A stretch of DNA of 37,124 nt from an uncultured Methylophilaceae bacterium (GTDB lineage Bacteria; Pseudomonadota; Gammaproteobacteria; Burkholderiales; Methylophilaceae): positions 1-37,124 of the forward strand of contig CAJQTF010000023.1 in assembly GCA_905618945.1 (NCBI GenBank). The letters run 5' to 3'. The notes under the pieces are model-generated. The model had not been told where the DNA came from and ran no database searches. It saw only the letters and a list, made by a program, of their open reading frames with translations. The translations under genes and the position numbers were made by a program. This document shows, one piece after another, positions 1 through 37,124 of this stretch; the stretch's first letter is position 1, and each line of letters opens with the position of its first letter.

Positions 1-1
1 T

Positions 2-1444
2 AATGATCATTTTGGGCTGGAAAAGGTAAAAGAAAGGATAATTGAATATTTAGCCGTTCAAAATAGGGTTGGTAAGCTTAAAGGCCCAATATTATGTTTA
101 GTTGGTCCTCCAGGTGTAGGTAAAACATCTCTTGGGAATAGCATTGCAAAGTCGATTAATCGAAAGTTTGTAAGAATGGCTCTTGGCGGCGTGAGGGATG
201 AGGCAGAGATTAGAGGGCATAGAAGAACTTATATTGGATCAATGCCTGGTAAAATCTTACAGAACATGACTAAAGTTGGAGTTAAGAATCCGTTATTTTT
301 ACTAGATGAAGTAGATAAAATGGGTCAAGATTTTAGAGGAGATCCATCTTCAGCTTTGCTTGAGGTTTTAGATCCAGAACAAAACCATACATTTTCTGAC
401 CACTACGCTGAAATTGAATATGACTTATCTGATGTAATGTTCGTTGCAACGGCTAATTCAATGAATATCCCAGAGCCACTGTTAGATAGAATGGAGATTA
501 TAAGACTCTCAGGGTATACAGAATCTGAAAAATTAAATATTGCAATCAAGCACCTACTCCCTAAACAGTTAAAACATAATGGTTTAAAGCGAAATGAGTT
601 TAAAATTTCAGCAAAAGCCATTAAAGATATTATTCAGTTTTATTCTAGAGAGGCTGGGGTTAGAAAATTAGAACAAGAAATTTCAAAAATTTGTAGAAAA
701 GTTGTGAAATCCCTTTTAACAAACAAGAAATTAAAATCTATATCTGTAACTAGCAAAAATCTACAAGATTATTTAGGGGTTAAAATTTATGATATTGGCT
801 ACGCAAATAAAAAGAACCAAATTGGTCAAGTAACAGGTTTAGCTTGGACTCAGGTTGGCGGAGAATTATTAACAATTGAAGCAGTCGTGCTCCCAGGTAA
901 AGGAAAGACAATAATTACTGGTAAACTTGGTGATGTGATGCAAGAATCGATACACGCAGCAATGAGTGTTGTGAGAAGTCGTGCAGAGAGATTGGGTATC
1001 AATAATACGTTTCATGAAAAAAAAGACATACATATTCATTTTCCTGAGGGAGCTACACCAAAAGATGGACCAAGTGCTGGAATTGGTATAACAACAGCAA
1101 TTATATCAAGCTTAACTGGGATACCTGTTCATTCTGATGTTGCGATGACCGGAGAGATTACTCTCAGAGGTGAAGTCTTACCAATTGGTGGACTGAAAGA
1201 AAAATTATTAGCAGCACATCGTGGGAATATTAAGAAAATTTTAATCCCAGAACAAAATTTAAAAGATTTGATAGATATTCCAGACGAAATTAAGGCTGGC
1301 GTCGATATTATCCCTGTTAAATGGATTGATGAAGTTATTGAGATAGCATTAACAAAAGAGCCAAAAAGCTTAATAAAAGGATCAAAAGTTATCCCTGCTG
1401 CATCAAAAAATATAATTCAAATTGATAAAGCAATAGCCCATTAG
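2..1444 (+). CDS. lon: ATP-dependent protease Lon, 3' part (5' end outside window)
   Basis: Lon is a cytoplasmic AAA+ serine protease that degrades misfolded and some regulatory proteins. The reading frame is already open at base 2, so roughly the last 480 of about 800 residues are visible; the N-terminal substrate-binding domain lies off the left edge. The AAA+ Walker A motif [10 protein letters not shown] is encoded at about 104-133 and Walker B (LFLLDEVDK) at about 296-322. The C-terminal S16 protease domain has the catalytic serine in PKDGPSAG and the catalytic lysine in [13 protein letters not shown]. An internal ATG at 176 is not the start, because conserved Lon sequence continues in frame upstream of it. 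The next gene is tRNA-Val; the hupB gene that often follows lon is absent. Confidence 0.97.
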
Positions 1445-1515
1445 TTTTTTATTTTTATTAGCTAGCTTTGTTCATTACGTTATTGTAGAATTACATTCGA
1501 AATTTTTAACAATTC

Positions 1516-1591
1516 GGGTGCTTAGCTCAGTTGGTAGAGCGTCGCCCTTACAAGGCGAATGTCACAGGTTCGACCCCTGTAGCACCCACCA
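1516..1591 (+). tRNA. tRNA-Val (anticodon TAC)
   Basis: The 76-nt cloverleaf pairs acceptor GGGTGCT with AGCACCC. The D stem is GCTC/GAGC, the anticodon stem TCGCC/GGCGA encloses loop CTTACAA (anticodon TAC), and the T arm is ACAGG/CCTGT with TTCGACC. The 3' CCA is encoded. tRNA-Asp follows 6 bp later, so the two are probably one transcript ending at the hairpin at 1681-1711. Confidence 0.97.
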
Positions 1592-1597
1592 TTTTTA

Positions 1598-1674
1598 GGA
1601 GTGGTAGTTCAGTTGGTTAGAATACCGGCCTGTCACGCCGGTGGTCGCGGGTTCGAGTCCCGTCCACTCCGCCA
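1598..1674 (+). tRNA. tRNA-Asp (anticodon GTC)
   Basis: The 77-nt cloverleaf pairs acceptor GGAGTGG with CCACTCC and has discriminator G and an encoded CCA. The anticodon stem CCGGC/GCCGG encloses loop CTGTCAC (anticodon GTC), and the T arm carries GGTTCGAGTCC. It lies 6 bp after tRNA-Val and directly before a hairpin terminator. Confidence 0.97.
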
Positions 1675-1680
1675 ATAAGC

Positions 1681-1711
1681 AAATATGGACTAATTTTATT
1701 AGTCCATATTT
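1681..1711 (+). terminator. Terminator of the Val-Asp tRNA operon
   Basis: A perfect 14-bp inverted repeat (AAATATGGACTAAT and its complement) is separated by a 3-base loop and starts 6 bp after the tRNA-Asp CCA. The stem is AT-rich and the downstream T tract is short, so termination strength is inferred rather than obvious. Because the stem is symmetric it could also act on minus-strand transcripts. Confidence 0.6.
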
Positions 1712-1770
1712 ATAAATTAAGAGAGTCAATATATATAGGCCTTTTAATTAATAATTATGAGAATTTAAAT

Positions 1771-3657
1771 ATGTTAGAACACATAAGAAGTAGAACTCAA
1801 ACTAAACTTGCTAAAGTTATTTTAGGGATAATTATTATTCCTTTTGCTCTTTTTGGGATAGATTCTTATTTATCATCAGTTGGAAGTAATGTTAAAATAG
1901 CATCAGTTAATGATGAGCCTATTACCTCGCAAGAATTAGATAAGACAGAAAGCCAATTTATTGCACAAATAAAAAGCCAAGATGAATCAGTAGACCCAAA
2001 AACATTCCAAAATATAGAGTTTAAAAAAGCCGTATTAGATAAATTAATAACTACCAAGTTGGTTAAACAAGAAATTAAAAATTCAGGTTTTTATATTAGT
2101 GATAATCAAGTTGGGTCGTATATATCAGGTATGCCTGAATTTCAAAGAGATGGAAGATTTTCTCAGGCCCAATACGATGAAATTTTAAGTATAAATAGAT
2201 TAACCCCAAAAGAATTCGATGATAGCATTAGAAATGACCTTGGCTCGCAACAAGTCAGAGATAGCTTAAGAAAGCTTATATACACTCCAAAAAATAAAAT
2301 TCAACCGCTGGTTAATTTAGCTTATCAAAAAAGAGATGTCAGCATTTTTGAGTTAAAACAGAATACTTACAAGAAAAAAGTTGATCTTTCTGATAAGGCA
2401 TTAAAGAAAGTTTATGAAGAAAGTAAGTCTTCTTTTATACAGTCTGATCAAGTAAAGATTGAGTTCATTATTTATTCAGTTGCGGGCATAGTCCCAAATA
2501 TAAAAGTAGCAGATGATGTAGTAAAAAATTATTTTACTAACAATATAAATAGATATCAGGCAGACCAACAAAGAAGAGCTAAGCATATATTGTTTACTAT
2601 TAGATCTGATATGGCTGACAATGAGATAAGCGAAATCAAGACAAAAGCACTAACTATCCTAAAGGAAGTAAGAAAAAATCCGAAGACTTTTAAAAAGAAT
2701 GCTGCAAAATATTCTCAAGATCCGGAATCTTCAAAAATGGGCGGAGATCTCGGATTCTTTTCTAGAGGAGATATGACTAAAGCTTTTGACAATCAAGTGT
2801 TTAAAATGTCGAAGAACCAAATTTCTGACCTTGTTCAGACTGAATTTGGATATCATATTATAATGTTAACGGATATAAAAGGCGAAGAAGTTAAGTTTGA
2901 GTCAGTGAAAAATAAAATTAAGGGCGAGTTACTTTTTAATTTAGCACTTGCTGAATATGGTTCAAATGCAGAAGACTTTAGTAATATTATTTATGAGCAA
3001 TCTGAAAATCTTCAAAAAGCTGCAAACAAATTTGATTTAAAAATTCAAGATAGTGAATGGTTAAGTTTTGAAGATGCAAAAAAGTTTTTTAATAATGAAG
3101 CTTTTGCTCAAGCAATTTTTGATAAAGATGCTATAGCGGAAAAGAGAAATATTCCGGCAATCGAGGCTTCACCTAATAACCTAGTTGCCGCTAGAGTTAT
3201 TGATTACCGCCCTTCAGCTACAAAGCCTTTTGAAGAGGTCAGGGGCACAATTAAAGAATTTCTGGTAGAAGCAGAATCTCAAAAGCTTTTAATTGATGCT
3301 GGAATTAAACTAATACAAGATGTAAAGTTAAACCCGAAAGCAATTGATTGGATTGATCAATTAGTCATAGATCGCGTTGATAGAAAAGGATTGTCCGACT
3401 CCCTTATTAATGCGATATTTAAAATAGATGATACCCAACTTCCTTCATACTCTGGCCTTTATGATAGCAATGGAGAATATGTAATCGTTAAACTCAATAA
3501 AGTAGTTACTGAGAATGTAGAGGATAATGATTCAATTGATACTTATTATAATGATTATATAGCTCTGATTGAGGCTGAGGTCGAAGCAGCTTACATTTCA
3601 AACTTAAGAGTTAATGCTGATATTGAAACTAATGAGTCATTATTTGCTAATCGATAG
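1771..3657 (+). CDS. ppiD: Periplasmic folding chaperone PpiD (SurA/parvulin family)
   Basis: PpiD is an inner-membrane-anchored periplasmic chaperone that assists newly exported outer-membrane proteins. The 628-residue length matches the E. coli protein (about 623). A positively charged N-terminus is followed by one membrane segment at about residues 15-34, then a SurA_N-like region with the expected TKLVKQE pattern. A parvulin-type rotamase domain at about 268-375 carries RRAKHILF, a [12 protein letters not shown] loop and FGYHIIML. A long C-terminal region follows. The start is the first ATG of the frame, 60 bp after the tRNA terminator. It converges on fabI and overlaps its 3' end by 11 bp. 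Its position after lon fits the usual lon-ppiD neighbourhood. Confidence 0.93.
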
Positions 3658-4429
3658 ATCCTGAAGCAGTAATATTCATCCCACCATCCACGTAAGTAAT
3701 TTCACCCGTAATTCCTGATGCTAAGTCACTACATAAAAATGCGGCAACATTCCCGACTTCTTCAGTTGTTACATTTCTTTTTAATGCGGAATGACGCTCA
3801 TTAAAATCGTACATTTTATCAAAGTTTGCAATACCTGAAGCAGCAAGAGTCTTGATTGGCCCTGCCGAGATAGCATTAACCCTAATCCCCTTACTACCCA
3901 AACTATGAGACATATACCTTACATTTGCTTCAAGACTTGCTTTTGCTAAACCCATTACATTGTAATTGGGCATTGTTCTTTCAGCACCTAAGTAGCTCAG
4001 CGTTAAAAGACTCGCATTTGTATTTAAGTATGGAAGGGCTGATTTTGCGAGTGCAGTAAAACTATATGAACTAATATTGTGGGCTATTGTAAAATTTTCA
4101 CGCGAAGTTGACTCAATAAAGTCACCACTTAATGCTTCTTTGGGAACGAAAGCTATTGAGTGAATTAAGACATCAAATTTCCCCCATTCTTTTTCTAATA
4201 ATAAAAAAAGATTTTTAATATCTTCATCACTTGCGACATCACATGGTAAAACTATATTGGAATCAAAATGGGAGGCAAGTTTTTGAACTCTTTCTTTATG
4301 CTTTTCCATTTGATACGTAAACGCTAGCTCAGCACCCTGTTTTTTCATAGAAGAAGCTATACCATAAGCAATAGATCTATCACTAAGTAATCCAAGTATT
4401 AATACTTTTTTATTCTTTAAGAAGCCCAT
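3647..4429 (-). CDS. fabI: Enoyl-[acyl-carrier-protein] reductase (NADH)
   Basis: FabI catalyses the last reduction step of each round of type II fatty-acid elongation, turning enoyl-ACP into acyl-ACP with NAD(P)H. The 260-residue SDR-fold protein starts with the atypical nucleotide-binding loop [13 protein letters not shown]. The Tyr-x6-Lys active site appears as YNVMGLAK within the diagnostic run [19 protein letters not shown], followed by [17 protein letters not shown]. The loop HSIAF carries alanine where E. coli has Gly93, as in S. aureus FabI, so this is not obviously a triclosan-resistance change. It is the last gene of the minus-strand run, 20 bp downstream of the permease gene, and is probably co-transcribed with it. 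Confidence 0.96.
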
Positions 4430-4449
4430 ATTTAATCTTTCTTTGATAG

Positions 4450-5268
4450 TTAGTCTTTATTTTTCGGGTCCAATACATCCCTTAGGCCCTCACCAAGTAA
4501 ATTATATCCTAATACAGTAATGAGAATAGCTAAACCAGGAAATAAAGAGAGCCACCAAGCAAATTGAATGTATTCTTTTCCATCAGTAAGTATGTTTCCC
4601 CAAGATGCAGTTGGGGCTTGAACACCCAAACCCAAAAAGCTAAGGCCAGACTCTACCAAAACTGCGCTTGCTATTCCAAGAACTGAGCTAACTATAATTG
4701 GCGTTAAACTATTTGGGAGAAGATGTTTTACTATTATTGAAAAATGATTTGAACCCATTGTTTCTGCAGCAAGTACATACTCTCTTTGGCGCAAACTAAA
4801 AAATTCAGCCCTCACGAGCCTTGTAACGCCCATCCAAGATGTTAAGCCAATAACGATCATAATATTCCATATTGATGGCGTTAGAAAAGCTATTATAGCC
4901 AGTATTAGAAAGAATGTTGGTATTGATAGCATTATATCTACAAATCTCATAATTAATGAATCAACCCAACCCCTATAAAATCCAGCTAATGAACCCAAAA
5001 TAACACCAATCAGGCTAGCTATACCTACAGCTACAAAACCAACTAGTAAAGATATTTGTGCTCCATAAAGCATTCTAGAAAAAACATCCCTACCAAGGCC
5101 ATCTGTTCCCATTAAGTGATTAATTGACGGTGGAAATAATATAGAATTAATATCGATAAAACTTGGGTCATATGGTGCAATAATAGGTGCAATTAAAGCT
5201 AAAATTAAAATTGTTAGGATTATTATTAAGCCTGATAATGCAAGAGGGTTTTTTAAAAAAATATTCAT
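4450..5268 (-). CDS. Peptide-type ABC transporter permease, OppC/YejE-like
   Basis: This is an inner-membrane permease of a dipeptide/oligopeptide-family ABC importer. The 272-residue protein has an N-terminal membrane segment (about 10-29) followed by the family hallmark APIIAPYDP. Further conserved elements are [20 protein letters not shown] and an EAA-type loop for coupling to the ATPase ([20 protein letters not shown]). The C-terminus [12 protein letters not shown] is typical of OppC/DppC. Its ATG overlaps the TGA of the upstream OppB-like gene by 4 bp, indicating translational coupling. No ATPase gene is found in the cluster. The substrate cannot be read from the sequence; peptides are the family default. 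Confidence 0.9.
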
Positions 5269-6284
5269 TTAACTAGGCCTTTTCTAACTCGTGGGTCAGC
5301 CCAAGCATAGCCAACATCAGCAAGTAAGTTTCCTATTAGGGTTAGAAATGATCCAATAGTTAAAATTCCCATTATTACTGGAAAATCTCTCATTAAAACT
5401 GAATCATAAAAAAGTTTACCCATCCCAGGTATGGCAAAAATTGACTCTGCAATTACAGATCCACCTATAAGCCCAGGGATAGAGAGGCCTATGATTGTGA
5501 TAAGAGGAAGAATGGCATTTTTAAGCGCATGAATGAATACAACTTTACTTTCTTTTAGACCTTTAGATCTTGCTGTTGTAATAAAATCTTGATGAAGAAT
5601 ATCCAACATCCCATTTCTTACATATAAGGATATGCCAGCAAGGCCACTCAGGGAGGATATTGAAACTGGAAGAACTAAATGCTTTAGAAGGTCTATAAAT
5701 TGACCGAAACCACTAAGGTTTTGATAGCCTAAGCTATGAAGCCCAGATATTGGCAACCATTGATTACTGACTCCAGTCCAATACATCAATAAAAGTGCTA
5801 ACCAAAACCCTGGAATTGCGAACCCGATAAATACAAACAAGGTTATAGATCGGTCAACCCAGGTATTTTGACGAACTGCAGAAAGAGTACCAAGAAAAAT
5901 AGAAATAGAAAAAATAATACAAATACCCAAAAGATTAATCATTAAAGTGATTGGAAGGGACTCTTGTATCAACCCTTTAGTAACATTACCAGATTTGTCT
6001 GTTCGCTCCCATAACACTGGTTTTTGATGCGATGCAAAAGAGTTACCAAAATCAAGCTGAGCGATTCGCTTTACCCACAAACCATATTGAATGATTACCG
6101 GTTTATCAAGGTTATAAAGTTCTCTTAATTTTTGTCTAGATTCTTCGGATGCTTTTGGGTTAAAGGATGCTTCGCTAGATGTAACATCACCAGGAGCAAG
6201 ATGCATAATAAAAAATGACACAAGACTTATTCCAATTAGCATTGGTATCATCCACAATATTCTTTTTATCAAGTATGAGGCCAT
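5265..6284 (-). CDS. Peptide-type ABC transporter permease, OppB/YejB-like
   Basis: This is the first permease of the same importer, 339 residues. It begins with the family pattern YLIKRILWMIPMLIGISLVSF, then HLAPGD. A periplasmic insert at about 60-115 is followed by the BPD_transp_1 membrane domain, with the EAA loop in TTARSKGLKESKVVFIHALKN and the end motif YAWADPRVR. The larger-than-usual first loop resembles YejB-type permeases. The start ATG shares one base with the TAA of the upstream substrate-binding lipoprotein gene, and the stop overlaps the OppC-like start by 4 bp, so the three genes form one translationally coupled unit. Confidence 0.9.
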   Translation of the reverse strand: MASYLIKRILWMIPMLIGISLVSFFIMHLAPGDVTSSEASFNPKASEESRQKLRELYNLDKPVIIQYGLWVKRIAQLDFGNSFASHQKPVLWERTDKSGNVTKGLIQESLPITLMINLLGICIIFSISIFLGTLSAVRQNTWVDRSITLFVFIGFAIPGFWLALLLMYWTGVSNQWLPISGLHSLGYQNLSGFGQFIDLLKHLVLPVSISSLSGLAGISLYVRNGMLDILHQDFITTARSKGLKESKVVFIHALKNAILPLITIIGLSIPGLIGGSVIAESIFAIPGMGKLFYDSVLMRDFPVIMGILTIGSFLTLIGNLLADVGYAWADPRVRKGLVK

Positions 6285-7933
6285 TATCTTGCCGAAATTT
6301 CGCTTCTACGAAGAGGTTTCGGTACAAACCAATCGTAATTATTATGATAAATCCCTGCTGGTGGAGCAGGATTCTTAACTCCCTTAACTCTTTTATGAAC
6401 TGCACTTAAAGCGTAACCTGCATATAGATAAATAATTGGAGAATCTTCTAACAAATATTTTGAAAATTCATGGTAAATTTTCTCACGCTTAGAAACGTTT
6501 AATTCTTTTCGACCAAGCTCAAGTAATTTATCAACATTTTTATTAGAATACCCAAGAAAATTAAATTGACCAGGCCCTTGTTGAGATGAATGCCATATAT
6601 TATATTGATCTGGATCAAGAGATAGGCTCCATCCAAGAACAACAACATCAAAATCACCAGTTTTTATAAATCTATTCACAAAGCTTGCCCATTCAATAAC
6701 CCTTATTGAAACCTCAACCCCAATCTCTTGTAATCTTTTTTGAATTACAACTGCTGTCATTTCTCTTTGTTTGTTTTGGTTTGTAATAATCTCAAACTTC
6801 AAGGGTTTGCCATTTTTCATCAAGATACCAGCATCATTTTTTTTAAAGCCAGCTTCTTGAAGGAGCACAAGCGCTTTGGATGGCTTGTAAGGGTATGGGC
6901 TAAGATTTGGATTATTCCACCTTGTACCCGGCTTATAAGGGCTAGAAATTGGCTCTCCTAGACCTAGAAGCACTCCTTTAATAACTTCATCTTTATCAAT
7001 TGCATAATTTAGAGCCTGCCTGACTCTGATATCGTTAAATGGAGTTTTTTTAAGATTAAAGCCGAGGTATGTATAACCATTTCCTAGCTCCTTATAAAGT
7101 GCAATTTTTTGTCGTAAATCTTTTCTTGCTGGAAATACTCTTTGATATTGAATTGGGTTTATATTCATTACATCTATATTATCAGCAGTGAGCTCTAAGA
7201 ATTGTGACGAGGTATCAGGAATTATTCTTGAGATTAGTTTATTTATTAAAGGAACCCCTAAAACACTTTTATCATTAGCTTTAAGAGTTACCTGTTGCCC
7301 ACTTATCCACTCATCAAGCTTGTAAAAACTTGATCCTGTTGGCTTTCGTGAAAAGAAAGTATTATTAATGTCTTCATCTTTTAAAATATGTTTGGGAAGA
7401 ATATGCAACGAGGTCCAGGTATCCAAGGCTGGGGCGTAACTACTTTCATAAGTGACTTTGAAAGTTAAAGAATCAGGGGTAGAAGCTTTTTTAACAAGTT
7501 GATAATCGGAAGCATAAGGAGTTCTAGTATTAGGATTGGTTATTAATTTCCACGTGAATAACACGTCCGCACTTGTCAGTGGTTTCCCATCAGCCCATTG
7601 AAGGCCTTTTTTTAATTTAAAACTAATCGTTTTTTGGTCGTTAGAAATTTGCCAACTTTCTGCCAAATCCGGAGCATAATTTAAATTTTCATCGTATTTA
7701 AGAAGGGAGTTAAATATATTTCCAGCTATTGCTGATGAGGCTGAATCACCAGCAATCATAGCGATAAGATTACTTGGTTCTCCCGCCATAGCGTTAATAA
7801 GGTTTCCACCAGAAATATTTTTAAATTTCCCATTATAATCAATTACTTCGGAAGTATCTTTCGAGCAACTTATTATAAATATTAATGGGATAAAAATAGC
7901 AATAAAGTTAGAAAATAGACAATTTTTTTTCAT
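6284..7933 (-). CDS. Peptide-type ABC transporter substrate-binding lipoprotein
   Basis: This is the SBP_bac_5 (DppA/OppA/YejA-like) receptor of the importer. I start it at the ATG at 7933 (MKKNCLFSN). That gives a clean lipoprotein signal peptide ending in the lipobox FIISC, so the mature protein would be lipid-anchored at that cysteine. A longer in-frame start at 7975 would add 14 residues ahead of the signal peptide and overlap mltD, which is less likely. Conserved family patterns include NSLLKYDENLNYAPDLAESW, FKLKKGLQWADGKPLTSADV and VRQALNYAIDKDEVI. Length is 549 residues, within the family range. It lies between mltD (16-bp gap) and the two permeases. Confidence 0.9.
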   Translation of the reverse strand: MKKNCLFSNFIAIFIPLIFIISCSKDTSEVIDYNGKFKNISGGNLINAMAGEPSNLIAMIAGDSASSAIAGNIFNSLLKYDENLNYAPDLAESWQISNDQKTISFKLKKGLQWADGKPLTSADVLFTWKLITNPNTRTPYASDYQLVKKASTPDSLTFKVTYESSYAPALDTWTSLHILPKHILKDEDINNTFFSRKPTGSSFYKLDEWISGQQVTLKANDKSVLGVPLINKLISRIIPDTSSQFLELTADNIDVMNINPIQYQRVFPARKDLRQKIALYKELGNGYTYLGFNLKKTPFNDIRVRQALNYAIDKDEVIKGVLLGLGEPISSPYKPGTRWNNPNLSPYPYKPSKALVLLQEAGFKKNDAGILMKNGKPLKFEIITNQNKQREMTAVVIQKRLQEIGVEVSIRVIEWASFVNRFIKTGDFDVVVLGWSLSLDPDQYNIWHSSQQGPGQFNFLGYSNKNVDKLLELGRKELNVSKREKIYHEFSKYLLEDSPIIYLYAGYALSAVHKRVKGVKNPAPPAGIYHNNYDWFVPKPLRRSEISAR

Positions 7934-7949
7934 ATGCGCATAAAATAAA

Positions 7950-9269
7950 TTATTTAGGAATATCCAAAGTATCACCTATGATTATTCTATCCGATCGTAG
8001 TTCATTAAATTCTTTAATATCTTTAACTGAAATATTATATTTATCAGAAATATGGCTTAAGGTTTGCCCAGGTAAAACTTTATGTGTGATTATTGATGAG
8101 TAATTATACAATTCGTTGACATTAGTAGGGAAGTAAGTAGTTATCGCATCTTTATTGGGTATCAAAATAGTGCTATTTCTTCTAAATGATTTCCTACGCT
8201 CTAAGCGGTTAACTTGAATTAGTATTTTTCTATCAATCCCAAATTTCTTAGCAACTTGCGCAACACTTTCCTTCTTTTTCGGATTATATGAGTCCCAGTT
8301 CGATAGAGGTTTATCGTAGCTATGAAGATTGTAGTTAAATATATGAATATTTTGATAGGGTAAGTTTATGTTTTGAGGTACATGTTTTACATTTATGACA
8401 GGTCTTTTATGTTGCGGATTTAATAGCCGAAATTCCTCAATTGATATCTCAGAAAGTCTGGCAATAAGTTGCGTATCAATATTTCTATCAACCTTTACAA
8501 CCTCAAAATATGGTTGGTTTTTTATTTTAGGCAAATCTAATCCATATTTTTTAGGATTACTTATAATATTCTTTATAGCAAATAGTTTTGGCACATAGTT
8601 TTTTGTTTCTCTTGGCAATCTGAGACTGTAGTAGCCTGTTGGCTTTTTATTTCTTTTATTTCTTTTTATTGATCTACCAACTCTACCTTCGCCAGCATTA
8701 TATGAGGCAAGCGCTAGCTCCCATGTTCCAAATTCTTTGTGCAGCTTTTCTAAATAATCTAAAGCGGCATTCGTTGCCTCCGCTACAGTCCTTCTGTTAT
8801 CAACCCACCAATTTTGCTCTAATCCATAAATTTTTCCTGTAGATGGAATAAATTGCCACATACCTGCTGCTTTTTGTCTTGAAGTTGCTATTGGATTGTA
8901 TGCACTTTCTATCATTGGTAAGAGAGCTATTTCCATAGGCATATTTCTTTTTTCAACTTCACCAACAACATAAAACAGATATTTTTCGCTTCTTGCAAGC
9001 ATCCTTTGAACATATTCAGGTCTTTTTGAATACCATTTTTCAAAGTTTCGAATTCTACGGCTTGGCCTTTCCTTCATTTTATAACCGTTATTAATTCTGA
9101 GCCAAATACTATCTTTATTACTAGTTTGGATGTCAATATCATTTTCTTCTTGACCAATAACTGTTATTTGTTGCCCTAATGCATTTGTTTGAGATTGAAC
9201 ACTTGTTGTTATTGAAAAAAAGACAGCCAACATTAAAGCATTTAACAAAGTTCTATTCTTAAAATTCAT
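7950..9269 (-). CDS. mltD: Membrane-bound lytic murein transglycosylase D with LysM domains
   Basis: MltD cleaves peptidoglycan glycan strands, releasing 1,6-anhydromuropeptides. The 439-residue protein has an N-terminal signal segment (about 7-26). An SLT domain at about 100-220 follows, with the catalytic glutamate in LPMIESAYNP and the conserved stretches AAGMWQFIPSTG and ALASYNAGEGRV. A degenerate LysM repeat at about 330-375 and a clear one at the C-terminus (HKVLPGQTLSHISDKY to DTLDIPK) would bind glycan. No lipobox cysteine is evident, so it may be periplasmic or held by an uncleaved signal rather than a lipoprotein. The start overlaps the end of gloB by 11 bp. Location before a peptide-type importer suggests a possible link to uptake of wall-derived peptides (inference). 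Confidence 0.93.
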   Translation of the reverse strand: MNFKNRTLLNALMLAVFFSITTSVQSQTNALGQQITVIGQEENDIDIQTSNKDSIWLRINNGYKMKERPSRRIRNFEKWYSKRPEYVQRMLARSEKYLFYVVGEVEKRNMPMEIALLPMIESAYNPIATSRQKAAGMWQFIPSTGKIYGLEQNWWVDNRRTVAEATNAALDYLEKLHKEFGTWELALASYNAGEGRVGRSIKRNKRNKKPTGYYSLRLPRETKNYVPKLFAIKNIISNPKKYGLDLPKIKNQPYFEVVKVDRNIDTQLIARLSEISIEEFRLLNPQHKRPVINVKHVPQNINLPYQNIHIFNYNLHSYDKPLSNWDSYNPKKKESVAQVAKKFGIDRKILIQVNRLERRKSFRRNSTILIPNKDAITTYFPTNVNELYNYSSIITHKVLPGQTLSHISDKYNISVKDIKEFNELRSDRIIIGDTLDIPK

Positions 9270-9987
9270 CTTTTCTCTTTCTAATTAATTTAAACTCTTC
9301 AATTGTTTTAGCCCTCAGAAAGGGATTTGTCTCAAGTTCTTCTTTGAGTATTGATGGAATTGTAATTTCCACATGCTTTAACCTATTGTAACGCTGTATT
9401 AACTGATTATTTTCTTTGTCTACAGTTAATGCAAATTGTATATTTTTTTTAGTATACTCATGAGCGCAGTATACTTTTGTCTCGGGGTTAAGCGAAGAAA
9501 TTTTTGATAATGATTTGAACATTTCGCTGTAACTACCTTCAAATAATTTACCACAACCACATGCAAATAGAGTGTCCCCACAAAACAAATGAGCCTCATC
9601 AACATAGACTACATGGTCCAAGGTATGCCCCGGCGTCTCAATAACACTAAGCTTAACTTTAGTTCCAAGTATTGAAATGACATCACCTTCATTTACGATT
9701 GTGTATTCAAAGTTAAATTCAATATTTTCTGGGCCAAAAACTTGAACATCAGGGTTGTGCTTGATAAGTTCCTCAACACCCCCTGTATGGTCGTAATGCT
9801 TATGCGTAATCAAAATTGCCATTAAGTTAATATTTTGCCTCTTTAGCTTTTCGAGGACTGGTTTTGCTTCTCCAGGGTCTATAATTATACCGTTGAGTTT
9901 TTCTTGAATTACCCAAATGTAATTATCCTTAAATGCCTTAATAGGAAATATATTTATATTATTATTTTGAGGTAGGGTTGAATGCAT
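9259..9987 (-). CDS. gloB: Hydroxyacylglutathione hydrolase (glyoxalase II)
   Basis: GloB hydrolyses S-lactoylglutathione to lactate and glutathione in methylglyoxal detoxification. The 242-residue metallo-beta-lactamase-fold protein has the dinuclear metal motif THKHYDH at residues 61-67, further ligands in TPGHTLDHV and FCGDTLF, and a HAGH-type C-terminal domain beginning near AHEYTKKN and ending in NPFLRAKTIEEF. Length is close to the usual 250-255. The ATG at 9987 has no obvious Shine-Dalgarno sequence. It diverges from the methyltransferase gene across about 43 bp, which must hold both promoters, and overlaps the start of mltD, so it probably leads the minus-strand operon. Confidence 0.95.
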   Translation of the reverse strand: MHSTLPQNNNINIFPIKAFKDNYIWVIQEKLNGIIIDPGEAKPVLEKLKRQNINLMAILITHKHYDHTGGVEELIKHNPDVQVFGPENIEFNFEYTIVNEGDVISILGTKVKLSVIETPGHTLDHVVYVDEAHLFCGDTLFACGCGKLFEGSYSEMFKSLSKISSLNPETKVYCAHEYTKKNIQFALTVDKENNQLIQRYNRLKHVEITIPSILKEELETNPFLRAKTIEEFKLIRKRKDEF

Positions 9988-10030
9988 GTTTAACTTAATT
10001 TTACATTGTTTTTATGTTATTTTTAAAATT

Positions 10031-10693
10031 ATGAATTGGTTTAAATCAAAAACTGCAAAAAAACTTATTGAACAAGAAAAAATAATTGTTAATAAATTTA
10101 TTGAAGATAAATTTGGTTATTTTGCAATTCAGATAGGAGGAGCTTTTGCTGACTTTTTAGACCACTCCCGAATTATTAAACATCTTTTTAATGAGGGAGC
10201 ATTAAAGAATATTAGTTTTGATGTATCTTCTATACCTCTCTCAGAGGAATCAATCGATTTAATTATTTGCCCTCATTTCATCGAGCAGGGATATAATAAA
10301 GCTATCTTTGATGAATTTTTTCGGATCATAATCCCTGGAGGACATTTAATAATTATTTCTTTTAATCCTTATAGCTTTGCAGGAATAAAGAATTTTTTTT
10401 CATTTAGTATGCAGTTCCCTTGGAATTCCAAATTTATTAGCATGTCGGTGATTCAGAAACAATTAAAGGAATCAGGTTTTTCCATTTCTGAAGCTAAAAT
10501 TATAAATTATCAACCTATACTTTCCGATGATAATTATTTTTTTAATAATAATCTTGAAAGTATTGGAAATCGTTGGTTGCCACTTTTTGGTAATGTATTT
10601 TTTATAGTTGCACAAAAAAAAGTGGTAAGCCTTACCCCAATCAAGCCAAAGTGGAAGAATACAAAAAAAATTACAGTCCTAAAGGAAGAGTAA
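10031..10693 (+). CDS. SAM-dependent methyltransferase-like protein, substrate unknown
   Basis: The protein resembles the methyltransferase-domain (Methyltransf_11-like) proteins often found between gloB and rnhA in betaproteobacteria. I start it at the ATG at 10031 (MNWFKSKTAKKL); an upstream in-frame ATG at 9986 would add 15 hydrophobic residues that overlap the gloB start. The usual GxGxG SAM loop is not present: the corresponding stretch reads FAIQIGGAFADFL. Later motifs look normal (PLSEESIDLIICPHFIEQ, then FRIIIPGGHLIIISFNP). Length is 220 residues. It begins a plus-strand run with rnhA 7 bp downstream. The real substrate is unknown and I cannot exclude that the protein no longer binds SAM. 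Confidence 0.82.
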   Translation: MNWFKSKTAKKLIEQEKIIVNKFIEDKFGYFAIQIGGAFADFLDHSRIIKHLFNEGALKNISFDVSSIPLSEESIDLIICPHFIEQGYNKAIFDEFFRIIIPGGHLIIISFNPYSFAGIKNFFSFSMQFPWNSKFISMSVIQKQLKESGFSISEAKIINYQPILSDDNYFFNNNLESIGNRWLPLFGNVFFIVAQKKVVSLTPIKPKWKNTKKITVLKEE

Positions 10694-10700
10694 CTTTAAT

Positions 10701-11138
10701 ATGATCAATATTTATACAGATGGAGCTTGCAAGGGAAATCCTGGCCCTGGAGGGTGGGGTGCTTTAATCATTGAAGGGGACAATAAAAATGAAATATTTG
10801 GTGGTGAAGCCAATACTACAAATAATAGGATGGAGATCTTAGCAGTAATTATGGCTTTAAAGGCTATAAATACTATAAGTGAAATAACAGTTTTCACTGA
10901 TTCTACTTATGTACAAAAAGGGATTAGCGAGTGGATTGATAAATGGAAGATTAATGGCTGGAAAACAAGTAATAAAAAAGAAGTTAAGAATAAAGACTTG
11001 TGGGTTCAATTAGATATTTTAAATGCACAATTAAAAATAAATTGGGTTTGGGTAAAGGGTCATTCCGGTCATTCAGAAAATGATAGAGCGGATTACTTAG
11101 CTAATCAAGGAGTCGGTATGGAGGGGGCTTCATCATGA
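10701..11138 (+). CDS. rnhA: Ribonuclease HI
   Basis: RNase HI cleaves the RNA strand of RNA-DNA hybrids, removing R-loops and primers. The 145-residue length is close to the E. coli enzyme (155). Acidic active-site residues sit in YTDGACKGN (Asp7), TTNNRMEI (Glu), FTDSTYV (Asp) and ENDRADYLAN (Asp); the conserved histidine loop is WVKGHSGHSEN. It starts 7 bp after the methyltransferase gene and its last codons overlap the dnaQ start by 4 bp (ATGA), the classic rnhA-dnaQ arrangement with translational coupling. Confidence 0.97.
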   Translation: MINIYTDGACKGNPGPGGWGALIIEGDNKNEIFGGEANTTNNRMEILAVIMALKAINTISEITVFTDSTYVQKGISEWIDKWKINGWKTSNKKEVKNKDLWVQLDILNAQLKINWVWVKGHSGHSENDRADYLANQGVGMEGASS

Positions 11139-11800
11139 GGCAGATATTTTTAGATACAGAGACGACCGGCCTTGATCCAAATCAAGGACATAGAGTTATT
11201 GAAATTGCAGCAGTTGAAATGAATAACCGACAGTTAACAACAAATCATTATCATACCTATTTAAATCCTGGAAGAAATATAGATCCAGCTGCACAAGAAG
11301 TGCATGGTATTTCTTTAGACTTTCTTCAAGATAAACCAATTTTTAAGGATATTGCAACTGAATTTCTTAATTTTATAAAAGATTCGGAAATTATTATTCA
11401 TAATGCTCCTTTTGATGTTGGGTTTCTTAATATGGAATTAGGAAAAATAAGTTTCGATAAATTAGAAATGCAATCAGTTTCAATTTTTGATTCGTTAAAA
11501 CTAGCTAAAGAAATTAGGCCTGGTCAAAGAAATAATTTAGATGCTTTATGTAGGTCTTACAATATTGATAATACCTCAAGAAGTTTTCATGGCGCACTTC
11601 TTGATGCCCAATTACTTGGTGACGTTTATATAGCAATGACTAGGGGTCAGGAGGCATTTTCAATAGATTTCGCCCAAAGTCCTCACAACATAAATCTAGA
11701 AGATGTTAATCAAACCAGCCTTGTTGTTACACGCCCTAACAATAATGAATTACAAGAGCATAATGACTATATTTCAAGCCTAAAGACTCCTGATAGCTAA
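11135..11800 (+). CDS. dnaQ: DNA polymerase III epsilon subunit (3'-5' proofreading exonuclease)
   Basis: DnaQ is the proofreading subunit of the replicase. The 221-residue DEDDh exonuclease has ExoI DTETTG (Asp7, Glu9), ExoII HNAPFDVGFLN (Asp94) and ExoIII HGALLD (His152, Asp157). After the nuclease domain, QTSLVV at residues 193-198 resembles the E. coli beta-clamp-binding motif QTSMAF. The last 20 or so residues should contact the polymerase alpha subunit. The start overlaps rnhA by 4 bp. Its stop lies 7 bp from the converging queD stop, leaving little room for a terminator. Confidence 0.96.
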   Translation: MRQIFLDTETTGLDPNQGHRVIEIAAVEMNNRQLTTNHYHTYLNPGRNIDPAAQEVHGISLDFLQDKPIFKDIATEFLNFIKDSEIIIHNAPFDVGFLNMELGKISFDKLEMQSVSIFDSLKLAKEIRPGQRNNLDALCRSYNIDNTSRSFHGALLDAQLLGDVYIAMTRGQEAFSIDFAQSPHNINLEDVNQTSLVVTRPNNNELQEHNDYISSLKTPDS

Positions 11801-11807
11801 TAATAAT

Positions 11808-12245
11808 TTAATATGCATCAGCCCAATTATTGGGCGTTTCATAAAGTCGAACTTTGAATGGTTTAATTAGAGAACCAAATTCCTTGTCAAAAGAAATTTT
11901 TAATTTTTCCATAGCTACTAAAGCCATATTTTCAGCAGTTGGAACTAATGGAAAAACGACAGTTTTATGGCCATCCAATGATTCTAAAAATTTAAGCACT
12001 ACAGCATCATCCCTGTAAACTATAAATGAGTGATCCCATTCCTCTACAATTGTTTTCTTTATTAACTCTTTTGCATCCTTAAAGTCCATAACCATTCCAA
12101 AATCTGAGTTTGATTGATCGGAAACAACCTCACCCTTAATAGTAACCTCAATAGCATACCTATGCCCATGTAGATTTTTACAAGAGCTTTTATGGTGAGG
12201 TATTCTATGTCCAGCATCAAACTCTAATTTTGTAGTAATTTCCAT
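11808..12245 (-). CDS. queD: 6-carboxy-5,6,7,8-tetrahydropterin synthase
   Basis: QueD makes 6-carboxytetrahydropterin from 7,8-dihydroneopterin triphosphate, the first committed step to queuosine in tRNA. The 145-residue PTPS-fold protein has zinc ligands His13, His26 and His28 in FDAGHR and LHGHRY, with the QueD-type cysteine Cys22 in SSCKNLHGH. Also visible are MDFKDAK, VEEWDHSF, PTAENMA and the C-terminal ETPNNWADAY. The gene is directly abutted upstream by the M48 protease gene (stop and start adjacent), so the two are probably co-transcribed. queG, a later enzyme of the same pathway, lies at 21640-22701. Confidence 0.93.
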   Translation of the reverse strand: MEITTKLEFDAGHRIPHHKSSCKNLHGHRYAIEVTIKGEVVSDQSNSDFGMVMDFKDAKELIKKTIVEEWDHSFIVYRDDAVVLKFLESLDGHKTVVFPLVPTAENMALVAMEKLKISFDKEFGSLIKPFKVRLYETPNNWADAY

Positions 12246-13484
12246 TTAAATCTTATCTATAGCACTTATTCTCTCAAGAGCTGGAGGGTGAGAGTCATAA
12301 AAATTTGAATGAAGAGGGTCTGGTGTTAATGTTGATGCATTATCCCTATATAGTTTTATTAGTGAAAGTTTTAAATCTTCAGGGTCTGCATACTTACAAG
12401 CATATTCATCAGCTTCAAATTCATTTTTCCTTGAATAATATGCCATTAAGGGTCTAATAAAAAAGATAAAAAGAGGCGAAACTAATAAAAATAGTAATAA
12501 TCCATTTGCATCACTTTGAATAACTCCTAATGACTCATAAAACCATGGGCTATCTTTTAAAATGCCTAGTGCATATAGGCCTACAAAACTGACAATAAAC
12601 ATCATGATAATTCTTTTTTTAACATGATTATGGTGAAAATGGCCTAACTCATGAGCTAAGACAGCTTCAATTTCTTTGTGGGAAAGCTTTTCTAGAAGTG
12701 TATCAAAGAATACTATTCTTTTGGAATTTCCAAACCCTGTAAAATAAGCATTTCCATGATTACTTCTTAGTGATCCATTCATTACGAAAAGCCCATCTGA
12801 CTTAAAACCACATTTTGAAAGTAATTTTTCAATTTTAGTTTTTAGCTTTACGTCATTTAGCGGTAAGAATTTATTAAAAAATGGTGCAATATAAGTTGGG
12901 TAAAGGGTGAGCATTAGGAAGTTAAAAATGGAAATAAATATCCATAGCCATAGCCACCAAAAACTACCTAGGTTCGAAATGATCCATAACGAGATTAAAA
13001 GTATAGGGACACCGATTACAACACTCAAGATAGATTGTTTAATTAGGTCTGTTAGAAATATTTGAGAAGTCATTCGATTAAAGCCGAATCTTTCATCAAT
13101 ATTAAAAGTTTTGTAAATACTAAGGGGCAGATCAACCAATGACGATATGAGCATGACTGATATAATAACTACTGCTCCAATTACTAATTCATTATTAATT
13201 AGAGTGCTAAAAGTATCCATGAGCATATTTATACCGCCACCCAAGGTGAGTAGGTATAAAAATATAGCTTGAATAATTAAATCAATTACCCCAATATGCG
13301 ATTTAGCAATAGTATAATCCGCTGCTTTTTTATGATCTAATATTGAAATTGTTTTAGAGAAAGCGGTTGGAACTTTATTTTTATTCTTATCGATATGGGC
13401 TATGTGTCTTTTTGTCAGCCATACTTGGAAGATTGTTGTTGTAATTAATAAAAATATAAATAAATAATAAAAAGTAAGTGACAT
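12246..13484 (-). CDS. M48 family zinc metalloprotease, Ste24/CAAX-protease-like
   Basis: This is an integral inner-membrane zinc protease of the Ste24/HtpX superfamily. The 412-residue protein has an N-terminal peptidase M48_N-type region with several membrane segments (about 5-20, 65-85, 100-120, 150-200). The zinc site HELGH lies at residues 278-282, and the third ligand is in RKNEFEADEYA. The C-terminus has the typical SHPPALERISAI. Bacteria lack prenylated CAAX substrates, so its natural role is probably membrane-protein quality control (inference). It diverges from orn across about 95 bp and reads directly into queD. Confidence 0.92.
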   Translation of the reverse strand: MSLTFYYLFIFLLITTTIFQVWLTKRHIAHIDKNKNKVPTAFSKTISILDHKKAADYTIAKSHIGVIDLIIQAIFLYLLTLGGGINMLMDTFSTLINNELVIGAVVIISVMLISSLVDLPLSIYKTFNIDERFGFNRMTSQIFLTDLIKQSILSVVIGVPILLISLWIISNLGSFWWLWLWIFISIFNFLMLTLYPTYIAPFFNKFLPLNDVKLKTKIEKLLSKCGFKSDGLFVMNGSLRSNHGNAYFTGFGNSKRIVFFDTLLEKLSHKEIEAVLAHELGHFHHNHVKKRIIMMFIVSFVGLYALGILKDSPWFYESLGVIQSDANGLLLFLLVSPLFIFFIRPLMAYYSRKNEFEADEYACKYADPEDLKLSLIKLYRDNASTLTPDPLHSNFYDSHPPALERISAIDKI

Positions 13485-13580
13485 AATGAGTGATATGAAC
13501 TAAAAACAGTATTGTGAAGTAAAAGCTTGATAAAAGTAAGTTGAAAATCAAATTAATATAAAATTTTAATGGAAATCATG

Positions 13581-14126
13581 ATGAGTAAAAGTAATGATAA
13601 TTTAATATGGCTGGATATGGAGATGACTGGTCTAAATTCAGAAACTGACAAAATTCTTGAGATTGCAGTAATTATAACGGATCCTTTTTTAAAGATTTTA
13701 GCCGAGGGGCCCGTTTTAGTTTTAAATCAATCTGATGATGTGTTAGGCAAAATGGATTCATGGAATCAATCAACTCATGGTAAATCAGGCTTAATAGAAA
13801 AAGTTAAAAATTCTAAAACTAATGAAGAGTCAGCTACTCACCAGCTATTAGAATTTATTAGGCAATATGTTGGTAAAAATAAATCCCCGATGTGTGGAAA
13901 TTCTATATGTCAGGATAGGAGGTTTATGGCAAGACATATGCCAGACTTAGAATCTTATTTTCATTATCGTAATCTTGATGTTAGTGTTTTTAAAGAATTA
14001 GCAAAGAGATGGAGGCCAGAGTTGATTGATGGGTTTAAGAAAAAAGGAAAGCATGAAGCATTAGCAGATATTTTGGAATCTATAGAAGAGCTAAAGTATT
14101 ATCGCGAACATTTTATTAAAGTCTAA
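13581..14126 (+). CDS. orn: Oligoribonuclease
   Basis: Orn degrades 2-5 nt RNAs, the last step of mRNA turnover, and clears linear pGpG. The DEDDh exonuclease has DMEMTGL (Asp12, Glu14), [18 protein letters not shown] and a final [17 protein letters not shown] choose the ATG at 13581 because GGAA at 13571-13574 is then 6 bases upstream. Two earlier in-frame ATGs (13569 and 13578) are possible: the first lacks a Shine-Dalgarno sequence and the second sits too close to GGAA. The protein is 181 residues from this start, normal for the family. crcB follows after 4 bp. Confidence 0.95.
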
Positions 14127-14130
14127 CCAC

Positions 14131-14526
14131 ATGGTTAATTTTACATTTACAAATTTTTTGATAGTTGGCTTTGCTGCGGCAATTGGTGCTTGGCTAAGGT
14201 GGTTAATAGGTTACTTTTTGTATGTTTTGTATCCAGGACTTCCTCTTGGCACTCTCGCTGTTAATCTGTTAGGTGGTTTTTTAATGGGTATTTCTATTGC
14301 ATACTTCCAGGCCACAACCTCAACTCTAAGTGAAGAACTAAAGTTATTTATTAATATTGGGTTTTTAGGCGGACTAACAACTTTTTCTGCTTACACCTCA
14401 GATATCTTTTCTTTATTGCAAAAAGGAGAGGTGCAAACAAGTTTTATATTTCTAGTTAGCCATGTATTTGGCGCATTAATAATGGCCTACATTGGCTGGT
14501 ATCTGCTTATTTTTTTGACTGACTAG
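14131..14526 (+). CDS. crcB: Fluoride ion exporter CrcB/Fluc
   Basis: CrcB/Fluc proteins are small dimeric channels that export fluoride. The 131-residue protein has four predicted membrane segments (about 8-30, 38-58, 68-90 and 100-127). Signature residues are GAWLRWL, GTLAVNLLGGFLMG and GGLTTFSAYTSD, the last including the Thr-Thr-Phe-Ser of the fluoride path. It starts 4 bp after orn. Its last codons overlap the 3' end of rne by 20 bp and its stop codon lies inside the first unit of the rne tandem repeat. I see no fluoride riboswitch in the short upstream gap. Confidence 0.92.
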   Translation: MVNFTFTNFLIVGFAAAIGAWLRWLIGYFLYVLYPGLPLGTLAVNLLGGFLMGISIAYFQATTSTLSEELKLFINIGFLGGLTTFSAYTSDIFSLLQKGEVQTSFIFLVSHVFGALIMAYIGWYLLIFLTD

Positions 14527-16795
14527 CTTTCTTTGTTGGACTAGCTTTCTTTGTTGGACTAGCTTTCTTTGTTGGACTAGCTTTCTTTGTTGGACTAGCT
14601 TTCTTTGTTGGACTAGCTTTCTTTGTTTCAACCATAACTAACTTTGTAGCTCCAGTTTCTTTCTTTGGCTGACTCTGCCAAGAAGCAACTTTTTTAATTT
14701 TTGCTTTCTTCTCCTCTGGAAGTTTGGATTTAGTATTTGTGGTTTTTGGAGGTGATTTAGTCTCAACAAGTTTAAGCCCAATCTTAGTGAGGTCTACTTT
14801 TTCTAATTTTTCTATCTTTCTTTTTGGTTTAGCTTCTTTAACAACCTCTGGCTTAGATTCTTTTTGTATATTTACTTTGTTAATTTCAGGTATATTCACC
14901 TTCTTTGCTTCAGCTACCTGCATCTTATTTTGATCCTCATTTCTTGACTCATTGCGATTACTTTTTCCGGCATTTAAATTGTTTCTATTTCTATTGTTGC
15001 TTCTATTTCTATTGTTATTATTGTTTCTTCTTCTATTATTATTTGATCCCTGAGTATTTTTTATTTCTTCAGTATTTTTTATTTCTTCAACTTCTACTTT
15101 CTGATCATCTACTTTCTGATCATCTACTAAAGCTACTTCTGTGGTGCCAATTAATTTTTTAAAGAACCCAAAAATAGTTTTATTATTTTTAGATTTTGTA
15201 TTTCTTTCTGTGGGAACAATAGCCTTTACAACTGGCTCTAGCCTATCTTTCTTATTTTGCTCATCTTCATCATTATTTTTTATTGATTCAAGTGGTGGCT
15301 CAACAGCAGTATAGCTAGCTTTACTGGTTTTTTTTGATGATTTTTCAAGGTTGTATTTTGGAATTTCATAGTATCGATTTGGAATAATAATAATTTCATT
15401 ATTTGTTTTGGCTTCAATAGCTGCTATATCTTTTCTTTTTTCATTCAATAGGAGAGTTGCTACCTCAATCGGTATTTGGACTGTAATAATTTGGTTTGCA
15501 TCCTTATTAGCTTCTTCTTGAATCATCCTTAGTATGTATAAAGATGTTGATTGAATGTCCCTTACTCTTCCTGTTCCCTGACATCTTGGACATACTCCAT
15601 TGACTGCTTCCCCTAAACTCGGCTTGAGTCTCTGTCTCGATAACTCTAATAAACCAAACCTTGATATTCTACTTGTTTGTATTCTTGCTTTATCAAGCTT
15701 TAAAGCATCTCTAATTCTATTTTCAACTTCTTTTTGGTTTTTTAAATTTTCCATGTCAATAAAATCAATTACTATTAGCCCGCCAATATCTCTTAAACGC
15801 AACTGTTTTGCAACTTCATCAGCAGCTTCAAGATTGGTACTTAAGGCAGTATTCTCAATACTTCGACCTTTTGTTGATCGGCTTGAATTAACATCAACAG
15901 AAACAAGTGCTTCAGTATGGTCAATAACAAGCTCACCCCCCGATGGAAGTCTTACCTCCCTGAGGAAGGCAGATTCAATTTGATTTTCAATGCCATATTT
16001 AGTAAACAAAGAAATTTCATCTTCGTAGAATTTAACTCGATCTGCATAAGCAGGCATCACATGGCTAATAAATTGGTGTGCTTGATCAAAAATTTCTTTT
16101 TTATCAATAAGAATTTCTTCAATATCTTCATGGAAGTAATCTCGAATCGCTCTTACGACCAAATTACTCTCTTGATAAATCAAGAATGGGGCAGGTTGTG
16201 CGTCTGCTGCACCCGCTATAGCATCATAAAGTTGTGTTAAATAGTCTAAATCCCACTGAATTTCTTCTAATGTAGCACCAATACCAGCAGTTCTTCCTAT
16301 AACACTCATACCTTTTTTAACTTTTACTTGGGAAAGGATTTCTTTAAATTCGAACCTTTCTTCGCCCTCAACCCTTCTAGAGATACCACCACCACCTGTA
16401 TTGTTAGGCATTAAGACAATATACCTTCCAGCTAACGATAAGTAAGATGTTAGGGCAGCACCTTTGTTACCTCGCTCCTCTTTACTTACTTGGATGATAA
16501 GTTCTTGACCTTCTGTTACGACATCTCTAATTGATACATCTTTTTTTCTAGTTTTCTTGGAATAAAATTCAGGAGCTATTTCTTTGAATGGCAAGAAGCC
16601 ATGACGGTCTACACCATAATTAACAAAGGCAGCTTCTAATGAAGGCTCGACCCTGGTTACAACTGCTTTATATATATTACTTTTTCTTTGTTCCTTGTTG
16701 CCTCTTTCAAAATCTAAATCTTCTAGTTTGTCTTCATTTATTGTTGCAACACGAAGTTCATCTGACTGGGTAGCATTAAAAAGCATGCGTTTCAT
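14507..16795 (-). CDS. rne: Ribonuclease E
   Basis: RNase E is the main endoribonuclease for mRNA decay and rRNA/tRNA processing. The 762-residue protein has an N-terminal S1 domain (about 37-120, NIYKAVVTRVEPSLEAAFVNYG). The DNase I-like catalytic region has Asp301 in VSVDVNS and Asp344 in IVIDFID, matching E. coli Asp303 and Asp346. The Zn-link CPRC is at 402-405. From about residue 500 the tail is low-complexity: VDDQK and EEIKNT duplications, an Arg/Asn-rich RNA-binding-like stretch, and a C-terminal KKASPT array (725-762). GGAG lies 8 bases before the start codon, a good ribosome binding site. A long leader is possible, and RNase E genes are often autoregulated through it. Confidence 0.96.
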   Translation of the reverse strand: MKRMLFNATQSDELRVATINEDKLEDLDFERGNKEQRKSNIYKAVVTRVEPSLEAAFVNYGVDRHGFLPFKEIAPEFYSKKTRKKDVSIRDVVTEGQELIIQVSKEERGNKGAALTSYLSLAGRYIVLMPNNTGGGGISRRVEGEERFEFKEILSQVKVKKGMSVIGRTAGIGATLEEIQWDLDYLTQLYDAIAGAADAQPAPFLIYQESNLVVRAIRDYFHEDIEEILIDKKEIFDQAHQFISHVMPAYADRVKFYEDEISLFTKYGIENQIESAFLREVRLPSGGELVIDHTEALVSVDVNSSRSTKGRSIENTALSTNLEAADEVAKQLRLRDIGGLIVIDFIDMENLKNQKEVENRIRDALKLDKARIQTSRISRFGLLELSRQRLKPSLGEAVNGVCPRCQGTGRVRDIQSTSLYILRMIQEEANKDANQIITVQIPIEVATLLLNEKRKDIAAIEAKTNNEIIIIPNRYYEIPKYNLEKSSKKTSKASYTAVEPPLESIKNNDEDEQNKKDRLEPVVKAIVPTERNTKSKNNKTIFGFFKKLIGTTEVALVDDQKVDDQKVEVEEIKNTEEIKNTQGSNNNRRRNNNNNRNRSNNRNRNNLNAGKSNRNESRNEDQNKMQVAEAKKVNIPEINKVNIQKESKPEVVKEAKPKRKIEKLEKVDLTKIGLKLVETKSPPKTTNTKSKLPEEKKAKIKKVASWQSQPKKETGATKLVMVETKKASPTKKASPTKKASPTKKASPTKKASPTKKASQSKK
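14521..14628. repeat. Six-copy 18-bp tandem repeat inside the 3' end of rne
   Basis: Six head-to-tail copies of GACTAGCTTTCTTTGTTG start at 14521, 14539, 14557, 14575, 14593 and 14611. The first five are identical and the sixth differs only in its last base. Read on the minus strand each unit encodes the six residues Lys-Lys-Ala-Ser-Pro-Thr, so gain or loss of copies keeps the rne frame. The first unit also contains the crcB stop codon on the plus strand. The near identity of the copies points to recent expansion. Confidence 0.95.
15053..15128. repeat. Two further short tandem duplications inside the rne tail
   Basis: An 18-bp unit is exactly duplicated at 15053-15070 and 15071-15088 (EEIKNT twice on the minus strand). 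A 15-bp unit is exactly duplicated at 15093-15107 and 15108-15122, with a 6-bp partial third copy (VDDQK twice). Both unit lengths are multiples of three, so the reading frame is preserved. Together with the 18-bp array at 14521-14628 they show that the rne tail grows by in-frame slippage. Confidence 0.9.
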
Positions 16796-17156
16796 TACAC
16801 TTTCTCCATTTAATTTTATATGAAGATTTTATGTAAAGAATTTTGAATTTTTTCAGAATCATAATTGCATAAAGCACACAAGCATTACACAGCTTTTAGT
16901 AATTAATACTCGAGCTTCTACTATGATTACATCAATTTAAATATATATTTTATATCTAGTTAAATTATTCTTAATTTCATTTAAATTCTTTTAAAAATCT
17001 TTTATATTATTTCTGCTTCTTATCTTTTTTTGGTGAGCAGACCTAACCTCGAATTCTTTGTACATGTATAATTCAGAATTGTTTTTCTCTCTACGCTTGT
17101 AAAGATATCTGAACAAATTTAGTATATGTGATAAATGATTAAAAGCAAACAATAAA
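16796..17156. other. 361-bp intergenic region between divergent rne and rluC
   Basis: This is the only gap above 300 bp in the window. It must hold the promoters of both rne and the rluC operon, and probably a long rne leader. On the plus strand TATAAT occurs at 17067-17072, but no good -35 lies 16-18 bases upstream, so a promoter there is weak evidence only. On the minus strand the last bases before rne carry a GGAG ribosome binding site. The rest is AT-rich with no ORF or tRNA that I can support. I see no convincing long hairpin. Confidence 0.6.
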
Positions 17157-18129
17157 ATGGCCGATTATACAAAGAATAAAGTTATTTATGAGACTGTTGA
17201 TGAGTCCAGTGAAGGTCAAAAAATCGATAATTTTTTAATTAAATTTTTAAAAAAATGTACCAAAAAGTCATATATATAAAATTTTAAGAAGTGGTCAGGT
17301 GAGGGTTAACAAAAAAAGAATTAAAACAGATTTCAGACTTGCTTTGAATGACTCTGTTAGGATACCCCCAGTTAATTTTGTAAGAAAAGAAACTGTTAGC
17401 TCAATTAAGATAAATTTAGATCAATTTAAGATTTTTGAGGAAAATATTTTATTTGAAGATGGTTCTTTACTTATTATTAATAAACCCTCAGGTGTTGCTG
17501 TTCATGGAGGAAGTGGTTTGAGTTTTGGTATTATTGAATTAGTTCGGATTGGTCGTCCTAACCATAAATTTTTTGAGCTTGTTCACAGAATTGATAAAGA
17601 TACATCTGGGGTTCTTCTAATTGCAAAAAAAAGATCAGCTTTAGTTGGAATTCATAAACAAATGCGAGAAAAGAAAGTCCATAAAAAATATCAGGTTGTA
17701 GTTAGTGGGGTCTGGAAGGAAAAACAAAAAATCGTTGATTTAGATTTGCTAAAAACAACTGCAAACAACGGCCAAAATAAAGTTAGAGTCATTGAACCAC
17801 CCCTTAAGAACTCACTAGCAAAGGCTTCAAGATCTGTATTTTTTCTTAAAAAGAACTTCAACTCTTATAGTCTGCTTGATGTGAAGCTCATTACTGGAAG
17901 AACTCATCAAATACGAACCCAATTATCCCATTTAGGTTTTCCAATTTTGGGGGATGAGAAATATGGGGATTTTGTTCTTAATAAGTCTTTAAAAAGGGTG
18001 GGGCTAAAAAGAATGCTTCTTCATGCTGCAGAATTAGGCTTTGTCCACCCCTTAACTCTAGAGAATATGTTTATTAAGGCACCTATGCCAACTCATATTT
18101 CTAATTTTATATCTAAAAATGAATCATAA
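17157..18129 (+). pseudogene. rluC: 23S rRNA pseudouridine synthase RluC, split by a +1 frameshift in an A7 run
   Basis: RluC converts uridines 955, 2504 and 2580 (E. coli numbering) of 23S rRNA to pseudouridine. Reading from the ATG at 17157 gives a normal S4-domain start (EGQKIDNFLIKFLK) that runs into a stop soon after an A7 run at 17249-17255. Removing one A joins it exactly to the +1 frame, which continues NVPKSHIYKILRSGQVRVN and then the full catalytic domain with HRIDKDTSG. The joined protein would be about 323 residues, close to E. coli RluC (319). Without repair, only a product from GTG at 17299, lacking most of the S4 domain, could be made. Sequencing error, a recent mutation and slippage rescue are all possible. 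The end overlaps the HAD gene by 11 bp. Confidence 0.85.
17249..17255 (+). other. A7 homopolymer at the rluC frameshift point
   Basis: The run of seven A residues contains one base more than the conserved RluC frame needs (TTA AAA AAT GTA CCA would require six). Poly-A runs like this are prone to RNA polymerase slippage and to sequencing errors, and either could explain an otherwise intact coding sequence on both sides. Confidence 0.8.
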
Positions 18130-18607
18130 TAAATTTGATCTATTAATATTTGACTGGGAGGGGACTTTAGCCAAAACAGGTCTTTACTCACAGAAGAACC
18201 ATCATGCCGAACTTTTTGCTGGAGTAGAATTGGGTATTAAAGAGCTTAAGAGGCTGGGCTACATATTATGTATTGCCACTGGAAAGGGGAGGAGAGGTTT
18301 AAACCAAGATCTTTTAGAGACAAATTTAAAAGATTATTTTTTAATAACTAAAACTGCAGATGACTGCTTTTCAAAACCTCACCCACAAATGCTTACAGAT
18401 ATTTTAAATTTTACGATGATTGATTCTGAAAAAGCTTTAATGATAGGAGATAGCAGTTGCGACCTAGAAATGGCCAATAATGCAGGCATTTCATCTTTAG
18501 CAGTTGCTTATGGTGCTGAGCCTTTAGAGGAATTAAAAGAATTCGATGCTTTAGGTATTATTGAAAATTCGTATGATCTTTTTAGCTGGATAAGGATTAA
18601 TGGGTAA
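18119..18607 (+). CDS. Reduced HAD-superfamily hydrolase (Gph-like, no cap domain)
   Basis: The protein matches the HAD hydrolases that commonly follow rluC in betaproteobacteria, but has only 162 residues where relatives have about 215. Motif I reads FDWEGTL: nucleophile Asp12 is kept, while the second aspartate, the usual acid/base of phosphatases, is Glu14. Motif II has Thr54 (IATGKGRRGL), motif III Lys86 (FSKPHPQML) and motif IV GDSSCDLEMA. The alpha-helical cap normally inserted between motifs I and II is nearly absent, since only about 25 residues separate TL17 from the region before motif II. Phosphatase activity is therefore uncertain. It overlaps rluC by 11 bp and the Rieske gene by 8 bp. 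Confidence 0.85.
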   Translation: MNHNKFDLLIFDWEGTLAKTGLYSQKNHHAELFAGVELGIKELKRLGYILCIATGKGRRGLNQDLLETNLKDYFLITKTADDCFSKPHPQMLTDILNFTMIDSEKALMIGDSSCDLEMANNAGISSLAVAYGAEPLEELKEFDALGIIENSYDLFSWIRING

Positions 18608-18938
18608 TCAAATTTTTATTCAAAAAGATAGCTTTACTAAAGATCCTAGCACGGTAAAATTTACATTCTTAGAAGACGGAAAAGATCAGTCAGGGTTTAT
18701 TGTTTTGTATAATTTTAAATATTATGCATATAGAAATAAGTGTCAACACCTTTCTGTTGAACTTGACTGGGATAACAATGAATTTTTTGAGGAAGAAGAA
18801 AAGTTTATAGTTTGTGCTACACATGGAGCGATTTATGAACCTTCAACAGGTAAATGTTTAATGGGGCCATGCGCAGGTGAAAAATTAGAAGTTTTAAATC
18901 TAAAAATCTTAGAAGATAAATTAATTGTAACTATTTAA
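18600..18938 (+). CDS. Small Rieske [2Fe-2S] protein
   Basis: This 112-residue single-domain Rieske ferredoxin-like protein has the cluster ligands Cys48 and His50 in RNKCQHL and Cys72 and His75 in VCATHGA, followed by the usual GxC-GPC-type loop (STGKCLMGPCAGEKL). There is no signal peptide or membrane anchor, so it is probably cytoplasmic. The family is often called a nitrite reductase small subunit or biphenyl-dioxygenase ferredoxin, but no partner oxygenase or reductase is nearby, so the electron acceptor is unknown. The start overlaps the HAD gene by 8 bp with AAGGA just upstream. sppA follows after 9 bp, a neighbourhood usual for this lineage. Confidence 0.93.
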   Translation: MGNQIFIQKDSFTKDPSTVKFTFLEDGKDQSGFIVLYNFKYYAYRNKCQHLSVELDWDNNEFFEEEEKFIVCATHGAIYEPSTGKCLMGPCAGEKLEVLNLKILEDKLIVTI

Positions 18939-18947
18939 GGCTTAAAT

Positions 18948-19904
18948 ATGGCGGAACAGCAAGGTAAGAATTGGGAAAAGGAAACGATTGAAAAAATCGC
19001 TATGGAATCCTTAGTTCAACAGAAAATCTCTAGGCGATGGAGTGTGCTTTTTAAATTAGTTAGCTTAATCTATGTAGGCTGGATATTATTTTTTGTACTA
19101 ACATCTTCAAATAACTCAACTATGGCAAGTGGAGATTTTACAGCTCTAATCACCTTAAATGGCGAGATTGGGTTTGATTCAGAAATATCGGCAATTAATG
19201 TTAAAAGCAGCCTAAAAGAAGTTTATGAGAATCCCGGAACAAAGGCTCTCATTTTAGCAATTAATAGCCCTGGAGGAAGTCCTGTTCAGTCAGGCATAAT
19301 AAACAATGAGATTAATAGGTATAAAGCACTTCACCCGCAAATACCAATCTATGCAGTTATTGAAGACATTTGTGCTTCTGGTGGATATTATATAGCAGTA
19401 GCAGCAGATAAAATTTTTGTTGATAAGGCAAGCATAGTTGGGTCAATTGGGGTCCTTATGAATGGATTTGGTTTTGATAAGGCAATTAAAAATCTAGGGA
19501 TTGAAAGACGCCTATTAACATCCGGAGAAAATAAAGCAATTTTAGACCCATTTCTTCCTGTTCAGCCAAAACAAAAAGCATTTATGCAGAATCTTCTTAA
19601 GGAAGTGCATAATCAATTCATTGAAGTCGTTAAAAAGGGGCGTGGGGGTAAATTAGCACCTAACCCAGAAATTTTTTCTGGGCTTTTTTGGTCAGGCGAG
19701 TCTGCAATTAATCTTGGTTTGGCTGATGGTTATGGCGATATAGATTTAGTTGCGCGAGAGATTGTTGGCCATGAGAAAATTATTGATTTTACAGCTCAAA
19801 GTAATTTTGCAGATAGGTTTGCAAAGAGGCTAGGTGCAAGTATTGGTTCCAGCTTCAGTAATGATATTTTAAATAACAATTTAAAAAATATTAATTTAAA
19901 TTAG
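18948..19904 (+). CDS. sppA: Signal peptide peptidase SppA, short S49 form
   Basis: SppA is an inner-membrane serine protease that cleaves leftover signal peptides. The 318-residue protein has one N-terminal membrane anchor (about 33-52) and a single S49 domain. The nucleophile is Ser144 in ICASGGYY and the probable general base is Lys196 in SGENKAILDPF. Other family stretches are INSPGGSPVQSG and ASIVGSIGVLMNGFG. It corresponds to the short Bacillus-type form rather than the tandem-domain E. coli enzyme. It ends the rluC-HAD-Rieske-sppA run, and its stop lies 4 bp from the converging pgi stop. Confidence 0.94.
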   Translation: MAEQQGKNWEKETIEKIAMESLVQQKISRRWSVLFKLVSLIYVGWILFFVLTSSNNSTMASGDFTALITLNGEIGFDSEISAINVKSSLKEVYENPGTKALILAINSPGGSPVQSGIINNEINRYKALHPQIPIYAVIEDICASGGYYIAVAADKIFVDKASIVGSIGVLMNGFGFDKAIKNLGIERRLLTSGENKAILDPFLPVQPKQKAFMQNLLKEVHNQFIEVVKKGRGGKLAPNPEIFSGLFWSGESAINLGLADGYGDIDLVAREIVGHEKIIDFTAQSNFADRFAKRLGASIGSSFSNDILNNNLKNINLN

Positions 19905-19908
19905 TACC

Positions 19909-21561
19909 TTATATATTTTTTTTAGTGTAATTTATTAGGTTATTAGTAGAAGAATCAAATCCACTTGTTTCATTTGGATCAATTAATTTTGGCAGCACAA
20001 GTTTAGCAATTTGTTTTCCATATTCAACACCCCATTGGTCAAACGAATTGATATTCCATATAACTCCTTGAGTAAATATCTTGTGTTCATATATTGCTAT
20101 TAGCCTACCAAGTGATTTTGGAGTTAACTTATCAAAAAGAATTGAAGTTGAAGGTCTGTTTCCCTCAAAAGTCTTGTGAGGAGTTAAAGTTTTTATTATA
20201 TTTTCGTCTAGACCTTGATTTTTTAGTTCCGCACGAGCTTCTTTATCAGTTTTTCCCATCATTAATGACTGGGTTTGAGCAATAAAGTTAGCAATAAGTA
20301 TTTTATGATGCTCATTTCCATTATTGCCAATTGAGTAATGTGAGTGAATTGGCATTATGAAATCACTTGGAATAACTTCGGTGCCTTGATGAATTAGTTG
20401 ATAAAAAGCATGTTGTCCATTAGTTCCGGATTCACCCCATAATATTGGACCGCTATGGTATTGAATTTTTTCACCATTCCTATCTATAAACTTACCGTTA
20501 CTTTCCATATCTGCTTGTTGGAGGTATGAAGGAAATAACGATAACCCTTGATCATATGGAAGCACAGCGTGAGTATTTAACTTAAAGAAATTTATATACC
20601 AGACACCTATTAGTGCTAGCATTACAGGGATATTTTCGTGAAGAGGGGCATCCTTGAAGTGGTTGTCAATATCATGAGCACCATCTAAGAGTTGTTCAAA
20701 TTTTTCCATTCCTATGAAGATAGCTATCGAGAGCCCTATTGCAGACCATAAAGAATATCTTCCACCTACCCAATCCCAAAACTCAAACATATTATCTTTG
20801 CTAATACCAAATTTTTCAACAGCAGCTTCGTTAGTAGATATAGCCACAAAATGATTCTTTATAGATTCTTGATTTTTTAAATATTTTAGCAACCATGATC
20901 TTGCAGAATAAGCATTCGTCATCGTTTCTTGTGTTGTAAAAGTTTTTGAAGCAATAATGAATAGAGTTGTCTCAGGGTCACAAAGCTCTAGTGTTTGTGC
21001 GATATCAGCACCGTCAATGTTTGAAACAAAATGAGGTATAATATCTTTAGTACCATATGATTTTAATGCATCACAAACCATTGCTGGCCCTAAGTCAGAG
21101 CCACCAATGCCAATATTAACAACACTTTTAATTTTTTTTCCAGTATAGCCTTGAGCCTTACCGCTTCTTACGTCGTTAGAGAAGCTTTTCATTTGTGCTA
21201 ATACTTTATTGACGTTTGGCATAATATCTTTGCCATCTAACAAAATAGGTTTATTTGATCTATTTCTTAGGGCTATGTGGAGTGCCGACCTATTTTCAGT
21301 AAAGTTAATTTTCTCGCCCGAGAATAGACGATCACGCCAGTCTTCAAGTTTGGCTTCTTTTGCTAAACTTACAAGGAGGTCTAGCGTTTCATCCGTAATT
21401 CTATTTTTCGAAAAGTCTACTAAAAAATCCTCATATTGAATATGGTATTTGTTAAATCTATCGCCATCATTGTCAAACAAGTCACGCATGTGGGTTAACT
21501 TTATTTTTTCAAAGTGGTTATTAAGCGCTTTCCATGATGAGCTTTTGTTAATTGTGGACAT
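19909..21561 (-). CDS. pgi: Glucose-6-phosphate isomerase
   Basis: Pgi interconverts glucose-6-phosphate and fructose-6-phosphate. The 550-residue length matches E. coli Pgi (549). Signatures visible are VVNIGIGGSDLGPAM, SNIDGADIAQTL, the PGI signature around GPILWGESGTNGQHAFYQL with the catalytic glutamate, and the end signature FDQWGVEYGKQIA. If the organism is a methylotroph, this enzyme would also serve the oxidative ribulose monophosphate cycle, but that depends on the taxonomic guess. It is a single-gene unit with its own probable promoter in the 78-bp gap after queG. Confidence 0.97.
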   Translation of the reverse strand: MSTINKSSSWKALNNHFEKIKLTHMRDLFDNDGDRFNKYHIQYEDFLVDFSKNRITDETLDLLVSLAKEAKLEDWRDRLFSGEKINFTENRSALHIALRNRSNKPILLDGKDIMPNVNKVLAQMKSFSNDVRSGKAQGYTGKKIKSVVNIGIGGSDLGPAMVCDALKSYGTKDIIPHFVSNIDGADIAQTLELCDPETTLFIIASKTFTTQETMTNAYSARSWLLKYLKNQESIKNHFVAISTNEAAVEKFGISKDNMFEFWDWVGGRYSLWSAIGLSIAIFIGMEKFEQLLDGAHDIDNHFKDAPLHENIPVMLALIGVWYINFFKLNTHAVLPYDQGLSLFPSYLQQADMESNGKFIDRNGEKIQYHSGPILWGESGTNGQHAFYQLIHQGTEVIPSDFIMPIHSHYSIGNNGNEHHKILIANFIAQTQSLMMGKTDKEARAELKNQGLDENIIKTLTPHKTFEGNRPSTSILFDKLTPKSLGRLIAIYEHKIFTQGVIWNINSFDQWGVEYGKQIAKLVLPKLIDPNETSGFDSSTNNLINYTKKNI

Positions 21562-21603
21562 AGAAAAATCTTGAATTAATTTAGTTGATTTATTAAGTTT
21601 GTA

Positions 21604-21612
21604 ATTGTAGCA
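21604..21612 (-). promoter_or_regulatory. Possible extended -10 promoter of pgi
   Basis: On the minus strand the sequence TGCTACAAT fits an extended -10 element (TGn before a TATAAT-like hexamer) and would place the transcription start about 35 bases before the pgi ATG. No good -35 hexamer is seen, which is acceptable for extended -10 promoters. The assignment rests on motif match and position only. Confidence 0.35.
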
Positions 21613-21639
21613 AATTTTACAGTAATTATAGCTATAGAA

Positions 21640-22701
21640 TTAATTCTGATGTTGATTAATAGCCCATAAAATATGTTCTTGTACTAGTTTGGTTGTATCT
21701 TTTAGTCGAGACTGCAAAACTTTGATAACTTTGTGTGATTTAGGAGCGTTTCCAAGACTAACTGCAACATTTCGAAGCCATTGATTGTAACCAATCCTTA
21801 GTATTGCACTACCATTAAAAATTTTTTTGAACTCTTGTTCAGAAATTTTAAAGCTGTCAATAAGCGATAAGTTATCAAGGTTATGCCTAGCATTGAAATC
21901 TTTTTCTTTTGTTATTTTTCCATACTTATTCCATGGGCACACTAATTGACAGTCATCACAGCCGTATATTCTGTTACCAATAGGCTTTCTATATTCAATA
22001 GGAATCGACCCTTTAAATTCAATCGTTAAATAAGATATACATTTATTAGCATCGAGCTTGTACGGAGCAATAATGGCTTTTGTAGGGCATACGTCAATAC
22101 ATGCCGAGCATGTTCCACAATGGTTTGATTTTTTTTCATCTATTACTAGAGGTAAGGTGGTGTAAATCTCACCTAGGAAGAACCAAGATCCATTTTCTTT
22201 ATTTAAGAGTAGGGTGTGCTTTCCCCTCCATCCCAAACCAGCTTTTTCAGCTAGCTCAACTTCTAGTACTGGGGCACTATCAGTAAAAACTCTAGAATCA
22301 AACGGGATATCTTTGATTTCCTCTTTTAACTTTTTAGTTAAAGCCTTTAATTTTCCACGAATAACTTTATGATAGTCTCTTCCTAAGGTGTACCTTGAAA
22401 TATAAGCTCTATTTTTATCTTGAAGTATCTTAAGTGTATTTTCTTTTTGAGGGAAATAATTGAGTCTTACAGAAATTACTGTTAGAGTCTTTGGAACTAA
22501 TTGAGTAGGATCAAATTTTATATCCTTGTGCTTTTCTAGATAATGCATTTCTCCTTGAAATCCGGCTTTAAGCCATGCATGATAGGATTTTTTTGTTTGA
22601 TTAAGATTTATATCGGAGATACCAATTTCATCGAAACCTAATTCATGGCCCCATGCTTTAATTTTCTCTGTAATTGATTTCCAAATTAATTTATCATTCA
22701 T
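21640..22701 (-). CDS. queG: Epoxyqueuosine reductase
   Basis: QueG performs the last step of queuosine synthesis, reducing epoxyqueuosine in tRNA using cobalamin and two [4Fe-4S] clusters. I start it at the ATG at 22701 (MNDKLIWKS); the longer frame from 22758 would overlap the divergent tsaE start and adds a non-conserved stretch. The substrate domain shows DSAPVLEVELAEKAGLGWRG. Cluster cysteines lie in CGTCSACIDVCP and YGCDDCQLVCPW, and the C-terminal HEAT-like region ends near VQEHILWAI. Length is 353 residues. It is back to back with tsaE, separated by 28 bp, an arrangement common in proteobacteria. Confidence 0.95.
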   Translation of the reverse strand: MNDKLIWKSITEKIKAWGHELGFDEIGISDINLNQTKKSYHAWLKAGFQGEMHYLEKHKDIKFDPTQLVPKTLTVISVRLNYFPQKENTLKILQDKNRAYISRYTLGRDYHKVIRGKLKALTKKLKEEIKDIPFDSRVFTDSAPVLEVELAEKAGLGWRGKHTLLLNKENGSWFFLGEIYTTLPLVIDEKKSNHCGTCSACIDVCPTKAIIAPYKLDANKCISYLTIEFKGSIPIEYRKPIGNRIYGCDDCQLVCPWNKYGKITKEKDFNARHNLDNLSLIDSFKISEQEFKKIFNGSAILRIGYNQWLRNVAVSLGNAPKSHKVIKVLQSRLKDTTKLVQEHILWAINQHQN

Positions 22702-22729
22702 AAGATAAAAATAATAAACTAAAACCATC

Positions 22730-23188
22730 ATGAAAGAATTAAAAATTTTACTTTCCAATGAAAAAAATACTTTAGATTTAGGTGCAAATATTTCAGCCCA
22801 CTTGACTGAGGGGCTTCTAATATTTCTTAAAGGAGATCTGGGCGCAGGTAAAACAACTTTAGCAAGAGGTATAATTAAAAGTCTTGGCTACGTTGGCTCT
22901 GTTAAAAGTCCTACCTATAGCCTCATTGAGCAATATGAGTTTGATATATTTACTTTAAATCATTTTGATCTTTATAGATTTACAAGTCCTAATGAATGGT
23001 TTTCGTCTGGCTTTCAAGAATATATAAATAGTTATGACGTTACCCTTATTGAGTGGCCAGAGAAATCTGCTGAATTTCTCCCCAAACCTGATTTAGAAAT
23101 TGAACTTTCATATAAAAATGAAAGCCGAATTGCTAAAATAAACAGTTTTACTGAAAAAGGAAATAAATGCATAGAAAACCTATCTTGA
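22730..23188 (+). CDS. tsaE: tRNA threonylcarbamoyladenosine biosynthesis ATPase TsaE
   Basis: TsaE is the ATPase that resets the TsaB-TsaD complex making t6A37 on ANN-decoding tRNAs. The 152-residue P-loop protein has Walker A GDLGAGKTTLARG at about 35-47, then SPTYSLIEQYE, the Walker B-like HFDLYRF, and LIEWPEKSAEFLP, all hallmarks of the family. Its stop overlaps the amiC start as TGATG, so translation is probably coupled. Confidence 0.95.
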   Translation: MKELKILLSNEKNTLDLGANISAHLTEGLLIFLKGDLGAGKTTLARGIIKSLGYVGSVKSPTYSLIEQYEFDIFTLNHFDLYRFTSPNEWFSSGFQEYINSYDVTLIEWPEKSAEFLPKPDLEIELSYKNESRIAKINSFTEKGNKCIENLS

Positions 23189-24381
23189 TGAAATCTTTTA
23201 TCTTTTATCTTTTGTTTTTATTTACTTTGTCAGCAACTGCTGAAAATATAGTTAGCGAAACTAGAGTTTGGCCAGCACCTGATTACACAAGGGTAACAAT
23301 CGAATCCTCTTTATCAATCTCCAACGATCAAATGATACTTCAAAATCCTGAAAGAATTGTTGTTGATTTAAAGGGCATTAAGTTAAATGATGCGCTTAAG
23401 CAATTAAGCTCTCAGGTGGACGGGCTTGGCCCAAATATTAAAAAAATTCGGGTTGGACAATTTAACCCAAAAGTCACTAGGCTAGTTATTGATCTTAAAG
23501 CCTCAGCAAGTGTAAAGATATTTTCTCTAAAACCATTTAAGGAATATAAGCACAGACTAGTCATTGATGTTTATCCGAAAGAAAGAGATGAGCTTGCAAG
23601 CTTGCTTAAACAGCTTAAGCAAAAAGATAATAGACAGCAATTAACTGAGCCCGTCATTCCTGAGATTAAAAAATCAACCATCATCGCAATTGATGCTGGC
23701 CATGGTGGCGAAGACCCAGGGGCAAAGGGGGCAAGGGGAACTTACGAAAAAGTTATAACGCTTCAGATAGCTAAAAAATTAAAAAAAGTTATAGATAAAG
23801 AGCCCTTTATGGAGGCAGTATTAATTAGAACAGGGGATTACTATGTTCCTCTTATAAAAAGAGTTTCAAAGGCGAGAAAAATAAAAGCAGATATTTTTAT
23901 ATCAATACATGCTGATGCATTTAGAAAGAGATCGGTTAGAGGCTCTTCAGTTTTTGCTTTATCTGAAAGGGGAGCTACAAGTGCATTTGCTAAGTTTTTA
24001 GCAAATAATGCAAATGAGGCTGACCTAATTGGAGGGGTTAGTATTGATGACAAAGAACCTATTCTTGCTAGAACTTTGCTCGATTTATCGCAATCTGCAA
24101 CCATTAACGATAGTTTGAAGCTTGGAAATCATGTGTTAAAAGAAATAAAAACAGTTAATAAGCTACATAAGAAATATGTTGAGCAAGCCGGCTTTGCTGT
24201 GTTAAAAGCGCCTGATATCCCTTCAATCCTAATAGAAACTGCATTTATAAGTAATAGAAAGGAAGAAAAGAATCTAAAGTCTGCAGCTTTTCAACAAAAA
24301 CTATCTCTAAGTATTCTTAAGGGAATCAAGAAATACGTCAAAGGTGGACAATCAACCGCTTTTTATACTGAATATGAATAA
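23188..24381 (+). CDS. amiC: N-acetylmuramoyl-L-alanine amidase AmiC-type
   Basis: This zinc amidase cuts the peptide stem from MurNAc during daughter-cell separation. I start it at the ATG at 23188, giving a clean signal peptide (MKSFIFYLLFLFTLSATA) and 397 residues. An in-frame ATG at 23167 adds seven residues ahead of it. An AMIN domain at about 25-120 (VWPAPDYTRVTIES, DLKGIKL) would direct it to the septal wall. The Amidase_3 domain at about 165-390 has zinc ligands in DAGHGGEDPGA, TYEKV and SIHADAF, and the catalytic glutamate in LIETAFISN. A regulatory insert lies around EADLIGGVSI. The last codons overlap miaA by 8 bp; the mutL gene usually found between amiC and miaA is missing. Confidence 0.95.
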   Translation: MKSFIFYLLFLFTLSATAENIVSETRVWPAPDYTRVTIESSLSISNDQMILQNPERIVVDLKGIKLNDALKQLSSQVDGLGPNIKKIRVGQFNPKVTRLVIDLKASASVKIFSLKPFKEYKHRLVIDVYPKERDELASLLKQLKQKDNRQQLTEPVIPEIKKSTIIAIDAGHGGEDPGAKGARGTYEKVITLQIAKKLKKVIDKEPFMEAVLIRTGDYYVPLIKRVSKARKIKADIFISIHADAFRKRSVRGSSVFALSERGATSAFAKFLANNANEADLIGGVSIDDKEPILARTLLDLSQSATINDSLKLGNHVLKEIKTVNKLHKKYVEQAGFAVLKAPDIPSILIETAFISNRKEEKNLKSAAFQQKLSLSILKGIKKYVKGGQSTAFYTEYE

Positions 24382-25312
24382 AGATAAAAGAATTTATTTG
24401 CTAGGACCAACGGCCAGTGGAAAAACAGAGCTCGTTAAACACCTTAATAATTTATTTCCTATTGACATAATCAGTGTTGATTCAGCTCAAATTTATAAAA
24501 ATTTAGATATTGGAACTGCCAAACCGAATCGAAAAGAGTTAATTAAAACCCCCCATCATTTATTGGATATTAGATCACCGATTGAATCTTATTCGGTTGG
24601 AGACTTTAAGAAAGATATTGATTTAATTACGACTAAATCTCTAGATGCAGAAAAAATTCCTTTTCTTTATGGAGGAACAATGATGTATTTTAATTCTCTA
24701 GAAAATCCCTTAGATAGCTTACCTGTTTCAACTTTAGAAACTAAAAAAAAAGTAAATGACGAATTAAATAAATTTGGTATTAAATTTTTATTTAATAAGC
24801 TTGAAGGGGTTGATCCTGTATCAGCACAAAGAATAAACTCTAATGACTCACAAAGAATTCAAAGAGCTTTAGAGGTTTATGATATTAGTGGTAAGCCATT
24901 ATCATCTTTTTACGTTAATAAAGAGATAACACAGCCCTCTTACAAACTTTTAAAGTTGGCCTTAATGCCTAATAATAGAGAGCACTTGCATCTCCTTATT
25001 CAAGAGAGAGTCGAGCATATGATTGAAAGAGGCCTGATAGAGGAAGTCGAAGAAATTTTAGCCAGTTATCCAAGCTTAGATGACTCATTTCCTTCTTTCA
25101 GGTCAGTTGGCTATCGACAAACCTTTCATTACTTAAAAAATAAAATTTCTAAAAGTGAACTAAAAAATAAGATAATTTTTGCAACAAGGCAATTAGCAAA
25201 AAGACAGATGACTTGGATGCGTAAGATGGAAAATTTAGAAATATTCGATCCATTTAGTGATGACCTAAATTTAAAAGTTACGAGAAGGATTCGGTCATTT
25301 TTAAAAAATTAG
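24374..25312 (+). CDS. miaA: tRNA dimethylallyltransferase
   Basis: MiaA adds a dimethylallyl group to A37 of tRNAs reading UNN codons. The chosen ATG at 24374 gives MNKDKRIYLLGPTASGKTEL with the P-loop at residues 11-18; an upstream in-frame ATG at 24344 only adds ten residues inside amiC. Other family motifs are DSAQIYKNLDIGTAKP, HHLLDIRSP, YGGTMMYFNSL, QRIQRALEVYDISGKPLS and, near the end, ATRQLAKRQMTWMR. The 312-residue length is normal. No hfq follows; a DMT transporter gene overlaps the 3' end instead. Confidence 0.96.
   Translation: MNKDKRIYLLGPTASGKTELVKHLNNLFPIDIISVDSAQIYKNLDIGTAKPNRKELIKTPHHLLDIRSPIESYSVGDFKKDIDLITTKSLDAEKIPFLYGGTMMYFNSLENPLDSLPVSTLETKKKVNDELNKFGIKFLFNKLEGVDPVSAQRINSNDSQRIQRALEVYDISGKPLSSFYVNKEITQPSYKLLKLALMPNNREHLHLLIQERVEHMIERGLIEEVEEILASYPSLDDSFPSFRSVGYRQTFHYLKNKISKSELKNKIIFATRQLAKRQMTWMRKMENLEIFDPFSDDLNLKVTRRIRSFLKN
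25285..25299 (+). promoter_or_regulatory. Ribosome binding site and ATT start of the DMT transporter
   Basis: AAGGA at 25285-25289 stands 7 bases before an ATT codon at 25297-25299, in the frame of the downstream transporter. No ATG, GTG or TTG exists in this frame between the preceding stop at 25261 and TTG at 25387. ATT is a rare but genuine start codon (infC and pcnB in E. coli). The site lies inside the last codons of miaA. Confidence 0.5.
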
Positions 25313-26157
25313 ATACTTATAAGGGAATCCTGTACTTACTTTTTGGTACCGTAGTCTGGGGTTTAATTTGGTACCCATACCGACTTTTGGCAGACGTTGG
25401 TATATCGGGCGTATATTCTAGCTTACTTAGCTTTAGCTTCACCTTATTGTTAGGATTATGTGTTTACAAACCCAGTAACCTTTCAAACTTTAAGCATATA
25501 AATTTTTGGATTTATGCATTGGTTCAAGGGGTCACTAATATTGCTTTTGTATTAGCAGTTATAGATGGTGAGTTAGTTCGGGTTATGCTTTTGTTTTTCT
25601 TATCCCCAGTTTGGACAATTTCTTTTTCATTTTTATTTTTAAAAGAGAAAATATACTTTAAAAATATTGTAGCTGCTATTTTGAGTTTATTAGGAGCATT
25701 TATAGTTCTTTGGCAAGATGGATTTTCTTTATTAAGTTTAGACATAAGTGATATTTATGCAATTATTGGCGGTATTGGTTTTGCTTTAAGTAATGTTTTA
25801 GCAAGACGTTTCAATAAGTTAACTATTAAAGACAAGTCATATGCAGTTTGGATTGGTGTAATAATAATTGCACTAATATCAGCTATATTATTTCCTGTAG
25901 AGTTTAATTCTCCTAGTCTAGACTTTAAATCTATTATTATTTTAATTTTATTAGGTCTTATAATGCTGCTTGCAACGATGGTTGTACAGATTGGTCTAAC
26001 GTTAGTAGAAGCAGTTCGAGCTAGTCCAATATTTTTATTCGAAATAGTGGTTGTGGGTTTATCTGGTTACTTTTTGGCTAATGAATCATTGTTAGTTAAA
26101 GATTTTATTGGAGGTGTATTTATTATTTTAGGGGTGTTGATCTCAACTCGAAAATAA
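25297..26157 (+). CDS. DMT/EamA family transporter, probable non-standard ATT start
   Basis: This inner-membrane transporter of the drug/metabolite superfamily has about ten hydrophobic segments in two EamA repeats. The first conventional start is TTG at 25387. Starting there would remove the first membrane segment, which is clearly encoded upstream (YKGILYLLFGTVVWGLIWYP). Beginning at ATT 25297, behind AAGGA, restores it and gives 286 residues, typical for EamA. EamA features include WTISFSFLFLKEK and, in the second repeat, SPIFLFEIVVVGLSGYFLANE. The substrate is unknown. It overlaps the end of miaA by 16 bp and the converging glycosyltransferase by 15 bp. A sequencing error that removed an ATG is the alternative. 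Confidence 0.8.
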   Translation: MFKKLDTYKGILYLLFGTVVWGLIWYPYRLLADVGISGVYSSLLSFSFTLLLGLCVYKPSNLSNFKHINFWIYALVQGVTNIAFVLAVIDGELVRVMLLFFLSPVWTISFSFLFLKEKIYFKNIVAAILSLLGAFIVLWQDGFSLLSLDISDIYAIIGGIGFALSNVLARRFNKLTIKDKSYAVWIGVIIIALISAILFPVEFNSPSLDFKSIIILILLGLIMLLATMVVQIGLTLVEAVRASPIFLFEIVVVGLSGYFLANESLLVKDFIGGVFIILGVLISTRK

Positions 26158-28005
26158 ATCTCTATAGATTTTTTCTAAGTTAGTGGCGAACATATTAGGC
26201 CTAAATAGAATGGAGTTTTTTTTACCCATGATGATTTTTTGTTTAATTCTTAAAAGTTCTTTTGGATTTTTATATAACTCAAGGGCTTTGTCATAATATT
26301 TAGCATTATCTTTTGTAATAAGCTCTTCACAATCAATTTCTTTTAGAATACTTCCAGCAACTCGACTAGCAAAGCTTTTGCCTGATAAAGTCAGGACAGG
26401 GCATTCTGCCCATATTGCATCGCTTGTGGAGGTGTGTGCATTATAAGGATATGTATCTAAAAATAAATCAATAATTTGATGACGGTTTATATGATCATCA
26501 ATTGAGACTTTTGGTGCAAATCTAATCCTATCCCCCTCAACACCATTAAGTTTTGCATGTAGCCATAAATTCTCTTTATATAGATTGTTTGAGTCTAGAA
26601 GCCAAAGATTTGCTGAAGGGCAGCTCTTAAGAAGCTCTAACCATAAATTAAATTGATCTTTGGTAATTTTTATTGGCTGACTAAAAGATGCGTATATAAA
26701 AGTATTATCGTTAAATCCATAATCTTTTTTAATCTTTGGGATAAGTTTGGGCCTGTTGGAGATATTAGGCTGGTAGCAGTGGGGGAGATATAAAACCTTC
26801 TCAGCATAATCATTTATATTGCTATCAGGAATGATATATTTATCCGCTAAAATAAAATCAAATAGTGGTTTCTTATAATGAAACCCCATTGTTCCAGCAA
26901 ACCCAAGCCAATTTATATGGTATCGAGCAGGTTTGTAAGCAGCAATGAACGACCTGCTATTTTGTGTGAATCCTGATAAATCCACCAATATATCAACTTT
27001 TTCATCTCTTATTAATTGGGCACCTTGAGCATCACTTTCGTTAGATAGGTTAATAAATTTACAATCTAATTTTTTAAATGCTTCGTGCTCAATTGAGGGT
27101 TCATCAGGACCTGAATAAAATAACTTAATACTAAATATCTTTCTATTATGGCTTTTTAATACATCAAGAATTAAGTAATAAAGAGGGTGACTTCTAAAGT
27201 CGGCTGAGAGATAGCCAATTGTAATCTTATTTTTTACGGGGGTACTTATCTTATTAAATGACTTTATTTTTTTTATCTGCTCGGACCAATTCGTCGCAAC
27301 TCTTAAATGGTCTTTATTATTTAAATTGGGCATTGATAGAACGGTAAATGGCGATACCTTTCCCTTATCATCATTGATAATATGATTTTTAATATCATTA
27401 AATAAGGTATCAATATTCTCCCATTCGCATACATGTTGCATCAAATGGATTAGCTCTACTTTGGAGTGAATTGATTTGGGATTTATTTCTAGGGCTTGCT
27501 TATAGCAACTGATTGCATCTTCATTTTTACTAAGACGGCGATAAGCATTACCTAAGTTATTGAATGTATCTGCATCTGGTTTTAATGAGTTATTTTTTAT
27601 TGAGTTTTGATATGCCTCAATTGATTTATCAAATTGATTTAGAGATAATAAAGCATTTCCGTAGTTAAATAAATAATCTGGATTGTTAGGGTAGTGAGTG
27701 AGAACTTCTTCAAAGCAATCTTTAGCTAACTTATAGTTTCTATTGATTTGATACTCATTCCCAATCTGCTTAAGACAGAAGCATAAACCTTCTCTTATAC
27801 TTTCGTTTCCATTCATTATAAGAAGTAATTTTCTAAAATATATGGCTGCTTCTAGAAAATTATTATTTGTCGCATAAAGGTTGGCTATTTCAATTTGAGT
27901 AGAAATATCATTTGGATTATGAGCTAATACCTCTTTTAGCAGAACTAAGGCGCCTTCTATATCACCCATTCTTTCTTTTTTTTTGGCTTTCGAAATTAAA
28001 TCCAT
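26143..28005 (-). CDS. TPR-containing O-GlcNAc-transferase-like glycosyltransferase (GT41)
   Basis: The protein joins N-terminal tetratricopeptide repeats (about residues 1-185, for example FNNLGNAYRRLSKNEDAISC) to a GT41 domain related to eukaryotic O-GlcNAc transferase and bacterial SPINDLY-like proteins. Catalytic-domain signatures are IGYLSADFRSHP with the conserved histidine, FIYASFSQPIKITKDQF with a lysine matching the UDP-binding one, and DLFLDTYPYNAHTSTSDAIW. It probably transfers a sugar from a UDP donor to protein Ser/Thr, but target and sugar are unknown. I start it at the ATG at 28005, behind AGGTGA; a GTG two codons earlier is possible. Only 6 bp separate it from the upstream cfa stop, so it is likely the last gene of the lipid-modification operon. 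Confidence 0.9.
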   Translation of the reverse strand: MDLISKAKKKERMGDIEGALVLLKEVLAHNPNDISTQIEIANLYATNNNFLEAAIYFRKLLLIMNGNESIREGLCFCLKQIGNEYQINRNYKLAKDCFEEVLTHYPNNPDYLFNYGNALLSLNQFDKSIEAYQNSIKNNSLKPDADTFNNLGNAYRRLSKNEDAISCYKQALEINPKSIHSKVELIHLMQHVCEWENIDTLFNDIKNHIINDDKGKVSPFTVLSMPNLNNKDHLRVATNWSEQIKKIKSFNKISTPVKNKITIGYLSADFRSHPLYYLILDVLKSHNRKIFSIKLFYSGPDEPSIEHEAFKKLDCKFINLSNESDAQGAQLIRDEKVDILVDLSGFTQNSRSFIAAYKPARYHINWLGFAGTMGFHYKKPLFDFILADKYIIPDSNINDYAEKVLYLPHCYQPNISNRPKLIPKIKKDYGFNDNTFIYASFSQPIKITKDQFNLWLELLKSCPSANLWLLDSNNLYKENLWLHAKLNGVEGDRIRFAPKVSIDDHINRHQIIDLFLDTYPYNAHTSTSDAIWAECPVLTLSGKSFASRVAGSILKEIDCEELITKDNAKYYDKALELYKNPKELLRIKQKIIMGKKNSILFRPNMFATNLEKIYRDLFSS

Positions 28006-28011
28006 GCTCAC

Positions 28012-29220
28012 CTAAATATTTTTATCTCTATTCATTGGTTTAGCTAATAAAATATGTGCATCATTGATAACTTTTTCTCTGAAGCCTCCCTCACAGTAAG
28101 CAAAGTAATAAAGCCACATTCGAATAAATACTTTATCAAACCCTAAAATTTCAATATTTTTTAAATTTTTAATAAAGTTTTCTCTCCAATGCATTAATGT
28201 TGTTGCATAGTGGTCTCCAATATCCTCAACATCTTTGACAATCATATCTGAAGATTTAGTTATACTATTTTGCAGTATATTAAGAGATGGTATGCAGCTG
28301 CCTGGGAAAATATATTTTTGAATAAAGTCGACTGACTTTAGCGCAGCATGATATTTTTGATCTCTAATAGTTATAGCTTGAATAAGAGCCATCCCATCTT
28401 CCTTTAAAAGTGAATTAACTTTGCTAAAGTACTCATCATAATATTTATGGCCAACAGCTTCAATCATCTCAATAGAAACTAACTTATCGAAACTTCCTTG
28501 AAGATCACGATAATCTTTAAATACAACTTTAATCTTTTTATTTAGCTTTAGTTTATTAATTTTGTTTTTAGTATATAAGAACTGCTGCTTTGAGATTGTT
28601 GTTGTTGTTACCTTACAGCCATAATGGGTAGCAGCATAAATGGCAAAGCCGCCCCAACCAGTACCAATTTCAATAACATGGTCTGTTTTTTGTATTTTTA
28701 ATTTTTCACAAATAATTTTAAGTTTATTAATCGATGCACTATTTAATGTATTTTTTTTACCATCATAAATTGCAGAAGAATACATCATAGTAGGGTCTAA
28801 AAATTTACTAAAAAAATCGTTACTGAGATCATAATGCTTAGCTATATTTTGAAGACTATTTTTTTTATTATTACGTCTTAAATAGTGAAGAAATCTTAGA
28901 ATAGGGCTAACTACTAAATTAAATGAGCTCTCAATACTTTCTGTTAGTTCAGAATTTATAGCCATGATTCTAATAACATTAGTTAGGTTGTTTGTTTCCC
29001 AAGTATTTTGGATGAATGAATCGGCTGCACCTATAGAACCACCGATAAGAACATCGAAGTAAAAACTATTATTCCTAACAAAGATAGTGCTCGAAAGCTT
29101 TCTATCATCCCCAAAAACATGTTTCTTTTTGCCATCGACTATTGTTATTGATCCATACTTTATTTTTTTTAGTTGGTTAAAAAAGATACTTTTACATATT
29201 GAGTTAGATATTTTTTTCAT
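28012..29220 (-). CDS. Cfa-family fatty-acid methyltransferase (type with altered bicarbonate site)
   Basis: The protein is homologous over its full 402 residues to cyclopropane-fatty-acid synthase, which methylates unsaturated acyl chains in membrane lipids using SAM. The start at 29220 is fixed by an ATGA overlap with the DUF1365 gene. The SAM loop EIGTGWGG is at 184-191, followed by KDYRDL and VDFIQKYIFPG. Compared with E. coli Cfa, the bicarbonate-site Cys139 is Ser149 and His266 is Gln281, while Glu239 (Glu254), Ile268 and Tyr317 (Tyr338) are kept. This variant pattern is, as I recall, usual for the Cfa-like proteins paired with DUF1365, so its product may not be a simple cyclopropane. 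The upstream FAD oxidoreductase and desaturase are likely partners. Confidence 0.92.
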   Translation of the reverse strand: MKKISNSICKSIFFNQLKKIKYGSITIVDGKKKHVFGDDRKLSSTIFVRNNSFYFDVLIGGSIGAADSFIQNTWETNNLTNVIRIMAINSELTESIESSFNLVVSPILRFLHYLRRNNKKNSLQNIAKHYDLSNDFFSKFLDPTMMYSSAIYDGKKNTLNSASINKLKIICEKLKIQKTDHVIEIGTGWGGFAIYAATHYGCKVTTTTISKQQFLYTKNKINKLKLNKKIKVVFKDYRDLQGSFDKLVSIEMIEAVGHKYYDEYFSKVNSLLKEDGMALIQAITIRDQKYHAALKSVDFIQKYIFPGSCIPSLNILQNSITKSSDMIVKDVEDIGDHYATTLMHWRENFIKNLKNIEILGFDKVFIRMWLYYFAYCEGGFREKVINDAHILLAKPMNRDKNI

Positions 29221-29954
29221 TTTTTTGGGTGCGGATAAAAAGGAATTTTTTTTAGTGTTAATAAAAAAGCATTCCAATAGATTGCCAAAATCGTCCTAAT
29301 AGTTGTTGGGGGAAACATTAACAGGATTTTATTTAAAGCCCAGGGCGTCCATGCTTTTCTTGTTAATCTTAAAGTAGCATTAAAATTAAAATTATCTTCT
29401 TTAAAGCTATCCATTGAGACGTATAAAAAGTCTTTTGGTTCTGTAAATTTCCAGTTATATTTTATATCCATTGGCATAAATGGAGACACATGAAATTTTT
29501 TATCGAAGTTAAAAATCTTCGTACCACCTTTCATATTATTACAATCATGAACATAGGCATACTTCTCGTTCCAAGGTGTGTTTGTGATATGGGAAACAAT
29601 AGCAATTAATTTTTCTGATTTATTAAAGCAGTAATAGAAACTTACAGGATTAAAACAATAGCCAAAATATTTACCATTTGTTAGCAGAAAAATTTTTCCA
29701 TCAACTTCACTACCAATTCTTTTTTTAATTAAGCCCACAACAGATTTTTTTATATTTTTCTTCTTGCTAGTGTAATAATCTGATTTATTTATTGAGCCTA
29801 TATTAGTTTTGTTATAACTCCAGAATATATTTTTTTTAAACGCGTTAGTTATGTGATCAAGGTCAATAAATAGCATAGTGATTGAATATTTAAAGTGATG
29901 CTTTTTCGGTAAATGCCTCGTGTGTATAACAACTCCTTTATATATTGAATGCAT
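29217..29954 (-). CDS. DUF1365 family protein
   Basis: The 245-residue protein shows the usual start of this family (YKGVVIHTRHLPKKHHFKY), FNPVSFYYCFNK, NTPWNEKYAYVHD and FHVSPFMPMDIKYNW. No signal peptide or catalytic motif stands out and the biochemical role is unknown. DUF1365 genes nearly always sit between an FAD oxidoreductase and a Cfa-like methyltransferase, exactly as here: the oxidoreductase gene abuts it with no spacer and the cfa start overlaps its stop by 4 bp. A role in lipid modification is inferred from that context only. Confidence 0.93.
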   Translation of the reverse strand: MHSIYKGVVIHTRHLPKKHHFKYSITMLFIDLDHITNAFKKNIFWSYNKTNIGSINKSDYYTSKKKNIKKSVVGLIKKRIGSEVDGKIFLLTNGKYFGYCFNPVSFYYCFNKSEKLIAIVSHITNTPWNEKYAYVHDCNNMKGGTKIFNFDKKFHVSPFMPMDIKYNWKFTEPKDFLYVSMDSFKEDNFNFNATLRLTRKAWTPWALNKILLMFPPTTIRTILAIYWNAFLLTLKKIPFYPHPKK

Positions 29955-31196
29955 TTACTTAATAGCTTCTTTAAAGTATTTAATTGCATTGTATGCACTA
30001 CTTATGCCATCTTCATGGAAGCCATTACCCCAATATGCACCTGCATATCCTGTTCTATTCACTCCTGAAATAATGCCGTAGTTTTTTTGAGCCTCAACTG
30101 ACCTTAATGAAAATAAAGGATGATCATAATTAATTTTTTTTAAAACTTTTTTCGGATTTATATTTCCATTGTCATTTAGTGTTACTAATATAGTTTGTTG
30201 TGTTTTGAGATTTTGAAGAATATTCATATTATATGTAAGTGCAATTGGCATATCATCAGTAGAATCAATATTATAATTCCAAGCCGCCCAAGTTAATTTA
30301 TTTTTTGGCATTATTGACACATCAGTATGAAGCGTTACTTTATTTTTAGAGTATGGAATTGATGAAAGAACTTCTTTTTCCTGAGCTGATGGATCGCTAA
30401 TTAATTTTAGGGCTTCGTCGCTATGGCATGCGAAAAAAATGTAATCAAATATTTCGATACCGTCTGAGCTTGTTATTTCTACTGAATCATTATTCCTTTT
30501 AACAGCCTTAACTGGACAATTCAATCTAATATTTTTTTTAATTGAAGCGGTTAGTTTTTCGACGTACTCTTTTGAGCCATTAGTTACTGTCAACCATTGG
30601 GGTCTATCATTAACGTTCAACATACCATGATTGTTAAAAAATTTAACGAAGAATACTGCTGGAAACTTAAGCATTGAGTTGATATTTGATGACCAGATTG
30701 CAGAGCCCATGGGTAAGATATAGTTTTTGCAAAAATAATCAGAAAAATTATTCTGTTTTAAAAAGGTTTCAAGTGATATTTCAGTTTTGGCGGATAGTAA
30801 AGTTAGTGCTACTTTGTTAAATTTTATAATCTCATAAATCATTTTTATGAATTTATAATTAAAGATATTCTTTCTTTGCGAAAATAAGGTATTCAGTGTG
30901 GTGCCGTTATACTCAAAGTTTCTGTATTTTGAGAATACACTAAAGCTCATGTCACTTTTTTCATACTCAACATTTAATTCATCTAATAAACTTGTAAATA
31001 ATGGGTATGTTTTTTTATTGAACACAATAAACCCAGTGTCTACATTTATTTTTTTGCCGTGGCTAATAATTTCATGTGTATGTGAATGTCCACCTAATCG
31101 ATTATTTTTTTCGAAAAGGGTAATATCGTGATCTTTTGAAAGGCTATAGGCTAAACTATTGCCCGAGATTCCTGAACCAACAATGGCTATTTTCAT
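29955..31196 (-). CDS. FAD-dependent oxidoreductase of the amine-oxidase/desaturase fold
   Basis: This 413-residue flavoprotein starts with a Rossmann FAD-binding motif (VGSGISG, residues 6-12) and Glu29 for ribose binding, followed by RLGGHSHTH. The C-terminal FAD contact YAGAYWGNGFHEDGISSA is clear. Family members sit next to DUF1365 and Cfa genes and are annotated as NAD/FAD-binding or amine-oxidase-like proteins. Action on acyl chains is inferred from neighbours, not shown. It lies 5 bp after the desaturase gene and directly abuts DUF1365. It could equally be a hydratase or saturase-type flavoenzyme. Confidence 0.92.
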   Translation of the reverse strand: MKIAIVGSGISGNSLAYSLSKDHDITLFEKNNRLGGHSHTHEIISHGKKINVDTGFIVFNKKTYPLFTSLLDELNVEYEKSDMSFSVFSKYRNFEYNGTTLNTLFSQRKNIFNYKFIKMIYEIIKFNKVALTLLSAKTEISLETFLKQNNFSDYFCKNYILPMGSAIWSSNINSMLKFPAVFFVKFFNNHGMLNVNDRPQWLTVTNGSKEYVEKLTASIKKNIRLNCPVKAVKRNNDSVEITSSDGIEIFDYIFFACHSDEALKLISDPSAQEKEVLSSIPYSKNKVTLHTDVSIMPKNKLTWAAWNYNIDSTDDMPIALTYNMNILQNLKTQQTILVTLNDNGNINPKKVLKKINYDHPLFSLRSVEAQKNYGIISGVNRTGYAGAYWGNGFHEDGISSAYNAIKYFKEAIK

Positions 31197-31201
31197 ATGC
31201 T

Positions 31202-32146
31202 TTAGGGCTTAACTTTATTAGACTCTCTAATATTGTTTGAAACAGTTCTAATATCCCAAATAATCCCAAAGATAGATAAAAGTTTTAGGAGGTAGTAGGT
31301 TAAATCAATTTCCCACCAGTAAAAACCTTGCTTTGCAGATCCGGGAAAATGATGATGGTTATTATGCCAGCCCTCCCCAAATGTTAGCAATGCTACTATA
31401 AAATTATTACGACTCGAATCCTTAGTGGCATATCTTTTATCACCCCATAAGTGAGCAACAGAATTTACGAGGAAAGTGGCATGGTAAAGTAATATTGTTG
31501 ATACAATAAAGCCCCAACTTAGAAGCTGAAGGCCGTTTGTATTAAGTTCTGGGTATTTGTTGTTAATAAATTCACCAAAATAAAATAACCCGATACAGGT
31601 AAAAATAGGGACCAGAATATCAAATCTATCCACCAACCTTAATTCTGGAAACCTTGATAGCTCCTTAACAAGTTTGGTATGGGTTATAAAATTTGCTTTT
31701 GTTAAAAACCAACCCGTATGACTCCATAAAAAACTATGTGCTTTAGGTGAGTGCTGATCTTTTTCAGTATCAGAATGCATGTGGTGCCCTCTGTGGTGAG
31801 CAGCCCACCATATTGGACCTCTCTGAACAGCTGAAGCGCCAATAATAGCAAAGATAAATTGAGCGACTCTAGTGGTTTTGAATGTTTTATGAGAAAAATA
31901 TCTATGATAAAATCCTGTAATAGCAAACATACGAATAGCAAACATCATTATGCAGACAAGTATTGCAAAGCTACTAAAGCCAACATAAAATATAGAGATT
32001 ATAGATATATGAATTAAGAAGTAGGGGATTGCTCTTGCCCAATCAATTTGTTTGTTATTGATTGATTTTGATAGATAGTTTTTTTCAACGATTGAGTTAT
32101 CGAACCAACCAATAAAGTGCTTGAGTATTTTGATTGATATATTCAT
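31202..32146 (-). CDS. Membrane fatty-acid desaturase (delta-9 acyl-CoA desaturase type)
   Basis: This 314-residue membrane di-iron desaturase has the three histidine boxes: HRYFSH (81-86), HHRGHH (117-122) and HNNHHH near residue 260, the last followed by FPGSAKQGFYWWEID. Four membrane segments flank the boxes. It would introduce a double bond into acyl chains using oxygen, creating the olefin that Cfa-type enzymes methylate. The electron donor is not encoded nearby. The start overlaps the stop of the lipocalin gene by 4 bp. Confidence 0.95.
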   Translation of the reverse strand: MNISIKILKHFIGWFDNSIVEKNYLSKSINNKQIDWARAIPYFLIHISIISIFYVGFSSFAILVCIMMFAIRMFAITGFYHRYFSHKTFKTTRVAQFIFAIIGASAVQRGPIWWAAHHRGHHMHSDTEKDQHSPKAHSFLWSHTGWFLTKANFITHTKLVKELSRFPELRLVDRFDILVPIFTCIGLFYFGEFINNKYPELNTNGLQLLSWGFIVSTILLYHATFLVNSVAHLWGDKRYATKDSSRNNFIVALLTFGEGWHNNHHHFPGSAKQGFYWWEIDLTYYLLKLLSIFGIIWDIRTVSNNIRESNKVKP

Positions 32147-32658
32147 CGATGATTAATTAGTTGTAGTTTATTTTTATCATAACCCATTAGTGAAATCATA
32201 TCGATAAGTCTTTCAAGTTCCTGCTTCGGAATCGTTTTCTTTTTTGACATAAGCCAAACATAATCAAGAGAATCTCTTGCAACAATAGTTGTTTGATAAT
32301 CCTCGTCTAAATATACAATTTTATACTGAGCTTTTATCGGCCATATAAACTGCATACCCCATAAGGCATTATTTGATCCAGGTATTACAAATCCTTTTGG
32401 CCTATAGGTTTTTAATGGGCCATCAAAAGAGCCATGATTGAATGTAAATGTCGTAGCAATTGTTCCATCATCGTTAAGCTTGTAAGATTCTATTGCGTTG
32501 AATGCATCTTTCTCAATAAATGTTGGGATATTAGCAATGACATACCAATCACCCATGAATTTATCAATATCAACTGATTTAACCAGTTCAATTTTGTTTG
32601 TATTCATTGTGCATCCAAAAATTAAAAAAATTAAAAAAAATGTTTTAATAACAGTCAT
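32143..32658 (-). CDS. blc: Outer-membrane lipocalin lipoprotein, Blc-like
   Basis: The 171-residue bacterial lipocalin has a lipoprotein signal (MTVIKTFFLIFLIFGC, Cys16 lipidated), the lipocalin signature MGDWYVIANIPTF, and later YKIVYLDEDYQTTIVARDS and YVWLMSKKK. E. coli Blc binds lysophospholipids at the outer membrane, and a similar lipid-carrier role fits this operon. Residue 2 after Cys is Met rather than Asp, so outer-membrane sorting is expected. The stop overlaps the desaturase start by 4 bp. Confidence 0.93.
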   Translation of the reverse strand: MTVIKTFFLIFLIFGCTMNTNKIELVKSVDIDKFMGDWYVIANIPTFIEKDAFNAIESYKLNDDGTIATTFTFNHGSFDGPLKTYRPKGFVIPGSNNALWGMQFIWPIKAQYKIVYLDEDYQTTIVARDSLDYVWLMSKKKTIPKQELERLIDMISLMGYDKNKLQLINHR

Positions 32659-32671
32659 TTATATCCATTTA

Positions 32672-33292
32672 TTAAATAAGTTTATATATAAGATTACCGA
32701 TAGGTGTCGGTGATCTTAGACCTACTAAGCTCATATTATCGTCATACCAAACGTCAATTATAAATACTTCATCTCCATCTTTATTAGCTTGAATTATGTA
32801 ATGATGAGTGTTAATTTCTTGGCCCTGAACATTTTTTGCTTCAATACCGGTATTTTTAATTACAACATCTAACCATTCAGCATCCTGTGAGTTCATTAAT
32901 TTTTTTTGATCTAATATTTTGGGGTTCCAATAAGCAAAAGTCATAATACATTCTGGCAAGCTCTTTTCATTACCATTTAAAGACACTTTCAATTTACCAT
33001 TACTTTTGCCTCCATCAACATTAAAGACCTCGCCATCATCATTAGTTTTACTTACAATTGATTTTAAACAATCTTTATTCCATGTTTCCTTACTATCGTG
33101 TTCGTAAGAAAAACTCATAAACATAAATTTAAATTTAAACTTTGCAAGACTATGCGATTCTTTCCCTACTTGCTTGAATGAATGTTTTCCAATAATTTCA
33201 TCATTTAAAATTACATCAAAGTCCCATTCTTTAGCAATTAAATTACTAGAAAACAAACTAAGTAGCAGAGTTAGAATAAAGCTATATTTCAT
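32672..33292 (-). CDS. Exported protein of the DUF6134-like family
   Basis: The 206-residue protein has a signal peptide (about 1-20, LLLSLFSSNLIAKE). It then shows WDFDVILNDEIIGKHSF, ETWNKDCLKSI, ECIMTFAYWNPKIL and the end pattern LRSPTPIGNLIYKL. This looks like the family I know as DUF6134, found in the same lipid-modification clusters, but I assign it from memory and not from a search. The mature protein appears beta-rich and soluble in the periplasm. It is flanked by the lipocalin and DUF1295 genes with gaps of 13 and 25 bp. Function unknown. Confidence 0.85.
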   Translation of the reverse strand: MKYSFILTLLLSLFSSNLIAKEWDFDVILNDEIIGKHSFKQVGKESHSLAKFKFKFMFMSFSYEHDSKETWNKDCLKSIVSKTNDDGEVFNVDGGKSNGKLKVSLNGNEKSLPECIMTFAYWNPKILDQKKLMNSQDAEWLDVVIKNTGIEAKNVQGQEINTHHYIIQANKDGDEVFIIDVWYDDNMSLVGLRSPTPIGNLIYKLI

Positions 33293-33317
33293 ATCTTAAT
33301 TAAGTCCTAATTTTTTA

Positions 33318-34085
33318 TTAATATCTATTTTTCGAAGGCCATGGAAAAAAAGCAGATGTATTTTTAATATACTTTTTGTAACCAGGCCTTCTATTGACTA
33401 TTGTAGATTCTAGTAGTTCAGCTCCTGATACCTTAAATAGCAATATACTCATTAATATTGGTGAGACTATAGTAAACCAGTACCCACTTCCAATTGATAT
33501 TAAATAAAATCCCCACCAAACAAGGAACTCACCAAAATAATTAGGGTGCCTTGAATATTGCCATAAACCTTGATCCATAACTTTGTTAGATTTCTTTGAT
33601 AAGAATTTTTTTAATTGCTTGTCTGCAATTGTTTCGTAGGTAATTCCAAATAATACTATTAATAAGCCTATTTTATCCAATAATGAATAAGGCCTTACAT
33701 CTATAAATGATGCAATTAGGGGTGCTGCGATTATAGCCGCCCAAATAGCTTGCAAACCAAAAATTATATAAATACTTTTGTACTTAAAATAAGGCTCGTT
33801 ATTATTTCTAATAACTTGATAGCGAGAATCTTCAGGCTTACCCCAATTCCTTTGAGTTAGATGGGTTGTTAATCTAATAGTCCAAATAAAAACCATTGTG
33901 GCTATTGCTAAATGCCTAGATGATGATGTATCCAAAGAAACTAGACAGGTAATGGTGACGACTACGAAAAATAAGCTCCACATTGAGTCTACTAGATTAA
34001 CGTTTTTAGTGAACAAGCTTAAAACCCATCCTATCAAAGCGAAAGTAAGCAAATTACCAAGTACTAAAATATATAAATCAAGCAT
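33318..34085 (-). CDS. DUF1295 membrane protein (steroid 5-alpha-reductase/ICMT-like)
   Basis: The 255-residue integral membrane protein has six or so hydrophobic segments and the family signature SRHPNYFGEFLVWWGFY, plus NVNLVDSMWSL near the N-terminus and KQLKKFLSK in a loop. DUF1295 proteins share the fold of 5-alpha-reductases and isoprenylcysteine methyltransferases. A reductase acting on a lipid double bond is a reasonable but unproven guess. Start and stop of neighbouring DUF2878 overlap it by 8 bp. Confidence 0.92.
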   Translation of the reverse strand: MLDLYILVLGNLLTFALIGWVLSLFTKNVNLVDSMWSLFFVVVTITCLVSLDTSSSRHLAIATMVFIWTIRLTTHLTQRNWGKPEDSRYQVIRNNNEPYFKYKSIYIIFGLQAIWAAIIAAPLIASFIDVRPYSLLDKIGLLIVLFGITYETIADKQLKKFLSKKSNKVMDQGLWQYSRHPNYFGEFLVWWGFYLISIGSGYWFTIVSPILMSILLFKVSGAELLESTIVNRRPGYKKYIKNTSAFFPWPSKNRY

Positions 34086-34590
34086 TTTTTGATAGTTTAT
34101 TTGTAATAATAAGAAGAAGGGGGGTAATAATTGCCCACCCTATCGCAATTACTATAATTGCGTCAGGGGATAGAATTGATACTGCCTCAAGCTTTTCACC
34201 GGCTAAATAGGCTAATGGGCCTCCTATAGCGCCAAATAAAGCAGATAGTTCTATTTTTTTCTTTAACCAGCTAAGGCTTGAATTAAGGGTGATTGCAAAT
34301 CCCATCCATAAAACGATTATCCATAAAGGTGTTATGGAGTAAGGCCATCCATGATCAGCATATAGAACCATTTCATTTTTTAAAAGAAATCCATCAAATA
34401 AGAAACCAATTATGCCTGCTATTAACACAATCTTTAACTCAGTTTTTTTATCTTTTGTTAGATAAAAATGAAATAAAATAACAATCAGTGATATAGCCAC
34501 GGCAGCATGAGTTTCGTTTATTGCAGCCCCGAGGATGCAGACAAACCAAACTAATTGAAAGGATATGAAATTTATTATTTTAGAGGTCAT
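34078..34590 (-). CDS. DUF2878 membrane protein
   Basis: The 170-residue protein is almost entirely hydrophobic, with about six short membrane segments. Family-typical patterns include FQLVWFVCILGAA, GFLFDGFLLKNEM, PLWIIVLWMGFAITLNSSL and GGPLAYLAGEKL. I start it at the ATG at 34590 because it overlaps the TGA of the upstream methyltransferase as ATGA; the longer frame from 34620 lies inside that gene. DUF2878 genes travel with DUF1295, Cfa-like and lipocalin genes; the role is unknown. Confidence 0.92.
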   Translation of the reverse strand: MTSKIINFISFQLVWFVCILGAAINETHAAVAISLIVILFHFYLTKDKKTELKIVLIAGIIGFLFDGFLLKNEMVLYADHGWPYSITPLWIIVLWMGFAITLNSSLSWLKKKIELSALFGAIGGPLAYLAGEKLEAVSILSPDAIIVIAIGWAIITPLLLIITNKLSKNA

Positions 34591-35618
34591 TTTTTGAACA
34601 GGTAGTGAACTACCTTCCATTCCTTCCCATTTTCATAACCCCATAATTCAGCGCAAGACATAAAGAAAATTCGCCACCGTTGGAACCATTTTTTTGAATC
34701 ATTTTTGCCATAAATATTTTTCAATACTGGCATAACTTTATTTTTATTCACATCTATATTTTTTAACCATGCATTTGCGGTCATTTCATAATGAACGCCA
34801 GACCAAGACCATTGGTCAATAATTTTTAAATCATCTTGAAAAAATAATGGTAAATCCTCTGAAGGCATCATGCCACCAGAGAAAAAGTATTGACTCATCC
34901 AGTCATCACTTTCCTCAACCTCAAATAAGTAGGGTTGGCTTTTGTGGACAAATATATGCATGAAAAATAGTCCATCTGGTTTAAGCCAAGAAGCTATTTT
35001 TTTAAATAATTTTTTATGGTTTCTCATATGTTCGATCATTTCAACAGAAACAACCCGATCATAGCTAACTTTAGGGTTAAATTGATTCATATCTTCTGTA
35101 ATTACAGAAATATTTTTTAATTTTCTTTTTTTGGCTTGATCTAGTATGTGCAATCTTTGGGAGGATGAGTTAGATACTGCAGTAATTTTACTTTTAGGAT
35201 ATTGCTTGGCCATCCACAACGTTAAAGACCCCCATCCACATCCAAGCTCTAAAATTTCAAGGCCATTGGTTAGCTTTGCGTGTTTAGATGTAAGCTTAAG
35301 CGATAACAACTCTGCTTCATCTAGATTTTTAGTTTTTTCATTCCAATAGCAAGAGCTATATTTTTTGTGCCTACCCAAGCAATAGTTATAAAACTCCGGA
35401 GGAATTTCGTAATGTTGCTCATTAGCTAACTCTGGCACTTCTGCAATAGACGAAAAATTCATTTTCTTAATAAATTCAATTTTTTCTTGAATATTTTTTT
35501 CAGGATTATCTGAAACGAGAGATTGAATTCTTCTTTTTAGGAGGATTCTGATGCCGTGCCTAATTATAAAATCGGGAATAAGTTTTTTTTCAGCAAGCGT
35601 TATTAAAAAACTGATCAT
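34587..35618 (-). CDS. Second Cfa-family SAM methyltransferase
   Basis: The 343-residue protein belongs to the Cfa/coclaurine-methyltransferase-like group. The SAM loop ELGCGWGSL is at 124-132 and VEMIEHMRNHKKL follows at about 192. Compared with E. coli Cfa it keeps the bicarbonate-site residues that the other copy has lost: Cys90 in YSSCYW, Glu196-His197, His221 in FMHIFVH, and Tyr277 in VHYEMTANAW. The N-terminal segment is shorter than in classical Cfa. It is the first gene of the minus-strand lipid operon, 75 bp downstream of tRNA-Glu. It probably methylates a lipid or small amine; the substrate is unknown. Confidence 0.9.
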   Translation of the reverse strand: MISFLITLAEKKLIPDFIIRHGIRILLKRRIQSLVSDNPEKNIQEKIEFIKKMNFSSIAEVPELANEQHYEIPPEFYNYCLGRHKKYSSCYWNEKTKNLDEAELLSLKLTSKHAKLTNGLEILELGCGWGSLTLWMAKQYPKSKITAVSNSSSQRLHILDQAKKRKLKNISVITEDMNQFNPKVSYDRVVSVEMIEHMRNHKKLFKKIASWLKPDGLFFMHIFVHKSQPYLFEVEESDDWMSQYFFSGGMMPSEDLPLFFQDDLKIIDQWSWSGVHYEMTANAWLKNIDVNKNKVMPVLKNIYGKNDSKKWFQRWRIFFMSCAELWGYENGKEWKVVHYLFKK

Positions 35619-35692
35619 TATATAAATCCGCGTTAATTTCGTTCTTTAATGGAGCCTATAAGCTTTGAAAAAGTTGCATCTTTAATTTAAAT

Positions 35693-35768
35693 TGGTGACC
35701 CCAAGGGGAGTCGAACCCCTGTTGCCTGGATGAAAACCAGGTGTCCTAGGCCTCTAGACGATGGGGTC
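35693..35768 (-). tRNA. tRNA-Glu (anticodon TTC)
   Basis: Read on the minus strand, acceptor GACCCCA pairs with TGGGGTC. The anticodon stem CCTGG/CCAGG holds loop TTTTCAT (anticodon TTC), and the T arm has GGGTTCGACTCCC. CCA is encoded and the length is 76 nt. It points toward the second Cfa-family gene 75 bp away, and no terminator hairpin is visible between them. Confidence 0.97.
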
Positions 35769-35784
35769 GTACTAGAAGTGCGAT

Positions 35785-35813
35785 ATTTTACTATAGATTG
35801 TATGAATATTAAA
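35785..35813 (-). promoter_or_regulatory. Possible promoter for tRNA-Glu (and perhaps the lipid operon)
   Basis: On the minus strand TAAAAT (at 35785-35790) is preceded after 17 bases by TTTAAT (35808-35813), and lies 16 bases before the tRNA 5' end. The -35 match is weak (three of six). It would be back to back with the doxX promoter. Confidence 0.3.
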
Positions 35814-35819
35814 AAAAAG

Positions 35820-35848
35820 TTGGATAAAGATTAAGAGTATTGTATAAA
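35820..35848 (+). promoter_or_regulatory. Probable sigma-70 promoter of doxX-yqaA
   Basis: TTGGAT at 35820-35825 and TATAAA at 35843-35848 are separated by exactly 17 bases. The start codon lies about 32 bases downstream, with AAGGA before it. Spacing and -10 match are good; the -35 keeps the TTG. Confidence 0.5.
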
Positions 35849-35879
35849 TAGTCTTTTATGGTCTTAAAAAGGAAACGAA

Positions 35880-36287
35880 ATGGAATGCTTAAATAAAAAA
35901 CTTGATCAAATTTTTAATAATTTTACCTTCATTACACCTTGGCTACTAAGATTAAGCTTAGGGGTTTCATTTATTTTTCATGGATACGGAAAATTTCCTT
36001 TACCACCACAAAAGTTGATTGATTATTTTGGATTTTCTGAGACTTTAGCTTCTTTTGTTGCTATATCAGAACTAACTGCAGGAGTGCTGTTAATCTTGGG
36101 TGGCTTTATAAAAAGTCACTTAGGCTCGCTGATAACAAGATTTGGAGCAACACTAATTGTTATTATCATGACTGTTGCTTTAGGCTTAGCTCATCGGGAC
36201 TGGTTCATTACCCCTAAATTATTTATGAGTGAGCAAATATTTTTGTTAATAGTCGGGTTATATTTTTTGATAAGAGGTAATAAGTAA
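35880..36287 (+). CDS. DoxX family membrane protein
   Basis: The 135-residue protein has four hydrophobic segments (about 18-35, 50-72, 80-100 and 112-132). DoxX-type patterns include LRLSLGVSFIFHGYGKF and the Glu-containing second helix AISELTAGVLLILGG. AAGGA lies 7-8 bases before the ATG and a 17-base-spaced promoter is seen upstream. The DoxX family includes subunits linked to quinone oxidation and stress membrane complexes, but the function here is unknown. yqaA follows after 3 bp. Confidence 0.9.
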   Translation: MECLNKKLDQIFNNFTFITPWLLRLSLGVSFIFHGYGKFPLPPQKLIDYFGFSETLASFVAISELTAGVLLILGGFIKSHLGSLITRFGATLIVIIMTVALGLAHRDWFITPKLFMSEQIFLLIVGLYFLIRGNK

Positions 36288-36290
36288 AAT

Positions 36291-36875
36291 ATGAGTATTT
36301 TCCAGAAGCTTTACAACAAAACTTTACTTCTAGCTGGGCATGTTAAAGCTAGCTACTATTTATTTGTATTGAGCGTCGCTGAATCATCTTTCTTTCCAAT
36401 ACCACCTGATGTTATGTTGGCACCAATGTGTTTAGCAAAGCCTTCAAAGGTATGGAGGTTTGCATTTATAACTACAATTGGCTCGGTGTTGGGCGGCATC
36501 TTAGGCTATCTGATTGGTAAATTTTCATTTGAATATATTGAGCCTTTTGTTGAAAAGTTTGGATATATGGTTGCCTATCAAAATGCAGTTAATTGGTTTT
36601 ATGATTGGGGTTTTTGGGCGATACTTATTGCTGGATTTTCACCTATTCCTTATAAAGTTTTTACGATTGCTGCAGGCGTTTTGAATATGGCTTTTCTACC
36701 ATTTATTATTGGCTCAATAATAGGGCGGGGATCAAGATTTTATTTGGTTGCATTTTTAGTTAAATTATTTGGGGATAGAATTGATTTTGTTTTAAAAAAT
36801 TATATTGATAAAATTGGGTGGGCGTTAGTTATTTTAATTTTTTTTGGCTTGCTAATAGTTAGCTTTATTCAATAA
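36291..36875 (+). CDS. YqaA-like membrane protein of the DedA/VTT family
   Basis: The 194-residue membrane protein carries the VTT/DedA-type signature: SVAESSFFPIPPDVMLAPM with acidic and proline residues in a re-entrant loop, GSVLGGILGYLIG, and GFSPIPYKVFTIAAGVLNM, then GRGSRFYLVA. DedA-family proteins act as lipid scramblases or flippases for undecaprenyl phosphate or phospholipid, but the YqaA subgroup is not well characterised. It starts 3 bp after doxX and is probably co-transcribed. Confidence 0.92.
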   Translation: MSIFQKLYNKTLLLAGHVKASYYLFVLSVAESSFFPIPPDVMLAPMCLAKPSKVWRFAFITTIGSVLGGILGYLIGKFSFEYIEPFVEKFGYMVAYQNAVNWFYDWGFWAILIAGFSPIPYKVFTIAAGVLNMAFLPFIIGSIIGRGSRFYLVAFLVKLFGDRIDFVLKNYIDKIGWALVILIFFGLLIVSFIQ

Positions 36876-36902
36876 ATAATTTCGCTTTAGCGACTGTCTT
36901 AA

Positions 36903-36931
36903 TTTAAAAAATTTACGAAGCTGATTATGAT
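36903..36931 (+). promoter_or_regulatory. Possible promoter of the mini-ORF at 36961
   Basis: TTTAAA at 36903-36908 (four of six -35 bases) and TATGAT at 36926-36931 (five of six) are 17 bases apart. The predicted start site would be about 20 bases before the start codon. In such AT-rich DNA this can occur by chance. Confidence 0.35.
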
Positions 36932-36960
36932 AAAGTGACTTAATTAAAAGGAGAATTAAA

Positions 36961-37020
36961 ATGGGTAGTCGAGATAAAAGAAAAGAGTCTAAAGGTAAAC
37001 CAAAAAAAGATAAGAAATGA
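36961..37020 (+). CDS. 19-residue lysine/arginine-rich mini-protein
   Basis: ATG at 36961 opens a 19-codon frame ending in TGA; the peptide begins MGSRDKRKESKGK and ends in PKKDKK. It is extremely basic (10 Lys/Arg), with no hydrophobic stretch. A strong Shine-Dalgarno AAGGAG sits about 8 bases before the ATG and a promoter-like pair lies just upstream, so translation is plausible. It stands alone after yqaA. I do not recognise its function; nucleic-acid or ribosome binding would fit its charge. It may also be a short leader peptide for a gene beyond the window. Confidence 0.5.
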   Translation: MGSRDKRKESKGKPKKDKK

Positions 37021-37124
37021 CCATAATAACTTTTAATTTAGGATAGATGGAGTCATAAAGACTCTTTCGCTGCCTACAGATTTAAGGGTTGGGCAGATTC
37101 AAAAAAATTTGTAACTGAGTAAGC

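Follow-up and report, generated by a model that had tools for sequence, protein, structure and literature searches.

A nine-gene operon in an uncultured Methylophilaceae bacterium that probably encodes dimethyl furan fatty acid synthesis, with DUF1295 as a proposed FufM companion

Which fatty acid might be produced by an operon that carries two different Cfa-like methyltransferase genes? This question is raised by positions 28012-35618 of a 37,124-nucleotide stretch of DNA from an uncultured Methylophilaceae bacterium (contig CAJQTF010000023.1), hereafter the window. The initial annotation described nine consecutive, overlapping lipid-type genes at this site. The ORF listing and Pfam agree on nine such genes, all on the minus strand, which match, in order of coordinate, CMAS, DUF1365, amine oxidase/FAD, FA_desaturase, lipocalin, DUF6134, DUF1295, DUF2878 and CMAS. 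Overlap held for four of the eight junctions (4, 4, 8 and 34 bases); one pair of genes abuts, and three junctions have gaps of 5, 13 and 25 bases. For the downstream CMAS gene the ATG at 29220 is the most likely start (402 aa), and the listed ORF opens at an upstream TTG. The features, in order of transcription, are as follows.

35619..35879, no strand assigned: divergent intergenic region, presumed promoter site
34587..35618, minus strand: FufM-like, SAM-dependent methyltransferase of 343 aa; predicted to methylate the furan ring (second methylation)
34078..34620, minus strand: DUF2878 protein (Pfam 1e-40)
33318..34085, minus strand: DUF1295 protein, proposed FufM partner (Pfam 1.9e-63)
32672..33292, minus strand: DUF6134 protein (Pfam 3e-39), with a signal-peptide-like N-terminus
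32143..32658, minus strand: Blc-type lipocalin (Pfam 1.5e-33), with a lipobox-like Cys at the N-terminus
31202..32146, minus strand: SCD-type membrane fatty acid desaturase (PDB match to acyl-CoA desaturase 1, 4.8e-27)
29955..31196, minus strand: UfaD-like FAD oxidoreductase (Pfam amine oxidase); predicted desaturation of the methylated chain
29217..29954, minus strand: UfaO-like DUF1365 protein (Pfam 7.8e-73); predicted O2-dependent furan formation
28012..29220, minus strand: UfaM-like SAM methyltransferase, 402 aa (CMAS, Pfam 2.5e-82); predicted first acyl-chain methylation
26143..28011, minus strand: TPR and glycosyltransferase family 41 protein (Pfam), abutting the UfaM-like gene as a tenth gene

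Throughout the genus, and also in three further families of its order, the operon genes keep the same arrangement; because the nine-gene set recurs in relatives with its order unchanged, it is not a chance assembly. The TPR/glycosyltransferase family 41 gene also comes after UfaM in most same-genus loci. In some same-genus genomes, FufM, DUF2878, DUF1295 and DUF6134 lie apart from the remaining operon genes, so that the set falls into two modules. A scan of positions 35500-36000 gave three sigma-70-like matches against 2.0 expected from shuffling, which is chance level and made the scan uninformative. Gene identity, orthology, linkage and conservation were established in the present analysis, and the best reading of the nine genes, which we regard as very probable from their sequences, is a complete operon for dimethyl furan fatty acid (FuFA).

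The downstream methyltransferase (28012-29220) departs from classical Cfa at the bicarbonate site. Alignment to E. coli Cfa confirmed the Ser149 and Gln281 that the initial annotation had read: where a classical Cfa keeps Cys139 and His266, this copy has Ser and Gln, and it retains Glu239, Ile268 and Tyr317, so that its active-site columns read S-E-Q-I-Y. After removal of identical rows and of rows with <220 matched residues, Gln was found at the His266 position in all 80 UfaO-linked copies (60/60 and 20/20), and stand-alone Cfas had His in all eight clear cases. Cys and His were kept in 8 of the 10 lone copies, those not linked to UfaO; the other two rows, which bear Gln, come from a contig edge (L066) and from a locus (L112) in which UfaO is more than 4 kb away, outside the linkage limit used, and both were left in the lone group. 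Among bacterial CMAS-family genes, Gln at this position is thus a sequence mark that helps to tell UfaM from Cfa.

Because the window protein is about equally identical to E. coli Cfa (38% of 319) and to Rhodopseudomonas UfaM (37-38% of 364), its assignment rests on score, tree and context. In the tree it fell into a clade with five Rhodopseudomonas UfaM (support 99 by SH-aLRT, in a quick tree search that flagged long branches), and E. coli Cfa and eight stand-alone Cfas lay outside; Rhodopseudomonas-genus counterparts were used, the characterised strain CGA009 not being among the tree sequences. When ten Rhodopseudomonas-genus genomes were searched with the window UfaM, two or three copies were found. 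The best copy was of the UfaM type, at about 1e-80 or better, in nine of the ten, and it adjoined UfaO and UfaD in all five regions inspected (L262-L265, L269); the tenth genome, that of L154, had only the two non-UfaM kinds of copy. From these sequence data, the downstream gene is classed as a predicted UfaM.

The upstream methyltransferase (34587-35618) had been read as a Cfa-type enzyme with an intact bicarbonate site, Cys90 and His221. The histidine is correct, but Cys90 is one residue off: in the S88-S89-C90 stretch it is S89 that fills the Cys139 column, and the copy has Ser, His and Phe at the sites of Cys139, His266 and Ile268. Nor is the protein of the Cfa type by overall similarity. 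Its best PDB match was 6gkv, a coclaurine N-methyltransferase, at 1.4e-72, E. coli Cfa reaching 1.6e-26, and its full-length similarity to that enzyme exceeds its similarity to Cfa. It is 46-47% identical to two Rhodopseudomonas FufM, and the tree joined it with 10 Rhodopseudomonas FufM in one clade (support 99), using 75 of the 150 FufM rows (the window, loci L034-L135 and the 10 Rhodopseudomonas rows) after thinning of near-copies. The upstream "Cfa" is therefore assigned as a putative FufM, close to plant coclaurine N-methyltransferases. That both copies are ordinary Cfas, the outcome against which the initial annotation had proposed a phylogeny, is contradicted: E. coli Cfa stands separate from both methyltransferases, each of which groups with its Rhodopseudomonas counterparts, and the reading as a pair of ordinary Cfas was rejected on the tree and the active site.

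Between the methyltransferases, the FAD gene product is 39-40% identical to the copies that accompany UfaO in three genomes of the genus Rhodopseudomonas, and the UfaD-UfaO-UfaM order of the window matches the clusters of that genus. Identity of UfaO is low (26-29%). Sequence and order identify the DUF1365 gene as a predicted UfaO and the FAD gene as a predicted UfaD. Sequence searches found no solved relative of UfaO and no UfaO relatives in viral contigs. In 398 genomes taken as one set (33 with FufM at a limit of 1e-60 and 365 others), DUF1365 was present in 30 of the 33 FufM genomes and in 123 of the 365 others (p = 8.6e-11). The sequences give good support to the earlier suggestion that the methylations are successive and the product is of the furan type, since homologues of UfaM, UfaD, UfaO and FufM are all present and the published order fits.

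Could the operon instead make a monomethyl FuFA by the first three published steps, with the upstream enzyme methylating something else, such as an amine? The closest solved relatives of the FufM copy are indeed plant alkaloid N-methyltransferases, its four-gene module is separate from the other genes in some same-genus genomes, and three of the 33 FufM genomes have no DUF1365, so that FufM may serve other uses there. However, the window FufM shares a supported clade with Rhodopseudomonas FufM, the R. palustris FufM has been demonstrated to form dimethyl FuFA (Lemke et al. 2020, PMC7380195), and 19 of 32 FufM loci across the phylum have UfaD and UfaO no more than about 10 kb from FufM. We consider amine methylation unlikely, and an N-methyltransferase identity for the gene was rejected on linkage and clade; N-methylation of a benzylisoquinoline in particular would not be expected of this bacterium.

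A plain or modified cyclopropane pathway, in which the UfaM-like gene makes cyclopropane acids that the other genes modify, draws on the high CMAS Pfam score and on cotton. The cotton cyclopropane synthases have Gln for His266, and GhCPS1 and 2 also have Ser for Cys139 and yield cyclopropane acids in yeast. Because these active enzymes carry the same pair, Ser/Gln marks the UfaM clade and does not by itself exclude cyclopropanes; the initial annotation's argument from these residues to a product other than a plain cyclopropane was thereby overturned, and the pair was dropped as proof of non-cyclopropane chemistry. Against a cyclopropane product are the UfaO/DUF1365 and UfaD genes adjoining the UfaM-like gene, the separation of the UfaM clade from bacterial Cfas, and the Cys and His kept in most lone copies, and we give this pathway very little weight. 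Two Agrobacterium proteins that correspond by homology to the halves of plant cyclopropane synthase were tried in yeast, separate or fused, and yielded no cyclopropane acid; this negative result is what we would expect if such bacterial enzymes act as UfaD and UfaM. Tuberculostearic-type routes use a methylase plus an FAD reductase. A methyl-branched saturated acid of that kind, with the olefin reduced by DUF1295, could account for the FAD oxidoreductase and for the weak steroid-reductase kinship of DUF1295. It leaves DUF1365 unexplained, though two bacteria need this protein to form furans according to PMC7380195, and DUF1295 tracks FufM far more than UfaM; such a product seems hardly credible. 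A dimethyl FuFA thus stays the preferred reading.

DUF1295 tracked FufM both by genome and by neighbourhood. It was present in 29 of 33 FufM genomes versus 23 of 365 others, and it was beside FufM in 21 of 32 FufM loci. Near UfaO it was found in none of 29 sampled FufM-less clusters, which were not a random sample (20 spread by hand over the 123 FufM-less DUF1365 genomes and 9 chosen from them by score and variety), and in at least three of all 123. These three (G151, G206 and G350) were not among the 29 control loci, and the DUF1365 position for G127 was not given. They have no FufM at the 1e-60 limit, yet carry DUF1295 <=5 kb from UfaO; they belong to families f66 and f62, in which FufM occurs in other members, and loss of FufM in their lineages is possible. 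The window protein shows weak Pfam kinship to the steroid reductase, PEMT and ICMT families. From neighbourhood and genome co-occurrence, we propose that DUF1295 is an unrecognised partner of the FufM step, or a follow-up enzyme.

Counter-evidence comes from these three genomes, where DUF1295 adjoins UfaD/UfaO and FufM is missing, and from the report that fufM alone suffices in R. sphaeroides and in vitro (PMC7380195). Because DUF1295 lies just upstream of FufM in the Rhodopseudomonas loci examined, the R. palustris counterpart of the window protein is probably RPA0923; a deletion strain of this gene was constructed in the 2020 paper, in the main text of which we found no result for it (PMC7380195). 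In Chlamydomonas under singlet oxygen, CFA1, CFA2, a DUF1365 gene and a DUF1295 gene are induced, all SAK1-dependently, and CFA2 is annotated elsewhere in the same paper as a coclaurine N-methyltransferase. We put forward, only tentatively and with real doubt about the whole, that DUF1295 is an unrecognised dimethyl FuFA enzyme working with FufM in bacteria and algae, and that this rhodopsin-bearing surface-ocean genus is one source of the dimethyl furan acids present in marine food webs. In a study of copepods, it could not be decided whether the furan lipids came from the diet or from the animals' own synthesis.

The desaturase matches a solved acyl-CoA desaturase (4ymk, 4.8e-27), and the His residues of its HRYFSH, HRGHH and HNNHH motifs are fully conserved (100%) among 33 aligned sequences. 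It is the sole PF00487 match in its own genome, as it is in all six near-complete same-genus genomes searched, and it is predicted from sequence to supply the unsaturated chain to UfaM. A role as a substitute for missing FabA was set aside as doubtful: of 31 same-genus genomes, 25 had FabA over the cut-off and six, among them the window's incomplete genome, did not, while three operon-bearing genomes from other families (G041, G052 and G058) had none over the cut-off. Genes near UfaO were enriched with FufM for the desaturase (6/19 with FufM versus 1/29 without) and the lipocalin (9/19 versus 0/29), which may reflect kinship. DUF2878 (6/19 versus 12/29) was not FufM-specific and DUF6134 (2/19 versus 4/29) was not enriched; in DUF6134, C75 and C115 were invariant in 23 sequences. 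Which chain serves as substrate, and what the desaturase, the lipocalin, DUF1295, DUF2878 and DUF6134 each do, we infer.

The furan fatty acid that we predict as the product carries two methyl groups and is built on membrane phospholipids. A cis-monounsaturated chain would come from the SCD-type desaturase and/or FabA; UfaM would add a SAM methyl at the double bond to give a methyl-branched trans olefin without cyclopropane closure, UfaD would introduce a conjugated double bond, UfaO would close the furan with O2, and FufM would add the second ring methyl, with DUF1295 as proposed partner or follow-up enzyme. The four steps from UfaM to FufM have been demonstrated by others in alphaproteobacteria, and we infer the chemistry here by analogy. 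In the published order, methylation is followed by desaturation, oxygenation and second methylation; UfaM, UfaD and UfaO suffice for monomethyl FuFA and FufM for dimethyl FuFA with R. sphaeroides/R. palustris genes, and FufM of R. palustris did not significantly methylate 18:1 (PMC7380195). For a bacterium that bears rhodopsin and is exposed to light, the likely use would be to guard the membrane from singlet oxygen and radicals.

The four-enzyme pathway itself is already known (Lemke et al. 2020, PMC7380195), its biochemistry, in the literature covered here, coming from two alphaproteobacteria and one Halomonas UfaM (PMC7380195, PMC12089945). New here are a single operon that combines the pathway with a desaturase and is conserved throughout a rhodopsin-bearing genus, the two-module split in some relatives, and DUF1295 as a FufM companion, which names a concrete candidate for a new partner. 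The whole predicted dimethyl pathway is retained in one operon in small rhodopsin-bearing genomes, where few optional genes are expected. A literature search for furan fatty acid with SAR86, a clade that the bacterium may resemble because small, AT-rich genomes with rhodopsin are typical of it, found no paper. Furan acids are known from marine bacteria such as Shewanella putrefaciens and Marinomonas, and an earlier-proposed route runs through methylation, a second double bond, oxygen and ring closure; the passages of that review give no genes and do not name the window genus (PMC3528120).

E. coli Cfa (6bqc; L261) shares the CMAS family with the window UfaM but belongs to a different clade. 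Almost the whole of the window FufM can be aligned with plant coclaurine N-methyltransferase (6gkv), which lies outside the sampled bacterial FufM on a long branch, its placement unsure. Halomonas sp. YLGW01, also marine, has consecutive ufaM, ufaD and ufaO, as in the window, but FufM, the desaturase and DUF1295 are not mentioned in the relevant passages; its UfaM formed the UfaM product in E. coli, with cyclic fatty acids in the same strain (PMC12089945). The Arabidopsis proteins AtUFAMD1, AtUFAO1 and AtFUFM1/LIME1 are homologues of the same four functions (PMC10940516); AtFUFM1 is 37.87% identical to FufM, UfaM and UfaD both resemble one protein, the location is lipid droplets, and a text search of the paper did not find DUF1295 (PMC10940516). 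Closest are R. sphaeroides and R. palustris, which have all four enzyme types in common with the window, and the UfaM and FufM clades of Rhodopseudomonas both include the window copies. UfaO and UfaM adjoin UfaD in R. palustris as in the window, although RPA0924 (fufM) is far in locus number from RPA2569-2571 (PMC7380195) and fufM lies inside the window operon. In R. sphaeroides the system is under sigma-E/ChrR control, with ChrR as anti-sigma factor; a search for ChrR (PF12973) gave no match in the window's own genome, which is 77.6% complete. The window operon adds the desaturase, lipocalin, DUF6134, DUF1295 and DUF2878 to the R. palustris set.

All nine genes that the initial annotation had placed in a lipid-remodelling operon on the minus strand were recovered as ORFs with Pfam matches, from a first gene at 35618 to a last gene at 28012. 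Their description as overlapping held for half of the junctions, the others being abutting or separated by at most 25 bases. The window, with a GC content of ~29-35% in 2 kb steps, comes from a 999 kb genome (completeness 77.6%) in which it is contig 23. The operon is flanked by the following genes.

26143-28011, minus strand: TPR and glycosyltransferase family 41 (OGT/SPINDLY-like) gene, abutting the UfaM stop at the operon end
35880-36875, plus strand: genes for DoxX and VTT-domain proteins, divergent from the operon start

The TPR/glycosyltransferase gene, of a protein-glycosylating enzyme type, follows UfaM in most same-genus loci whether the operon is split or joined. The DoxX/VTT-domain genes occupy the same place in three fetched relatives (loci L034, L042 and L053). 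At 35737-35784 each strand has one terminator-like hairpin (2 observed vs 0.3 expected), an odd location given that this is the divergent intergenic region. Of 31 genomes of the genus, 26 have a rhodopsin gene. The window's own genome is one of them, with two adjacent copies on the minus strand (G000:C13:48745-50199); several same-genus genomes have such pairs of matches and others a single match.

The closest PDB match of the downstream methyltransferase was E. coli Cfa (2.2e-54), while the upstream one matched plant coclaurine N-methyltransferase far better than Cfa (1.4e-72 vs 1.6e-26). R. palustris FufM is described as a second methylase, weakly UfaM-like (26% identity to UfaM), that converts the monomethyl furan fatty acid (FuFA) to the dimethyl form (PMC7380195), and Arabidopsis AT4G33110 has been equated with FufM at 37.87% identity (PMC10940516). 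The link to these characterised enzymes was made through the genus Rhodopseudomonas by a FufM scan of named genomes; strain CGA009 was absent from the best 80 of 564 confirmed matches, and orthology within the genus is assumed. With the window UfaM as query, ten Rhodopseudomonas genomes each gave two or three copies, UfaM-type in 9/10 and Cfa-like in most, plus FufM. The UfaM region was fetched from five of these genomes, and in all five UfaD, UfaO and UfaM were adjacent. A tree of 147 proteins was built by a quick method, with long branches flagged and an unsure deep order; in it the window UfaM fell in a 62-row clade (SH-aLRT 99) with five Rhodopseudomonas UfaM, outside which lay E. coli Cfa and eight clear stand-alone Cfas, three of them from Rhodopseudomonas. 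The window FufM fell in a 63-row clade (SH-aLRT 99) with ten Rhodopseudomonas FufM. In two same-genus genomes, G007 and G020 (loci L270 and L271), there is an extra stand-alone Cfa whose active site reads the classical C-E-H-I-Y, and the third CMAS match in the window's own 77.6% complete genome is a 247-aa frame scoring 40.7 bits.

To compare active sites, we used the columns of E. coli Cfa positions 139, 239, 266, 268 and 317. S-E-Q-I-Y was found in 54 of 60 UfaO-linked UfaM copies and Gln at 266 in all 60; a further 20 UfaM from FufM-less genomes all had Gln, with Ser (16) or Ala (4) at 139. C-E-H-I-Y occurred in 8/10 'lone' rows, the two exceptions being a same-genus copy at a contig edge and one with UfaO beyond the 4 kb linkage rule. 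The Ser and Gln previously noted in the downstream copy therefore mark the UfaM clade, and they would fit a pathway in which the bicarbonate base does not close the methyl cation into a ring. They are not proof of lost cyclopropanation, because cotton GhCPS1 and 2 have Ser for Cys139, His266 to Gln is reported for the cotton cyclopropane synthases (one of three printed as I729), and GhCPS1 and 2 nevertheless make cyclopropane acids. The paper on these cotton enzymes also reports that no cyclopropane product came from two Agrobacterium proteins, each a homologue of one half of the plant enzyme. The Cys90 assigned to the bicarbonate site of the upstream copy was not borne out by alignment, which puts Ser89 of the window FufM in the Cys139 column. 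Among 150 FufM rows, His was kept in 144 and Phe replaced Ile268 in 132.

At a threshold of E below 1e-90, FufM was found in 28/31 same-genus genomes including the window's (G013 and G029 with broken frames), in 4/6 genomes of the same family outside this genus, and in 4/24 from other families of the order. Of 25 same-genus FufM loci fetched (G008 and G015 left out), 10 had all nine genes, one of these with UfaM in two frames and one with UfaM cut by the contig end. DUF6134 was undetected in seven, including the two with broken FufM, and one locus was cut by a contig end. Another seven contained FufM-DUF2878-DUF1295-DUF6134 alone; in two of these genomes (G005 and G007) lipocalin-desaturase-UfaD-UfaO-UfaM-TPR was found elsewhere, and G020 showed the same second part. 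These separate loci indicate that the operon splits into FufM with DUF1295, DUF2878 and DUF6134, and the monomethyl pathway with the desaturase and lipocalin. In the other-family genomes G041, G052 and G058, most of the gene set was present in unchanged order.

Linkage was then counted in 398 genomes over the phylum (cut-offs 1e-60 for FufM and 1e-10 for DUF1295), where FufM occurred in 33, DUF1365 in 153 and DUF1295 in 52. DUF1365 was found in 30/33 FufM genomes vs 123/365 others (p = 8.6e-11) and DUF1295 in 29/33 vs 23/365 without FufM (p = 1.1e-25), p-values that overstate independence because the genomes are related. Within DUF1365 genomes, DUF1295 was present in 29/30 with FufM vs 13/123 without. 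In 21/32 loci it was the same-strand neighbour of FufM, an arrangement seen at least once in all 12 families sampled (two listings combined), and it was present in 15/19 loci with FufM and UfaO vs 0/29 UfaO loci chosen among the 123 FufM-less genomes (p = 3.5e-9, again for related genomes). In contrast, DUF2878 did not track FufM (6/19 vs 12/29 of the same loci). Hence DUF1295 is, by these counts, the clearest companion of FufM. The rule is strong but not absolute, because a recheck of all 123 FufM-less DUF1365 genomes (one unplaceable) found DUF1295 within 5 kb of UfaO in G151, G206 and G350. At these loci (L142, L302 and L303), without FufM at 1e-60, DUF1295 lies beside UfaD/UfaO, which could reflect either loss of FufM or a FufM-independent role of DUF1295. 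Conversely, three genomes of one genus, g134 (G095, G438 and G419; FufM loci L131, L132 and L134), have FufM with both DUF1365 and DUF1295 absent; this FufM may be either a remnant or put to another use.

DUF1295 shows weak Pfam kinship to the steroid reductase, PEMT and ICMT families and lay just upstream of FufM in 11/11 Rhodopseudomonas loci mapped. Deletion strains of R. palustris RPA0923, a fufM neighbour by number, are listed in PMC7380195, in whose main text we found no result for them. The same paper reports dimethyl FuFA from fufM alone in R. sphaeroides, and in vitro activity of the FufM protein in wheat germ extract, which argues against an essential role for DUF1295.

The desaturase is SCD-like by PDB comparison, with intact His boxes; PF00487 matched no other gene in the window's genome or in the six near-complete genomes of the genus that were searched. 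It may supply the UfaM substrate, in which case its double-bond position would set the furan position. Because most same-genus genomes have FabA, the desaturase is not required as the only source of unsaturation in the genus. In UfaO (DUF1365, 29217-29954, minus strand), H11, R13, D59, N125, Y134, K152 and Y166 were near-universal in 70 sequences, and no solved relative was found by sequence. The alignment shows no obvious iron site of the classical multi-His kind, because H11 was the only His kept in at least 93% of the sequences (H19 in 61/70). In the DUF6134 protein (32672-33292, minus strand), Cys 75, Cys 115 and His65 are invariant and the start resembles a signal peptide, which suggests a secreted disulfide-bonded protein.

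The FuFA pathway is already known, and furan acids in marine bacteria have long been known (PMC3528120). In searches of an open-access library, we found no paper tying DUF1295 to furan fatty acids and none on furan fatty acid together with SAR86; within those searches, the new elements appear to be the operon form, its host genus and the connection with DUF1295. Among the papers listed, only one, on Chlamydomonas, holds both the DUF1365 and DUF1295 names; the word furan is absent from its main text. Among the singlet-oxygen genes that it finds to depend on SAK1 are CFA1, one gene each for DUF1365 and DUF1295, and CFA2 (Cre09.g398700), which another table names coclaurine N-methyltransferase. 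By names and families, and within a long induced list, this set matches the bacterial operon and would provide a second, independent line.
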